The notes beneath the pieces are model-generated. The model was not told where the DNA came from. It saw only the letters and a list, made by a program, of their open reading frames with translations, and ran no database searches. 64,000 nt of DNA from a bacterium (GTDB lineage: Bacteria; SAR324; XYD2-FULL-50-16). Numbering within the stretch: position 1 is the stretch's first letter; each line of letters starts with the position of its first letter. Of this stretch, positions 1 to 64,000 are shown one piece after another. Where the stretch lies: the NCBI GenBank assembly GCA_024275165.1, contig JAJRZQ010000003.1, forward strand, positions 117,763 to 181,762, written 5' to 3'. A program made the position numbers and the translations under genes.

Positions 1-244
1 CCGAAACGCTCCAGCTTGCCTGCTCGGTTACATTCGCGTCCGCGCTCACCGTATAAACCGCGGTTGCCGTATATTGCACCTGAATGCCTTTGGGCACAAT
101 GGAATAAGAAGCGGAGATGGAGATGCTATCTAGTTTGTCTTCCTTTTTGGTCAAGGAGGACTTACACGAAAAGACCAAAGCCAGGGCCAGGATCAAGCCC
201 AAAAGGCGAAAGAGCTTTCCGGTTCGGTTAGCGCGCTTTTTCAT
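1..244 (-). CDS. Ig-like (BIG2-type) lipoprotein, partial (runs off left edge)
   Basis: Reverse strand from ATG at 244 reads MKKRANRTGKLFRLLGLILALALVFSCKSSLTKKEDKLDSISISASYSIVPKGIQVQYTATAVYTV...; lipobox VFSC followed by an Ig-like strand pattern; not in the ORF track because it is open at the edge. Confidence 0.7.
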   Translation of the reverse strand, partial: MKKRANRTGKLFRLLGLILALALVFSCKSSLTKKEDKLDSISISASYSIVPKGIQVQYTATAVYTVSADANVTEQASWSVS

Positions 245-257
245 GTCGTCCTCTTTT

Positions 258-1337
258 TCACTCGGTAATCGTGTATACTTTGGTTTGTACTTGGCCCTTG
301 TAACGGGCGGTAAGGGTAACTGTTCCGGCCTTTAAGGCCGTTAAACGACCTGAATGAGCCCAGTCATTGGCCACCTGCGCAAGCTGGTCGTCAGAACTGG
401 TCCAGGTTGCCTGTTCGGTCACATCTAAGCTGGTATTGTCGCTTAAGGCAATATGTAAACTAAGCTGCGCCTCGGCCCCAATGGGAACCCGCGTTTCCAA
501 GGGCAAAATCGTCATCGAAGAGAGACTGGCCGAAGTCAGGGTATAGCTCGCAAAGGCATAGGTTGTCGGCAAATAGGCCGCTACCGTCTTCACTCCCGCG
601 GTCGTTAGGTACAGGCTCCCCGCAGAGGCGACCTCATACCCCGAAACCGCCCCGGTAGAGTACCAGGTCGCCGCGTCGGTCACATCCAGCACGGTGTTGT
701 CGCTTAAAGTAGCCAAGGCCTTAAAGCGCACCACATGACCCACCGGTAGGGAGGTCGGGGGAGAAAGAGTCATACTGGAAACCGTAGCGCTGCTCACGCT
801 CAAGGTGGCACTTCCCGCAACCTGCCCTAAAGTCGCCGTCACCGTAACGGTGCCCGCGCTCAACCCGTAGACCTTCCCCCGCTCTTTCGCGTTCAAGTGA
901 ACCTGGGCCACCGCGGTATTGGAGCTGCTCCACAAGACGCTCGCGGTTAAATCCTGGGTGCTGCCATCGGAAAACACTCCAATGGCTTTCAACTGCTTGG
1001 ATAGGTTCGGCAAGGTCACGGGGTTTAAGGGTTGAATCTCAATGCGGCTCAAGGCCCCTGAAATTTCTCTCACCGCCATGCGCCCGCTGCGGTTGGTGGT
1101 TCCCGCCAAAATTTGCCCTTCCCCATTGCCTTTGCGGATAAAACTTCCGGCCTTTTCAAAGGGGCGCGGTTGCAGCGCCGCGGTTAAGCTGGTCCACTGG
1201 GCCAAATGCCCCACTGCTTGTTTATACCCATTCGAATCGAGTAAAAAAGCGGAAAAGGAGACCAAGGAATCAAGCATGACTTTGGGCTCTTTCGGGCTGA
1301 CCTCAAGTCGTTGGTGCGTCCCTGTGTTCACCGTTGC
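258..1337 (-). pseudogene. Same-frame continuation of the 1338..2492 Ig-like protein after an in-frame TAA
   Basis: Same frame directly after the TAA at 1338-1340: ATVNTGTHQRLEVSPKEPKVMLDSLVSFSAF...; more Ig-like units; no signal peptide of its own. Confidence 0.6.
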
Positions 1338-2492
1338 TTAGGTACTCCCCGAGAGGGTGACCGGAACTGTCAAGGCTTGGGTAAAACTGGCGCTGAGGGT
1401 ACTGCTTCCCGTTGCTTTGGCTTGAGTCAAACTGGGGTTCATGCTGCCCATGCTCACTACCGTCGGCGCGGAACTCGTCCAAGTCGATTGCTCGGTGACC
1501 TCTTTAGCGTAATAGACGCTCCCCACCGAGACCACTGCCCAGGCCCTTAAATTTTCTTGACTCCCCACCACCCATTGGGGCGCCTGGGGCCAAACCTCCA
1601 CTTCTTGCAGCGTCCCCGCCACTGCCGTGCCGGTCAAACTGGCGCTCAAGCCGCCGATGGAGGCGCTCAAACTGATGGCCCCCGCAGCTGCGGGAGTAAA
1701 ATAAGCGTTCCCTTTTGGGGTATAACTGAGCGCGCCGCCGGTCGCGCTCCAATCCACCTGGTCGGATAAATCCCGCACCTGATTGCCCGCATAGACCCCT
1801 ATGGCCCGCACTCGTTCTGGAATCTTTTCAATCCAAAGCGTTGAAACAGGCTCTAGGGTTAAGGACAACAGCCCCGCTTGGGTCACCGTAGAAGTCAAGG
1901 TCGCCCGCAAACCGAAGAGATCGGCCGTAATCACAGCCGAGCCTTGAGCCAAAGGGCTTAAGCGGCCTTTGTTCCCCTCGCTGTCGGAAACACTGGCCAC
2001 GGTTGTATCACTGCTCGACCAACTCGCTAAATTCGAGACATCTTGGGTGGCGTCGTTACTCAATACCGCGACCGCGGTCAAGGTGGCGTCTTGATCAATA
2101 TAATAGCTGCTGCGGTCTGTGCTCACGCTCAGGCCGGTCACGCCGTAAACCGTTAGGGGAAGGCTTCTGGTCACTCCCTGATAACTGGCGTAAGCCACGA
2201 CTTTGCCCGGCGCTTTAGCCTGCAACAAGCCGTTTTTTACCAAAGAAAACTCCGCTACGGTTTTATCGCTGGTCCACCAGGTGGCCTCGGTGGTCAAGGC
2301 CGTTTCGCTCGCGTCTTTACCCACCGCCTTGGCACTGAATTGCGTTTGTTCTTGCACCAGCATACTGGTTGAGGCGGGGCTCACCTCCAAATAGGCGATT
2401 GGCTGATCATCCGCGGTAACGGCCGCTTTGCGGCAGCCTAAAAATAAGCCCAAACAAAGCAGTAAAAATATAAAGTCTTTGACTAATTTCAT
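1338..2492 (-). CDS. Ig-like (BIG2-type) repeat lipoprotein, N-terminal part, ending at an in-frame TAA
   Basis: Signal peptide MKLVKDFIFLLLCLGLFLGC (lipobox LFLGC) and repeated 'VSPxxxxxxxQxxQFxAxAV...ATWxxSDxxVAxxS' Ig-like units. Confidence 0.8.
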   Translation of the reverse strand: MKLVKDFIFLLLCLGLFLGCRKAAVTADDQPIAYLEVSPASTSMLVQEQTQFSAKAVGKDASETALTTEATWWTSDKTVAEFSLVKNGLLQAKAPGKVVAYASYQGVTRSLPLTVYGVTGLSVSTDRSSYYIDQDATLTAVAVLSNDATQDVSNLASWSSSDTTVASVSDSEGNKGRLSPLAQGSAVITADLFGLRATLTSTVTQAGLLSLTLEPVSTLWIEKIPERVRAIGVYAGNQVRDLSDQVDWSATGGALSYTPKGNAYFTPAAAGAISLSASIGGLSASLTGTAVAGTLQEVEVWPQAPQWVVGSQENLRAWAVVSVGSVYYAKEVTEQSTWTSSAPTVVSMGSMNPSLTQAKATGSSTLSASFTQALTVPVTLSGST

Positions 2493-2510
2493 GGGTTTAA
2501 CATAGCCAGT

Positions 2511-5500
2511 TTACCACCGCCATTGCAAGCCGATGTTCCAGCCTAATTGGTAAAAATCCGGAGTAAGGGATAACTGCGGCATCCGAGGGTTATGAAAAGC
2601 CAATATATCTTCTCCACATAGGTCTTGATAAATCCACCAAGCTTCCACCCCCAAAGCCAGCAGGGTGAAAGCATCATAAATTTTTGCCTTTGCCAGGTGC
2701 CGCTTTTCGCTTTCTTGAGCGGCGGTAAGGGCCGCTGCCTGGCCGGCAAATTGGGTCGGGCTGCTTAAGGTGGCATATCCGGCGACCAGTTGCTCTGCTT
2801 CGCTTTGTTTTTGTGCTGCCAATTTTTGTTCCTGTTGGCCCTGGTACAACCCCAAAGCGAGGAGAGACCCCGTACCCACATGTTTCCAAAAACCTTGGGG
2901 TAGGTCGTCCCCCCAGGTCGCCTCATCGGGGCCGGGGCCTAAAAAGAGGGTGTAGCCCTCCCACAATAACCCGGCGACCAGCAAGGCGTCATAGCTGTTG
3001 TTTCGTTGGACGCTGCCTTCCAGTCGGCTCGCGTTGCTTGCCAATTGAGATCGCACGCTCTGCACCTCTGCGGGGGAGCCGGCGGTCGCGTAGGCGGCAA
3101 AAAGCTGCTCCCGCTCGCTTTGAGCGGCCTGATAGTTTTTTTGCTCCAATAAAGAAAGGTAAAGCCCGCTAAAGGCCAAAAGCAAGGGGGGCACATGCCG
3201 GGTTAGGGTCCTTTCTGTTTCTTTGCTCACCCAGGCGTTCGGGTCTTCGATCCCTCCGGCCAGTCGAGCCTCTTCCTCGGTTAGAATCCGCAACAAATAA
3301 CTGGATTGGGCAAAGTTGTTTTTATCGTTATAGTCTTTGCCCTCCCCAAGTTGCACGCTCGCTTCTAGGCGGTAATCCCCCGGGGGTAAATCCGTTGGAA
3401 TTGTAAACTCTTCACTCCAGTCCTCATCCCCTTTAGATCGCAGAGAGTCAAATCTCCGCTCCAACCCAATCGAGGTTCGCGCGTCCCCTGCTGCCACCAG
3501 TTGATAAGAAACACTAAAGGCCCCGGCTTGCTCTATCCCATAATTTTTCAACACAAAATCTTGCTCAAAACTCTTGCCGGGCCACAAGGTCGTTCGCCGG
3601 GGGCGACCCTCTAAATCAATGGCCAAATCCAAGGGAACCGGAGCAATATAAATCACCAAGCCGCTACTGCCTTGGTTGTTTTCTCGGCTCGCCTCTTCAC
3701 CTTGGGTGGTTACTTCCGCGATGACCTGGTAACGCCCCGCGGCAAGATCGGGCAAACGCAAGCTTTTGTTGATTTCCCTTGCCGCTTGTTTGGGCAATAA
3801 GGCGGGGAATTCTTCTTCTTTAAAAATGGGGATTTTTTCCCCCTTTTCACTTTCCAAAAAATAGCGGATTCGATAGGGGCTGCTCTTGGCCAAGCCTTGG
3901 TTTAAGGGGCGAATCGCAAGCTCGATATCCATTCCGGGGTGTACCTGAGGCGGAGCTTTGGCCGCTACCTGGATGTATAAATCAGGCAAGGGCTCGCTGA
4001 CTTCCAAGTCCATCCCGCTGATTAATTTATTGTCTTCCAGGCTCCACTCCCCTCGGTTTTCCACCTGCTCAACATGGACGATCAACCTATACTTAGCCGG
4101 GATCAAACCCACGGGCAGGGTCAACTTCTTTTGAAACTTAAAGGGCTCGGCCTCCGCCGCTAAGGATAAAAACCGATCTTTTTCCAAGATGTCAAAATTC
4201 ATTCCCGCCTCGTTTTGCACAATATAGCTGACCACAAAATCGCTGGAGGGCTTTTTCCCACTGTTGTTGACAATGAAGTCGAGGTAAATTTCTTGGCCCG
4301 GCTGCAACCCCTTAAAGCGAAAGGGGGTGGCAAAGGCAATGCCCAAATCGGGCAACCCCTCTCTACGATGCTTTTCAATAGCCGCAAACAGAGCCTGTAA
4401 GGCGGCCTGATTCGTCGCCACCTGTTGCGCCTCCCCTTCATCTAAATCCGCCTCGTCTTTCACCTTTTCATAAGCTTCCAAGGCAGAGCCTATTGACTTT
4501 AAGTCTCGGGTAAGCGACAGTTCTTGCGTCAAGATATCCAGGTTTTTTAAGAGGTCCGGTTTTGGGGTCTCCAAGGTGTTTTGCGCCAAGAAATGCTCGA
4601 CCGCTTGGGTATGTTGCTGGAGACCTCGACGGGCCAACCCTAAATAATACTCCACCAAGGGGTAGCCGGGCATGAGGTTTTTTAAGGACTGAAAAGCGCT
4701 CAAGGCATCGCCGTACTTTTGCTTGTTCAGTAAAGAGAGCCCCAGGCGTTTAAACTCCTCTGCCAAAAAAGCCTCATCAGACTGCCCCGTGAGCTGGCTC
4801 GCCCCTGCCTTAATCTGAGACTTTAACTCTTGATTGAGGGCTAAGCGCGCTGAAAGACTGATCCGCCCTAAGCTTGCGGTCAACACATTCAACGCCGCCG
4901 CATCGTTCCCCTGTTCTGCGTACACCTTGGATAAGGACAAGGAAAGGTTTAGGTTTTCCGGTTCTTCTTCCAATTGGGCGTTCAAGGCGTTGGTCACCTC
5001 CCCGGCTTGCCCCTGGGCGATATACATGGCAATGGCCTGATCTCGCTGGGCCAAATCCATCGCCTTTAACTCTTTTGCCTGTGCCAGGCCTGCTTTCGCC
5101 CCTAATTTGGGATCGGCGATATTTAAGCTTAAGGCCCCCAGCTTTGGGATTTGTACAAAATCCGCTACCTTCAGCCCTAAAAGCAACTCCTCTATCGGGG
5201 CCTCGGCGAGTTTAGGCAGGTCGGGCACCCCGCTGAAAACCGCTCCAGAACGCCCCTCTCCATACTGATTCAAGGCATAAAGGCGGTAATAATAGGTCAC
5301 CTTATTGCTCAGCCCCTGGTGGACGAATCCGCTTTTGACCTGGGGAACGCGCTCCCATTCCCGCGCTTTTTGCTCCTTATCACGGCTCCAGCGCAGGTTA
5401 TACCCCGTTGCCCCCTTGACCTCTTTCCAAGTCAGAGTTAAGCGCCCATCACCGGGTTTGACCTTGGCCTTGGGGCCCCTTGGGGGTCTGGGGTTCGGGG

Positions 5501-6407
5501 TAACCGCGACCTCATCGCTCAAGTCGCCCAAGCCAGCGGCCCCTACAGCGGCAATGGCATAATAATAGGGTTTGCCGTTATTTAACCCTTGATGGATAAA
5601 GTTGTTTTCTATGTTTTGAATCCGCTTTGCCCGTTCCGCGCTCACCCCCGGCTGATTGGACCAAAACAGGGTATAACTCCGCGCCCCTTGAATTCGGTTG
5701 TAGGAAAGCAATACTTTTTTATTCCCCCCCACGGCGATTAAAATGGGCGCCGGAAGTTTGGTAAAAATATGCCCCCCCGTAATCTTCACCAATTTGCCGT
5801 TAACCCAAACCCCTACGCCTTGAATATAATCATTTCTCTGCTTTTTTAAAAGATCGCTCAACTCCTGCTTGCTGCCAAAGTGAATTTCTTTATCCTTTCC
5901 GGCCGACCGATCCGAAAGCACTACCTTTTGTTTATCCTTGAAAAAATCCATGGTTAAATTCTGGTAGTTGCTGCTTTTATCGGCAAAAATATTGTAATCC
6001 TTCCCGTACACCTTTAAAATAAGCTGGCGAAAGGGGGCCTTGAGCAAAAAGGCGGCGGGCAAGGAAAAGGAAAAGTCCAATTCCGACTTCGGCGGAACCA
6101 CCGGCAGCTTCACCCCCCGCCACCTGCGTTCAACCCCTCCCTTCAGCAAAAGAATCGCTTGCAGCTCCGCCGGTTTGCTCCCTTGGTTTTTAATGGTGAA
6201 GAAAAATTCGAAATCTTGGTTTTCCGCGTTCCAGCTAACCCGAATGGGGCTGGTGCTGACAGGAATCAATTTTGCCGCGGGGAGGCGGCCAGGGAGTAAA
6301 AGAGCCACTCCCAACATCCATAAGGTCGCGTGCCGAATAAACCGCCCCCTGCCCTGAAATAAAAGCTTTTTTATTTTTAGCCAAATCGAGTTCGCTCCCT
6401 CAGGCAT
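2511..6407 (-). CDS. Large exported protein with FN3-like, TPR-like and CARDB-like domains
   Basis: 1298 aa; two 'GARSYTLFWS/GATGYNLRWS...YYYAIAA/YYYRLYA' FN3-like units, TPR region, three 'LPDLxIxxxxxxP...PGxxxxxxxxxxNxG' CARDB-like units. Confidence 0.75.
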   Translation of the reverse strand: MPEGANSIWLKIKKLLFQGRGRFIRHATLWMLGVALLLPGRLPAAKLIPVSTSPIRVSWNAENQDFEFFFTIKNQGSKPAELQAILLLKGGVERRWRGVKLPVVPPKSELDFSFSLPAAFLLKAPFRQLILKVYGKDYNIFADKSSNYQNLTMDFFKDKQKVVLSDRSAGKDKEIHFGSKQELSDLLKKQRNDYIQGVGVWVNGKLVKITGGHIFTKLPAPILIAVGGNKKVLLSYNRIQGARSYTLFWSNQPGVSAERAKRIQNIENNFIHQGLNNGKPYYYAIAAVGAAGLGDLSDEVAVTPNPRPPRGPKAKVKPGDGRLTLTWKEVKGATGYNLRWSRDKEQKAREWERVPQVKSGFVHQGLSNKVTYYYRLYALNQYGEGRSGAVFSGVPDLPKLAEAPIEELLLGLKVADFVQIPKLGALSLNIADPKLGAKAGLAQAKELKAMDLAQRDQAIAMYIAQGQAGEVTNALNAQLEEEPENLNLSLSLSKVYAEQGNDAAALNVLTASLGRISLSARLALNQELKSQIKAGASQLTGQSDEAFLAEEFKRLGLSLLNKQKYGDALSAFQSLKNLMPGYPLVEYYLGLARRGLQQHTQAVEHFLAQNTLETPKPDLLKNLDILTQELSLTRDLKSIGSALEAYEKVKDEADLDEGEAQQVATNQAALQALFAAIEKHRREGLPDLGIAFATPFRFKGLQPGQEIYLDFIVNNSGKKPSSDFVVSYIVQNEAGMNFDILEKDRFLSLAAEAEPFKFQKKLTLPVGLIPAKYRLIVHVEQVENRGEWSLEDNKLISGMDLEVSEPLPDLYIQVAAKAPPQVHPGMDIELAIRPLNQGLAKSSPYRIRYFLESEKGEKIPIFKEEEFPALLPKQAAREINKSLRLPDLAAGRYQVIAEVTTQGEEASRENNQGSSGLVIYIAPVPLDLAIDLEGRPRRTTLWPGKSFEQDFVLKNYGIEQAGAFSVSYQLVAAGDARTSIGLERRFDSLRSKGDEDWSEEFTIPTDLPPGDYRLEASVQLGEGKDYNDKNNFAQSSYLLRILTEEEARLAGGIEDPNAWVSKETERTLTRHVPPLLLAFSGLYLSLLEQKNYQAAQSEREQLFAAYATAGSPAEVQSVRSQLASNASRLEGSVQRNNSYDALLVAGLLWEGYTLFLGPGPDEATWGDDLPQGFWKHVGTGSLLALGLYQGQQEQKLAAQKQSEAEQLVAGYATLSSPTQFAGQAAALTAAQESEKRHLAKAKIYDAFTLLALGVEAWWIYQDLCGEDILAFHNPRMPQLSLTPDFYQLGWNIGLQWRW

Positions 6408-6416
6408 CGTCGTTGA

Positions 6417-7391
6417 CTACCCCTTTTCAGTTAAACGGTATACTCCATCCCAATCCGCGGCAGGAGGTTTTTCTAAGAAAGTTTTGCATCTGACGACATA
6501 GGTCAAGCTGGGGCCATCCTTGGGATCAAGCTTTAAGGCCTGTTCAAAATCCGCCAAAGCCCCGGCAAAATCAAATTTTTTGTATTTTTCCAAGCCCTTT
6601 AGATATTGCGCCACTAGGTCGGCCTTAGGCCCTGGAGTCTGCCCCTTTTTGGCGATGAGGTCGTAGACGGTAATGGGCTCGTCTTTACCGACCACGGTGA
6701 TTACATCCAACTCTCTGACATCAATCTGATCCTTGGCCATGTCATAGGTCGCCTGGCTGATCATGCTGTAGTTTTTATAAAATTTATTCGCCCCTTCCAA
6801 ACGGGCGGCAAGGTTTACCGCGTCCCCCATCATGGTATAATCCATGCGGCTTTGACTCCCCATGTTGCCGACCACCATGGGGCCGGAGTTGATCCCCATC
6901 CGCACATGCAACAAGGGGCGGCCCTCGTCTAAGAGTTTTTTACGCATTTCGATCAGCCGGGTCTGCATCTCAACGGTAGCATGGCAACAACGCACCGCGT
7001 GATCGGGTTGGTCTAGGGGAGCCCCCCAAAAAGCGATGATCGCGTCTCCTTCAAACTTATCGACCGTGCCGTCGTAAGCGGAAATGATATTACACATCTC
7101 GGTGAGATACTCGTTGAGCAGGGCGACCAACTCTTCGGGGGTGAGGCTCTCTGAAATGGTTGAAAAACCGGCAATATCGCTAAAATAAGCGGTCATTACC
7201 CTGCGTTCTCCCCCCAAACTTAGTTTGGTGGGGTCGTTGACCAAAGCCTCAATCACCGCGGGGCTTAAATATTGCCCAAAGGCGTTGGTAATGAAACTTT
7301 TTTGCTGTCTTTCTTGAATAAAAAGGTAGACATTGATCAAGATAAACCCGAGCAGGCCCGCAACTAAAGTATAGGCCATGGAAAATGCCAC
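6417..7391 (-). CDS. Class III adenylate/guanylate cyclase catalytic part (3' portion of a frameshifted CHASE2-cyclase)
   Basis: VMTAYFSDIAGFSTISE...VDKFEGDAIIAFWGAP...VRMGINSGPMVVGNMGSQSRMDYTMMGDAVNLAARLEGANK. Confidence 0.85.
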   Translation of the reverse strand: MAFSMAYTLVAGLLGFILINVYLFIQERQQKSFITNAFGQYLSPAVIEALVNDPTKLSLGGERRVMTAYFSDIAGFSTISESLTPEELVALLNEYLTEMCNIISAYDGTVDKFEGDAIIAFWGAPLDQPDHAVRCCHATVEMQTRLIEMRKKLLDEGRPLLHVRMGINSGPMVVGNMGSQSRMDYTMMGDAVNLAARLEGANKFYKNYSMISQATYDMAKDQIDVRELDVITVVGKDEPITVYDLIAKKGQTPGPKADLVAQYLKGLEKYKKFDFAGALADFEQALKLDPKDGPSLTYVVRCKTFLEKPPAADWDGVYRLTEKG

Positions 7392-8479
7392 ATTAAGATA
7401 GACATAGGCCGCCCCGCAAAAAAGATATAAACCGCCAACAAAAGGCCGGCTGCGAGATACCTTAATTTAGGCTCACTGATAAAGTGCAGGCTGATCAAAA
7501 GGATCATAAAAGACAGGGCTAAGGCGACCTCGCCTCCGGTGGAGACCGGGGCCAGGGGGGCGTTTTTCAAAATCGTCGCCACTTCATCGGCCATAATTTC
7601 AACCCCATACACCTCTCCGATGATGGTATCGAAAATATCGTGGCTCACCTCGGAGGTATCTCCCAACAAGATGATCTTGCCCTCGATTCTAGATTTGAGT
7701 TCCGCGATTTCATCTTCATCCTCTCGATCCAGCTCTAAAATCGTCATCCCATCCACCCCAACCTCGGGAACACGGTGCAAAAAGGGATAACCCACGGGCA
7801 AAAGGGGATAATCGTTGATGAAGTCGTTGAAGCCATCTAGCCGTATCTGGTGGGGGCCGATGGTGAGCAGTCCCTTTTTGATTTTTGGCTCCACCCCCAA
7901 AGCCATGGCCACGGACAACACCGAAGCGGGCCACTCGTTATATTTTTCCGCCGCCTCGGGGTAGACCCGCAAGCGATTGAGCATATTGCCCGATTTGGTG
8001 TGATTGGAGTAGGCCGTAACCGTCGCTTTTTTAATAACCTCGGTGGGATAGTTGATCTTGCTGATCTTTCCCTCCCGTAAAGCCAACATGGAGACTAAAA
8101 TATTGTTCCCCGCTCGGGTAAGGCTTTTGGCGATGATCGGATCTTCATTATAGGAACTGGGAAAGTCCATCAGCATATCCACCATAACCACCTTAGCGCC
8201 TAATATCCTAAGGTTTTCTACGATAATCCCCACATCGGTTCGCCGTAAGGGGAAACTACCGTACTCATCAAAAAATTGTTCGTCTAGGTAGACGATTCCC
8301 ACTTGATCCGCGGGAAAAGCCATGTTGGCCCCATCCCCATGAGTCATGCGGAAAATATGGCGAATCGAAAGCGTTTGATTTTCTAAACTAGAAAACCACT
8401 CTGCTCTCTCTGCTGGAATCATCAACAAAAAAATCAGAATAGTGGCAAATATATCGTAGCGTTTGATCCAGTCTCTCAT
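7364..8479 (-). CDS. CHASE2 sensor part of the cyclase (5' portion, frameshifted relative to 6417..7391)
   Basis: CHASE2-like DQVGIVYLDEQFFDEYGSFPLRRTDVGIIVENLRILGAKVVMVDMLM and C-terminal TM helices; start taken at ATG 8479 preceded by AGGGGAG. Confidence 0.75.
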   Translation of the reverse strand: MRDWIKRYDIFATILIFLLMIPAERAEWFSSLENQTLSIRHIFRMTHGDGANMAFPADQVGIVYLDEQFFDEYGSFPLRRTDVGIIVENLRILGAKVVMVDMLMDFPSSYNEDPIIAKSLTRAGNNILVSMLALREGKISKINYPTEVIKKATVTAYSNHTKSGNMLNRLRVYPEAAEKYNEWPASVLSVAMALGVEPKIKKGLLTIGPHQIRLDGFNDFINDYPLLPVGYPFLHRVPEVGVDGMTILELDREDEDEIAELKSRIEGKIILLGDTSEVSHDIFDTIIGEVYGVEIMADEVATILKNAPLAPVSTGGEVALALSFMILLISLHFISEPKLRYLAAGLLLAVYIFFAGRPMSILMWHFPWPIL

Positions 8480-8620
8480 AAACTCCCCTAGGCGGTAATA
8501 GGTCGAATCCGCATTATTTTCCTTCTGTTGGTCATAACAATTTTTCATCACCATTGGCAAGCCGGCAATGACACTAGAATAAAAGCCGCACAACCCCAAT
8601 CACCAAAGCAAAACCAACTG

Positions 8621-8690
8621 AAAAACTCGATCCGCCCCCAGGGCCATAATCAGCCCGCAGGGCACGAAAACCGCGTTCATGACGCGTATA
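8621..8690 (-). repeat. Dispersed repeat, degenerate partial copy C
   Basis: aaaaactcgatccgcccccagggccataatcagcccgcagggcacgaa matches the aaaaacttgacgcgccccaagggctataaccagcccgaagggcacgaa part of copy B; hairpin lost. Confidence 0.65.
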
Positions 8691-8978
8691 TTTATAAAGT
8701 GAGCTTGCGTCCGCTGTTTCCATGCTACAAAGCCACCAAAAAGAGATTGCCCCCGAGCTGAACCTTATGATAAATTTAAGCTTAAGACCCAACTGATTTA
8801 CTTTCTGGCAAACAAGGTTTTTTTTTAAAAAAACAGCTTAGTTTGCGGAATTGTTTCCCTAGATAGCAAAACACATCCTTGATGGATCTAGCTTGAGCCT
8901 TAAATTGTAGAGTTCCTGCGGGAGATTTTTAAGGAGTTGACAAAGGGGTGAAGATAGTGCAAAGATTTTCCATCTAAA

Positions 8979-8990
8979 ATATTAGCATAT
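8979..8990. promoter_or_regulatory. ATATT-N3-ATAT motif upstream of dsrE
   Basis: ATATTAGCATAT, 34 bp before the dsrE start. Confidence 0.55.
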
Positions 8991-9024
8991 TTGCATATTT
9001 CGCTAAATTAATACGAGAGCGCCC

Positions 9025-9381
9025 ATGAAATTTGGTATCCTTTTAAAAGAAGGCCCCTACAACCATCAAGCCGCGGATACGGCTTACCTGTTCGCTAAGG
9101 CGGCCATCCAACGAGGTCACCAAGTGACCAGCGTATTTTTATACAATGACGGCGTGTACAATGCCACAAAACTGATGGACCCCCCTCAAGACGACCGCCA
9201 CATCGCCAATCGCTGGAGCGAATTGGGCGGGGAAGGGGTGGCGATTCTAGCCTGCATCGCCGCTTCAAAACGCAGAGGCATTACCGATGAGGTTTTGGTT
9301 GAAAATAGCGAAATTACCGGATTAGGCCAACTCACCGACATTGCGATTGATGTAGACCGACTCGTTACCTTTGGAGACTAA
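9025..9381 (+). CDS. dsrE: Sulfurtransferase DsrE/TusD family
   Basis: MKFGILLKEGPYNHQAADTAYLFAKAAIQRGHQV...VAILACIAASKRRGI with the expected active-site Cys; followed by dsrF/dsrH-like genes. Confidence 0.9.
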   Translation: MKFGILLKEGPYNHQAADTAYLFAKAAIQRGHQVTSVFLYNDGVYNATKLMDPPQDDRHIANRWSELGGEGVAILACIAASKRRGITDEVLVENSEITGLGQLTDIAIDVDRLVTFGD

Positions 9382-9388
9382 AAACAAC

Positions 9389-9754
9389 ATGGAAGATGCT
9401 AAAAAAATAATGCATATTGTGCGCAAAGCCCCTCACGGCACAATCTACGCCTACGAAGGCTTGGAAATGGTTTTAATTATGGCCAGCTATGATCAAGATA
9501 TCAGCATGGCCTTTATCGGGGACGGAATCTATAACCTGGTCAAAGATCAAGATACCACGGACATCCAAATCAAAGGCTTCATGAAAACCTTAGGCGTTTT
9601 GGAAGACTACGATGTGGAAAAACTCTATGTCGATGCAGAATCCATGGAAGAAAGAGGGATCCGCGAAGGGGATTTTTTCGTTCCCGTTGAGGTCTTGACT
9701 TCTACAGAAATCGGCAAGTTGATGACCGAGCAAGATGTTATCGTCCCCCAGTAA
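9389..9754 (+). CDS. dsrF: DsrF/TusC family protein
   Basis: IVRKAPHGTIYAYEGLEMVLIMASYDQDISMAFIGDGIYNLVK; gene order E-F-H; start at ATG 9389 with upstream GGAG. Confidence 0.88.
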   Translation: MEDAKKIMHIVRKAPHGTIYAYEGLEMVLIMASYDQDISMAFIGDGIYNLVKDQDTTDIQIKGFMKTLGVLEDYDVEKLYVDAESMEERGIREGDFFVPVEVLTSTEIGKLMTEQDVIVPQ

Positions 9755-9771
9755 CTTCATTTAACAAAGCT

Positions 9772-10062
9772 ATGCTACATACAATCAATAAATCCCCCTT
9801 TCAATCCGACAGCTTCACAAGCTGCCTGCGATTCATTCAGCCCGGTGACCCGATCTTATTGATCGAAGATGGCGTATATGCCGCCGCTCCGGGAAAGTAC
9901 GCCCAAACTCTTAAAGAAGTTCAGGCCAAAAACCCCGTTTTTGCGCTCGCCGGCGATTTAGCTGCCCGAGGCATTACAAACTTGGTGGATGGTGTGCAAA
10001 CTGTGGACTATGAAGGGTTTGTCGAACTGGTGGAGCAACACCAGGTAAATAGCTGGCTGTAA
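9772..10062 (+). CDS. dsrH: DsrH/TusB family protein
   Basis: MLHTINKSPFQSDSFTSCLRFIQPGDPILLIEDGVYAA; gene order. Confidence 0.88.
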   Translation: MLHTINKSPFQSDSFTSCLRFIQPGDPILLIEDGVYAAAPGKYAQTLKEVQAKNPVFALAGDLAARGITNLVDGVQTVDYEGFVELVEQHQVNSWL

Positions 10063-10086
10063 GCCGGCAACACCAAAGGAGACCAG

Positions 10087-10605
10087 ATGAGCGGAGAACA
10101 AAAACAAAAAAAAGTAGCCTTGATTGCCAGCCAGGGAACCCTGGATTGGTGCTACCCCCCGTTGATTATGGCAAGCGCTGCCGCTTCAATGGATATGGAG
10201 GTCAAGATGTTTTACACCTTTTACGGGCTACCTGTATTGACGAAAAATTTTACGGCGAAAGTTGCTCCGGCAACCAATCCGGCCATGCCCATGAAAATGC
10301 CTTTTGGGCCCAAGTGGTTTCAAAACATCAACTGGCCCATGCCGAATCTCTTGACCGGGCTGGTTCCCGGTTTTGAGTCCGTGGCGACCGGGTTGATGAA
10401 AAAAACATTTAAAAACAACGGAGTAGCTACAGTTGAAGAATTGCGAGACCTCTGCATGGAAATCGGGGTGGAGTTCTTGGCTTGCCAGATGACCGTTGAT
10501 GTTTTTGGCTATCAAAAAGAAGATTTCATTGAGGGGGTCACCTTTGCCGGGGCCGCTGCCTTTATGGATTACGCTTCTGAAGCGGATGTTCAACTATTTA
10601 CTTAA
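10087..10605 (+). CDS. DsrE/DsrF-like (DsrE2-type) sulfur carrier
   Basis: KKVALIASQGTLDWCYPPLIMASAAASMDMEVKMFYTFYGL...ACQMTVDVFGY; followed by tusA. Confidence 0.8.
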   Translation: MSGEQKQKKVALIASQGTLDWCYPPLIMASAAASMDMEVKMFYTFYGLPVLTKNFTAKVAPATNPAMPMKMPFGPKWFQNINWPMPNLLTGLVPGFESVATGLMKKTFKNNGVATVEELRDLCMEIGVEFLACQMTVDVFGYQKEDFIEGVTFAGAAAFMDYASEADVQLFT

Positions 10606-10627
10606 ACCAACTCTTAAAGGGAAAACC

Positions 10628-10864
10628 ATGAGTGAGATTCAAATTGATAAAGAATTAGATTGTAGAGGAATGAGTTGCCCCCTGCCGGTATTAAAAACCA
10701 AAAAAGCGGTCAGTGACATGACTGCTGGGCAAGTGTTGAAAATGACCTGTACCGATCAAGGGAGCAAAAAAGATATGCCCAGTTGGTCGGAACGAACCGG
10801 CAACCCTATCTTGAGTTCAGAGGAAAAGGAAGGCGAGTTTACCTTTTGGATAAAAAAAGCCTAG
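10628..10864 (+). CDS. tusA: TusA-family sulfurtransferase
   Basis: LDCRGMSCPLPVLKTKKAVSDM: CPxP motif; start at ATG 10628 inside the longer track ORF. Confidence 0.92.
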   Translation: MSEIQIDKELDCRGMSCPLPVLKTKKAVSDMTAGQVLKMTCTDQGSKKDMPSWSERTGNPILSSEEKEGEFTFWIKKA

Positions 10865-10881
10865 GTTTTTTAAGGTAAAAT

Positions 10882-10909
10882 AAAAAAGGCCGCGCACCCG
10901 GCCTTTTTT
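10882..10909. terminator. Bidirectional rho-independent-type terminator
   Basis: AAAAAAGGCCGCGCACCCGGCCTTTTTT between convergent tusA and DUF1641-like gene. Confidence 0.8.
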
Positions 10910-10924
10910 ACCCCTTCAGCGACC

Positions 10925-11656
10925 TCAACCAGAGGAGGAACCCACCCCCTTGTTGTGTCCCAAGGCCCCAGCGAGTTCCATCGCCAAGCCTAGGCCCTGT
11001 TGTACCTCTGGTCTTTTCAAAGCGCCGAGCAGAGCAAAAATCCCCTTCACTGGTTTGACCTTCGTCAAATCCAATTCAGCAAGCCCGCAAACCAGCGTCA
11101 TACCAAGCTGATGAAGCTTATCCAAGCCCACAAACCCACCTTGCTGCCGGAAGTCTTCCAACTTGGCCGTGACCTCGTCTAAGGCAATTTTCGGAATATC
11201 CCCCACCGTGCTTTTGAGTTCCAAGCCGGCAGATAAAAGCCGCAAGCCCTCGGCGAGATTGCCCATATTCAACAGGCTTTGCCGCAAAAGACTCCCTAGG
11301 TCGTCGAAGGAAAAGCGATAGGCCACCGAGTCCAGGCCCGCGATAGCCTCGTCCAAGGCTTGGCGAACAATGGGTTCCGCGGTGTGTTTGAGGTCCATCA
11401 ACCCGTTTAAAAGCTTTAGGCCTTCCGCTAGGCTCCCGCTGGCCGCTAAGCCGTTGGCGATCAAATCCTCCAAGGACTCCATGGAAACCTTATCCCCTAA
11501 ATGTTCAAGTTTTTCAATTGCCTCCCCCATTAAGTCCCGCAGGATCGGCTCTAGGGTGGCGCGGAACTCCGCTAAGGGTTTGCCCCTGTTTTTCAATTCT
11601 TGGACTTCTTGGCGCAGAGCCTTCAGCTCTGCTAAGATCAATTCTTCATTGTTCAT
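10925..11656 (-). CDS. DUF1641-like protein adjacent to an FAD oxidoreductase
   Basis: Repeated 'LGDLxxxSLLNxGNLAEGLRLLSAGLELK' helices; start ATG 11656; directly downstream of flavoprotein. Confidence 0.65.
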   Translation of the reverse strand: MNNEELILAELKALRQEVQELKNRGKPLAEFRATLEPILRDLMGEAIEKLEHLGDKVSMESLEDLIANGLAASGSLAEGLKLLNGLMDLKHTAEPIVRQALDEAIAGLDSVAYRFSFDDLGSLLRQSLLNMGNLAEGLRLLSAGLELKSTVGDIPKIALDEVTAKLEDFRQQGGFVGLDKLHQLGMTLVCGLAELDLTKVKPVKGIFALLGALKRPEVQQGLGLAMELAGALGHNKGVGSSSG

Positions 11657-11664
11657 CGCTGCTC

Positions 11665-12894
11665 CTAATCGCGGATTTTGCCGGCATACAGCATATTGTG
11701 GTCTAAAGGGACTTCTTCGCCGGTGATCAGTTTGTTCCAATAAAACCATTTAAATACCAGCTTGCCCCAGTGGTTCATTTTGGTTTCCCTCAACAGGCTG
11801 AAGGGCCCTAAACCAGGCAGGGGGAAGGTTCCGGGAAGCGGTTCTTGGGTGTAATTGAAGTCGATCAAGGCCGCCTTGTTAAAGCCGGTTTCAATAAAGC
11901 AGTTGGCATGCCCGTCAAAATCGGGCCGTAGCTCTTCTCCATTGATTTCACGAATAAGGTTTTCTACCATCACTTCGGCTGAAAAGTGAGCCACGCTACC
12001 TGCCTTGGAGGTCGGGAGGTCTGCCCCATCCCCAATGACAAACATATCTGGATGCTGAACCGCCTTCAAGGTCTGTTTATCGGTATGCACATAACCCACC
12101 TCATTCATGGCGACTTTTGAGTCCACTAAAAACCGAGAACCAACATTCGGGGGGATCACCACTAAGAGGTCGAACGATTCTTCCGCGCCGTTGCCTGCGA
12201 TAATTTTATTTTCCTTGCCTTGCACCTCGACAAGATCAAAATTAGGGGTAATGAGAATATTTTTCTCCTGCGCCACCTTGGTAAAAAATTCAGTGGCTTT
12301 AGGCTTGGTAAAGGCACCGGGGAGAGGGGTCACCAAGCGAATCTCGACTTTGTCTCGAATCCCGCGCTCGCTAAAAAACCAATCTGCCAGATAGATAAAC
12401 TCCAAGGGGGCCACCGGGCACTTAAAGGGGATCTCCGCAATATCTAAAACCAGCTTCCCCCCGGAAAAGCTCTTCATGGCCTCGGCCAAGGCGATTGCCC
12501 CTTGAAGGCTGTAAAAATCAAAGGCGTTTTTGCCCTGAGCTTCTACAAGGCCGTCAATATCCTCGTAGGCGAGGCCGACACCGGTAGCGATGATCACTTT
12601 ATCGTAGGCGATCTTTCCCTTAGCGGTGGTAACGATTTTTTGCTCTAAGTCTAAACCCGTGATTTCCGCTTCAATAAAATCGATACCCTTACCGATAAAC
12701 TCTCGACGGCTGCGAATCACATCTTGCGCGCCATACATCCCAAAAGGAATAAAAAGCAGCCCGGGTTGATAGATATGCTTGTCATCCCGATCAATCAGAG
12801 TAATCGACCAATCCGTAGGACTCAAGCGTTTGCGTAATTTATTAGCGACCATTGTGCCGGCGCAGCCAGCCCCGAGAATGACTAAGCGTTTCAT
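11665..12894 (-). CDS. NAD(P)/FAD-dependent oxidoreductase, sulfide:quinone oxidoreductase/FCSD-like
   Basis: MKRLVILGAGCAGTMVANKLRKRL...DKVIIATGVGLAYED...VGYVHTDKQTLKAVQHPDMFVIGDGADLPTSKAG. Confidence 0.8.
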   Translation of the reverse strand: MKRLVILGAGCAGTMVANKLRKRLSPTDWSITLIDRDDKHIYQPGLLFIPFGMYGAQDVIRSRREFIGKGIDFIEAEITGLDLEQKIVTTAKGKIAYDKVIIATGVGLAYEDIDGLVEAQGKNAFDFYSLQGAIALAEAMKSFSGGKLVLDIAEIPFKCPVAPLEFIYLADWFFSERGIRDKVEIRLVTPLPGAFTKPKATEFFTKVAQEKNILITPNFDLVEVQGKENKIIAGNGAEESFDLLVVIPPNVGSRFLVDSKVAMNEVGYVHTDKQTLKAVQHPDMFVIGDGADLPTSKAGSVAHFSAEVMVENLIREINGEELRPDFDGHANCFIETGFNKAALIDFNYTQEPLPGTFPLPGLGPFSLLRETKMNHWGKLVFKWFYWNKLITGEEVPLDHNMLYAGKIRD

Positions 12895-13067
12895 GGTAAT
12901 TCCTTAAAAATAAAGGTTGAGCCCTTTGGAGATGCAAAGGAGCCGGTTGCGGGGTCGGAATGCCCCACCAACTTCATGCATGGATTGAGCTCATAGGTTT
13001 AAATTCACTCCCTCCACCTAAAACCCGGGGAGGGATTTGCTTTCCGTTTTTTTAGTCTCTCCCGGTG

Positions 13068-13079
13068 ATATTTCAATAT
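13068..13079. promoter_or_regulatory. ATATT-N3-ATAT motif upstream of the SQR/FCSD-like gene
   Basis: ATATTTCAATAT (reverse complement ATATTGAAATAT). Confidence 0.5.
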
Positions 13080-13419
13080 TACAGAAGAGATGGAACATCC
13101 TAAAGGGTTTAAAATAAGCATGTCAAAAAAAAATGTGGATTCTCTGTGATTTTGAGGGGGAAAAACAACCACTTAGCTCAATCTACATTTAAAAAGGCAA
13201 TGATAAAAGAAGGGCTTGTAGTATAGAAAAAAAATAAATCATATTTATTTTCAGTGGCTTATAAGATGATTGAATGGATCAAGATATCAACAATAAAAAA
13301 AGAAGCTTAAAAAAAGCTGTAAAAGAAGAATCTTCCTTGCTCTAGCCCAATAAATAGGGTAAAATTAAACTCGACTTCAACTGCGGTAAAGCGCACAAAA
13401 CAGCCAACCATAAACGCAG

Positions 13420-14061
13420 ATGCGTATTCCCGACCCCAATCAATACCATGCCCTGTACCAAGCCTTGAACAAGGCGGATCAAGATTTTTCCAAATTCTTT
13501 CAGGGCAACCACGCCAAGCTGGAACAAAGCTTAAAGCCCCAGGCCCGAATCTTAATTTCCGGCTGTTACCACGGTCAAGAAATGTTCAGCTTAAGCGCGA
13601 TCAACAAAGATTGGCACCTGGTAGGGCTGGAACCAGAACCCGCTTTTTTGCGCACCGCAACGCGACGGGCCGAGGCATTAGACTTAGAAAGCCGCATGGA
13701 GTTTCACGATTTCCCCTTGAGTCAAGCCCCCAGCGAGAGCTATGACGCCGCAATATCCAGCTTTCAATTGCACTTTCAAAAAGAACCGGGTACAGACCTA
13801 GAGCATATCCAAAAACTGAAAAATAAATTAACCCCCGGGGGGCATTTATTGGTCACGGTGGTCGTGGAGCCGGATCAAGGCCCCGATAAACTGGCAGAAC
13901 AGTTAGCCCAACCCAAAGAGATGATCAAGGGAATCTTAAAATTGAGCAAACCCCTGCCCGCAAAAGAGGTCAAAAACCTTTTTGCGGAAGCGGGTTTTCA
14001 GCAGATCAACGAGGTGGGAAGAACCGCCTTGCTGGGCAGTTACCTGCTGGTGAAGGCGTAG
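13420..14061 (+). CDS. Class I SAM-dependent methyltransferase-like protein
   Basis: ARILISGCYHGQEMFSLSAI...LVGLEPEPAFLRTA...YDAAISSFQLHF...LTPGGHLLVTVVVE. Confidence 0.65.
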   Translation: MRIPDPNQYHALYQALNKADQDFSKFFQGNHAKLEQSLKPQARILISGCYHGQEMFSLSAINKDWHLVGLEPEPAFLRTATRRAEALDLESRMEFHDFPLSQAPSESYDAAISSFQLHFQKEPGTDLEHIQKLKNKLTPGGHLLVTVVVEPDQGPDKLAEQLAQPKEMIKGILKLSKPLPAKEVKNLFAEAGFQQINEVGRTALLGSYLLVKA

Positions 14062-14062
14062 C

Positions 14063-14350
14063 ATGAACTTAAAGGAGCAGGTAAGGGCTTGGCTGGACCA
14101 AGAGAGCGAACGGATCAGCGAAGACAAAAACAACCAAGAACTACACGCCGCCTTTACCGATGAAAACCCCACCGAGTTGGACGCCCATAAAGAAGAGCTT
14201 TTGATTCAGTTGGTGGTGGACAACCTAAAATCCATGCCGCATTTGAAGTTTCACGCACAAAAAAACCTCTTTCCCTATCCCGATTCCAAGCAATTGCAAA
14301 AGGCGAAAGAGATTGTTTTTCCTCAAGAGAGCGCCAAGCTCACCCATTGA
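14063..14350 (+). CDS. Hypothetical protein, likely co-transcribed with the methyltransferase
   Basis: 95 aa ORF starting 1 nt after the upstream stop. Confidence 0.5.
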   Translation: MNLKEQVRAWLDQESERISEDKNNQELHAAFTDENPTELDAHKEELLIQLVVDNLKSMPHLKFHAQKNLFPYPDSKQLQKAKEIVFPQESAKLTH

Positions 14351-14406
14351 TCGGCTCGCTTGCAGACAAGCCACGATTCAGCGGATTTTTTTGCATGGCA
14401 AAGCGC

Positions 14407-14826
14407 CTAATGCCCACTCCCTCCCATCACATTCGCGGCAGCTAAGATAATCAACCCGATTTCGGCTGAAGTGATGAAAAGATAAATCTTATGCCCATCT
14501 TTGGCAAAGCCAATCAAAAGCACCAGATAACAAATGCCCGTTATGGCCACTAAAAAAGCGATGCCCGCAAAGCTGAGATAGTCGCCTGTATGGATATGGT
14601 TCACCCATTGCCAGCCCGTAGGGGCGTCTGTTTGAGCCAAGAACTCCTCTAAGGGCAGGTTCCAAACGGTCGACAATTGCTCAATCGGGATCAAGGGCGC
14701 TAAAAACCCACCCACATACAGCACAAAGGAGATGAATAATACAATCATGCTCACATTGACTAGTTTTTCCAACAGCGCCCCATAAGCCATCTGCTCATGC
14801 AGGTTGGTGAATTTTTTTTGTTCCAT
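14407..14826 (-). CDS. Small integral membrane protein, paralogue of 15846..16262
   Basis: Shared pattern 'WxLPLxEFLxxTxxPxGWxW...GDYLSFAGI...ICY' with the second copy; next to a TauE/SafE gene. Confidence 0.7.
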   Translation of the reverse strand: MEQKKFTNLHEQMAYGALLEKLVNVSMIVLFISFVLYVGGFLAPLIPIEQLSTVWNLPLEEFLAQTDAPTGWQWVNHIHTGDYLSFAGIAFLVAITGICYLVLLIGFAKDGHKIYLFITSAEIGLIILAAANVMGGSGH

Positions 14827-14835
14827 TGGTTTTCC

Positions 14836-15777
14836 TTAAATCCCAAATCCTTTTAACAAACTGCGCAACCCCGCCACAAATAGAACGAAGATAACCAACC
14901 TACGAATCAGTTCCGGTTTGACATGCGGCAAGAGCTTGGCCCCGATTTTCGCCCCGACCATGATCCCGCCGATGCTGGGAATCACTAAAATAGGCAGGAC
15001 AGCGCCTTTATTGAGATAAATCCAAGCCGCCGTGGTATCGGTGATGGAGATGGAAAAGCTTGAAGTGGCCACCGCGACCTTTAAGGGGGCCCCCATCAAG
15101 AGGTTTAAAACCGGCACATTGGCCCAACCGGCACCGAGGCCAAACATCCCGGCGAGCAAACCCACAAAGGCAAACAACACAAAACCCAGCTTGGTATGAT
15201 GAACCGTCCAGTAGATTTCTTGGTTGCTGCTTTTTTCCACAAAGCTGCCGCCCAAGCCAAAGAGTTCGGCGAGGCGATCTCCCGGTTTCACCTGGGGCAC
15301 GGCGGCAGATTTACTGTTGAGCATGATCCCCACGATCAGCAAAATCAAAGCGCCCAAAAGGCCCTGGATGATTGCCGGATTGATCGCGGAAAGCCAAAGA
15401 CCCAAGTAGGCCCCCACAATGGAAAAAGCGGAGGCGATGAGGGCAACGGGCAAGGCTAAGCGTAAGCTGGCCAAATTGTGTTTGAGCAAACTCGGGGCGG
15501 CGGCCAGGCTACTCCCTAAAGCGATAAACAGGCCCGCGCCCCGCACAAAATCAATGGAGAAGGGGGCAAAGCTCCCCACCAGGGGCACAAATAAAACCCC
15601 GCCGCCAATCCCCGCCATGACCCCGAAAATCCCGATCAAGAAGCTGGTGACAAAAAGTAAAATGACCCAACCCCACCAGGGGGTAGCGGCGAAGGCGGTC
15701 ATTGTCTCCACCTTGGCTAAGGGCGACGCTTCCAGCGTTTTGCCCCAGTTCAACAATGCGAAAATAGGATCTTTCAA
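14836..15777 (-). CDS. TauE/SafE-family sulfite/anion exporter (copy 1)
   Basis: FLIGIFGVMAGIGGGVLFVPLVGSFAPF...GLLAGMFGLGAGWANVPVLNLLMGAPLKVAVATSSF. Confidence 0.85.
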   Translation of the reverse strand: MKDPIFALLNWGKTLEASPLAKVETMTAFAATPWWGWVILLFVTSFLIGIFGVMAGIGGGVLFVPLVGSFAPFSIDFVRGAGLFIALGSSLAAAPSLLKHNLASLRLALPVALIASAFSIVGAYLGLWLSAINPAIIQGLLGALILLIVGIMLNSKSAAVPQVKPGDRLAELFGLGGSFVEKSSNQEIYWTVHHTKLGFVLFAFVGLLAGMFGLGAGWANVPVLNLLMGAPLKVAVATSSFSISITDTTAAWIYLNKGAVLPILVIPSIGGIMVGAKIGAKLLPHVKPELIRRLVIFVLFVAGLRSLLKGFGI

Positions 15778-15845
15778 AATGCCTCAAAAAATACCGCGTT
15801 GGAGGGACCTGCCTAAAGTCGCGCGCCCTTCCAATGAACTGGTTT

Positions 15846-16262
15846 TTACCCTAAGTGGAGCAGATTCCCCGCGGAAATGGTAATAAGGGTTAATTCTGCA
15901 ATAGCGATGAAAAAAAATCCATAGTCTTTGCTTTGGATAAAGGTGATCGCCAAGTAAGTATAACAAATCGCCGAAAGCAAGGGCAACCAGACGATGCCCG
16001 CAAAACTGAGATAATCCCCTTGATTGAAATAGGTCAACCATTGCCAGCCTTTAGGGCTTTGGGTTTGGACCAGGTACTCTTGCAGAGGAAGGTGCCAATG
16101 CTCCGTGACCGTTGTGATTTCGATCAAGGGAGGCAATAACCCCGTGGTATAAAGGATAAAGGTGGAAAGGAACAAAAATAGGCCAAAGCGCACCCCCCAA
16201 AGGAGAATCTTGGCGTAAATTTGCTGTTGCGGTAGATTCTCAAATTGGCAATCTTGCATCAT
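15846..16262 (-). CDS. Small integral membrane protein, paralogue of 14407..14826
   Basis: Pattern 'WHLPLQEYLVQTQSPKGWQWLTYFNQGDYLSFAGI...ICY'. Confidence 0.7.
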   Translation of the reverse strand: MMQDCQFENLPQQQIYAKILLWGVRFGLFLFLSTFILYTTGLLPPLIEITTVTEHWHLPLQEYLVQTQSPKGWQWLTYFNQGDYLSFAGIVWLPLLSAICYTYLAITFIQSKDYGFFFIAIAELTLITISAGNLLHLG

Positions 16263-17272
16263 TAAACTCCAAAAGCTTTTGAAATACTGCGTAGTCCGGC
16301 AATCACCAACACCAAAATAACAAGCTTGCGAATCAATTCCGGCTTGACCTTCGGCAACAAACGACTACCGATTTTAGACCCGAGGATGATGCCCACCAAA
16401 GAGGGGACGACAATCAAGGGCAGCACGGCCCCCTTGTTGAAATAGATCCAAGCGGCATTGGTATCGACAGAGAGAGCAAACCCGGCGGTGGCCACGGCCA
16501 CCTTAAGGGGGGTGCCCATAACGAGGTTTAAGACCGCCACATAGGCCCAGCCGGCACCAAGACCAAACATCCCGGCCAGCAGCCCCACAAACATAAAGAT
16601 AAAAACTCCCTTCTTGGAATGATGAACCTGCCAGCAAATATCAATATCCTTATTGGGTTCGTAATAGTTCCCCCCAAGGCCCAAGGCCAAGGTCAAGGGG
16701 TCGCCGGGGTTGACCTTCGGATTGACGGCAGACTTGTTAAAAAACAAAAAGGCGGAGATCATTAAAATCAAGACCCCTAGGCTCCCTTGAATATAAGCGG
16801 GATTGAGCGAAGAAAGCCAGAGACCCAAAAAGGCCCCGATGATGGAAAACCCCGAGGCCGTCAACACCGTCGGCATTGCCAGTTTCACGCTGGCAAGATT
16901 CGATTTCAGCAGGTTTGGGGCCGCGGAAAGGCTGCTGCCCATCGCCAAAAAAAGCCCCGCGCCCCGTACAAAATCAATGTGAAAAGGGAAAAAGCTCCCC
17001 ACCAGGGGGACAAACAAAACCCCGCCCCCAATCCCCGCCATGACGCCGAAAATGCCAATCAAAAAAGTGGAGATGAACAACAAGATGACCCAAAACCACC
17101 AGGCATGCCCAACAGGGTTTTGCGCCAGGTTTTGCGAGGCTTCCGCCAACTTCACCGCCGATTGGGCGATGAGGCTGGAAGTGGGTTCCGCGGCAGTGGC
17201 TCCGTCACTGTTTTCCGCTGCCCAGGTTAACCCGGGCGACCATAAAAGAGGTGAAAAAAATGAACTGTTCAA
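16262..17272 (-). CDS. TauE/SafE-family sulfite/anion exporter (copy 2)
   Basis: STFLIGIFGVMAGIGGGVLFVPLVGSFFPFHIDFVRGAGLF...; near-identical motifs to copy 1. Confidence 0.85.
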   Translation of the reverse strand: MNSSFFSPLLWSPGLTWAAENSDGATAAEPTSSLIAQSAVKLAEASQNLAQNPVGHAWWFWVILLFISTFLIGIFGVMAGIGGGVLFVPLVGSFFPFHIDFVRGAGLFLAMGSSLSAAPNLLKSNLASVKLAMPTVLTASGFSIIGAFLGLWLSSLNPAYIQGSLGVLILMISAFLFFNKSAVNPKVNPGDPLTLALGLGGNYYEPNKDIDICWQVHHSKKGVFIFMFVGLLAGMFGLGAGWAYVAVLNLVMGTPLKVAVATAGFALSVDTNAAWIYFNKGAVLPLIVVPSLVGIILGSKIGSRLLPKVKPELIRKLVILVLVIAGLRSISKAFGV

Positions 17273-17286
17273 GGGGCCTCCAGAGG

Positions 17287-18705
17287 TTAAAACTCAGAAT
17301 TCATATCGTTTGCTTCTTCAGGGTCGTACCAGTTTAAACGCGAATGCAGATTCACCACCCGCCCTAAAATAATCAAGGCCGGAGGTTGAATCTCTTTTTC
17401 CGCCACCAGTTGGGGCAGGCCCGTTAGATCGGTCAGGTGGATTTGTTGGTTCGGCAGGGTACCCTGTTCAATCACCGCAATCGGCATTTGCGGGTCCATA
17501 CCCTGTTTCAGCAGTTCTCGGCTGATGAGGGGGGCCGTAGACAGTCCCATATAAAATACGATGGTCTGATTTTCCACCGCCAGGTTGTGCCAATCCAAAT
17601 CCAGGTGGTCGTCTTTTAAGTGACCGGTAATCATGCGCACGGATTGGGCATAGTCGCGGTGGGTTAGGGGAATCCCCGCGTAAGCGCCACATCCCGCGGC
17701 GGCGGTTACCCCGGGGACGACCTGGAAATCAACCCCGAACTCCAACAGTCGTTCGATCTCCTCCCCGCCTCGGCCAAAAATAAAGGGGTCGCCTCCCTTC
17801 AAGCGAACAACCAGCTTACCTTCCTTTGCCAGATCCACCAAGATTTGGTTGATCTGTTCTTGGGGGATGATGTGACGGCTTTTTTCTTTCCCCACATAGA
17901 TTCGCGCCGCCTCACGCCGCGCAAACTCTAAAATGGCGGGGTTGACCAAGCGGTCATAGACCAAGACATCCGCCGCTTGGATGAGGCGCAAAGCCCGCAA
18001 GGTCAAGAGTTCCGGGTCGCCGGGCCCGGCCCCCACCAAAGCGACTTGACCGTAATTTTCAAGGTCGCCTTGGGGTTTGCGCATCTCCTTTTCCAAGGCC
18101 CGGCGCGCTTGCCTTTCTTGACCGGAAAGGAAGATGTCGATCAAGGGACTGGCGAAAATCTTATCCCAAAAGCTTTTTCGTTGCGCCACGGTGCCGGGCA
18201 GGGCACGGGTTTTTTCGCGCATCTCCGCCATCATCTGAGCTAAACGGCTATACGCGGGGGGGAAAAGGGTTTCCAACTTCGCTCGCACCATGCGGCTTAG
18301 GCGGGGGCAACTCCCTGAGGAAGAAACCGCCATCACCAAGGGGTCGCGATCTACAATACTGGGCATGTAAAAACTGCAATATTGAGGCTGATCCACCGCG
18401 TTGACGGGAATTTGCCTTGCCTGACACTGGTGAAAAATAGTTTCGACTTCCTGTTCATTTTCACTAACGATAAAAACTAATTTTTTGTATTTTAAGTCGT
18501 CTGGGGTAAAGCTTCGGGCTTGATGCTCAATCTCGGGGTGTTGTGCCCCTAAGGCCTTCACTTTAGGGTGAAGTTTTACCGCGATGAGGGTGATTTGAGC
18601 CTGTGCCTTCAACAAAAGGCGGAGTTTGTTTTCCGCGCCTTCCTCGCCTCCGACGACCAGCGCCGGCTGATTTTTTAAAAGTAGAAAAATGGGAAAGATA
18701 TCCAT
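17287..18705 (-). CDS. cysG: Siroheme synthase CysG-type (dehydrogenase/ferrochelatase + uroporphyrinogen-III methyltransferase)
   Basis: N-term [19 protein letters not shown]-term [34 protein letters not shown]...[17 protein letters not shown]...[22 protein letters not shown]. Confidence 0.92.
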
Positions 18706-18714
18706 AAATTTAAC

Positions 18715-20079
18715 CTAGCTTGCCTGTTGGCGACAAAATTGAATCCAGCCCGGGGCCCAATGGGGGGTGGCTAAAGCGTGTAGATGGGCATAGGAGGCAA
18801 AAAGATTGCCTTGCCAGATGCCGTCTTGACCCTCACCCAGTCCCTCGCCTTTGACCACGCCATAAAGCCGAGTTAATCCTTCCCCTCCAACCAGACGAGA
18901 ATAATGAAACTCATGGGCGCGAATCACGCCTTTTTGCCTTAGCCAATGACCGAGTTGAAGGGGGTTTAACTCCATATAACCATAGCCTTGGGGCTGAGCA
19001 GAGAATTCGACGCGACCCGGCAACAGCCCGGCCATGGGGTATTCTCGCCCTTGCCAAGAAGCGGTTTCCGCAAGATAAATCAAGCCGCCGCATTCCGCGT
19101 AGATGGGCAGGCCGGCCCGGGCTTTTTTCTTTAAGTCCTCTAAAAAAAGTTGATTTTTTGCCAGGGGAAGAAGAAAGCTCTCGGGAAAGCCCCCCCCGAT
19201 CACCAACCCCTCAATTTCAGGGATGGAGTGATCTCGAATCGGGTCTAAAAAGATCAATTCCCCCCCCGCCTTTTCTAAAGCTTCTAGGTTTTCAGGGTAA
19301 TAAAAGCAAAAGGCTGAGTTTCGCAGTACCCCGATAGGCACCCTTTTTCCCTTTGTTTTGGGCCAGGATAAAGGTGAGGCAGTGAAACACGATGCCTTTT
19401 GCGCCAGTTCAAAAATCCGCGCTACCTCGCAATGTTGGACTACCTGAGCGGAGAGCGACTCGATAACGCGTTCTCCTTGGGCCTGCTCTTGGGGGGTAAT
19501 GAGACCTAAATGCCGTTCTGGAATCAAACCTGAACCGCTCTGGGGCAAGGCCCCAAAAACGGGAAGCCCGCAATATTCTTCAATGGCGGAGCGTTGTTTT
19601 GCCTCTTGGCGATTGCTTTTGATCCGGTTTAAGATCACCCCGGCAAATTTGGCCTGGGGGCGCATGCGCATCTGCCCTAAAACCTCCGCGGCCACGGCTC
19701 GGTTCATTCCGCTACCATCAACGACCAACAAAACGGGGGTGTTTAAAGTCTTGGCCAAGCCCGCCCCGGTCGTTATTTCGCTCAAGCCGTCGTGCAAGCC
19801 GTGATTGCCCTCGATGAGGTTGATATCGGCCCCTTGGGAGCGGGCGAGAAAGCTTGCCTTCAAAACCTTTTGGGGCATCATCCAGGGGTCGAGGTTATAG
19901 CTGGGGCGGCCTGTCGCTAAGCTCTGCCATAGGGGATCGATAAAGTCCGGCCCCTTTTTAAACCCCTGTACCTGCTTGCCTTGCTTTTTAAAAGCGCGGG
20001 CGAGCCCTAAAAAGGTTCTGGTTTTACCCGAGCTTTTTTTCGGGGCGCTGATAAAGATTCGTGGGGCTAGAGCCTGCAT
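18715..20079 (-). CDS. Cobyrinate a,c-diamide synthase family amidase (CbiA/DsrN-like)
   Basis: PRIFISAPKKSSGKTRTFLGLARAFKKQGKQVQGFKKGPDFIDPLWQ...EGLVIGGGFPESF...IYAECGGLIYLAE; adjacent to cysG and in dsr context. Confidence 0.85.
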   Translation of the reverse strand: MQALAPRIFISAPKKSSGKTRTFLGLARAFKKQGKQVQGFKKGPDFIDPLWQSLATGRPSYNLDPWMMPQKVLKASFLARSQGADINLIEGNHGLHDGLSEITTGAGLAKTLNTPVLLVVDGSGMNRAVAAEVLGQMRMRPQAKFAGVILNRIKSNRQEAKQRSAIEEYCGLPVFGALPQSGSGLIPERHLGLITPQEQAQGERVIESLSAQVVQHCEVARIFELAQKASCFTASPLSWPKTKGKRVPIGVLRNSAFCFYYPENLEALEKAGGELIFLDPIRDHSIPEIEGLVIGGGFPESFLLPLAKNQLFLEDLKKKARAGLPIYAECGGLIYLAETASWQGREYPMAGLLPGRVEFSAQPQGYGYMELNPLQLGHWLRQKGVIRAHEFHYSRLVGGEGLTRLYGVVKGEGLGEGQDGIWQGNLFASYAHLHALATPHWAPGWIQFCRQQAS

Positions 20080-20227
20080 GGACTTGGGTCTGAAAATAAA
20101 ATAAAACGGGGTTGGGCTTCATCCAGCTTGCCCAATCGACTTACAAAAGAAAAGCAAAGGGAGGGAGTTTTGCCCCCTTTTTTCTTGCCTTTTTTATAGG
20201 AAACTCCTTAAAATACCAAAGTTTCGC

Positions 20228-20239
20228 TTATTTGAATAT
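20228..20239. promoter_or_regulatory. Degenerate copy of the ATATT-N3-ATAT motif upstream of the CMD-Rieske gene
   Basis: TTATTTGAATAT; reverse complement ATATTCAAATAA, one mismatch to the pattern. Confidence 0.35.
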
Positions 20240-20273
20240 CTGCATGAGCTATAAATAGACCAAAGAGGATTTT

Positions 20274-20918
20274 ATGTCAAAGCGTTTGAATTATCTTGCC
20301 GAGGTTCGCCCGGAAGCGGCAACGGCCTATTTTACTTTTTTAAAAGAATCGGGCCGCCATTTAGACGATAAAACCCGTTTTCTCATCTCGGTGGTCACCA
20401 AGGTTTGCTCAGGTACCGCAGCGGGATTAAAGCAATATATTCCCCATGCCATGCGGGCCGGGGCCACGGGGAATGAAATTATCGACGCGATCTTAATGTC
20501 TTTCCCCGCCGCGGGTTTGCCCAAGGTTTTAGATGCCTTGGATGTAGTGCGGGGCTTGGGAATGGCCGACTTTTTACCGGAAAACCTAAAAAAATTACCC
20601 CAATGGTATGAAATCGGCCCTCTTAAAGAGTTTCCCGAAGGGGAATTGATTGAAAAAAGCGTCATGGGCTTTGGTCTTTTAATCTACAATAACGGCAAAG
20701 ACTTAAAAGTCTATGACCGTCGCTGCCCCCATGCCGGCAACAAACTCCCCTGCAAAAAATCGGAAGCGGGTACCTTGACCTGTCCGAGTCACCAGTGGGT
20801 TTTTGATCTCGCCAGTGGAGACTGCTTAGAAAAGGGAAGCCGCGGTATCCACACCCTTCCCTTCCAGATTGAAGGGGATATCGTAAAGGCGCGCCTTTTG
20901 ATTTTTGCTCAGGAGTAG
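20274..20918 (+). CDS. Carboxymuconolactone-decarboxylase-like domain fused to a Rieske [2Fe-2S] domain
   Basis: N-term ETxxxLKESGRHLDDKTRFLISVVTKVCSGTAAGLKQYIPHAMRAGATGNEIIDAI type helix pattern; C-term RRCPHAGNKL...LTCPSHQWVFDLASG Rieske ligands (CxH, CxxH). Confidence 0.75.
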   Translation: MSKRLNYLAEVRPEAATAYFTFLKESGRHLDDKTRFLISVVTKVCSGTAAGLKQYIPHAMRAGATGNEIIDAILMSFPAAGLPKVLDALDVVRGLGMADFLPENLKKLPQWYEIGPLKEFPEGELIEKSVMGFGLLIYNNGKDLKVYDRRCPHAGNKLPCKKSEAGTLTCPSHQWVFDLASGDCLEKGSRGIHTLPFQIEGDIVKARLLIFAQE

Positions 20919-20921
20919 ACC

Positions 20922-21839
20922 ATGAAAAACAGGGTCAAAACTCCCCAAGAGGTGAAAGGCATTTTAGAGCGACAAAGCTACATTGCCAGTACCCAGATTG
21001 CCACCATCGTCTACTTGGCGATTCAGATGCAACGCCCTATTTTAATTGAGGGCCCCGCAGGCGTGGGGAAAACCGAACTGGCCAAGGCCCTTTCTCAAGC
21101 TTTGGCAGTGGAGTTGGTGCATCTACAATGTTATGAGGGACTGGATGAAACCAAGGCGATTTACGAATGGGAATACGCCAAACAATTGTTGTACACCCAA
21201 ATGCTCAAAGAAAAAATCAATGAGTTGACCGCGGGAACCCAAGACCTCAACGAGGCGGTAGAGCGTATTGTGGCGGTGGAAAACGCCTTTTTTTCCAAAA
21301 ACTTTCTTGTGGCGCGCCCTTTGCTGAAAGCCATTACCCTAGGCCGCCCCAATGTGCTGCTGATTGACGAGATCGACAAGGCAGACCCAGAATTTGAAGC
21401 CTACTTGTTGGAGGTCTTGAGCAACTACCAAATCACCATCCCGGAATTGGGGACCATTGAAGCAACCAGCATTCCCTTGGTCTTTTTAACTTCCAACAAT
21501 ACCCGAGATTTAAGTGACGCCTTAAAGCGCCGCTGCCTCCACCTTTATATTGATTTTCCCTCCAACGAGCTGGAAAGCGAAATCGTAAGAAAAAAGTACC
21601 CCACCTTGAATAAAGAGATGGTCGCCAAAATGGTTGCCGCCATTAGCAAGATTCGCGAAATGGACTTAAAGAAGTTGCCCAGCATCGCCGAAACCCTAGA
21701 TTGGGCGCAATCTCTCATCGCCTTGCAGTCCACCCGTTTGGGCAAAGAAGAGTTGGAAACCACCTTAGGGGTGATCGCCAAATACCAAGCCGACGCCAAA
21801 CAAATTCTAGAAAAGGCGGAGGAGCTTTTAGCGGGATGA
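20922..21839 (+). CDS. MoxR/CoxD-like AAA+ ATPase
   Basis: RPILIEGPAGVGKTELAKALSQAL...NVLLIDEIDKADPEFEAYLLEVLSNYQITIPELG...LVFLTSNNTRDLSDALKRRC. Confidence 0.88.
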   Translation: MKNRVKTPQEVKGILERQSYIASTQIATIVYLAIQMQRPILIEGPAGVGKTELAKALSQALAVELVHLQCYEGLDETKAIYEWEYAKQLLYTQMLKEKINELTAGTQDLNEAVERIVAVENAFFSKNFLVARPLLKAITLGRPNVLLIDEIDKADPEFEAYLLEVLSNYQITIPELGTIEATSIPLVFLTSNNTRDLSDALKRRCLHLYIDFPSNELESEIVRKKYPTLNKEMVAKMVAAISKIREMDLKKLPSIAETLDWAQSLIALQSTRLGKEELETTLGVIAKYQADAKQILEKAEELLAG

Positions 21840-21840
21840 G

Positions 21841-23226
21841 ATGATTTTTTTAGTTCGAGAATTTTGCAACGCCCTAAAGCAAGAAGGCTTGATGGTGCCG
21901 ACCCCTTCTTTAAACTTTGCCTTAGAGGCGGTATCTCATATCGACCCGCTCAGCCCGCTACAGTTCCGCTCTGCCTTAGAGGCGGCCTTGGTGCAGCGCG
22001 CGGCGGAACGCGAACTCTTCGAGCAGGTCTTCCACCGCTTTTTCATCGAACAGCAACCCTTGGTTTACGCCACGGAAAACCAACTTTTTAAGGCCAACCT
22101 GAAAGACTTCACCCAGGAGATTAAAAAAGAAGGCACCGCGGTCAATCATATCTTGGCCGATTACTTAGAAGGCGATGCCAGAGCCCTGTTGGAAGAGCTT
22201 TATATTGAAGGAGTCGAGCCCGATCAACCGGTGCCCTTAGAGGAATTTAAAGAACAAAAAAAAGCAGCGAGCAAATTGAACTCTCGCAAGCGAGAACAGC
22301 TTCGCAATCGGGTAAAGGTCTTGATTGAGCTGGCGGAGGATTTCTCGGCAAGGAGTTTTCACCTGCAACGAGAAAAAAGGGAAAAGCTCGCCGATTACCT
22401 GAGACAAAGATTATTAGAAGCCTTGGAAATGCTGGAAAAACAAAGCCAGCCCAAGGGGCGCCGCAATTTAATGCCCTGGGAAAAAAAACGAACCCTCTCC
22501 ACCTTGAGTTTTGCCCAATTGACTGAAAGAGAGGCGCAACGGGTGAAAGAAGAAGTCGAAGTTTTAGCCCACAAACTACAAGACAGCCTATCGCGCAAAC
22601 GGCGCAAGGCCAACCAGGGGCATATGGACATCAAAAAAACCCTGCGCGAGGCTACCCCCTATGGGGGGATTCCCTTTCAGCTCCATTGGAAAAAACCAGC
22701 TAAAACCAAGGGGAAAATCGTCGCCCTCTGCGATATCTCTTCCTCGGTTTCTTACGCGGCGCAGTTCATGGTGCTGCTCTTGTATAAATTGCAAAATCGT
22801 TTTTCTAAGATCCGCACTTTTGTTTTTGTACGCCAGAGCTATGAAATCACCCGTTTTTTTGAGTCTTACCCCCTAGAGCAAGCGATGTTGCGCGCCTTAA
22901 AGGAATATAAAATCGGCATGGGGCAGCCGAGCAATTACGGCTTAAGTTTTCAATCCTTTCGGGCCAAGTGGGAACAGATCCTTACCCCCGATACGACTTT
23001 ATTGATCTTAGGGGATGGGCAAAACAACTTCAATGAGCCCCAGGTTGAGCATTTCGAGGCCTTAACCAAAAAAGCGGCGCGCACAATCTGGCTCAACCCG
23101 GAAGAGGAAAAATTTTGGTATTCCGCCAGCAACTCGATTCGTCATTACCAACCCTTTTGTGATGAGCTGGTCGAATGCGCCACCCTAGACCAACTCACCG
23201 AGTTCACCCGTTCCTTGGTCTTATAA
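21841..23226 (+). CDS. CoxE-like von Willebrand factor A domain protein
   Basis: KGKIVALCDISSSVSYAAQFMVLLLYKLQNRFSKIRTFVFV (MIDAS-like DxSxS); partner of MoxR-type ATPase. Confidence 0.85.
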   Translation: MIFLVREFCNALKQEGLMVPTPSLNFALEAVSHIDPLSPLQFRSALEAALVQRAAERELFEQVFHRFFIEQQPLVYATENQLFKANLKDFTQEIKKEGTAVNHILADYLEGDARALLEELYIEGVEPDQPVPLEEFKEQKKAASKLNSRKREQLRNRVKVLIELAEDFSARSFHLQREKREKLADYLRQRLLEALEMLEKQSQPKGRRNLMPWEKKRTLSTLSFAQLTEREAQRVKEEVEVLAHKLQDSLSRKRRKANQGHMDIKKTLREATPYGGIPFQLHWKKPAKTKGKIVALCDISSSVSYAAQFMVLLLYKLQNRFSKIRTFVFVRQSYEITRFFESYPLEQAMLRALKEYKIGMGQPSNYGLSFQSFRAKWEQILTPDTTLLILGDGQNNFNEPQVEHFEALTKKAARTIWLNPEEEKFWYSASNSIRHYQPFCDELVECATLDQLTEFTRSLVL

Positions 23227-23269
23227 AGCCTGCCGCTTGCTTGAAAAGTGGTTTTTTGTTATTCTTTTA

Positions 23270-23372
23270 GGAACCTCTGAAAAACTCCTTGCCTACCGCT
23301 TGCTCAAGCGGTAGGCTCATGTCCTTCGGGCTGATTATAGCCCCTGGGGGCGCGTCAAGTTTTTCCGTCTTT
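23270..23372 (+). repeat. Dispersed ~100-bp hairpin-containing repeat, copy A
   Basis: gaacctctgaaaaactccttgcCTACCGCTTGctCAAGCGGTAGgctcatgtccttcgggctgattatagcccctgggggcgcgtcaagttttt; near-identical inverted copy at 61001-61097. Confidence 0.85.
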
Positions 23373-23432
23373 TCGGTTGGGAATGAAATCCACAACCTCA
23401 ATTCAAATCAAGAAGTCGCGCTTTTTGATTTG

Positions 23433-23452
23433 GCAAGGCATCCCTGCCTTGC
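23433..23452. other. Short perfect hairpin GCAAGGCA-tccc-TGCCTTGC
   Basis: 8-bp perfect arms with 4-nt loop in the intergenic region after repeat copy A. Confidence 0.6.
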
Positions 23453-23586
23453 TGGGAAGCTCCGCGTTTTTCAGAGTTTCCTTTAATTTACATACTCCGA
23501 CCCGAAAAGCCTAAGGGGAACTAAGGCTTGAGGGCGTTAGGGTCTTTTGGGAAACGAAAAGGCCTTCCATTTTGAAAAGGAGTTTC

Positions 23587-24792
23587 ATGCTGACCCTTGA
23601 TCAAGCCTTGGTGGAAATACTGCGCCAAGCCGAACCGCTTCCTCCCCAACAAATCAATCTAGCTCAGTCCTTGGGTCGGGTTTTGCGCCAAGACCTCACC
23701 ACCGACCGCCCCCTTCCTCCCTTTGATCGGGTGACCATGGACGGCTTTGCCGTGCGAAGCGCCGACTTCGCCTTATCCAGCCCCAGCTTAAAAATCATCG
23801 GGGAATTGGCTGCCGGGGTAGAGGCAAAATTTCAACTCCAACCGGGTCAAGCCATTCGTATTATGACCGGCGCCGTCGCCCCCCCTGGGGCCGACGCGGT
23901 GATCCAGGTGGAAAAAACCCAAGTCCAGGGGGATCAGGTAAGCTTTTCTGTGGGTAAGATCGACCCAGGGTTGAATATTGCTCAAAAAGGGGAAGACGCG
24001 CTAGCCGGTCATTGTTTTTTAAAGTCGGGCCCTTTCATCACCCCCGCTTTGCAGGCTTTTGCCGCCAGTATCGGCAAGGGGCGGCTTTGGGCCTCTCCTG
24101 ACTTGCGTCTAGCTGTACTTTCCACCGGAGATGAACTGGTGAGCCCTGAGCAAACCCCGCTGGCTTGGCAGATTCGCGATGCCAACGGCCCCGCCTTACA
24201 GGGGATGGCAGAAGATTTAAACCTCCAACCGAAATTTTTAGGGATTTGTCCGGATAAGGCAGAAGCGCTAAAAGCAAAAATCAGCGAGGGCTTGCAGGGG
24301 GATGTACTCTTGCTGAGCGGTGGGGTGAGCATGGGGGAGTATGATTTGGTGCCCAAGATCTTAAAGCAATTGGGGGTGAAAGAGGTCTTTCATCGAGTTT
24401 GGATTAAGCCGGGCAAACCCATTTGGTATGGCCGCGGCCCCGCGGGGACTCATGTCGTTGGGCTGCCGGGCAACCCCGTGAGCGCGCAAACGGGGTTTAA
24501 ACTCTTTGTCGAGCCTTTAATCTTAAGCCTTTTGGGACATCAAGACCCCCTGCCGACTTATCTCAAACTGCCTTTACTGCAAGGGGTGAAGAAAAAAACA
24601 GAGCGGGAAGCTCTGATTCCCGCCAAAATCATCACCAAGGCAGGGCAAAGTGGGGCAGAAGAAGTCAAAATTTCAGGAAGTGGGGATTTTTCCAACCTCA
24701 TCTTGAGTGATGGACTCTTGCGCCTGCCCGCGGAGGCGACCAGAGCGGAGGAGGGGGACCTCGTTCCCTTTCTTGCTTGGAGGCGGCGATGA
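23587..24792 (+). CDS. moeA: Molybdopterin molybdotransferase MoeA
   Basis: DRPLPPFDRVTMDGFAVR...IMTGAVAPPGADAVIQVEK...LLSGGVSMGEYDLV...KPGKPIWYG...GLPGNPVSAQTGF; start after AAGGAG. Confidence 0.93.
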   Translation: MLTLDQALVEILRQAEPLPPQQINLAQSLGRVLRQDLTTDRPLPPFDRVTMDGFAVRSADFALSSPSLKIIGELAAGVEAKFQLQPGQAIRIMTGAVAPPGADAVIQVEKTQVQGDQVSFSVGKIDPGLNIAQKGEDALAGHCFLKSGPFITPALQAFAASIGKGRLWASPDLRLAVLSTGDELVSPEQTPLAWQIRDANGPALQGMAEDLNLQPKFLGICPDKAEALKAKISEGLQGDVLLLSGGVSMGEYDLVPKILKQLGVKEVFHRVWIKPGKPIWYGRGPAGTHVVGLPGNPVSAQTGFKLFVEPLILSLLGHQDPLPTYLKLPLLQGVKKKTEREALIPAKIITKAGQSGAEEVKISGSGDFSNLILSDGLLRLPAEATRAEEGDLVPFLAWRRR

Positions 24793-25748
24793 ATCACCGG
24801 GTTACGCGAAACTTCCAAAGCCTTCGTTTGAGTTTGGGCTCGGCCTGCGACCTGGCCTGCTCTTATTGTGTGGCCCCAAAAGAGGTACGGCCCCAGGCCG
24901 GAGAGTTGAAACCAAAAGACTTGGCCCGGCTGGCGAACTTGCTGCACCGTGTCTTGGGATTGAAAAAGATCCGCTTTACCGGGGGGGAACCCTTACTGGG
25001 GAATCGCTTGGAGCGGCTCATCGAGGCCCTCGGCCCCTTGGATGGGGTGGAGCGCAGTTTGACCACCAATGGGCAACTCTTAAAAGGAAAGCTCAAAATC
25101 CTGCACCGAGCGGGGATTCAACGACTCAACGTGAGTTTGGATAGCTTAAACCCGCGCGCCTTTACCCGCTTGACCCAGGGGGGGGAACTAAAAAAGACCC
25201 TGCAGGGGATTGATGCCGCCTTGGATCAGGGTTTTAAGCTAAAATTGAATATGATTCCCCAAAAAGGAATCAACCAGAACGAGGTGGGTGCTTTATTGAA
25301 CTACGCCTTGGGGCGGGGAATGGAACTGCGGTATATTGAACTGATGCGCATGGGGCATTTGCGAAAAGAGGCAATTTTCAGCAAGCTTTTTTATGGCCAG
25401 GCCGAGATATTAAGGGCGCTCAAAAAAGATTTTTTGATTCGCCCTTTAAACCGTGAATGGGCGGCTACCGCAACCCGGTATGAGGTGGTGCAGCGGGGGT
25501 TTTTTGGCATGATTGCCAACGAGTCGGCACCTTTTTGTCGCGATTGCGATCGTTTGCGCTTGAGCCCTAGGGGGGAGCTGGTCGGTTGTTTGAGTTCAGA
25601 GAAAAGCTTTTCTTTAGTCCCCCTGTTGGGCTTAAGCGACTTAGCCGCCTTAGCCGCTCTTCCAGAACTACTCAAGCAAGCCTTGGCGGAGAAGCGAGAG
25701 CAGCGCTTTACGGGGAGCGGCCTGTGGATGAAAGAGGTAGGAGGGTGA
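24789..25748 (+). CDS. moaA: GTP 3',8-cyclase MoaA-like radical SAM enzyme
   Basis: CDLACSYC (CxxxCxxC), RFTGGEPLL, LNVSLDSL, C-terminal CRDCDRLRLSPRGELVGCL and terminal GG. Confidence 0.88.
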   Translation: MNHRVTRNFQSLRLSLGSACDLACSYCVAPKEVRPQAGELKPKDLARLANLLHRVLGLKKIRFTGGEPLLGNRLERLIEALGPLDGVERSLTTNGQLLKGKLKILHRAGIQRLNVSLDSLNPRAFTRLTQGGELKKTLQGIDAALDQGFKLKLNMIPQKGINQNEVGALLNYALGRGMELRYIELMRMGHLRKEAIFSKLFYGQAEILRALKKDFLIRPLNREWAATATRYEVVQRGFFGMIANESAPFCRDCDRLRLSPRGELVGCLSSEKSFSLVPLLGLSDLAALAALPELLKQALAEKREQRFTGSGLWMKEVGG

Positions 25749-25865
25749 ATTCCAGCGCCCACTTAAAGCCCCGGCTCAATCACGATATTCGGGCGCAGAG
25801 GCCCCTTTGACCCTTACCCTGCGAATATTGCATGCAGGGCGGTTTCGGCGGCAAAGGCCTTGTCT

Positions 25866-28800
25866 TTAATGAAAGCTCGCTTTTGGGTGAAAGGCGACTA
25901 TCGCCCCCGTGCTGCCCGTGGGCTCAAACTCATGCGCTGTGGTGAGGCGAATCCTTAATCTATCCCCTGCCGACAAAAGATGAAAAATCGTGCTGTTGTT
26001 GGCCATCTCCCGCAACGCCGGATAACCGGGCGAACAACGCAAGGCGGCCTCTTGAAAATGAGCAAAGCCTTCGGCCTGCATTACCTCTTGAGCGTATGCC
26101 GCCATGTCTTCGGCCACCCGGTCCGACAACCCCTGGACAATCCAAGCGGCCTCTTGATCGTGATCCTTCAACTCCATAATCGCCTGGTCCACCTCCGGCC
26201 CAGCGGTGGAAAGCTGCAAGCCCACTACATCCCCGGCGGGGTTAAAAAACTGATTGAACTGAAATTGATCTTTTTGCCCCTGGCCGATAATCGGGTTAAA
26301 CCGCAAGCGACCCACTTCTTTCCCCTCCTCCAATAAAATTAAATGCTCTTTCTCCGGCTTGCAATCCATGACCCGCCAAACCGCGCTGGGGGCAAACCAG
26401 CCCTCCTTGTCAATCCGCTCTACCCATTGGTCAAGCTTGCCCAAAAGGCTTTGTAGGCTCTCCCCCTTTTTCCCCCAAGAGCCGGCTCCACCAAACTTCC
26501 AGTTTAAGGCAAAGAGCTGCTTTTCCTGCAAACGAGGGCGAAACTCCCGCAAAGTGAGGAGAATCTCATGAATTTGCTTGTCTTTAGGGGTTGCCGGCTC
26601 GGCCACCTCCACCTTGCGCGTCGGCAGCTCTCGCAAAAGCTTTTCTTGCGCGGCGGCGCGGCGTTGCCCTTGGTGCAGGGCTTGGGTGAGGTTTTCTTTA
26701 TTTTTTGCCAAGAACTCCCCTTTACGGCTTTCTTCCATCAAGGAGTTCATCACATTGACCCCGTCCATGGCAGAGGGGCAATAAAAAATGTTGTCCCGCA
26801 TTTGACTTTCATCCTCCTGACCGGCCATGGCGACAAAGGCGGCGTGGCGATTGCTCACCGGGGCCCCCCCGACCAAAACAGGCAAATCGTTCATTCCCTC
26901 TTCGGCCATCATCTTCGCCAAGGTAATCATGTGATTGGAGGTTTGCACCAGTAAGGCGGATAAACCAAGGGCATCGGCCTTTTCTTGTTTTGCCACCTCA
27001 ATGAAGCGTTCTAAGGGCACCTGCACCCCTAAATCAAAGACCTTGTAGCCGTAGTTTTCCAACAGGGTTTTCGCCAAATCCTTGCCAATGGAATGGACAT
27101 CCTGGTAGACCGTGCCCAAGACGATCACCCCCTTGTAACTCACCCCGCCCGCATCAGCGCCGCTTTTGTGTTTTAAGAAGGCCTCCAAAAAGCCCATTAC
27201 CTGCTTCATCACATCCGCAGACTTCAACAGATGCGGCAGGCTCACCATCCCTTCGGCAAAGCCCTGACCCAAGGCCTGCATGGCCACCATCAAGTGATCA
27301 TTCACAAATTGCAGAGGCTCTAATCCCCCTTCTAAAGACTCCACCACCTCTTTTACAATGGCGTCGCTGTAAGCATAGCCAAAACCTTGATAATTCACTT
27401 CCCCCTGGGTGCGTTCCTTAAATCCGTCCTTGATTTTCTGGCAAACCGAGGCCGGAGGGGAGAGGTCGGCATAGTTGGTTTTTTTCTTCACCGGGCCGCC
27501 TTTTTTCGCCTCCGCGATTTCTTCTAAACGGGCAAAGGCGTCCATATCCCGTTCCAAAACCACTTTTCGGCCCAATTCATAATCCGCTTTAGCCAGACTT
27601 TCGACCGGCACATAATGGTGAGGGTTGATGATGGCGGCGTCCAGACCCAGCTTACGACCTTCATCCAAAAAGACACTGGTCAACACCTTTCTCATATAGG
27701 GTTTTTTGGCGAGGCCATTGGTCAAATTGCCCACCCCGATGCTGATCTTCACCCCCGGGCAGGCTTTTTTAATCAAGGGAATCGACTCCAGCGACTCTGT
27801 AGCGAAGTTCATCTCTTCACTGGATTCGGAGCCAATGGGAAAAGCATTGATATCGATCAAAAGCCAATCCGCAGGCACCCCATGGGCGGCAGCGCGCGCC
27901 ACAATCTGCTGGGCGAGGTCTAACTTTTCTTCCTTGGTGACCGCAGGCCCCTTGGGGCCGGTGGTCAAACCAATGTAAAGCGGGGCAAAGGCCTTGGTCA
28001 CCTCTAAAATCGCGTCCACCTTGTTCACCCCCGGTTGCCATTCCTCCATGCTGATGGAATTAATGATCGGGCGGCCGGGGTAAACCTCAATGGCTTTGGC
28101 CAAAGCGTCCACATCAAAGGAGTCGAGGCAAAAGGCCCCGGAAAAATCTACGGTCTGGGCTTGAATCACCTGTACTAGGGTCTCTGCGGTATCCACTTGG
28201 TTGGAATCCATGCAGACATCTAAAATCTCGACCCCTAAGTCTTTAATCTGCTCGCTGATCACCTCTTCCAAAATGTCTTGATCAATGGGGCCGCCGCTCT
28301 CCACCGCGTCACGCACCTTTTTGGAACCCCGGACATTGAGCCGCTCCCCAATGCGAATCAGGCCCTCTTTAGAATCGAGCAAAACCGCCTGTTGGGGCCC
28401 GGCGATGTAGAGCCCTTGATCGATTTTTCTTTGTAGGGGTTTCAACCCCTTGACCTGCTCGGCAATCGCTCGGATGTGCGCCGGAGTGGTGCCACAACAG
28501 CCGCCCACTAAATTGGCCCCCATCTCGGCAAATTTCTTGACCTGTTGCGCCATGTCTTGCGGGGTGAGTTTAAAGACCGTTTGCCCATTTTCCGATTGAG
28601 GTAGACCCGCATTGGGCACAATGGAGACGGCGATTTGGCTGTGCTTGCAGATTTTTTCCACGGTCGGCCCCATTAAATCGGGGCCAATGGAGCAATTGAT
28701 GCCAAAGGCGTCGATGCCAATATGCTGCAAGGAGGTTAAAGCCGCTAAAATATCGGTATGGAAAATCTGCATTTTAGAATATTGATCCACCGTCACCTGG

Positions 28801-30710
28801 CAGATGATGGGGATTTCCATCCCCAATTCTTCCATGGCCTGTTTGGCGCCAAACACCGCTGCTTTCAGTTCCAAAGCGTCTTGCTGGGTTTCAAACAGCA
28901 AGATGTCGGCCCCTCCTTCAATGAGCCCCAAGCATTGGATATAAAAATTTTCTTGGATTTTGCTGAAAGCGCCCTTGTGCAAATCCGCATGGGTGGTAGA
29001 AAGCACCCAGTTGGAGGGGCCAAGACTGCCTAAGACCAGCAAAGGCCGCCCGTCGTACTCGTTGCTTTTTTTATGCTCGGCCAGAGCGGTTCGCGCGATC
29101 TGGGCCGAGTCGTAGCTGAGCAAGCGGCTGAATTCCTTTAAGGAAAGCTGATTGACCTGAATCCCGTCGGCTCGTTGCGGGTACTCGCTGAGGTCGATTT
29201 TAGAGAGGTCGAATTCGGCCAAGCGCAAGGGGCTGGCCCCAAAGGAGTTGGTCTCAATGGCATGGGCTCCCGCTTGCAAATAGGCTAAATGCACCTCTTG
29301 AATGGCTTTTGGTTTGGAAAAAACCAAGAGGTCGGAAAGCATTTGAAACTCTTCCCCCCCATAGACCTCCGGCCCAAATTCATAGGCCTGGATCATGGTG
29401 CCCATGGCCCCATCAATCACTAAAATCTGTTCGGCAATGAGCTTTTGAAATTCTTCTCGGGTCATGTTGTTACCAAGGTTGCGCCAACGGCTGATCTTGC
29501 CGGGGCTTGAAATAGATAGGAAGATAGCGCCAAGCCCACAGACCAAGGCGATGAGAATAAAAAATCCGGCCACAAAAGACCAAAAAGTAAAACGGATGTC
29601 GATGAGGCCTAACAGTTCACAAGCAACACGAAAGAGGGCCCCCCCTTGCAAAATCCAAAAGAGACGGGATTCGAACCTCCCTGTTTCCATGGGGCGACCC
29701 GAGTGACCCAAGGTCACCCGGGTGGTCATGGCAAAGACCATACTGGTAAAGCAGCCAATCGCCAAGGCATGCAAGCCCGCCAACTCCCATCGCAACGAAT
29801 AATACCCCTCGCTCAAAGCCACCAGTCCCCCCACAAAATGCAACCCAAAACCAAGGGGGAACCAAGCTAAAGAGATGTACAGCATGCTTAAAATCATTTT
29901 AGGCTTTCTCCGCCAAAACCTCCACTTCTGGTATTGGTAGAGGGTAATAAAAAGGAGCAACCCATCACTGAGGACAAACCCCTGCTGATTCCCGCTGATA
30001 AAAAGCGCGGTTTTTAAAGCCAAGAGCAGGGCCCAGGCAGGCAAGACCCAGGTTAAGGAATTCATCCCCTCCCACCCCATAACCACGCTGGTAAAAAAGG
30101 GAACCAGCCGCCAAGCGAGGGTCAAAATCAAAAGCGGGAAAAAGAAATACACCCCCAAGCCGTAGGCGGCAAGATAGGCCGCGTCAAAGGCGCGGTGATG
30201 CACATACAAGGCAAAACAACTCGCCCCCGCCAAGCCGCCAAAGACCGCCAAGAGCGCAAAAAGGGGTTGGGTTTTGTCCGGGGAGTCGCTGCGGACCCAA
30301 ATCTCGGCCAGATGCAAAAACCACAACAAAAAACCGAGGGTCACCAGCATGCTGCCGATCACCAAAACGCCCGTGCCCAATTTAGTGCTGGTCCAAGCCA
30401 AGACCCCCCCACAGGGGATGAGCAGAAAAAAGAGCAGCGCCTTTTTGCGGGTCAGGGCCGGACGGTTGAGCCAACGGGGAAAGGTGGTGAGCAAAAAGCC
30501 CAAGCCATAACAGGTCAACACCACATAGACCATTAAAAAGACATGTAATTCCTTTGGATTAAAAGCATAAGAGGGAATAAAATGAAAATACAAATGCCCC
30601 AGATAGGTGATCCACCAAAAGACAGAGGAAATCATCAACAGGGTACCGGTAGCGAAAAAGAGCCGATGGGGTTCTGAAGTGACCCATCCGATGGCGGTTT
30701 TGAGGTTCAT
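25866..30710 (-). CDS. metH: In-frame fusion: N-terminal NnrS-like membrane domain (~415 aa) + cobalamin-dependent methionine synthase MetH
   Basis: N-term multi-TM HRLFFATGTLLMISSVFWWITYLG...; from residue 416 MTREEFQKLIAEQILVIDGAMGTMIQ..., GGCCGTTPAHIRAI, IRIGERLNVRGSKKV, DVHSIGKDLAKTLLENYGYKVFDLG; no stop codon between the two parts. Confidence 0.85.
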   Translation of the reverse strand: MNLKTAIGWVTSEPHRLFFATGTLLMISSVFWWITYLGHLYFHFIPSYAFNPKELHVFLMVYVVLTCYGLGFLLTTFPRWLNRPALTRKKALLFFLLIPCGGVLAWTSTKLGTGVLVIGSMLVTLGFLLWFLHLAEIWVRSDSPDKTQPLFALLAVFGGLAGASCFALYVHHRAFDAAYLAAYGLGVYFFFPLLILTLAWRLVPFFTSVVMGWEGMNSLTWVLPAWALLLALKTALFISGNQQGFVLSDGLLLFITLYQYQKWRFWRRKPKMILSMLYISLAWFPLGFGLHFVGGLVALSEGYYSLRWELAGLHALAIGCFTSMVFAMTTRVTLGHSGRPMETGRFESRLFWILQGGALFRVACELLGLIDIRFTFWSFVAGFFILIALVCGLGAIFLSISSPGKISRWRNLGNNMTREEFQKLIAEQILVIDGAMGTMIQAYEFGPEVYGGEEFQMLSDLLVFSKPKAIQEVHLAYLQAGAHAIETNSFGASPLRLAEFDLSKIDLSEYPQRADGIQVNQLSLKEFSRLLSYDSAQIARTALAEHKKSNEYDGRPLLVLGSLGPSNWVLSTTHADLHKGAFSKIQENFYIQCLGLIEGGADILLFETQQDALELKAAVFGAKQAMEELGMEIPIICQVTVDQYSKMQIFHTDILAALTSLQHIGIDAFGINCSIGPDLMGPTVEKICKHSQIAVSIVPNAGLPQSENGQTVFKLTPQDMAQQVKKFAEMGANLVGGCCGTTPAHIRAIAEQVKGLKPLQRKIDQGLYIAGPQQAVLLDSKEGLIRIGERLNVRGSKKVRDAVESGGPIDQDILEEVISEQIKDLGVEILDVCMDSNQVDTAETLVQVIQAQTVDFSGAFCLDSFDVDALAKAIEVYPGRPIINSISMEEWQPGVNKVDAILEVTKAFAPLYIGLTTGPKGPAVTKEEKLDLAQQIVARAAAHGVPADWLLIDINAFPIGSESSEEMNFATESLESIPLIKKACPGVKISIGVGNLTNGLAKKPYMRKVLTSVFLDEGRKLGLDAAIINPHHYVPVESLAKADYELGRKVVLERDMDAFARLEEIAEAKKGGPVKKKTNYADLSPPASVCQKIKDGFKERTQGEVNYQGFGYAYSDAIVKEVVESLEGGLEPLQFVNDHLMVAMQALGQGFAEGMVSLPHLLKSADVMKQVMGFLEAFLKHKSGADAGGVSYKGVIVLGTVYQDVHSIGKDLAKTLLENYGYKVFDLGVQVPLERFIEVAKQEKADALGLSALLVQTSNHMITLAKMMAEEGMNDLPVLVGGAPVSNRHAAFVAMAGQEDESQMRDNIFYCPSAMDGVNVMNSLMEESRKGEFLAKNKENLTQALHQGQRRAAAQEKLLRELPTRKVEVAEPATPKDKQIHEILLTLREFRPRLQEKQLFALNWKFGGAGSWGKKGESLQSLLGKLDQWVERIDKEGWFAPSAVWRVMDCKPEKEHLILLEEGKEVGRLRFNPIIGQGQKDQFQFNQFFNPAGDVVGLQLSTAGPEVDQAIMELKDHDQEAAWIVQGLSDRVAEDMAAYAQEVMQAEGFAHFQEAALRCSPGYPALREMANNSTIFHLLSAGDRLRIRLTTAHEFEPTGSTGAIVAFHPKASFH

Positions 30711-31318
30711 TTCAACTCGTTCATGCTTTGTTCCAAAAGCTTTGTAAAGGCTTCATAGTCCCTTGCCACCGGCAACTGAGGGAACTGATCGGCAATCGCC
30801 TGGGGAGGGCGAAAAAAGATCCCCTGATCCGCCTCTAAAAGCATGGAAACATCATTGTAGGAATCCCCGGCGGCAATGGTTTTATAGTTTAAACCCTTAA
30901 AGGCCTGGATCGCTTTTTTCTTTGGGTCGGGCAAACGCAGGTGATAATCTCGAATATGCCCCGTCTCATCAAGGCTCAAGCTATGGCACAAGATCGTCGG
31001 CATCTTCAACTGCCGCATTAGGGGTTGGGCAAACTCTTCAAAGGTATCGGATAAAATCACCACCTGGCATTGGTCGCGCAACCCATCTAAAAACTCGACG
31101 GCTCCCTCCAAGGGGGAGAGGGTGGCGATTACCCCTTGGATGTCGGCCAAGGTCAACCCCTGCTCGCTAATCACCTTGAGGCGGTGGGTCATGAGTTCGT
31201 CGTAATCTTGAATGTCGCGGGTGGTGAGTCTTAAGGCTTCAATGCCCGTTTTTTCCGCCACGCTGATCCAAACTTCGGGGACGAGTACGCCTTCTAAATC
31301 CAGACAGGTAATGATCAT
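30707..31318 (-). CDS. thrH: ThrH-like phosphoserine/homoserine phosphotransferase (HAD family)
   Basis: ITCLDLEGVLVPEVWISVAEKTGIEALRLTTRDI...VVILSDTFEEFAQPLMRQL...IAAGDSYNDVSML. Confidence 0.85.
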   Translation of the reverse strand: MIITCLDLEGVLVPEVWISVAEKTGIEALRLTTRDIQDYDELMTHRLKVISEQGLTLADIQGVIATLSPLEGAVEFLDGLRDQCQVVILSDTFEEFAQPLMRQLKMPTILCHSLSLDETGHIRDYHLRLPDPKKKAIQAFKGLNYKTIAAGDSYNDVSMLLEADQGIFFRPPQAIADQFPQLPVARDYEAFTKLLEQSMNELK

Positions 31319-31430
31319 CTAGGCCTTGGGTGCAAACAGCCCGATTGACCGGGCAGGGGCTTTAGGGTTAAAGGGGTATGAAAGCCAATAAAATAGCCAA
31401 TTTACCTAATTTCAGCAAGCCCCAATCCCC

Positions 31431-33302
31431 ATGCTAAACCCTTTGGCGGAAAAATTAAAGCTCCTTCCCGATTCGCCGGGGGTTTACCGATTCTATGACC
31501 CAGAGGAGAAACTGCTGTATATCGGGAAGGCAAAGAACTTAAAAAATCGGGTGCGGACCTATTTTAACCTTGCCGCCTTGAGCGACCCCCGTACGGAAAG
31601 CTGGGTTCCGCGGATCGCGGATGTGCGTTGGATGTTGGTAGGAACCGAAGCCGAAGCCTTGATTTTAGAAGAGCAGCTCATTAAAAAACATCGGCCCAAG
31701 TTTAATATTGAGCTCAAGGATGACAAAACCTACCCCTACTTTAAGCTCACCCTCCAAGAACTCTACCCCCGTTTATTGCTGACGAGAGAACTCAAAAAGG
31801 ATGGCGGGCTTTACTTTGGTCCCTTTGTTTCGGTCAAGGTAGCCAGAGAAACCATGCGGGTATTGTTCAAACATTTTCCCCTGCGGCAATCGAAAATGGC
31901 TTTGGATGGAAGTAAAACCTACCGTCCCTGCCTGAACTATCAGATGAAGCGTTGCCTCGCCCCCTGCGCCGGCTTGGTGAGCCCGGAGGAATACGGCAAA
32001 CTCGTTTCCAAGGTGTTGCAACTGCTGCGAGGCAACGCCAAGGAACTCTTGCGGAGTTTGCAAAAAGAAATGGCGGAAAAGGCGGAAGCCCTGGCCTATG
32101 AAGAGGCCCGCATCCTGCGCGATCAGGCCCGAGCTGTAGAAAAAACCCTGCAAAAACAAAGGGTTTTATCCAAAGACCGACTCGACCGGGATGTGATCAC
32201 CCTGGCGAGGCAAAAAGGGTTTGCCGGGGTACAGATTCTGTTTATCCGCAACGGGGTGCTGCTTGCCGATGATTTTATTTTTGTAAAGGAAGGGGAGCGA
32301 TTCGCGGATTTAGAATTGCTCCGCTCGGTGATAAGCCGATTGTATGTCAAGGGGGGCAGGCCCTTGCCCAAAGAGATTTTAGTCCCCTTAATGGATGACT
32401 CCTTAAAAATCATCGAAGAATATTGCGGTCAGTTGCGGGGAACCAAGGTGAACCTGCTCAGCCCCCAGAAAGGAGAAAAAAAGAAACTGTTGGAGCTAGG
32501 GACAAAGAATGGAGTCGACAATCTAAGACTAAAAATGCAAGAAGCCCAGTCGGATGAATTGATTTTAAAGGAGGTGAAGGATTATTTACGCTTAAGAAAC
32601 CTCCCCCGTCGGGTGGAGTGTTTTGACATCTCGAATATTCAAGGTAGCTCAAATGTAGCGGGAATGGTGGTTTGGGAGGAGAACCAAGCCAAGAAGGCAG
32701 ACTACCGCAAATATAAAATCAAGTCCTTTGCCGGGGCCAATGACTTTTTAGCCATGCAAGAGGTTTTGGTTCGCCGTTATTCCAGGTTGATGGAAGAAGA
32801 GGGAGACATGCCCGATTTGATTTTAATTGATGGCGGCAAAGGCCAAGTGGGAGCGGCGGTCGAAGCTTTAATGCACTTGCGTTTTGACTTTGCCCAAACC
32901 GATGTGATCGGACTGGCCAAGGGGCGCAGCGAAAAAAAAAGGGGCGTGGTCAAAGAAGAGATGGATTTTGAATATGTGATTCGCCCGGGGCAAAAAAACC
33001 TGATTCCTTTAAAGCAAAATTCCAAAACGCTGCATTTTTTGCAGGCGATTCGCGATGAAACCCATCGCTTTGCCATCAGCTTTCATCGCCAACAAAGGGG
33101 CAAGGCGACTTTAGAATCCGTAATTGAAAAGATCCCCGGGATTGGGCCCAAAAAACGCCAAGCCCTACTCAAGCACTTTGGGGCCTTGTCCAAGGTCAAA
33201 GAAGCGAATTTAGAAAAATTGCGCCTTGTTAGCGGAATCAGCGAAAAGGACGCGAATGAAATCCTTTACTTTTTTGCCGAAGAAGCCGATTCAGCGGGGT
33301 GA
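31431..33302 (+). CDS. uvrC: Excinuclease ABC subunit C
   Basis: LPDSPGVYRFYDPEEKLLYIGKAKNLKNRVRTYF...CFDISNIQGSSNVAGMVVWEE...IDGGKGQV...IPGIGPKKRQALLKHFG. Confidence 0.96.
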   Translation: MLNPLAEKLKLLPDSPGVYRFYDPEEKLLYIGKAKNLKNRVRTYFNLAALSDPRTESWVPRIADVRWMLVGTEAEALILEEQLIKKHRPKFNIELKDDKTYPYFKLTLQELYPRLLLTRELKKDGGLYFGPFVSVKVARETMRVLFKHFPLRQSKMALDGSKTYRPCLNYQMKRCLAPCAGLVSPEEYGKLVSKVLQLLRGNAKELLRSLQKEMAEKAEALAYEEARILRDQARAVEKTLQKQRVLSKDRLDRDVITLARQKGFAGVQILFIRNGVLLADDFIFVKEGERFADLELLRSVISRLYVKGGRPLPKEILVPLMDDSLKIIEEYCGQLRGTKVNLLSPQKGEKKKLLELGTKNGVDNLRLKMQEAQSDELILKEVKDYLRLRNLPRRVECFDISNIQGSSNVAGMVVWEENQAKKADYRKYKIKSFAGANDFLAMQEVLVRRYSRLMEEEGDMPDLILIDGGKGQVGAAVEALMHLRFDFAQTDVIGLAKGRSEKKRGVVKEEMDFEYVIRPGQKNLIPLKQNSKTLHFLQAIRDETHRFAISFHRQQRGKATLESVIEKIPGIGPKKRQALLKHFGALSKVKEANLEKLRLVSGISEKDANEILYFFAEEADSAG

Positions 33303-33742
33303 TGGGGGTAAAAGAAGCGTTCCAGCTCTGCTTCGGGCACCTCGCCTTGGGCGTTAAACAGAGGGAAGCCCGTATCCATCGCCCCTCGCAGACCGGTTTT
33401 TAAGCTGAGGAGCCGCATAAAACCCATCTGCTTCAACACCACTCCAGCCAGCAGGCTGCGGCGACCGGAACGGCAGACAAGCAGGACCTTTTTTTCCCTT
33501 GCTTGGATTAATTCAGGTAGGCTTTCTTCATAACCCTTGTCTGCCGCGGCTTCTAAAATACCCCGAGGCACAAGGTGGCTGCCAAGGATATGGCAAAAGG
33601 CGTATTCCGATTCTTCCCGCACATCAATGACGAGGCCCTTAAACTCTCCGGCGAAGAGTTCGGGCAGATCATGCGGCATCACCTCTTCAATCTGGCCCTG
33701 GGCCTGGGCAACGAAGTCGTTGTAGGTGAGTTGTGGATTCAT
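33266..33742 (-). CDS. Rhodanese-like domain protein
   Basis: GLVIDVREESEYAFCHILGSHLVPRG...VLLVCRSGRRSLLAGVVLKQMGF (active-site Cys in CRSGRRS). Confidence 0.88.
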   Translation of the reverse strand: MNPQLTYNDFVAQAQGQIEEVMPHDLPELFAGEFKGLVIDVREESEYAFCHILGSHLVPRGILEAAADKGYEESLPELIQAREKKVLLVCRSGRRSLLAGVVLKQMGFMRLLSLKTGLRGAMDTGFPLFNAQGEVPEAELERFFYPHHPAESASSAKK

Positions 33743-33894
33743 GGTTGCTTTGTTTTATGGTTAGTCCTCTGCTAACGCCCCGCAGAACAAAAAAATGCCT
33801 CCGGCAGCCAGGGAGCAAACCCCCTGGACCCCCTTTTCAACTCAGACGAAACCTACTGAGGATCGCGGAGCATATTGATGTTATGTGTCCCGCC

Positions 33895-35577
33895 CTACAC
33901 CATATCAATAAACTTGCAGGGGCACATTTCCGCGCACTTGTTGCAACCAATGCATTTGTCTAAAATAAATTCATAATGCTGGCCTTTGGGCATTTTCTTA
34001 ATCGCCGAGTCCCCGCAAACACTCCAGCAGGTATCGCAATCAAAACAACTGCCGCAGCTCATGCAACGGCTCGCTTCATTCAACAGGGTTTGCGGATCCA
34101 AACCCGTCAAATAACCTGAAAAACTTTTTAAGCGTTCCTCCGCTGCCCATTCACTGATCTCTTGCCGGGGCGCGGTGGGGTAAAAACCCAGCACCATCTC
34201 GGTATGCTTAACGACCCTAGGCTTTGCCTCGGGCCGGTAGGCGCCCCCCCGTACAAAAGCGTCGATCTCTTCAGCGGCAAGGCGCCCATCGCCAAAGGCC
34301 TCGGTAACCAGCCCCAAGCCACGGCCGATATCGCCACCAGCCCAAACATTCGAGTCTTCCGCGACCCGACCAAATTTACCCTGTATCGTGATCCATCCCT
34401 TTTCATTCTTTAACTCTTCCAAACCGGTGAAGTCAGGATATTGGCTGATGGCGGTAACGAGTTGGTCGCATTGCACAATGAACTCGGTCCCGGGGACTTC
34501 ATTTACCTGATACCAGCCGTTTTCACCTTTTTCCCCCAGTTCAACCCTTAAAAACTCCACCCCGGTGACCTTGCCCCCTTCGCTTAGAATCCGCTTGGGA
34601 GTATAACCGGGATGCAACTCAATCCCCTCTTGCTCGCCATGCACGATTTCTTCTTTGGTCGCCGGCATCAATTCCGCTGTTTCGCGGCAAACCATGATCA
34701 CTTCTTCCGCGCCCAAACGGCAAGCGGTACGGGCCACATCATAGGCCACATCCCCCCCGCCAATCACCAAAACCCGCTTCGGCAAACCGGTGACCTTACC
34801 TAGGTTGTGATCGAGCAGGAAGTCAACCCCAGTGGCTACATTGGGCGCCTCTGCCCCTTCTAGGGGCAACTGGCGGCCTCGTTGAGCCCCAATGGCAAAA
34901 TAAACGGCATCATTGTTTTGTTTCAACTCCTCTAAGGCAATATCCTTCCCAATCAAAGTGTCGGGTTTGAATTCGACCCCTAAATCCCATACCTTTTGGT
35001 ATTCCGCCTCAATGATATCACGGGGAAGGCGGTAAGCGGGGATCCCCCAACGGAGCATGCCGCCCGCTTCGGAATGCGCCTCGTATACCGTAACGCCGTG
35101 CCCCCGGCGAGCGAGTTGATAAGCGGCGGAAATCCCCGCCGGGCCGGAACCGACAACGGCGATTTTCTTACCCGAGCTTTCTTCACTGAGTTTGACTAAA
35201 GGCAGGTTATGGGCTAAGCCGAAATCCCCAATCGCCATTTCCACTCGATTGATGTTGATCGCTTCGTCGCGCTCACCCCGGTTGCAACTAGACTCGCAAG
35301 GGTGAGGGCACACCCGGCCCATGATCGCGGGCATAGGATTTTTGTCCGTCAGTTTTTCCCAAGCCAGCTTGAGGGCCATTTCAGGGCTACGGCCATATTC
35401 GTCTGCCTGAGCAATGGTGGTTAAAAAACCCCGGATGTCTTCTGAGCTGGGGCAGGAATCCTGACAAGGCGGGACTTTACCCGTATATTTGGGGAGCAGA
35501 CTGCTCTGTTTCTTTTTACCCACACCAGGGATTTGGGTCCGAACGGGGCGTGCAATCTTTTTTAATACTAAAGCCAT
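33895..35577 (-). CDS. dsrL: DsrL-like NAD(P)H oxidoreductase (glutamate-synthase small-subunit family) with C-terminal ferredoxin domain
   Basis: GKVPPCQDSCPSSEDIRGFL, KIAVVGSGPAGISAAYQLARRGHGVTVYE, RVLVIGGGDVAYDVARTACRLGA, C-term CMSCGSCFDCDTCWSVC...CIGCNKCAEMCPC. Confidence 0.85.
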   Translation of the reverse strand: MALVLKKIARPVRTQIPGVGKKKQSSLLPKYTGKVPPCQDSCPSSEDIRGFLTTIAQADEYGRSPEMALKLAWEKLTDKNPMPAIMGRVCPHPCESSCNRGERDEAININRVEMAIGDFGLAHNLPLVKLSEESSGKKIAVVGSGPAGISAAYQLARRGHGVTVYEAHSEAGGMLRWGIPAYRLPRDIIEAEYQKVWDLGVEFKPDTLIGKDIALEELKQNNDAVYFAIGAQRGRQLPLEGAEAPNVATGVDFLLDHNLGKVTGLPKRVLVIGGGDVAYDVARTACRLGAEEVIMVCRETAELMPATKEEIVHGEQEGIELHPGYTPKRILSEGGKVTGVEFLRVELGEKGENGWYQVNEVPGTEFIVQCDQLVTAISQYPDFTGLEELKNEKGWITIQGKFGRVAEDSNVWAGGDIGRGLGLVTEAFGDGRLAAEEIDAFVRGGAYRPEAKPRVVKHTEMVLGFYPTAPRQEISEWAAEERLKSFSGYLTGLDPQTLLNEASRCMSCGSCFDCDTCWSVCGDSAIKKMPKGQHYEFILDKCIGCNKCAEMCPCKFIDMV

Positions 35578-35670
35578 GGAGGCTCCCTATGCGAGAGGTT
35601 GACGGTTCAAAACCCAGGGAACAGCCCCCTGAGTAGGCTAAATCATTGAAACCAAAAGAGATACAAATAT

Positions 35671-35690
35671 TGTATATTAGTATATACAAA
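35671..35690. promoter_or_regulatory. Extended ATATT-N3-ATAT palindrome upstream of dsrL
   Basis: TTGTATAT-TAGT-ATATACAA (8-bp perfect arms) containing ATATTAGTATAT. Confidence 0.6.
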
Positions 35691-35797
35691 AGTGCTAATA
35701 TATTGCAACTCAAAGATTCATTTTTTTTAGGAAAAAACCTCAACCCGCCTAGGGCTCTACAACAAAAAGGGAGAAACAAAGCCCCCCTGCAAACAAA

Positions 35798-36724
35798 CTA
35801 ACCGTCGGCCTTCATTTTATCAATAATCTCCTTGAGCGAGGCTTCCCACTCCTCGATCGGCACTTGGCAAGTACCCGCGAACCAATGGCCCCCCCCGCCG
35901 TACTTGAGCATCAAGGCCCCGATATCGGTTTTTGAGGTACGGTTGAAGATGGAATGACCACAGGTAAAAACCATATTTTGTTGGTTTTTCCCCCAAAGCA
36001 CTCGAATGGAGATATTTTGTTCGGGAAAGAGTACATATTCTTTAAACCGGTTGCCCGTGAGAATCTCTTCGGTTTCATGGAGGTCGATGATCAAAACATT
36101 TTCATCGGTACGGCTGTTTTCTAAAATCATTTGTTCATAGCTGCGTTCTTGCTCAAAGTAACGCTTGATCCGCTCTTGCACATGGGACATGGCTAAAATT
36201 TCTTCCACCCGTTTGGAGCGGCAGGCTTCTATCAGCTCTTCCATTAAGGCGTAGTTGGGAATGGAGTAATCCCGGTAACGGGCCAGCCCCGTACGAGGGT
36301 CCATGATAAAGCTTAAGAGAATCCATCCCTCAGGCCGCAAGATGTCTTCTTTAGAAAGTTGCCCCGAATCGCATTTATCGACCACTTCCATCAAACCGTT
36401 TTCTTCAAAACGAGCGAATTTCTCTACCCCCCCGTAATAATCAAAAATCACGCGGGCACAACTCAACTCAACCCGACTCTCCCCTTCAAACTGAAACTCT
36501 TCTAACAGGGCTAAGCGCTCTGCCTCGGAAGAATGATGGTCAAACCAAAGCCCGCAACCGGCGGCATAGGGTACATTCGCCAAAACATCATTGGAGGTCA
36601 CCTCGACAATACCGTCTTGAATGTCTTTGGGGTGAACAAATTTAAACTCGTTGACAATCCCCGCGTCAACCAAGAGCGCGGCGCAAACAAGACCATCGAA
36701 ATCGCTTCGGGTTAAGAGGCGCAT
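35798..36724 (-). CDS. DHH-family phosphoesterase-like protein
   Basis: RLLTRSDFDGLVCAALL...LWFDHHSSE...GGGGHWFAGTCQVP. Confidence 0.75.
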   Translation of the reverse strand: MRLLTRSDFDGLVCAALLVDAGIVNEFKFVHPKDIQDGIVEVTSNDVLANVPYAAGCGLWFDHHSSEAERLALLEEFQFEGESRVELSCARVIFDYYGGVEKFARFEENGLMEVVDKCDSGQLSKEDILRPEGWILLSFIMDPRTGLARYRDYSIPNYALMEELIEACRSKRVEEILAMSHVQERIKRYFEQERSYEQMILENSRTDENVLIIDLHETEEILTGNRFKEYVLFPEQNISIRVLWGKNQQNMVFTCGHSIFNRTSKTDIGALMLKYGGGGHWFAGTCQVPIEEWEASLKEIIDKMKADG

Positions 36725-37055
36725 GAGAAATCTCCCTAAAAAAAGTGGTCATAATTTTTCAAAATCTTAACCCTTCACCCGTCTTGGGTCAATTCTTTTC
36801 CCCCCTATTCACCAGCGACGCTCCATAAATTTTAGCCCTCCGCTGAGGGAGTTTTCACCTAGGTCGCCTCTAGGGTTGTCTTCAGGTAACTTGACCCATC
36901 ATCATGAAATAAAATATCTTTAAATTTCAAAAAAAAGGTCCGGACTTGAGTTTTATTTTTCCGGCGCCTGAAAGAACCTTGCTCCTTTCCGGGCAGGGAA
37001 CTATAATATGCCGGATCAATACACCGTTACAACCTGACTGAAAGCAAAACTCTCC

Positions 37056-38282
37056 ATGCCCTTGCGCCCTCCCCTGGTTTTTTTGATTTTTTATTGCGCC
37101 CTGGCCCCGCTGGGCTGGGGGCAGAGTAAAAGCCCCCCCAATCAAGACTATGAGCGGCTGAAAGCAACAGCCCAATTTGACCAAACCCCCGCGCCTTGCA
37201 ACCAACAGGGGCCGCAAAGTTGCCTGAAAATATTATTGGAAAGCGAAAACTGCGTCAACTGTGACTTAAAGGGCGTTGACCTCTCTGGGAAAAACCTAAA
37301 AGGCAAAGACCTCAGGGGCTCTGACCTAACCGGGGCAAAGCTCCTCCAGACCCATTTGGAAGGAGTGCATTGGGTCAATGTTAAGCTTACCGGTGCCGAT
37401 TTATCCGGGGCTTATCTGGCAAAGACAAAGTGGGAAGGGGTTGATTTGGAAAAAGCTCGTTTTGTGGGAGCTGATTTAACCAAGGCTAGATTCAAAGGGG
37501 TTACTCTTCAGAGGGCGGATTTTTCCAAAGCGAACTTAGAGGGAGCCGAATTCAGTCAATCCAAAGGGCGAGGGACTCGCTTTATCCAAGCTCGACTCAG
37601 GGGAGTTTTGTTTGAGCGCAACAGCTTACCCGAAGCGAATTTCACCCAAGCCGATTTATTTAAAAGCACCATGAAAAACAATTGGTTCCTGAAAAGCGAC
37701 TTCGATGGCATCCGGGCGCGCAAAGCGAATTGGCAGAAAAACAATTTTTCTCTCTCCAGCTTTGTCAAAGCGAGCCTGAATGAAAGCCGCTTGGATGAAA
37801 GCAAACTGGAAAAGGCGAATTTCACGCGCAGCGACCTCAGCAAGGTCAGTATGACTAAAGTCCAAGCCTTTCAGGCACGCTATGATCAAGCGCAAATGCA
37901 GGGCGCGAATTTGATGGATTCCACCCAGAGCGGATCAAGCTTTGTCGGCGCTGATTTGAGCCAAGCGGATTTAACCCATGCCAATCTGGCCGGGAGCGAC
38001 CTAACAGGGGTAAACTTAACCCGGAGCTTACTTGCGGAGGTGAACCTCTCGGGCGCGATCCTGACTCAGGCCAACTTAAGGCAAGCCAATTTAATGAAAG
38101 CCAGCCTAATCGGGGTTTCGTTCAGGGGCGCGGATTTAAACCAAGCGGTTTTGCAAGGGGCAAGGCTTATAGGGGGGACCTTTGATGGGGCTCGTTGGAC
38201 CAATGGGCTCCGCTGCGCCAGGGGCTCGATTGGCCGCTGCAAGCCGATCCATAAACAGAATACCGCTTTTCGCAAGCCCTAA
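37056..38282 (+). CDS. Exported pentapeptide-repeat protein
   Basis: Signal-peptide-like N terminus, then dozens of A(D/N)LxxA units (ADLSQADLTHANLAGSDLTGVNL...). Confidence 0.88.
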   Translation: MPLRPPLVFLIFYCALAPLGWGQSKSPPNQDYERLKATAQFDQTPAPCNQQGPQSCLKILLESENCVNCDLKGVDLSGKNLKGKDLRGSDLTGAKLLQTHLEGVHWVNVKLTGADLSGAYLAKTKWEGVDLEKARFVGADLTKARFKGVTLQRADFSKANLEGAEFSQSKGRGTRFIQARLRGVLFERNSLPEANFTQADLFKSTMKNNWFLKSDFDGIRARKANWQKNNFSLSSFVKASLNESRLDESKLEKANFTRSDLSKVSMTKVQAFQARYDQAQMQGANLMDSTQSGSSFVGADLSQADLTHANLAGSDLTGVNLTRSLLAEVNLSGAILTQANLRQANLMKASLIGVSFRGADLNQAVLQGARLIGGTFDGARWTNGLRCARGSIGRCKPIHKQNTAFRKP

Positions 38283-38561
38283 ATTCAAGCAGCCTCTGCA
38301 TCGCTCAGAGATTTAAAAAAAAACTCGCTCAAAATTAGGATATCACCTCTCCAACCCCGGTCGCCGGGGTTTGTTTGCCTTGAAGGCGTTGAAAAAGAGA
38401 TCCACTTCAAACCCTTTTCTCGGCAAAAAAATCAAGGAAACTTGATTTTGCGAAGTCTGATTTTTTTTAGAATCAAAAAAAACATAAAATCAATCGAAAA
38501 GGGGAATTTTTTGGCTTTTGGCAGGAAAAGAGCAGAAAAATCCTTGCACTTTTATATCGTT

Positions 38562-38573
38562 ATATTAGAATAT
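38562..38573. promoter_or_regulatory. ATATT-N3-ATAT motif upstream of dsrC
   Basis: ATATTAGAATAT overlapping a plausible TTGCAC-N16-TAGAAT promoter. Confidence 0.6.
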
Positions 38574-38619
38574 GCCAAAACTTTGATTCAACGAACCCTT
38601 TTTGAACGCAGGAGTAGCC

Positions 38620-38955
38620 ATGAGTTTAGAAGTAAACGGAGTAGATATTGACCTCGATGAGGATGGATACTTAGTCGACCGCAACCAATGGAACGAAGAT
38701 ATCGCTTTGGCCCTAGCCAAAACCGAAGATGTAGAAATGAGTGAAAAGCATTGGGAAATCGTTAATTTCTTGCGCAAGTACTACGAAGAATACCAAATCG
38801 CGCCCATGGTTAAGATTTTAGCTAAGGAAGTCGCTAAACTCAACAATATTGATAAACGCGAATCTTCCAAAATGCTTTATAACCTTTTCCCTAGCGGGCC
38901 CGCTAAGCAGGCTTGTAAAATCGCCGGATTGCCCAAGCCGACCGGTTGCGTCTAG
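38620..38955 (+). CDS. dsrC: DsrC sulfur-carrier protein
   Basis: EVNGVDIDLDEDGYLVDRNQWNEDIALALA...ending ACKIAGLPKPTGCV: two conserved C-terminal Cys, second penultimate; start after caGGAGtagcc. Confidence 0.95.
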   Translation: MSLEVNGVDIDLDEDGYLVDRNQWNEDIALALAKTEDVEMSEKHWEIVNFLRKYYEEYQIAPMVKILAKEVAKLNNIDKRESSKMLYNLFPSGPAKQACKIAGLPKPTGCV

Positions 38956-39013
38956 AGATTGTTTTTTCAACAAGGGGCTTTGACCCCAAATTTTTACATT
39001 TCGGGAGGCAATT

Positions 39014-40195
39014 ATGTCAGCAAGCGAAACACCGTTATTGGATGAACTCTTAAAAGGCCCCTGGCCCAGCTTCGTCAAGGAGATGAAGGAAATGGCCGAT
39101 ACCAAGCCTATGGTTCGCGATGTCTTACGGCAATTGGAAAAATCTTATGTCGATAAAAAAACCCACTGGAAACATGGCGGAATCGTTGGCGTTAAGGGTT
39201 ACGGCGGTGGAATCATCGGTCGCTATTCAGACAGCCCCGACGAATTTCCCGGAGCGGCGCACTTTCACACCGTTCGCGTCAATCAACCTGCCGGTTGGTT
39301 TTACTCCTCCCAAGCCCTGCGCGACCTCTGCGATATCTTTGAAAAATATGGCTCCGGCTTAACCAATATGCACGGCTCCACCGGGGATATTATTCTTTTA
39401 GGCACCACCACCGATGAGTTGGAGCCGATTTTTTCCGCCTTAACCGAAAAGGGTTGGGATTTAGGCGGTTCCGGTTCGGCCCTGCGGACCCCTTCTTGTT
39501 GCGTAGGCCCCGCCCGCTGCGAATGGGCCATGTTTGACTGCTTGGATGTATGCCACGAATTGACCCACTTTTACCAAGATGAAATCCATCGCCCCGGGTT
39601 CCCCTACAAGTTTAAAATCAAGGTTTCCGGTTGCCCCAATGATTGTGTTTCTTCCATTGCCCGGGCGGATTTTTCGATCATCGGGACTTGGAAAGATCAG
39701 ATTCAAATCAACCAAGAAGAGATGCGCAAGTATGTGGAAGAAGGGGCCAACCCCTTAACCAGCGCGGTTCTGCTCTGCCCTACCCGTGCCATTGAGTGGG
39801 ACGGCAAGGAAATCACCATTGACAATGAAAACTGCGTGCGCTGCATGCAATGCATCAACGCCTTCCCTCGAGCGCTGAAACCGGGCAAGGAACGAGGCGC
39901 GACCATTTTACTCGGGGCAAAGGCCCCCATTGTTCAAGGGGCGTTGTTCAGCTCGGTCTTGATTCCCTTTATGGAAATCGAGCCTCCCTATGAAGAGGTT
40001 CGCGACCTCTTAGAGCGCATCTGGGATGTTTGGGATGATCACGGTGAAAATAAAGAACGCATCGGCGAATTGGTGGAGCGCATGGGCAAGGGGGAATTCT
40101 TAGATCAAATCGGCGTAGAGCCTGATGTGCAAATGGTTTTCCACCCTCGAGAAAACCCCTATGTATTCTATGACGAATACTATGAAGAAACCTAA
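39014..40195 (+). CDS. dsrA: Dissimilatory sulfite reductase alpha subunit
   Basis: [59 protein letters not shown]; embedded ferredoxin CVRCMQC. Confidence 0.97.
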
Positions 40196-40234
40196 AACCC
40201 GCTCAACTTCAAAGCCCTTATTAAGGTAAGAACC

Positions 40235-41305
40235 ATGAATGTACGAAAAACCGATATCGGATGCCCGGACTACAAGCAGTTTCTGCCCCCGGTCATCAAA
40301 AAAAATTATGGCAAATGGGATTATCACGAGGTGCCTCGCCCCGGGGTCATGCTGCATGTAGGTGAATCGGGAGACAAGCTGTGGAGCGTTCGCATCGGCA
40401 GCCCTCGCCTGCTCAATGTGCACTCCATCCGTTATATGTGCGATGTGGCGGATAAATACTGTGATGGCTTTCTGCGCTTTACCAGCCGCAGCAATGTGGA
40501 GTTCATGACCGAGAAGGAAGAGAATGTGGAACCCATGATTCAAGATTTGGAGTCTAATGGCTGGCCCGTTGGCGGCACGAAGAATTCAATCTCCAATGTG
40601 ATCCATACGCAAGGCTGGGTGCATTGCCATACCTCGGCTACCGATGCTTCGGGTTTGGTCAAGGCGGTGATGGATGAATTCTATGAAGATTTTGTTGGTC
40701 ACACGGTCCCTGGCCGATTAAAGCTTGCCGTAGCTTGCTGTTTGAATATGTGCGGCGCCGTGCATGCTTCGGATATCGCGATTTTAGGGATCCACAAACG
40801 ACCCCCAAGCGTACAAAACGAAGCGATCAGCAACTATTGCGAAATCCCCACCACCATCGCTTCTTGCCCGACCGGGGCAATTCGCGCCGATATTGTGGAT
40901 GGAGAAAAAACCTTAAAAATCAACGATGCTCAATGCATGTATTGCGGCGCTTGTTACACCGCTTGCCCCAAATTGCCGATTGCCGATCCGGTCAACGACG
41001 GGCTTTCGATTTGGGTGGGGGGGAAATGCGCCAACGCCCGCAGCACCCCCCGCTTTACTAAAATGGTCGTGCCTTGGATCCCCAATAATCCACCTCGCTG
41101 GCCCGAAGTGGTCGATGCGGTTCGCACCATTGTAGATGTCTATAAAAAATACGGAAAACCTTGGGAACGCATGGCCGATATGATCGACCGCATCGGTTGG
41201 GCGCGTTTTTTCAAGCTTACCGGTTTTGAGTTCACCAAGTATCACATTGATGACTATAAGCTCGCTACCAAAAGCTACAACGCATCAACTCACTTAAGAT
41301 TTTAG
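40235..41305 (+). CDS. dsrB: Dissimilatory sulfite reductase beta subunit
   Basis: [27 protein letters not shown]...[29 protein letters not shown]; ferredoxin [12 protein letters not shown]. Confidence 0.97.
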
Positions 41306-41313
41306 GAGAAATC

Positions 41314-41559
41314 ATGGCTGTTGAAACTCAAACTCTGGCAGACGATATGTTTGTTATCGTCAAAGAAGGCGAAGGTAAAAAACGCTATAAGCCCGGCGAT
41401 TTAGTCAAGAAGATGATTGAAAAGTACGGGGATGACATCTCGAAACGAGATTGCAAAGACGCGATTCGCATTCTTGTAGATGGAGAGAAATTGGTTTACA
41501 CTTATTTCAATGGAACCTGGCTGGAAATCCCTCACGAAGAAGGATCGGCCAAGACTTAA
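41314..41559 (+). CDS. DsrD-like small winged-helix protein
   Basis: 81 aa directly after dsrB; SKRDCKDAIRILVDGEKLVYTYFNGTWLEI resembles remembered DsrD pattern (xxREVKKxLxxLVNDEVLEYWSSGSTTMYGL). Confidence 0.65.
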   Translation: MAVETQTLADDMFVIVKEGEGKKRYKPGDLVKKMIEKYGDDISKRDCKDAIRILVDGEKLVYTYFNGTWLEIPHEEGSAKT

Positions 41560-41582
41560 ACGCAATCCGTCTTTTTTTAGAT

Positions 41583-41617
41583 CCTCGCCCCCTCTGGGGG
41601 CGAGTCTATTATTTTTA
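41583..41617 (+). terminator. Intra-operon terminator/attenuator-like hairpin between dsrD-like and dsrR-like genes
   Basis: CTCGCCCCC-TCT-GGGGGCGAG followed by TCTATTATTTTT. Confidence 0.7.
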
Positions 41618-41626
41618 GAGGTATCT

Positions 41627-41986
41627 ATGTTGAATCTAAGCGAAAAAGCGGCTCAAGAAATTTTAAACGCCTTGAGCCAAATGGAAGAAAAGGGATTGGC
41701 CCTACGGCTTTCCGCGCGCAAGCGCCCTAATACGGGAATGGTTTATAATATGGGCTTTGATGAACCAAAGAATACCGACCTTCATTACCAAATTCAGGGG
41801 GTGGATATTATTGTCGATGCCGAGACCGATCAGAATGTTGCCGAAATGGTCATTGATTACGCGGTAATGGACGGCACGCCTCAATTCATCTTTGCCAATC
41901 CCAATGACTCCGATCAGGCGAGCGCGAGCTCTTGCAGCTCCGCAACCCCTGCCGGCGGTTGCGGCACCGGGTGTTCTTGTGGCTAA
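41627..41986 (+). CDS. dsrR: IscA/HesB-like protein, probable DsrR
   Basis: MLNLSEKAAQEILNALSQMEEKGLALRLSARKRPNTGMVYNMGFDE...; Cys-rich tail CSSATPAGGCGTGCSCG; located between dsrAB and dsrM. Confidence 0.65.
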   Translation: MLNLSEKAAQEILNALSQMEEKGLALRLSARKRPNTGMVYNMGFDEPKNTDLHYQIQGVDIIVDAETDQNVAEMVIDYAVMDGTPQFIFANPNDSDQASASSCSSATPAGGCGTGCSCG

Positions 41987-42506
41987 GGTCAACCTGGAAG
42001 GGTTTTTAACAGAGCGGCGCGAAGTCCTTATCCAACGGTGGATGGCGGGCGTATTCGCCTTATACCCCATGGAGGCGCAACCTCTGCTGAAAAAGAGGAA
42101 GAAAGACACCTTTTTAAACCCCCTAGGCCATACTCTGGCCAGCGGGATAGAGGCTCTTTATGACGAGCTCTTGCACGGCACCAGCGCAGAGAAAGTGGCC
42201 CCCTTGCTCGCTCAAGTGATCAAGGCGACAAGCCTGCAAGACGGGCTGCCCTCCAAAGCTCTCAATTTTCTTTTTCTGTTTAAAAAGGCCTTACGAGGCC
42301 AACTGACGGAAGAACATCTATTGGAGAGCTGTCGAGAAGAATTAGACCAGGTAGAACATCTGATGGATCAATTGATTCGGATGGCCATTGATATTTTAGT
42401 CAAAAACAGGGAAGAGATCTATCAACTCAAGGTGGACGAGATGGAACGAAAAACCTTTTCCCTCATCAAACTGGTCAACGCACAAGCAATTAACGAGACT
42501 TCGTGA
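41979..42506 (+). CDS. RsbRD_N-like domain protein upstream of dsrM
   Basis: GTG start at 41979 overlaps the upstream stop; VAKVNLEGFLTERREVLIQRWMAGVFALYP...LIRMAIDILVKNREEIYQLKVDEMER. Confidence 0.65.
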   Translation: MAKVNLEGFLTERREVLIQRWMAGVFALYPMEAQPLLKKRKKDTFLNPLGHTLASGIEALYDELLHGTSAEKVAPLLAQVIKATSLQDGLPSKALNFLFLFKKALRGQLTEEHLLESCREELDQVEHLMDQLIRMAIDILVKNREEIYQLKVDEMERKTFSLIKLVNAQAINETS

Positions 42507-42513
42507 GGCAAAG

Positions 42514-43536
42514 TTGAAGAAAATCATCACCCCCTTCGTCTTGGTCGTGCTTTTAGGCCTAATCGCCTGGTTCGGTACGGCGGGCCTGGGGCTTTATACC
42601 CTTTTTGGAGTGGTCCTTCCCTATGGGGCTTTTGCTACCTTTATTGTGGGGTTTACCTTTAAAATCCTAAGCTGGGCTAAAAGCCCCGTCCCCTTTCGCA
42701 TCCCTACCACAGCGGGGCAGGCGAAAAGCTTAACCTGGATCAAACCCAATGAACTCGAATCCCCTTCAGGAGCCCCCGGCGTTTTGGCGCGCATGTTTTT
42801 AGAGGTTTTTTTCTTTCGCAGCCTCTTGCGCAATAGCCGCGCGAGCATGGTTAAAGGCCCTCGGCTCGTTTATGTCTCCGATAAAAGCCTCTGGTTGGCC
42901 GGATTGGTATTCCATTGGTCTTTTTTGATTATTTTTTTGCGCCATTATCGTATTTTTGCAGAGCAAGTCCCCTTTTTCGTTCCCCTATTAGAAGCGGTGG
43001 ACGGCTTTTTTGAGATCGTTTGGTATAACGAAATCCACGCGGTTACCCTCCCCGGGTTATATCTCACCGATGCTTTGATCTTAGTGGCCCTGACCTTTTT
43101 ATTCCTCCGTCGGGTTTTGGATACCAAAGTCCGTTTTATCTCGCTCTTGCAAGATTACTTCCCCCTTTATTTGATTCTTGGAATCGTGATCACCGGCTCG
43201 TTGATGCGCTACAACCTAAAAGTGGATGTGATTGCCGCCAAAAACCTGGTGCAGAGCTTGGTACATTTTCATCCCGACACCAGCATTCAGGTGGGCTCGA
43301 TTTTTTATGTGCATCTCTTTTTTGTCAGTACCTTAGCCTTTTACTTTCCCTTCAGCAAATTGATGCACGCCGGAGGGGTCTTCATGAGCCCGACACGCAA
43401 CCTGGCCAACAACTCCCGGGCGAAACGGCATATCAACCCCTGGAACCCGACGATCAAGATTCGTACCTACGCAGAATATGAAGAGGATTACCGCGACAAG
43501 ATGAAAGCGGTGGGCCTGCCTTTGGAGAAAGAATAA
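42514..43536 (+). CDS. dsrM: DsrM membrane cytochrome b (NarI-like)
   Basis: VFHWSFLIIFLRHYRIF...ILGIVITGSLMRYNLKVDV...QVGSIFYVHLFFVSTLAFYFPFSKLMHAGGVFMSPTRNLANNSR. Confidence 0.93.
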   Translation: MKKIITPFVLVVLLGLIAWFGTAGLGLYTLFGVVLPYGAFATFIVGFTFKILSWAKSPVPFRIPTTAGQAKSLTWIKPNELESPSGAPGVLARMFLEVFFFRSLLRNSRASMVKGPRLVYVSDKSLWLAGLVFHWSFLIIFLRHYRIFAEQVPFFVPLLEAVDGFFEIVWYNEIHAVTLPGLYLTDALILVALTFLFLRRVLDTKVRFISLLQDYFPLYLILGIVITGSLMRYNLKVDVIAAKNLVQSLVHFHPDTSIQVGSIFYVHLFFVSTLAFYFPFSKLMHAGGVFMSPTRNLANNSRAKRHINPWNPTIKIRTYAEYEEDYRDKMKAVGLPLEKE

Positions 43537-43537
43537 C

Positions 43538-45172
43538 ATGTCCAAGTTTGCCCCCAAGCCTGCCGAGATGGCGGCCCAAATGAATCAAGACTATCTGGTC
43601 GAAAAGGTAAAAGCCCACGAATCCGACTGGATGGAGACCCCTCCCGAGTTTCGCCCCGGCAACTGGTGTTATGCCCCGGCCCCTGAGGTGGTGGAGTCCT
43701 TAGGGCTCGACAACCCCAGGAAGTGGAGCCCCGACGAGGAGGATTGGAAACTGCCCGCAGACTACAAGGCCCGCATTCACCAGGGAATGAAAGAACGCTT
43801 GGATAAAAACCGGGCCTTTAAGCTTTTTATGGATGTCTGCGTGCGCTGCGGCGCTTGCGCGGATAAATGCCACTTCTTCTTAGGCACGGGAGACCCAAAA
43901 AATATGCCCGTCATGCGCGCTGAACTGATGCGCAGCGTTTACCGCAACGATTTTACCATGGCCGGTAAAATCCTAAAAGATTGGGTCGGGGCCAGGAAAC
44001 TCACCCCGGAAGTGGTCAAGGAATGGTTCATGTACTTTTACCAATGTACCGAATGCCGCCGCTGTTCGGTCTTTTGCCCCTACGGCATCGACACCGCGGA
44101 GATCACCTTGATGGCCCGGGAACTCTTACACCTTTTAGGGGTGAATATCAATTGGATCTTAAAACCCGCCAGTGATTGCAACCGCACGGGCAACCATTTG
44201 GGAATCGAGCCCCACACCTTTACCCAGGTGGTGGAATCCTTGGTGGACGACATTGAGGATGTCACCGGAGTGAGCGTCAACCCGACCTTTAACCGCAAGG
44301 GGGCCGAGGTTTTGTTCATCACCCCCTCGGGGGACGCTTTTGCGGAGCCCGGGCTCTATACCATGATGGGGTACATGCTCTTATTTGAGCATGTCGGACT
44401 GGATTACACCTTTTCCACCTACGCTAGTGAGGGGGGGAATTTCGGGCTCTTTACGGGCAACGAGGTGATGAAAAAGCTCAATGCCAAGATGTATCACGAG
44501 GCACAGCGACTGGGGGTCAAGTGGATTTTGGGGGGAGAATGCGGCCACATGTGGCGGGTGGTTCATCAATACATGGACACCATGAACGGCCCCGCCGATT
44601 TTTTGGAAACACCGATCAACCCCATTACCGGCACTGTTTTTGATTTCGCGAAATCCACCAAGATGGTGCATATCGCCGAATTCACCGCTGATTTAATCCG
44701 CAACAACAAACTAAAACTCGACCCCAAACGAAACGATCACCGCGTCCTCACCTTTCATGACTCCTGCAATACCAGTCGGGGCATGGGAATGATTGAAGAA
44801 CCGCGTTATATCCTGCACAAGGTGGCCAACAAGTTTTATGAGATGCCCGAAAAAACGATTCGAGAGCAGACTTTTTGCTGTGGTTCGGGCTCGGGCCTCA
44901 ATACAGAAGAGTACATGGATATCCGCATGCGCGGCGCCTTCCCCCGAGCCAGCGCGGTCAAACATGTGGCCGAGCGCAACGGGGTCAACCTCTTAACCGC
45001 CATCTGCGCTATCGACCGGGTTACCTTAACCGCCGCCATGCGCTATTGGAACCCCGGGGTTGAGGTGTCGGGCCTGCATGAACTGGTGGGCAATGCCTTG
45101 ATCATGGAGGGAGAAAAAGAAAGAGACATTGACCTGCGTGAAGACGACCTAGAATTGGAGGAGGAGGAATGA
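43538..45172 (+). CDS. dsrK: DsrK HdrD-like iron-sulfur protein
   Basis: CVRCGACADKCHFFLGTGDPKNMPVMRAELMRSVYR; CTECRRCSVFCPYGIDTAEI; FCCGSGSGLN. Confidence 0.95.
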   Translation: MSKFAPKPAEMAAQMNQDYLVEKVKAHESDWMETPPEFRPGNWCYAPAPEVVESLGLDNPRKWSPDEEDWKLPADYKARIHQGMKERLDKNRAFKLFMDVCVRCGACADKCHFFLGTGDPKNMPVMRAELMRSVYRNDFTMAGKILKDWVGARKLTPEVVKEWFMYFYQCTECRRCSVFCPYGIDTAEITLMARELLHLLGVNINWILKPASDCNRTGNHLGIEPHTFTQVVESLVDDIEDVTGVSVNPTFNRKGAEVLFITPSGDAFAEPGLYTMMGYMLLFEHVGLDYTFSTYASEGGNFGLFTGNEVMKKLNAKMYHEAQRLGVKWILGGECGHMWRVVHQYMDTMNGPADFLETPINPITGTVFDFAKSTKMVHIAEFTADLIRNNKLKLDPKRNDHRVLTFHDSCNTSRGMGMIEEPRYILHKVANKFYEMPEKTIREQTFCCGSGSGLNTEEYMDIRMRGAFPRASAVKHVAERNGVNLLTAICAIDRVTLTAAMRYWNPGVEVSGLHELVGNALIMEGEKERDIDLREDDLELEEEE

Positions 45173-45543
45173 TCTACAACGCCAAGGTCGTCCTTCCGAT
45201 CTTAATTCTATTTGTGGTTGTATTGACCTATCCCTTTTGGCAGGGCGGAACCGAACAACGACCGGAGCCCCAAAAACCGGCCAAGGCTGCCCAATGCGTG
45301 GAAGACGCCGCCTGGATGCGGGCCAATCACATGCAGCTTTTAGATCGCTGGCGTCACGAAGTGGTGCGCAAGCAAGAACGAAGCTATACCTCCACCAGGG
45401 GGCAGGTCTTTGAAAAGAGCTTGGTCAATACCTGTTTGGATTGCCACCAAAAAAGCGATTTTTGCGACAAGTGCCATGCCTATGCTTCTGTCAAGCTGGT
45501 CTGTTTTAACTGTCACCTCAACCCGGAGCTTGTTGAGCCATGA
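45169..45543 (+). CDS. dsrJ: DsrJ triheme cytochrome c
   Basis: N-terminal anchor; three CxxCH motifs CLDCH, CDKCH, CFNCH. Confidence 0.95.
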   Translation: MIYNAKVVLPILILFVVVLTYPFWQGGTEQRPEPQKPAKAAQCVEDAAWMRANHMQLLDRWRHEVVRKQERSYTSTRGQVFEKSLVNTCLDCHQKSDFCDKCHAYASVKLVCFNCHLNPELVEP

Positions 45544-46313
45544 GCGAAAGCCGAAGAAAATTTATCCAACAGGTGGGCGGCGGCCTCGTGGGCCTGAGCG
45601 CCATTTCTCTACTCGGCAAGTTTACAGAAGTCGAGGCCACGGCCAACACAGAGGTGAAAGACAAGCCCGCGCAAATCCGCTGGGGCATGGTCGTGGATAT
45701 GTCCAAATGCAAAGAGGGTTGTACCGATTGCGTCCAGGTTTGCCACAGCAGGCATAATGTACCCGATCACGGCAACGCCAAAGACGAAATCAAATGGATC
45801 TGGAAGGCGCCTTATAAAAATGTTTTTACCTCCAAAAGCCACCGCTACCAACAACAAGGGCAACTGGAAAAACCCTTTTTGACCCTCTGCAACCATTGCG
45901 ATGAGCCGCCCTGTGTGCGGGTTTGCCCCACCCAGGCGACCTTTAGGCGGCCTGACGGTATTGTGCAGATGGACTTTCACCGTTGTATCGGCTGCCGCTT
46001 TTGCATGGCGGGCTGCCCTTATGGCTCCAGGAGTTTCAATTGGCGAGACCCCCGTGAAAACCTAAAACAACTTGACCCCCATTTCCCCACCCGAGAACGA
46101 GGGGTGGTGGAAAAATGCAACTTCTGCGCGGAACGAATTGACCAGGGGCTCAACCCCTTGTGCCAAGAGGCCTGTAAAGAAGGGGTGATCACCTTTGGGA
46201 ATCTCAATGACCCCAATTCTGAAATTCGTAAACTCTTAGGCGAAAAACGCACCATGCAGCGCAAAACCGAGCTGGGCACCGCTCCCAGCGTTTTTTATGT
46301 AGTGGAGTCATGA
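45540..46313 (+). CDS. dsrO: DsrO periplasmic ferredoxin with Tat-type signal
   Basis: [23 protein letters not shown]; multiple 4Fe-4S motifs ([31 protein letters not shown]). Confidence 0.95.
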
Positions 46314-47467
46314 GCAATACCCCGATCAAAGGCAATGTGGCCTATTATTCTTGGGTCGGCTTTTTAGCTTTGGTCATCGCCCTGGGCTTTGCCGCCTACC
46401 TCCGGCAACTCGACCAAGGCCTGACCTTAACCGGCATGGGCCGAGATGTCTCCTGGGGGGTTTATATCGCTCAGTTCACCTTTATGGTTGGGGTTGCCGC
46501 CAGCGCGGTGATGCTCGTCTTGCCCTATTACCTGCACGATTTTAAGCATTTTGGCCGCATCGTGGTTCTAGGCGAGTTTTTAGCTATTGCCGCGGTGGTC
46601 ATGTGCCTTTTGTTTGTGGTGGTGGATATGGGCAAGCCCATGCGGGTCTTGAATGTGATCCTCTATGCCACTCCCCACTCCATGCTCTTTTGGGATTTTA
46701 TTGTTTTAAATGGCTATTTGGTGATCAATATCCTCTGCGGCCATGTGGCGCTCACGGCGGAGAAAAAAAGCGTGCCCCCCCCCGCTTGGATTAAGCCGGT
46801 GATCTATCTTTCCATTCCCTGGGCTTTTTCCATCCACACGGTGACCGCTTTTTTGCTGGCCGGTTTGCCGGGGCGGCACCTGTGGCTCACCGCGATCTTG
46901 GCGCCGCGCTTTTTGGCCAGCGCCTTTGCCGCTGGGCCTTCTTTATTGATTTTACTTGCTTTGTTAGTTAAAAAAGTGGCGAACTTTGACGCGGGGAAAG
47001 AGGCGCTCAGCAAATTGACCACCATCGTGATCTATGCGGGCTTGGCGAATTTTTTCTTTGTGGGGCTCGAATTTTTTACCGCCTTTTATTCCAATATCCC
47101 CAGCCATATGCACAGCTTGCAATACCTCTATTTCGGGCTCGATGGAAAGGGGGCCTTGGTGCCTTTTATGTGGGTTTCGACCCTGTTGGGAGTGGGGGCT
47201 CTATTTTTCTTGCTCTTTCCTCAAACCAGAAAAAACGAGAAGTTCTTGGCCCTGGCTTGTGCCGCCTTGTTTATTTCGTTATGGATTGATAAGGGGATTG
47301 GTTTAATCCTTGCCGGATTTATCCCCAATCCCTTTGACGAGGTGATCGAATACGCGGTAACGGCCAATGAAGTCGCGATTACCTTAGGCATTTGGGCGAT
47401 TGGGGCCTTGATTCTTTCAATGCTCTATCGCGCGGCGATTACGGTAAAAAAGGCTTGGGAGGATTAA
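46310..47467 (+). CDS. dsrP: DsrP NrfD-like membrane protein
   Basis: Multi-[39 protein letters not shown]; terminal gene of MKJOP. Confidence 0.94.
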
Positions 47468-47471
47468 CGCG

Positions 47472-47885
47472 ATGATACCCATGGAATTTGCTCAAAACGA
47501 AGTGGCTTTAGCCATAGAGTATGCGAAGCAGGCTGAATTTAAAGCTTATTTATCCCCCGCGAATGGAGAGATTCAATTCACCCGCAGCCCCCTCCCTCAA
47601 GGACTGAGTACCGCGATGCAAGAAGAGATTGAATTTGTGGCCGCTTACTTCCAGCGGCAGATTTTTCAAGGGGATCTCGACCCGGAACCAAACGAAATCC
47701 CTCAGGATTGGCCGACCTTTCATACTGCTTTAGAAGAAATCAATTACAAACTCAAACGCTTTCATGCCGAGTTTGTTTTGGAATTGAAAAAATCGCTAGG
47801 GGTGCAGGAGCCCCGGCAAATGAACCCCTATGCTCAAGAGATGCTCAAGCACTCCATTGAAGTTAAAAGAACGCGGAAAGAATAA
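47472..47885 (+). CDS. Hypothetical protein downstream of dsrP
   Basis: 137 aa ORF starting 4 nt after dsrP stop; no recognised motif. Confidence 0.55.
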   Translation: MIPMEFAQNEVALAIEYAKQAEFKAYLSPANGEIQFTRSPLPQGLSTAMQEEIEFVAAYFQRQIFQGDLDPEPNEIPQDWPTFHTALEEINYKLKRFHAEFVLELKKSLGVQEPRQMNPYAQEMLKHSIEVKRTRKE

Positions 47886-47944
47886 AGTTCTGGCTCTTTT
47901 ACCTTGTCTTTTGTTATTCTCAGGGCAAAAAATGTGGAGGAGTC

Positions 47945-48355
47945 ATGCAATGGAAATTAGAGTTTCAAGGCAAGCCCTTAGAGTTAATTCTCGATCAAGC
48001 CACTTTTAGCCAGCTCTCGCAACAGAGTTCTCCTCTTTTTGTACGCATGGAACTCGCGATTGAGAGCTTCCCCATCAAAAAGGTGCGCTTTCACCATGAC
48101 AAACCCCTCGATACCCCCTTCCAAGCCTTTGGCAATCAACTCTACCTTGCTTACCAAGGGTTGATTGCCCGGCACCTGTCGAAAAATCAAAAGGAGGAAC
48201 CCCTCATTTGGGAGTCCACCTCCAGCCGTTTGGAATTGTGCAAGCCTCGCTGGCTGCAACTGCAATATCGTACAGACACCTGGAAGGGGACTTATGGCTT
48301 CCGCCTGCAAGACATGCCAAAACACACGGCTCCCCCTGCCTTGCCGGCAAGATAA
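47945..48355 (+). CDS. Hypothetical protein
   Basis: 136 aa ORF with upstream GGAGGAG-like site (gtGGAGGAGtcATG). Confidence 0.55.
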   Translation: MQWKLEFQGKPLELILDQATFSQLSQQSSPLFVRMELAIESFPIKKVRFHHDKPLDTPFQAFGNQLYLAYQGLIARHLSKNQKEEPLIWESTSSRLELCKPRWLQLQYRTDTWKGTYGFRLQDMPKHTAPPALPAR

Positions 48356-48434
48356 GATTTTTTCCCCATTGTAGTTTTTTCGAATTGAAGTATAAATAGG
48401 GTAAAAGCTTTTTTCTCTTTTTTTGATTTCCTTC

Positions 48435-50711
48435 ATGCAAAATTTAAAAAAATACTGGATATTTGGATCTGTCTCCCTCACCCTCTTGATCCTGCTGCTT
48501 TGGGGTGGGTCCCTTTATCATCGCTGGCAACATACCCGTAACCTCGCTCTGGAACAGGCGAGATACTTTTTGGATAAAGACCAAGCCTTAAGGGCTTGGG
48601 TCGCCGAGCAAGGAGGAGTGTATGTGAAAACCAGCCCTCAGGTCGAGCCCAATCCCTATCTGAAATTTCATGCCAAGCGTGATTTACGGGTTCAAGGCAT
48701 GAATTTGACCCTCGTCAACCCCGCTTATTTCATGCGCCTCTTGTACCAAGCCGCCCAGGGGCAATTTGGCCCCAAAAGCCACCTCACCAGCCTCAAGCCG
48801 TTAAACTCCATCAATCAACCCGACGAGTGGGAAAAGCAAGGCCTGCTGGAACTCGAAAAAGGAAAAAAAAAGGAATGGATTGGGTTTGTGGATTTTGAGG
48901 GAAAGCCCTATTTACGCGTGATACGCGCCTTGAGGGTCAAACAACCCTGCATGCGATGTCATGCCGCGCAGGGATATCAAGTGGGGGACCTGCGCGGAGG
49001 CTTGACCATCAACCTCCCCATGCAACCCTTTTTGGCCGAGCAGTTAAACACATTTAGGATAGAAGCCTTCACCACTCTCTTGCTTTGGGCTATCGCTCTG
49101 TTGGGGTTAAGGCAAACTCTATTGTGGATGAAGCGGGACCAGCAAAAAATCTCGAATCTGGCCGATCGGCTGCAAGCGGTGACCGATTCCATGGGGGAAG
49201 GGGTGCTGGTACAAAACTCCTCGGATCGCATCACTTTAGCCAACCCTAAGGTAGAGCGACTTTTCGGTTGGAAAGAAGAAGAACTTTTAGACAAACATCC
49301 CTGCTTTATTTTTCATGCCCACCCAGAAAACCCGGAAACTTTATGCGAGCAATGCCGGCAGAGAGAAAAAGAGGGTCGGATAGACACAGAGTTTACCGAA
49401 TCGCTTTATCGCCATCAAACAGGGGAGTGGATCCCCGTATCCATTCTCACGACCCCTTTGATCCATCACCAAGCCCACGGGGGGTGCGTTACCGTTATTC
49501 GGGATATTCGCAAACAAAAGGAGTTGGAAACCCAACTCAAGCAAGCCAAAGAATTATCTGAAAAAACGAGCCAAATTAAAACCAACTTCTTGAACATTGT
49601 GGGGCATGAATTGCGCACCCCCTTGCATGGAATCATGGGAATGACCGCGGTGATGTATGATGAAATCACGGATTCTCAATTAAGAGAGCATGTACAGGTG
49701 GTGCAGGAATCGGGAAAAAACCTGTTGCAAATTGTAAACAACATCTTTGACTTCAGCCGACTCGAAGCAGCGCAGCTCACCGCGAGAGAAGAGAAATTTT
49801 CCATCCAACAGGTGTTGACCAACCTCCTGCAACTCTTTCGTGCCTCCGCAGAGCTCAAGGGGCTAAAACTGGAGGTCAACCTTTCTGACAGCCTACCCGC
49901 CTATAATCTAGGCGATGGAGAAATCCTGCAACGCATCTTGAGTCAATTGCTTTCCAACGCGATTAAATTTAGCCCCCAGGGAACCGTCACGCTTTCTGCC
50001 CTCCCCTTAGAGGGGCAGGAGAACTGGACTCGCTTTGAGGTCTGTGATGAGGGAATTGGAATTTCAGAAGAACAAAAAACAAAAATCTACAGCAAATTCA
50101 CCCAAGTTGACGATTCCTACTCTAGAAGTTATAGCGGTATGGGGATTGGGCTCACGCTGGTGGATCGGTTGGTCCGACTTTTGAAGGGCCGTCATGGGGT
50201 ACAAAGCGAAGTCGGTCAAGGGAGCTGTTTTTGGTTGGAGGCCCCCCTCCCCTCCACGACTCAGCCCTGGGAAATCGAGCAGGGACCCTCTCTACAGAGC
50301 CGAAAAATTCAAGCGCAAACCTCTTCGCCCAAACCTAGAATCTTGCTGGTTGACGATAATCCGATCAATCAGCGGATGATGTCAAAATACTTAGAAAAGT
50401 TGGGCATTGAAGCCGACGAGGTCCCCAGTGGAAAAATAGCCTTAGAATACCTGAAAAAACAAGACTATGGCTTGATTTTTATGGACTGCGCCATGCCGGA
50501 TATGAATGGCTTTCAATGCGCTCGCTTAATTCGGGCCATGGAAAAGGCAGAGGAACTCAAGGGACATATCGCGATTGTCGCTTTAACCGCCTGGGTGGAC
50601 GAAGAAAATATTGAGCAATGTAAAGAGGCCGGAATGGATGATTATATCGGCAAACCCATGGACTTAACCCACGCGAAAGCGGTCATTGAAAAATTCTTAG
50701 GCCCCATTTAG
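48435..50711 (+). CDS. Hybrid sensor histidine kinase: DUF3365-like heme-binding (CxxCH) sensor, PAS, HisKA/HATPase, receiver
   Basis: QPCMRCHAAQGYQVGDLRGGLTINLP; FLNIVGHELRTPLHGIMGM; CDEGIGISEEQ; canonical receiver LLVDDNPINQR...FMDCAMPDMNG...GKPM. Confidence 0.88.
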   Translation: MQNLKKYWIFGSVSLTLLILLLWGGSLYHRWQHTRNLALEQARYFLDKDQALRAWVAEQGGVYVKTSPQVEPNPYLKFHAKRDLRVQGMNLTLVNPAYFMRLLYQAAQGQFGPKSHLTSLKPLNSINQPDEWEKQGLLELEKGKKKEWIGFVDFEGKPYLRVIRALRVKQPCMRCHAAQGYQVGDLRGGLTINLPMQPFLAEQLNTFRIEAFTTLLLWAIALLGLRQTLLWMKRDQQKISNLADRLQAVTDSMGEGVLVQNSSDRITLANPKVERLFGWKEEELLDKHPCFIFHAHPENPETLCEQCRQREKEGRIDTEFTESLYRHQTGEWIPVSILTTPLIHHQAHGGCVTVIRDIRKQKELETQLKQAKELSEKTSQIKTNFLNIVGHELRTPLHGIMGMTAVMYDEITDSQLREHVQVVQESGKNLLQIVNNIFDFSRLEAAQLTAREEKFSIQQVLTNLLQLFRASAELKGLKLEVNLSDSLPAYNLGDGEILQRILSQLLSNAIKFSPQGTVTLSALPLEGQENWTRFEVCDEGIGISEEQKTKIYSKFTQVDDSYSRSYSGMGIGLTLVDRLVRLLKGRHGVQSEVGQGSCFWLEAPLPSTTQPWEIEQGPSLQSRKIQAQTSSPKPRILLVDDNPINQRMMSKYLEKLGIEADEVPSGKIALEYLKKQDYGLIFMDCAMPDMNGFQCARLIRAMEKAEELKGHIAIVALTAWVDEENIEQCKEAGMDDYIGKPMDLTHAKAVIEKFLGPI

Positions 50712-51580
50712 GGCAATTGCAGGGTCCCTTGGGCAAATTGGATGGCTTGGCCCCCCACTTGAATCACCCAATCCTGGGTTTCTTTGTGGACAACAACCTC
50801 GATCAGACTGGGGCGACCCATCTCCCCACCCTGTTGATTGGTAAGGCGCAAGTTGGTTTTGCCAAAGAGATGGTGCTGGGCCAAATAGGCGCCTAAAGCC
50901 CCTTGGGCAGAGCCCGTTGCCGGGTCTTCCTTGACCCCTTGTAAAGGGGCAAAGGCACGGCAGCGGCAGCCGGAACCATCCTTTAAGGGGGCAAAGGCCA
51001 TGATTTTATCGGTCTCAAAGCCCTCAAAGACCTTCTGCCAAGGAGGGAACGACAACTCAATCCGCGACAGGCTATCGGCCCTTGCCAGGGGAACAAAAAG
51101 CCAAGGGATACCCGTACTCACCGCTTGGCAAGGCAGGCCGGGGAACAAATCAGCGGGGCTTAAACCCAAAAGCCCGGTCAGGGCGATGAGATCGTGAAAA
51201 TTGGCTCCAAAAACCGGCGACAGTTGCGACATAAAGAGTTGATCCCCCTCCAACCAGAGGGGGATGATCCCCACTTGGGTCTCTAGGGTAATGTTTTTTT
51301 TGCCGCCGGAGCTTTGTTGGGCGAGGTGCCAGCCAGCCCCTAGAAGAGGGTGACCGGCAAAGGGCACTTCGCATTTGGGGGTAAAGATGCGTACCGCCGC
51401 GTCATGTTGGGAATTTGCGGGAGGAAAAAGAAACAAAGTTTCAGAAAAGTTGAATTCCCACGCGATTTCTTGCATGGTCGCGCTCTCCAACCCCTCTCGC
51501 CCCTCGACAATCGCCAGGGGGTTGCCTTGAAAAGGCTGATCAGTAAAAACATCCAAAATATAATAACGCATATCCATCAA
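50708..51580 (-). CDS. PhzF-family isomerase/epimerase-like protein
   Basis: YYILDVFTDQPFQGNPLAIVEG...FNFSETLFLFPP...IFTPKCEVPFAGHPLLGAGW...EDPATGSAQGALGAYL. Confidence 0.9.
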   Translation of the reverse strand: MMDMRYYILDVFTDQPFQGNPLAIVEGREGLESATMQEIAWEFNFSETLFLFPPANSQHDAAVRIFTPKCEVPFAGHPLLGAGWHLAQQSSGGKKNITLETQVGIIPLWLEGDQLFMSQLSPVFGANFHDLIALTGLLGLSPADLFPGLPCQAVSTGIPWLFVPLARADSLSRIELSFPPWQKVFEGFETDKIMAFAPLKDGSGCRCRAFAPLQGVKEDPATGSAQGALGAYLAQHHLFGKTNLRLTNQQGGEMGRPSLIEVVVHKETQDWVIQVGGQAIQFAQGTLQLP

Positions 51581-51700
51581 AAAAATGAGTCGGCCCGTGG
51601 CGAGCTATGCGCCCAAGCCTCTCCCTCTTTTGCGGGCAGACCTACGGGGGAAAGCGGGTTGACCGAGCTTAAGGAAACAAGAGAAACTAAGGGTAGATCA

Positions 51701-53119
51701 ATGCAGGTACCCATGAAATCTATACTCATTCTCACCCCTTTTCAAGAGCATTTAGAAGCTTTAAAACAGGCCACTGAAGGCCGTTTTGAGATTCACGCCC
51801 TAACCGATTACCCAAGTTGCCTGCAAGAAGCCCAGAAAAGGCGCTATGACATTTTATTTTTTGAGATCACCTGTCTGCCCATTCCAAAAGATAAAATGAT
51901 CCCCGCCAGCCACTTTGAACGGATCTTTCAAGAACTGAAAAGCCAATACCCCACCTTGCCTCTGATGGCCATCGGGAGCAGCGAGCAAACAAAAAACCTG
52001 GTACAGGCCGTGCGGGCTGGGGCGGACCGCTACCTAACCACCCCCTTGGAGTCTCAAGCCCTGCAATTAGGAATCGCCAGATTACAGGAAAAGGCCCATG
52101 TGCAGGGGGAACTGGAATATTTACGCAACAATTTTTGGAGCGACGAGAAGCTTGAGGTCACCAAAACCTACTCTCCGGTGATGAAAAAGCTCTTTTTTGA
52201 GCTCCAGGCCGTTGCCCCGACCGATTCCACCGTGCTGTTACTCGGTGAATCCGGGGTGGGCAAGGGAGTTTTGGCCAAGTTTATCCACCGGACCAGTGCC
52301 CGGGCGCAGGGCCCCTTTGTCCATGTCCATTGCGGGGCCATTCCGGAAAACTTGATCGAGTCCGAGTTGTTTGGTCACGAAAAAGGAGCCTTTACGGGGG
52401 CAACGAGCCGCAAGTTGGGCCGCTTTGAAATCGCCCGCAAGGGAACCATTTTTTTAGATGAAATCGGCACCATTTCCCTTTCGGCGCAAACCAAGCTCTT
52501 GCAGGTCTTGCAAGACAACCTGCTCATTCGGGTGGGCGGCGAAAGCATGATCGAGACCGACACCCGGGTGATTGCGGCAACCAACAACAACCTACTGGAA
52601 ATGAGCCGCGCCGGGAGCTTTCGCGAAGACCTCTATTACCGGCTTAATGTGTTCCCCCTCACGGTACCCCCCTTGAGAGAGCGTTTGGAAGACATCCCCA
52701 TTTTAGCGGAAAATTGCTTGAACAAGCTTCAAGGAAAATACCAAAAACGCTTAGAAGGCATCAGTCCCGAGACCTTGCGGGCTTTGCGAAATTACGACTT
52801 TCCGGGCAATATCCGAGAATTGGAAAATATCTTGGAGCGGGCCTATATTTTGGAAAAAAGGCGAACTCTAAGTTTGACAAGCCTTCCTTTAGACTTGGCT
52901 CCGGAAAGCAGACAGGCGATTTTTAGCTTTGCCTCTGGCGACACCTTGGCCGAGGTACGGCAAAAGGCAATTGACGAGGTGGAAAAGGCCTACCTCCATC
53001 AATTGCTTTCAACTCACAAAGGCCGGGTCAACCTCACTGCCGAAACAGCCGGATTGGGCGTACGGCAATTGCGGGTACTCATGCAAAAACATCACTTAAA
53101 AAAAGAAGCCTACAAGTAG
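51701..53119 (+). CDS. Sigma-54-dependent transcriptional activator with degenerate receiver domain
   Basis: Walker A GESGVGKGVLAKFIH; ESELFGHEKGAFTGATSRKLGRFE; GTIFLDEIG; NIRELENILERA; receiver lacks canonical acidic/Lys residues. Confidence 0.88.
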   Translation: MQVPMKSILILTPFQEHLEALKQATEGRFEIHALTDYPSCLQEAQKRRYDILFFEITCLPIPKDKMIPASHFERIFQELKSQYPTLPLMAIGSSEQTKNLVQAVRAGADRYLTTPLESQALQLGIARLQEKAHVQGELEYLRNNFWSDEKLEVTKTYSPVMKKLFFELQAVAPTDSTVLLLGESGVGKGVLAKFIHRTSARAQGPFVHVHCGAIPENLIESELFGHEKGAFTGATSRKLGRFEIARKGTIFLDEIGTISLSAQTKLLQVLQDNLLIRVGGESMIETDTRVIAATNNNLLEMSRAGSFREDLYYRLNVFPLTVPPLRERLEDIPILAENCLNKLQGKYQKRLEGISPETLRALRNYDFPGNIRELENILERAYILEKRRTLSLTSLPLDLAPESRQAIFSFASGDTLAEVRQKAIDEVEKAYLHQLLSTHKGRVNLTAETAGLGVRQLRVLMQKHHLKKEAYK

Positions 53120-53366
53120 AATTTCTTTAAATACCCTCCTAGTCTGCATCTAAGAGAGAAAAAATATTTTTCCATTCCCCCCTACAAGTCTCTTGACCAG
53201 AGGCCTAAAAGCAATGGCATCGAAAGATCGGCATTTAAAATTCCTATTTCCCCCAACCAAGCATTAAAAATGCAGATTTACTATTTAACTAGCTAAAATT
53301 AAAAGATAATTAGAATCACCCAACCTTCCTTTCCACCTTCCTTGCCACAAAAGGTAGTTTATTTTC

Positions 53367-53381
53367 GGCACTGTCTGTGCC
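53367..53381. promoter_or_regulatory. Inverted repeat GGCAC-tgtct-GTGCC, candidate activator upstream site
   Basis: 5-bp perfect arms about 65 bp upstream of the sigma-54-like -24 element. Confidence 0.35.
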
Positions 53382-53446
53382 TAATTTTAATTCCCTTCTC
53401 CTTAATCAAATAAAATAAAACAATTATATCAATGTCTTAAATGCAA

Positions 53447-53462
53447 TGGCACGGTTGATGAA
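53447..53462 (+). promoter_or_regulatory. Candidate sigma-54 promoter of the micro-ORF array
   Basis: TGGCACG-GTTG-ATGAA: full -24 match (TGGCACG), weaker -12 (ATGAA versus TTGCW); adjacent to a GAFTGA-type activator gene. Confidence 0.5.
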
Positions 53463-53517
53463 ATATACTTGGCATGGGTTGAATGAATCAACCTACACAC
53501 CAAACTTGAGGAGAGTC

Positions 53518-53583
53518 ATGAAAGTCATCCATTCCGTTATTGCCGTCTACGCCATTGTAGCGCTTACTCTGTTGCCCCTATAA
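53518..53583 (+). CDS. 21-aa single-TM peptide, copy 1
   Basis: GAGGAGagtcATG...: MKVIHSVIAVYAIVALTLLPL*; 87-bp tandem period. Confidence 0.65.
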   Translation: MKVIHSVIAVYAIVALTLLPL

Positions 53584-53604
53584 AACACCAAACCAAGGAG
53601 AGTC

Positions 53605-53670
53605 ATGAAAGTCATCAATTCCGTTATTGCCGTCTACGCCATTGTAGCGCTTACTCTGTTGACCCTATAA
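53605..53670 (+). CDS. 21-aa single-TM peptide, copy 2
   Basis: AAGGAGagtcATG...: MKVINSVIAVYAIVALTLLTL*. Confidence 0.65.
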   Translation: MKVINSVIAVYAIVALTLLTL

Positions 53671-53691
53671 AACACCAAACCAAGGAGAATC

Positions 53692-53757
53692 ATGAAAGTC
53701 ATCCATTCCGTTATTGCCGTCTACGCCATTGTAGCGCTTACTCTGTTGACCCTATAA
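53692..53757 (+). CDS. 21-aa single-TM peptide, copy 3
   Basis: AAGGAGaatcATG...: MKVIHSVIAVYAIVALTLLTL*. Confidence 0.65.
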   Translation: MKVIHSVIAVYAIVALTLLTL

Positions 53758-53861
53758 AACACCAAACCAAGGAGCAGTCAGGGGGGCAATTATTCTCTGG
53801 AGAGATTGAACCCGATTGCCCTTTTTTGTTCTGCCAAAGCCCCCTTGGATAAGGAGAAAGC

Positions 53862-53957
53862 ATGAAAAATCAAATCAATTCGCTAAAGTTTTTGCGCAGT
53901 CAATTTAGCATTCTGGTTGCTTTGTATTTGCTGGGTCTTTCCGCCCTCGCTTCTTAA
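53862..53957 (+). CDS. 31-aa hydrophobic peptide downstream of the array
   Basis: AAGGAGaaagcATG...: MKNQINSLKFLRSQFSILVALYLLGLSALAS*. Confidence 0.55.
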   Translation: MKNQINSLKFLRSQFSILVALYLLGLSALAS

Positions 53958-53972
53958 AAAAAAAGCGACTCC

Positions 53973-54013
53973 CATGCCTTGGAAGGGATTCCCTTCCAAG
54001 GCATGCGGGCTTT
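53973..54013 (+). terminator. Strong hairpin ending the micro-ORF transcript
   Basis: CATGCCTTGGAAGGG-att-CCCTTCCAAGGCATG (15-bp perfect arms) followed by cgggctttt. Confidence 0.75.
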
Positions 54014-54168
54014 TCCCTTCGCCTGCTGCGGTTTTATTTTTTGTCGAGTTTCTTTTTCATCTCCCGTAAAATTGCCCCACTCGCTTTCAAGGTCTCTTGC
54101 CAAGGAGCAAGCCAAGGAGCAAAGGGGATGCCCCATTGCCCATAAGCCACGGCCCAGCTTGCCTGTTC

Positions 54169-54909
54169 TTATTCCAAGGCTTGCAGGAGATCGGGCATTT
54201 TCTCATATTCTGCGGCACTCCGAAAAAGATTGGGTAAAATCTGGCTGCGGGTGCCAAAGCCCGCGGGAACGCCGATTTTTACGCTCAAGTCCATTTGATC
54301 GGCGCGACTTAAATAAAACCCCGCGCTGGCAGGGGTTAAAAAAACCAAGGCAATGTCTTTCAACCCCACTTCTTCATCCTCTAAAAGGCTGAGGGCAAAA
54401 GGATGGAGGATCGCTTGATAGGGCTCGGGCTCAAGTTGTTGGACAAGTTGGGCCAAGCGGCTCTGTAAGTCTTGCGCCAGGGCGCTGAAAAAGGGGTGCC
54501 GCTGCCGTTCTAAGGCCAGGGAAAAGACCAAGACCCAAGGCAACAAGTGGCGAGAGAGAAATTCTCCCCCGGGCAGTGTTTTGTCTTGGTCTAAGAGGTG
54601 AACCAAAAAACGCAGCTCCGCGGCGAAGTGGTCGGGCTGCAATTTCGGGTACCAGCCCTCCGCGCGGTAGCTATCGGCAACCAGACCCACCGTATCCCCC
54701 CCCATTTGGGCATCGTCGCTGAGATAAACCGAGGCATAGGGAAAGACCTCCAAGCCGAACAACTGGTAGTGGTCCGCGGCAAATTCATCCTCCGCCTGTT
54801 CAAAACGCGAGTAATGAGCTTGCCAGACCCCTTGTAAAGAAGAACTCGCCCAGTCTGAGGGGAGTTTCCCCTCCAGCAAGGAAGCGATTAAAGAAAGCTC
54901 ATTGTACAT
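54169..54909 (-). CDS. TorD/DmsD-family molybdoenzyme chaperone
   Basis: FEQAEDEFAADHYQLFGLEVFPYASVYLSDDAQMGGDTVGLVADSYRAEGW; directly downstream of the molybdoenzyme gene. Confidence 0.8.
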   Translation of the reverse strand: MYNELSLIASLLEGKLPSDWASSSLQGVWQAHYSRFEQAEDEFAADHYQLFGLEVFPYASVYLSDDAQMGGDTVGLVADSYRAEGWYPKLQPDHFAAELRFLVHLLDQDKTLPGGEFLSRHLLPWVLVFSLALERQRHPFFSALAQDLQSRLAQLVQQLEPEPYQAILHPFALSLLEDEEVGLKDIALVFLTPASAGFYLSRADQMDLSVKIGVPAGFGTRSQILPNLFRSAAEYEKMPDLLQALE

Positions 54910-55278
54910 TTAGCGACCAAAAGGTTTTTCTGGTAGCCTATAAGCTTCCGCAACAGGTTTCAAGGGCCGATTGTACCAAGCCGGTCGCCTCGTGCCGTCA
55001 GGGCTATGGTCGATAGCCGAGCGGGTCAGGGCCACCCAGGCGCGGTAACGCTCCATGGATTTTTGGGTATCCACCCAAACATCGCCGTAGGAATCGCTCG
55101 CTTCCGCTTTTTTTACCTGCAACGCTTTTTGATGCCAGCAATGGGCTCCACTGACCGGATCGGGTTGGGCCACATGGGTCAGGTTCTGGTTGACCCCGAC
55201 ATCTTCCCACCAGATGCGGGAAGAGTCGGGGTCCCAAGTCTTCCAGGGGCCGCCCGTTTTTTTGATCTTTAGTTCTCT
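54910..55278 (-). pseudogene. Same-frame C-terminal continuation of the SoeA-like protein beyond the TAA at 55279-55281
   Basis: RELKIKKTGGPWKTWDPDSSRIWWEDVGVNQNLTHVAQPDPVSGAHCWHQKALQVKKAEASDSYGDVWVDTQKSMERYRAWVALTR...; stop abuts the TorD start. Confidence 0.7.
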
Positions 55279-57846
55279 TTATCCATTGTCATGCTCGATT
55301 AAATCGACCACGCTGGCAAAACCCGCCCCCATGCCGGGGCCGGTCTCATTGAGCTTCCAGCGACCCAAGTGGTGCGAACAGGCCACTACCCCGGGCTTGA
55401 TTCCTTCTGTCACAAAGGCCTTATCCACAAAATAACCGATTTCGGTTTCCACCCGCACCAAGGACCCCGATTGCACCCCAATGCGTTTCGCGTCGACCGG
55501 ATGAATCCACAAAGGGTTGTTGTGACTGATCTCATAGAGCCATTTGCAGTTGGCGCTGCGGGTATGGATCAAGGTGGGAAGGCGAAAGTTGGGCAACAAA
55601 ATCATCTCTCCCTTTTCCCGATTGATGTGATCTGGATGCACATGGCTTTTAAGAGGCCAGGGCAGGGTGTAATCCTTTTCCGGCCAACCCCAGGCCTCCA
55701 TGGTAGGGCTAAAGAACTCCAAGCGTTTGGAGGGGGTTTTGAACCCGTGGCGGCCTTGCCCTTCCACCATTAATCCCTTGACGCTGCCATCGGCGGCGAC
55801 CATACGACCATAGGCATCTTCTGCGCAGCCCTCTGTCGACTCCGCTTGGATAAAGGGAGGCTCGACCACCTTTTTTACCTCAAAGGCTCCGTGGTTTTGC
55901 ATGTATTCATAAGGGGTCAGCCCCGCTTTTTTTGCCGTTTCGGGCAAGCCGGGAACGGAGTTTTCAAAGATCCAACTCCAGTATTCCTTTTGCGTAATCA
56001 GCTCTCCTTTTCGAGTGGGGCTTTCAAAATATTGCCGAATCCCCAAGCTGCCGTCTGGGTCCATGCGGCCAGAGAGTTCAACCCAGAATTCGCTTTCTTC
56101 CCAGACCTCGCCGGGGTTGGCTTCGTAGGTATACTTGACCTCAATGCCGGCCTTTTCCATGGCCACGCGGCGCACGGGTTGGCGAAAGGCAAACCACTGG
56201 GCGTTGTGCGTCTCTTGGCTCATCAAATCATGCCGTTCCCCGCTATGCCCCATGGGGAGGATGTAATCGGCAAACCAAGCCGATTCGTTCCAGGTGGGGG
56301 TCAAGGCGACATGGCACTTGATCTTTTCTTCGTCCTTTAAGGCCTTCAGCCACATAAAGCCGTCGGGGTTGATCCACATGGGATTGTAAACCCTGGTGAA
56401 ATAAAGATCGACTTCGCCCCGGCCTTCTTCTAAAAAGTGAGGGAGCAAAAAGCTCATCTCATAAAAAGCCAAGGGCCACTCGTGGGGAAGGTGCAACTCG
56501 TTCCAAGCGTTAAAGGCAGGGGCCTCCTTATAGGGTTTGGGCACGAATTTATTCCAGCCGTTGCCGTTCACCCCGCCCTTGCTGCCCACGCTGCCGGTCA
56601 ACACATTTAAGAAAAAGAGGGTGCGGGCCACCTGCCAACCGCCTAAGTGGGCCATGGCGGCGGCGCGCCAAACATGGGTGGCGAGCCTGCCGTCGCACTC
56701 GGCAATGATCTTAGCGGTTTCGACAATGCGCTCCCTGGGGAGTTGGCACTCCTTCGCGGCGCGGTCAAAGGTGAACTCACCGTAATTGACCTTTAAGTAC
56801 CGATCAAAGGTTTCAAATTGATCCAGTAAAGCGGCATCTTGGCGGAGTTCTTCTTGCAGCGCCTTCAATTCGGTCGTATTGGCAAGCAGGCCTTTTTCGT
56901 CCTTGGTAAAATGTTCTAGGGTTTCTTTCCAGTTCACCCAGTTTTTTACAAACTTCTTATCGTAGCGGTTATGCTGGATCAAGTAATTGGCGATGGCCAA
57001 GATCATTACGGGCTCGCTCCCCGGCCAAGCGGGCAGCCAAACATCCGACTTCGACGCCGTGTTGGAAAGACGAGGGTCCATGGTGATCAACTTGCCGCCC
57101 GCCTCTTTGGCTTCCATGATCCGTTGGGCGTGGGGGTTGAAATAATGGCCTGTTTCTAAGTGGCTGGAGATTAAAAAAATCACCTTGGCATTGGCGTAGT
57201 CGGGGCTGGGCCGATCAAACCCGGCCCACTGGAAATAGCCCGAGCGGGCGGCAGCGGAACAGATATTGGTATGGCTGTTGTGGGAGTCGGTGCCCCAAGC
57301 CTTGATGGCCCGTAAGGCGTAGTGATCCTCCCCGGGGCGGCCAACATGGTACATGATCCCATCGCGGCGCTTTTTTCGGCTGGCCGCCATTTTTTCTCCG
57401 ATTTCTTCTAAGGCGGTTTCCCAGGTGATCCGCTTCCATTTCCCTTCCCCTCGCTTGCCCACTCGTTTTAAGGGATAAAGAACGCGCTCGGGGTCGTAAA
57501 TCTGGTTGTGGGTCGCCGGCCCCTTAGCACAATTGCGCCCCCGGCTGCCCGGATGAACCGGGTTGCCCTCAAATTTGCGGATTTCAAAATTATCCTTATC
57601 CACATAGGCCAAAAGCCCACAAGCAGACTCACAGTTAAAGCAGACCGTCGGAATCAAGCGATAATGCCGGGCCACCTTTTTTGGCCAGGCCTTGGCATCG
57701 TATTCGACCCAATCCTCCCAACGCTCTTGCGGGGGGTGGCTGGTCATCCGGCCATCGGGTTGGCGGATGTGGGTCATTTCTAAAGGTTTAGCGGCACAAT
57801 CGCTAAAGTGGGGAACCTCTTCTGCGTGTTTGTTCTCCATGTTCAT
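55279..57846 (-). CDS. soeA: Molybdopterin oxidoreductase, SoeA-like catalytic subunit, ending at an in-frame TAA
   Basis: VCFNCESACGLLAYVD...NCAKG 4Fe-4S ligands; SHTNICSAAARSGYFQW; no Tat signal; operon with FeS/NrfD and TorD. Confidence 0.8.
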   Translation of the reverse strand: MNMENKHAEEVPHFSDCAAKPLEMTHIRQPDGRMTSHPPQERWEDWVEYDAKAWPKKVARHYRLIPTVCFNCESACGLLAYVDKDNFEIRKFEGNPVHPGSRGRNCAKGPATHNQIYDPERVLYPLKRVGKRGEGKWKRITWETALEEIGEKMAASRKKRRDGIMYHVGRPGEDHYALRAIKAWGTDSHNSHTNICSAAARSGYFQWAGFDRPSPDYANAKVIFLISSHLETGHYFNPHAQRIMEAKEAGGKLITMDPRLSNTASKSDVWLPAWPGSEPVMILAIANYLIQHNRYDKKFVKNWVNWKETLEHFTKDEKGLLANTTELKALQEELRQDAALLDQFETFDRYLKVNYGEFTFDRAAKECQLPRERIVETAKIIAECDGRLATHVWRAAAMAHLGGWQVARTLFFLNVLTGSVGSKGGVNGNGWNKFVPKPYKEAPAFNAWNELHLPHEWPLAFYEMSFLLPHFLEEGRGEVDLYFTRVYNPMWINPDGFMWLKALKDEEKIKCHVALTPTWNESAWFADYILPMGHSGERHDLMSQETHNAQWFAFRQPVRRVAMEKAGIEVKYTYEANPGEVWEESEFWVELSGRMDPDGSLGIRQYFESPTRKGELITQKEYWSWIFENSVPGLPETAKKAGLTPYEYMQNHGAFEVKKVVEPPFIQAESTEGCAEDAYGRMVAADGSVKGLMVEGQGRHGFKTPSKRLEFFSPTMEAWGWPEKDYTLPWPLKSHVHPDHINREKGEMILLPNFRLPTLIHTRSANCKWLYEISHNNPLWIHPVDAKRIGVQSGSLVRVETEIGYFVDKAFVTEGIKPGVVACSHHLGRWKLNETGPGMGAGFASVVDLIEHDNG

Positions 57847-57853
57847 GGTATTC

Positions 57854-58360
57854 CTAGCTATTGGGGATGTGTTGGGGTGCCATTACAAAGGCGTGTTCAT
57901 AACAATAAAGGCCAATCAGGGTAGACAGGGCTGCTAAGGGAGCCAGACCCGCGTAGATTAAACCGATAGGGAAAAAGGCCCCTAAGCCGATGGCCCCGAA
58001 CCAAAAAAGGTTTTTGTATTTTCCCTGGGTAATCATATGCGCCGCCGCCCTTGCCGTGTCGGTAGAATGCTTGGAACCGAACTCGCCTAAGAGGATCATC
58101 AACAGGTTCAAGGTCAAACTAATCGTAAAGGCGTGAAAGCTTAGCTTGGCAAAGCCCTCCTCAATGGGGGTGAGGGCGCTTAAAATGGTGAGGGCCGCGC
58201 CGCCGGCCATGATCGCCTGCACCAAGAAATGAAACGGCAAAAGCGGACTCTGCCAAAAGTCACGGCCTTCGGCTTGACCAAAGAGGTAAGCGGTATAAAT
58301 CGCCGCCCCAATGGCCAAGGGAAAACCCAAATACATCGCGAGCTTGCGCCAGAGCAGCAT
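57854..58360 (-). CDS. C-terminal part of NrfD/SoeC-like membrane subunit
   Basis: LGFPLAIGAAIYTAYLFGQAEGRDFWQSPLLPFHFLVQAIMAGGAAL; same frame immediately after the TAA of 58361..59404. Confidence 0.75.
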   Translation of the reverse strand: MLLWRKLAMYLGFPLAIGAAIYTAYLFGQAEGRDFWQSPLLPFHFLVQAIMAGGAALTILSALTPIEEGFAKLSFHAFTISLTLNLLMILLGEFGSKHSTDTARAAAHMITQGKYKNLFWFGAIGLGAFFPIGLIYAGLAPLAALSTLIGLYCYEHAFVMAPQHIPNS

Positions 58361-59404
58361 TTAAATGTCTAAAAAGCCCAGATAAACCGCCAGTTCCAAG
58401 AGCCACCAAGCCCCCACCACATGGCTGAAGGAGATCAAGATATAGGCCCCCCGCACCAACCAACTTTTAAATTGGGGTTTAAAGATGACCCGTAAAAAAC
58501 GCTCGGGCCGTTCGAGGTCGGCAACCAAGAAAAGGGTGGTTAAAAGGGAAAAGGCGATGACCGCCGCGCCACTGATCAAGCTGGTCAAAAGATCCAACCC
58601 ACCCCAACCGTAGATAAAGGTAGTCGCCATGAGCATAAAAATACCGGAAGCAATCCCCTTAGTCACCAAATAGCTGGGGACCTGCCAATGCCAGGGCACC
58701 TTGTGCTGGGCATTGTAGGTATTTTGTACCATTTGCTCGCTCCCACCAAAATAGAGGGTGGAGGGCTCTAAGGCTTCCCCTTCGGTTAGCTTATCGCTTT
58801 TGATATCGCTCCACAAAAAGTGTTTGGATTGGCCTTGAGTCACCGTGGGGGTTAAGGCGGCCTGATGCCCCTCAACATAAAAAACCTTGGGGCCGGTGCC
58901 CTGTTCTGGTTTTCTTACGGTTACATTTTCTTTCGCCAAGACCCGACTGATTTCCGAACTCGGGTCGGCCAAGTCCCCGGCGACAATCGCATGCTCGGGG
59001 CAAACCACTGCGCAGGCGGGCTCCATCCCCACCTCTAAACGGTGGGAGCAGTAATTGCATTTTTGCGCTGTCTTGGTTTCGGGGTCAATGTAGATGGAGT
59101 CATAGGGGCAGGCTTGCATACAAGACTTGCAGCCGATACAAAGGTCGGAGTCGTAGCCGACAATGCCGTCTGGCCTCTGGTGCATGGCCGTAACAGGGCA
59201 GATTTCCACGCAAGGGGGATTGGCGCATTGGTTGCAACGGTTGACCTGAAAATTCCTGCGGACATCGGGGTAGTTGCCCACTTCGGTATATTTGACCCAG
59301 GTGCGAAATACCCCTAAGGGAACTTGGTTTTCACTTTTGCAAGCGGTTGAACAGGCATGGCAGCCAATACACTTGCGATTATTGATAATAAAGCCGTAAT
59401 TCAT
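58361..59404 (-). CDS. soeB: 4Fe-4S ferredoxin (SoeB-like) fused to N-terminal part of an NrfD-like membrane domain
   Basis: CIGCHACSTACKSENQVPLGVFRTWV, CNQCANPPCVEICPVTA, CIGCKSCMQACPYD, CNYC...CAVVCPEHA; then TM region VTKGIASGIFMLMATTF...ERPERFLRVIFKPQFKSWLVRGAYILISF. Confidence 0.85.
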   Translation of the reverse strand: MNYGFIINNRKCIGCHACSTACKSENQVPLGVFRTWVKYTEVGNYPDVRRNFQVNRCNQCANPPCVEICPVTAMHQRPDGIVGYDSDLCIGCKSCMQACPYDSIYIDPETKTAQKCNYCSHRLEVGMEPACAVVCPEHAIVAGDLADPSSEISRVLAKENVTVRKPEQGTGPKVFYVEGHQAALTPTVTQGQSKHFLWSDIKSDKLTEGEALEPSTLYFGGSEQMVQNTYNAQHKVPWHWQVPSYLVTKGIASGIFMLMATTFIYGWGGLDLLTSLISGAAVIAFSLLTTLFLVADLERPERFLRVIFKPQFKSWLVRGAYILISFSHVVGAWWLLELAVYLGFLDI

Positions 59405-59596
59405 CCTTCCTTTGCGTAGATGGGGTTTGGGGCCTTGGGTGAGGAAGCGGTTAGCCACGCCCCCCGGTGTAATCAAATCGAAATAACCAGGCTTGCCCTG
59501 CCCTGAAGGCAAACGGGTCTGAGGTCAAGATCACTTGACTCCAGGCGGCCCAACAGGGAGGGAAGATGCGAGGAAACGATTTTACTATTTATATGT

Positions 59597-59608
59597 ATAT
59601 TGAAATAT
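59597..59608. promoter_or_regulatory. ATATT-N3-ATAT motif upstream of the soe-like operon
   Basis: ATATTGAAATAT, about 190 bp before the soeB-like start. Confidence 0.5.
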
Positions 59609-59684
59609 TTCCATAAAACAGTTACCAGCCGCGGGGGGGGACTGTCAAACAAAAAAACCTTTTGCCTAAAGCTGGGGAGCCCTT

Positions 59685-59726
59685 AAAAAAAATCTCTTTT
59701 TTTGGGGAAAAAGAGAGATTTTTTTT
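59685..59726. terminator. Bidirectional A/T-flanked hairpin
   Basis: AAAAAAAATCTCTTTTTTTGGGGAAAAAGAGAGATTTTTTTT. Confidence 0.6.
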
Positions 59727-59824
59727 GAATTTTCTTCATCTATCTGTTAGCCTCTGCCCTAAGTTGGTTAAAAATTAGGTTAAGCGCAAAGGTCGGTTCC
59801 ACCCTGCCTTGAGCGAGAACCTGT

Positions 59825-59933
59825 ACCCTGGCTCAGTCTGTGCCGGCCTTGTTGCAAACCCTAAGGTATACTGGGGGGTACGCCTTGGGGCAAGGTTTCA
59901 ACCTATCGCACATTGAGCCAGGGTGCTTTTTTT
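59825..59933 (+). ncRNA. Candidate structured small RNA (long imperfect hairpin ending in U-tract)
   Basis: ACCCTGGCTCA (59825-59835) pairs perfectly with TGAGCCAGGGT (59914-59924); nested GTGC/GCAC, CCTTG/CAAGG, CCCTAAGG/CCTTGGGG pairings; followed by gcTTTTTTT. Confidence 0.55.
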
Positions 59934-59950
59934 CAATTCAAAGGCTTGCT

Positions 59951-60919
59951 CTATGAGGGCGGTGCCTCATCCTCTCCTTCTTGTTCTAGTTCGACCCGCT
60001 CGTTGGGCGCGCTTTGATTCCAAGAATCAAAATACAAATATTTGATACTCGTAAAAAAAGGGCTGTTGTCGAAATCAGCAGGGACGACTTGACTGTAGTT
60101 CTTTCTCAAATGAGTCACCATTTGCAAAAAATCTTCCCGATGCTTTAATTGCAACTTGCCTTGGCGATGTTGTTTAAACCGCATGGCGGCCGCAACCGGG
60201 TACCCCGCTTTTTGAAAGGCGTGCGCGATCATCCCCGAGCAGATGTAGTATTGTTCAAAGCGGGTGCTCCCTCCAATGTACATCTTAGCGTCTGGGCGAA
60301 ATTTGCTGTAAATATGTTTGAACAAGAGCTGCTCAATATTGGTGACATCATAGCGGGGTTGCTCGTAGAGCATTTTTTCCATAAAGGACAAAACCTTTTG
60401 TTTGTTTTCCTCGGTCAACATCACCGGACGGCAAACCCGGATATCCAAATGAATGTATTTGTCAATGGAACTGACCAGCACTCCGCTCGGCTCGGCTTCA
60501 ATGATCTGCCCCTCTCCTTTATAAAAGGCGGCATGGCTATAGGGGCTGGCGGTTAAGGTTTGAATAATGCGGCTGATTCGCTGGTTCCCCCGGATTAAAA
60601 TGATGTCGCAAGGTTGAGCGATTTGTAACAGTCGCCTTTTCTTATAGGCCAAAAAGACCTGTTCATCCTCAAAACTGCCCAGTAGAGGTTGCGCGGAATT
60701 ATAGCCCGGAACAACTTCTAAGAGATAACCCATCAAGGCATTATAGATCTTTTCTTTTGCCCCTTCTGAGGTAAATTGTTTACCTAGGTGATTTAATTGA
60801 TCGAAAAATCGGATTAAAAGCCGATCAATTAAAGCATTGTTCCCCTCCAGCAAGGGGGTGGAAAGGCGTTTTTTAAGCTTTTTGAATAAGGGGGGTTTGC
60901 TCGACTTGGACATAATCAC
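59951..60919 (-). CDS. YiiX/permuted papain-like (NlpC/P60-related) protein
   Basis: PCDIILIRGNQRISRIIQTLTASPYSHAAFYKGEGQIIEAEPSGVLVSSI...YICSGMIAHAFQKAGYPVA. Confidence 0.65.
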   Translation of the reverse strand: MIMSKSSKPPLFKKLKKRLSTPLLEGNNALIDRLLIRFFDQLNHLGKQFTSEGAKEKIYNALMGYLLEVVPGYNSAQPLLGSFEDEQVFLAYKKRRLLQIAQPCDIILIRGNQRISRIIQTLTASPYSHAAFYKGEGQIIEAEPSGVLVSSIDKYIHLDIRVCRPVMLTEENKQKVLSFMEKMLYEQPRYDVTNIEQLLFKHIYSKFRPDAKMYIGGSTRFEQYYICSGMIAHAFQKAGYPVAAAMRFKQHRQGKLQLKHREDFLQMVTHLRKNYSQVVPADFDNSPFFTSIKYLYFDSWNQSAPNERVELEQEGEDEAPPS

Positions 60920-61000
60920 TTTGAGGAATGATTTAAGGAGCCTCTAACAAACTCAGAGGCGGCTTGCAGGTCAAAATTTTAATCCCTGCGCGAAAAAACT

Positions 61001-61097
61001 AAAAAACTTGACGCGCCCCAAGGGCTATAACCAGCCCGAAGGGCACGAACCTACCGCTTGAACAAGCGGTAGGCAAGGAGTTTTTTAGAGGTTCCTG
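61001..61097 (-). repeat. Dispersed hairpin-containing repeat, copy B (inverted relative to copy A)
   Basis: aaaaaacttgacgcgccccaagggctataaccagcccgaagggcacgaacCTACCGCTTGaaCAAGCGGTAGgcaaggagttttttagaggttcc. Confidence 0.85.
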
Positions 61098-61576
61098 AAT
61101 TTAAGCTTACCTTAAATCCCTATTTTTTTGCTAGGGGGTAAAAATCAAATCAAGGGGGTTAGAAGCAAAATGTGTGAAATCAATACAGAAAGCAAGTCAG
61201 GGCATGCGTCTAGGGTGTTGTCCCTATATGCGATTTGCAAAAAAAAAATATAAAAAATTTTAGTACTCGTGGAATCGGTTAGCTGTAGAGGATGAAGCCA
61301 GACTCGCAAAAGAGTTAGGTTTAATACCCTAAGGTTTTTTAAAGAGATACAGAAAATTTTGCCAATAAATATCAATTAAGAATAATCAAGACCCATTAAT
61401 TTTTTCCTTTAAAAAAGACTTAAATTTTAATTGGAAAAGCAAAACCCCTGCAAAAAAAATTGACAGAAACCGTAAAAAAAAATACTTAAAAAAGGAAGTA
61501 TTTTTATTGCTAAAGGAAAAAATCCAAGTTAAAATAAATTAAATACAAAAAGAACCACTAACCATAAAAACTCGCT

Positions 61577-61996
61577 ATGGCAGAGAAAAGTAAAGGGCTG
61601 ACAAAAAAGCAGATTGTTTTTGAATTTTTAGGGAAAAACCCCCAATCTCATTTCAAAGATGCGCAGGCTCACTTCTCTGATATGAACCTGAATAGCCTTA
61701 GAGCCTATTTTAGCGCTTGGAACGCGGAAAAAAACGGAGGTCGTAAAACCAGAAAACCGCGTGACACCCGTATGAGCGTTTCCGCGAAGGATCAAAAATT
61801 GATCCTCGCCTTTAAAAAGGTGATCGAGCGGCAAGAGCAACATATCGAAAACCTTTCGGCAAAGTTTGGACAATTAAAGAAAGAAAAAAAGCAGGTGGAG
61901 GAAAAGGTATTAAGACTCATCGCCGATCTAACCGCCAAGCAAAAAAAGGAAGTTTTTGCCTTAATCGAAACCTTTGTGCGCGGCTTAAAAAATTAA
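61577..61996 (+). CDS. Hypothetical basic coiled-coil protein, possibly nucleic-acid associated
   Basis: 139 aa, Lys/Arg-rich, N-terminal helical SLRAYFSAWNAEK, C-terminal heptad-like region. Confidence 0.5.
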   Translation: MAEKSKGLTKKQIVFEFLGKNPQSHFKDAQAHFSDMNLNSLRAYFSAWNAEKNGGRKTRKPRDTRMSVSAKDQKLILAFKKVIERQEQHIENLSAKFGQLKKEKKQVEEKVLRLIADLTAKQKKEVFALIETFVRGLKN

Positions 61997-62358
61997 AGGC
62001 CCGCTTGGCCTACCAATCGGCTGAGACTAAACCGCGTCTGCGTTGTCCCCTTTCGATGCCCTCTCCTTGAGGGCAAAGAATTCATATCGCCTCTTTCTAC
62101 CCCTCCTCTTTAAATAAATTCTTCCCTTTGCGACCCCGCTTGACTCATAACCTGTCTCAAACAAGGCGCGCTCTTAGCCTTGCTGGCTGGCACCCCGCTG
62201 GGAAAAGCTTACCTGAAAGCGATTGACGGCATTCAATTTCTTTTTGATTGTCTTGCAAGACAACGGGCAAAGCAGGTAAAAATTAAAGTTGTTTTTTGGG
62301 GGAAGTGGAGAGAGCGCCATCCGCGCGAAATTCAGCTTAGGCCGCGATAAAAAAGAAG

Positions 62359-62434
62359 TGGCTCCCTGAGTAGGACTCGAACCTACGGCCCGGTGATTAA
62401 CAGTCACCTGCTCTACCAACTGAGCTATCAGGGA
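62359..62434 (-). tRNA. tRNA-Asn(GTT)
   Basis: Reverse strand TCCCTGATAGCTCAGTTGGTAGAGCAGGTGACTGTTAATCACCGGGCCGTAGGTTCGAGTCCTACTCAGGGAGCCA; anticodon GTT, encoded CCA. Confidence 0.96.
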
Positions 62435-62646
62435 ATATTTAAACAGAATAAAAAAAACTACGCGTCTTTGCAAGAGGTTTGTTAAAAAATCGTCTCTAAG
62501 GGTTGATTTTTCATGTGTCGCTTTTTCTGCAAACAAAAAATACACCCTCATTGCAGAGTAAGTTTGCTTTAAGGGGACTGGCTCAATTGAAAATTGAGCT
62601 TATGCTTGACAGTTCAAGGTTAAATCAATAGTCTTACGAGATAAGC

Positions 62647-62723
<77 letters not shown>

Positions 62724-62729
62724 GCATTC

Positions 62730-62766
62730 AAGGCCGTTTACGAGAAATCGTGAACGGCCTTTTTTG
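62730..62766 (+). terminator. Rho-independent terminator after tRNA-fMet
   Basis: AAGGCCGTTTACGAGAAATCGTGAACGGCCTTTTTT. Confidence 0.85.
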
Positions 62767-62948
62767 TTTGTGGTCTATGCTTAGGCCTCATCAGCGAACG
62801 CAAAAGAGGGTGCTCAGAGGTATTCAGGATCACTTTGGTGCCCCATTGTAACCCTAAAAAAAAGTTTGCACAAACACGAATTTTGCTTGCGTAATTTTGC
62901 GCAAACTTTTAGTTACATAGCTTGACTTATCCCTATGAGTTGCGGTAT

Positions 62949-63737
62949 TCAGTAAGGTTGTTTTTTTGGCGAAATCAGCAACTCTTTCGCAGAGGTTGCA
63001 CTCCGACCAACAGAGTACTTAAGTACGACCTGCTGCATAACAAACTCGCTAAAAACATTTCTAACTTCTGGTGTATCGTTGAGTGACAACAACCAATCAG
63101 CTTGGAGTTTGCTCAAGATTGCCGCCATTTCTGTAAACTCTTCCTGCCTAAAAATTTCCTTTCCGTAATCATTTTCACTACCCCAATAAGGTGGGTCTAG
63201 GTAAAAAAAAGAGTTGGGACGGTCATAATGTCGCAGACAATCTTGCCAAGATAGACGCTCAATGTTAACTCGTGTCAACCTTAAATGAACCTGGCTCAAC
63301 TCCTCCTCAATTCGTAGTAAATTCAGCCTCGGCGGGCTGGTTGTACTAATGCCATATACTCCACCAAGTTTACCTCCAAACGCTAATTTTTGCAGGTAAT
63401 AGAACCTTGCCGCTCGCTGTACATCAGTTAGCAAATCGCTTCGTTGCTGTCTTTGCCGCTCAAATTCGTCCCGACTCACCAAGCACCAACGAAACTGCCT
63501 AATAAATTCTTCGAGGTGATTTTGAATTACCCGGTAGAGGTTTATTAGGTCGCCGTTGATATCATTTAATACTTCCGAGCGGCTTGTCTCCTTGCGAAAA
63601 AACACTTGAGCCCCACCCGCAAACACCTCAATATAACATTGATGAGGTATTTTTTCGATGCGCGAAATAATTTGTTTTGCGAGCCGTGTTTTACCGCCTA
63701 AATAAGGGATTGGCCCTTTTTTTCTTGACTGATTCAT
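62949..63737 (-). CDS. Dam-like (D12 class) DNA adenine methyltransferase
   Basis: PIPYLGGKTRLAKQIISRI...YIEVFAGGAQVFFRK...LNDINGDLINLYRVI...FFYLDPPYWGSENDYG; start ATG 63737 within a longer track ORF. Confidence 0.9.
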   Translation of the reverse strand: MNQSRKKGPIPYLGGKTRLAKQIISRIEKIPHQCYIEVFAGGAQVFFRKETSRSEVLNDINGDLINLYRVIQNHLEEFIRQFRWCLVSRDEFERQRQQRSDLLTDVQRAARFYYLQKLAFGGKLGGVYGISTTSPPRLNLLRIEEELSQVHLRLTRVNIERLSWQDCLRHYDRPNSFFYLDPPYWGSENDYGKEIFRQEEFTEMAAILSKLQADWLLSLNDTPEVRNVFSEFVMQQVVLKYSVGRSATSAKELLISPKKQPY

Positions 63738-63855
63738 TTTAATAGAGAACAAATGTTTATGTTTTATCACCCCACCTCGGGGAGACATGCGGGCGTGGTC
63801 TTGGCTTTTGTTCTCTATTTTGAGGGCTTGGCTGGGGCCACGCTTGCTATACAAG

Positions 63856-64000
63856 CTACTGCCCCGCCTCTTTTTGCATCTGTTTTTGGATAAAATAAAA
63901 ACGGCGTGGAGAAAAGAGTATGACCGCTGATTTGGGAATCTCCAGCCTCGTTTCATCTTCCAAAATCAAAAAACGATTGCCGTTTTCGGGCAGCACTCCA
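63856..64000 (-). CDS. C-terminal end of an unidentified protein, partial (runs off right edge)
   Basis: Reverse frame ...LPENGNRFLILEDETRLEIPKSAVILFSPRRFYFIQKQMQKEAGQ*; protein-like composition. Confidence 0.4.
   Translation of the reverse strand, partial: GVLPENGNRFLILEDETRLEIPKSAVILFSPRRFYFIQKQMQKEAGQ

Follow-up and report, generated by a model that had tools for sequence, protein, structure and literature searches.

A tandem array of very short open reading frames lies directly downstream of a gene for a sigma-54 enhancer-binding protein (bEBP), a switch of the stress type, in a sulfur-metabolising bacterium, within the 64-kb stretch of DNA that was analysed (the window). Its anatomy, its regulator and a second array, found in a different genus of the family, point to an operon of inner-membrane micropeptides that would be induced through the bEBP and sigma-54, amplified in dosage by repetition and directed at a membrane target. 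The probability of this reading is put at roughly 0.55, a figure that chiefly reflects what it says of anatomy and regulation.

Anatomy of the array

The array opens with a repeat unit of 92 nt, which a repeat search found in three copies of 98% identity (53509-53600, 53596-53687 and 53683-53774) with start-to-start spacings of 87 and 87 nt. Each copy encodes on the plus strand a 21-aa peptide with a single transmembrane (TM) segment, i.e., micro-ORF 1 (53518-53583, MKVIHSVIAVYAIVALTLLPL), micro-ORF 2 (53605-53670, MKVINSVIAVYAIVALTLLTL) and micro-ORF 3 (53692-53757, MKVIHSVIAVYAIVALTLLTL). Micro-ORF 4 (53862-53957, plus strand, MKNQINSLKFLRSQFSILVALYLLGLSALAS) encodes a hydrophobic peptide of 31 aa with the C-terminus LSALAS, and an AGGAG or AAGGAG Shine-Dalgarno (SD) sequence stands 5' of each of the four. 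Direct reading and the repeat search confirm the earlier note, which had described three hydrophobic 21-aa ORFs with their own SDs at an exact 87-bp period, a fourth SD-led hydrophobic ORF of 31 aa and a perfect hairpin behind them; the hairpin between ORF3 and ORF4, the sigma-54-type promoter and the adjoining bEBP gene are elements beyond that description. The array sits in an interval of its own behind an AT-rich leader of about 400 bp, and its DNA occurs only once in its genome.

The three repeat copies vary at three positions, one of them in the leader (G/A) and the others giving H/N and P/T. Their common frame was scored as a single event owing to the recent origin of the copies, which are too alike for a test of selection on the peptide. 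With one repeat copy kept, two qualifying ORFs (ATG, SD and TM segment, 17-42 aa) were counted against a shuffled mean of 0.014; 3 of 3000 shuffles (0.1%) produced at least two such independent ORFs, which makes a chance origin unlikely. The whole window holds five qualifying ORFs, compared with 0.4 in shuffles. The array is best regarded as a putative operon of single-pass micropeptides that chance is unlikely to have produced.

The hairpin behind the array (53973-54005) separates it from a converging TorD-like gene. It has perfect arms of 16 nt with 1 nt between them in the repeat search and folds into 15 bp with a 3-nt loop (z -5.2). Its T-run comprises nine T on the minus strand but no more than TTTT on the other, so that the hairpin probably serves both converging transcripts as a bidirectional terminator. 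Another terminator-like hairpin, GGGCAAT...ATTGCCC followed by TTTTTT, stands between ORF3 and ORF4 on the plus strand (53781-53828, stem about 53781-53822; -24.5 kcal/mol, z -1.9). The overall folding of the array transcript is unremarkable (z -0.48). A role of the array as an attenuator was rejected, because no co-directional gene comes after it ahead of the terminator.

Further upstream of the bEBP gene lie a PhzF-like gene on the minus strand, a hybrid kinase with a Tll0287-type sensor domain and dsrO/dsrP, and the converging downstream genes form a CISM operon of a TorD-like chaperone, a molybdopterin subunit and FeS/NrfD proteins. The earlier note had suggested a small subunit of a membrane complex as one option; for the neighbouring Dsr complex this is weakened, because dsrP and the micro-ORFs of the second genome, G004, are on different contigs (C43 and C6); the linkage is not retained. 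Three further features of the window may be recorded separately. The hybrid histidine kinase (48423-50711, plus strand), encoded in the same region as dsrOP, carries CMRCH in its Tll0287-type domain and is a possible c-haem redox sensor. The CISM gene for an FeS-NrfD fusion (57854-59512, minus strand) has a 556-codon frame that appears to be interrupted within its NrfD portion by one in-frame TAA, as a real split, a pseudogene or an assembly error; in G004, a similar frame runs without a stop for 528 codons. A molybdenum/tungsten cofactor riboswitch (RF01055) is found at 23483-23598 on the plus strand (62.6 bits).

The adjoining regulator and the promoter

The bEBP gene (51704-53119, plus strand) was assigned a start at 51704 because the ORF at 51350 shows homology only from about residue 119-122 onwards. 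The predicted protein combines a degenerate receiver, an AAA+ domain with an intact GAFTGA motif and a Fis-type helix-turn-helix. In the tree, it forms one group (94/99) with a paralog in the same genome, G000, and with the bEBP of G004, the latter being its nearest relative at 51-54% identity; the placement of the paralog is unsure owing to its very long branch. All three proteins carry Glu at the position of the receiver phospho-Asp, suggesting that activation may proceed without phosphorylation, and the other orthologs that have a receiver keep Asp. GAFTGA is likewise intact in G004. The paralog (L154 8089-9510, minus strand, contig C15), in which the motif reads GAFQGA, is probably no longer a sigma-54 activator, and its flanks hold no micro-ORFs.

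When 80 other bEBP loci in public genomes were scanned under strict criteria, together with loci of the class, only scattered single matches and no micro-ORF cluster appeared. No such micro-ORFs accompany the Asp-keeping orthologs of G009, G006, G015 and G023, and no cluster was found at the ortholog loci of G027, Calditrichaeota and Desulfospira. The G015 ortholog is flanked by two paralogous secreted-looking proteins of 126 aa (L159 7485-7865, minus strand, and 10908-11288, plus strand).

A consensus match to a sigma-54-type promoter, TGGCACGGTTGATGAA (53447-53462, plus strand), is located 55 nt 5' of the first ATG of the array. Its -12 element is imperfect, with ATGA instead of TTGC, and under a hand-made -24/-12 matrix the site ties for third best among all positions on both strands of the 64 kb. 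A genome search pattern, composed after the sites had been seen so as to cover those of the window and of G004, gave 14 matches in G000 and 4 with the reversed control. Only three of the 14 are intergenic, and these precede the array, an amtB-like transporter gene and an 81-aa ORF. The intergenic matches in G004 include those of a flgF-like flagellar rod gene, an Hsp20-like gene, the counterpart of the 81-aa ORF and two micro-ORF promoters; amtB-like and flgF-like are what we take these genes to be from their translations. Genes for ammonium transporters and flagella are among the classical targets of sigma-54, and their presence behind matches therefore supports the pattern. A conserved sigma-54-type site is also present 5' of an ORF of about 80 aa, MIEKTL(R/K)..., in both genomes (L172, G000:C17:27527; L165, G004:C3:15392).

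The features expected of a sigma-54 operon with its own activator thus occur together, namely a -24/-12 site (by consensus only), the gene of a GAFTGA activator and rpoN, which both genomes carry. It is likely that the array is translated and driven by sigma-54, and, with slightly less assurance, that its activator is the bEBP encoded next to it. A palindrome, GGCAC-TGTCT-GTGCC (53366-53381), which precedes the -24 element by about 65 bp, is a candidate activator site; it is not common to G004, and no convincing enhancer motif was conserved between the upstream regions of the window and G004. A divergent promoter-like sequence, GTGCCA-18-(T/A)ATAAT with a TG, overlaps the sigma-54 -24 element both in the window (53423-53452, minus strand) and in the second genome (L115 11378-11407, plus strand), an overlap that may be due to chance in AT-rich DNA.

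A second array in another genus

The bEBP gene of G004 is also adjoined by micro-ORFs, three in number, which encode single-TM peptides of 24-25 aa (MNPAYGAWWVVALVWAFGIFLLASH, MTHYGAWFFVFGVWAFGVFLLSSH and MTHYGAWFAVSLVWIFGIFLLASH) of the type YGAW...FGxFLLxSH. They are spaced at 450-520 bp and are convergent with the bEBP gene, whereas the window array is co-directional with it. Sigma-54-type sites (CGGCACGAACCTTGGA and TGGCACATTCCTTGGA) precede two of the three at 85 and 86 nt 5' of the ATG, with leaders that can be roughly aligned; the third has no such site. One of the micro-ORFs is followed by a hairpin and T8. The pairwise differences at codon positions 1/2/3 are 5/3/11, 2/4/9 and 6/4/10, and this concentration at third positions indicates that the peptide is under selection; 15 of 25 alignment columns are invariant. 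The peptides of G004 and of the window show no recognisable homology, and a relationship between ORF4 and the peptides of G004, which share the ending G-x-x-x-L-A-S, was dropped because the match is too short to claim. What the two arrays have in common is the regulator, the promoter type, the peptide size, a single TM segment and a copy number of three. The proposal of the earlier note that a polycistronic message encodes single-pass membrane peptides is backed by the anatomy of the window array and by the codon-position bias of this independent one.

Searches for relatives placed the peptides outside described families. The exact 21-aa peptide was found in 0 of 57 other genomes (58 searched, including its own), the ORF4 peptide only in its own genome among 52, and a profile of the G004 peptides gave matches beyond noise only in G004 among 52 genomes, the others being weak and partial. 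There was no significant match in Pfam, NCBIfam or PADLOC, no match in the PDB by sequence or in viral contigs, and two matches in PHROGs were not significant (E 0.1-0.2). Rfam contained no family matching the arrays.

The confinement of the exact peptides to one genome would also suit free-standing signal peptides, secreted precursors or recently amplified debris of a decayed gene, and ORF4 has a basic N-terminus and an AxA-like end (ALAS) that could be a signal-peptidase site. Such an origin is very improbable, given that two independent types of SD-bearing ORF lie within 700 bp, that the arrangement in G004 matches and its peptides are selected, and that no exporter or receptor gene was noted beside both arrays.

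A different possibility is that the transcript is a regulatory RNA resembling CrcZ or CsrB, whose AAGGAG/GGA repeats titrate CsrA or Hfq, with the ORFs incidental. The gene crcZ is a sigma-54 gene directly downstream of the bEBP gene cbrB (PMC8871633), just as the array adjoins a bEBP gene and has a sigma-54-type site by consensus match; the array holds four or five repeated GGA sites, and csrA is present in both genomes. All seven micro-ORFs of the two genomes are nevertheless hydrophobic and have a start, an SD and a stop, the third-position differences in G004 (11, 9 and 10) exceed the 2-6 at first and second positions, the G004 units form no dense GGA array, and the folding of the window transcript is not unusual. 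The regulatory RNA is accordingly disfavoured.

The earlier note had also compared the peptides with type I toxins, and this comparison is not supported as stated. In such a reading, depolarising peptides of the Ibs, Zor or Ldr type would be silenced by antisense RNA, by the 5'-UTR or by strict sigma-54 control. ZorO was found by a search for tandemly duplicated small hydrophobic proteins, and repeated hydrophobic peptides of 19-35 aa are the hallmark in searches for such toxins (PMC8309996), which the length, hydrophobicity and repetition of the array peptides fit. The spacing in G004 also leaves room for RNAs. Against this, no sigma-70 promoter was found on the opposite strand in the window array or that of G004, the divergent promoter-like sites lying only upstream of ORF1, and no Rfam antitoxin and no toxin family described in Pfam, NCBIfam or PADLOC was matched. 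The 87-bp period leaves 21 nt between units, into which an antisense or antitoxin cassette for each unit would not fit. Moreover, the array has strong SDs and a sigma-54-type promoter, and the G004 peptides seem to be constrained in a more sequence-specific way than would be necessary for a generic depolariser such as IbsC. A type I toxin is possible though unlikely, slightly less so than a regulatory RNA.

Proposed function and implications

Transcription, translation, activation by the bEBP and membrane insertion are predicted from the sequence. In the favoured scheme of induced inner-membrane micropeptides, the adjacent bEBP would activate the sigma-54 promoter, the array operon would be transcribed up to the hairpin terminator, and repetition of the first ORF would raise the dosage of its peptide. 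The micropeptides may insert in the inner membrane. By analogy with known small proteins, their most likely action once induced would be to bind or modulate a membrane protein, or to modulate the membrane potential, with the number of copies fixing the dosage. Action on a membrane protein through binding or modulation, as opposed to toxicity, is rated at even odds.

The occurrence of different micropeptides beside the same regulator in two genera points to an unrecognised set of switch-controlled membrane micropeptides rather than chance sequence. Only tentatively can this be extended to a new regulatory class, in which sigma-54 activators with a Glu receiver would each control private, rapidly evolving, copy-amplified TM micropeptides of 21-31 aa; peptide sequence would vary by genus, whereas location, length, the type of promoter and the number of copies would be retained. 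As ORFs this short are discarded by annotation pipelines, micropeptide operons of uncultured lineages stay invisible. The search anchored on the regulator (a bEBP neighbour, a sigma-54 site and a repeated TM micro-ORF) gave a second example with unrelated peptides in another genus and offers a route to further arrays. If the scheme is confirmed, it would be a case in which an activator-dependent promoter drives a membrane micropeptide whose dosage is fixed by gene amplification, and the question of its binding partners would become directly testable.

Comparison with known systems

No precedent for sigma-54-controlled tandem membrane micropeptides was found in the literature searched, and the closest systems each share part of the arrangement. 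In the PspF-Psp response, a sigma-54 bEBP controls small inner-membrane proteins. The window resembles it in having such a regulator beside genes for putative small inner-membrane proteins, which it would presumably control; however, the Psp proteins are larger and conserved, the window bEBP has a receiver-like domain, and no tested product is Psp-like. The cbrB-crcZ pair of Pseudomonas likewise consists of a bEBP gene followed by a short sigma-54-type transcription unit. CrcZ, however, is non-coding and acts on Hfq/Crc, whereas the window units carry SD-led ORFs and the G004 peptide is constrained.

MgtS, KdpF and CydX are established small TM proteins. Together with DinQ, another example (PMC3567139), they are like the predicted micropeptides in being single-pass inner-membrane proteins of 20-40 aa, and they are induced by stress or nutrients. 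They are normally encoded in single copy and act on a known complex, whereas the present peptides, without homology to them, occur in tandem copies next to a sigma-54 activator. The Ibs/Sib, Zor/Orz and Ldr/Rdl systems of E. coli share hydrophobic single-TM peptides of 19-35 aa and repeated copies. The window array differs from them in the lack of an antisense RNA signal or sequence match, and in its dense, operonic 87-bp repeats behind one apparent promoter, which is of the sigma-54 type and lies beside a bEBP gene.
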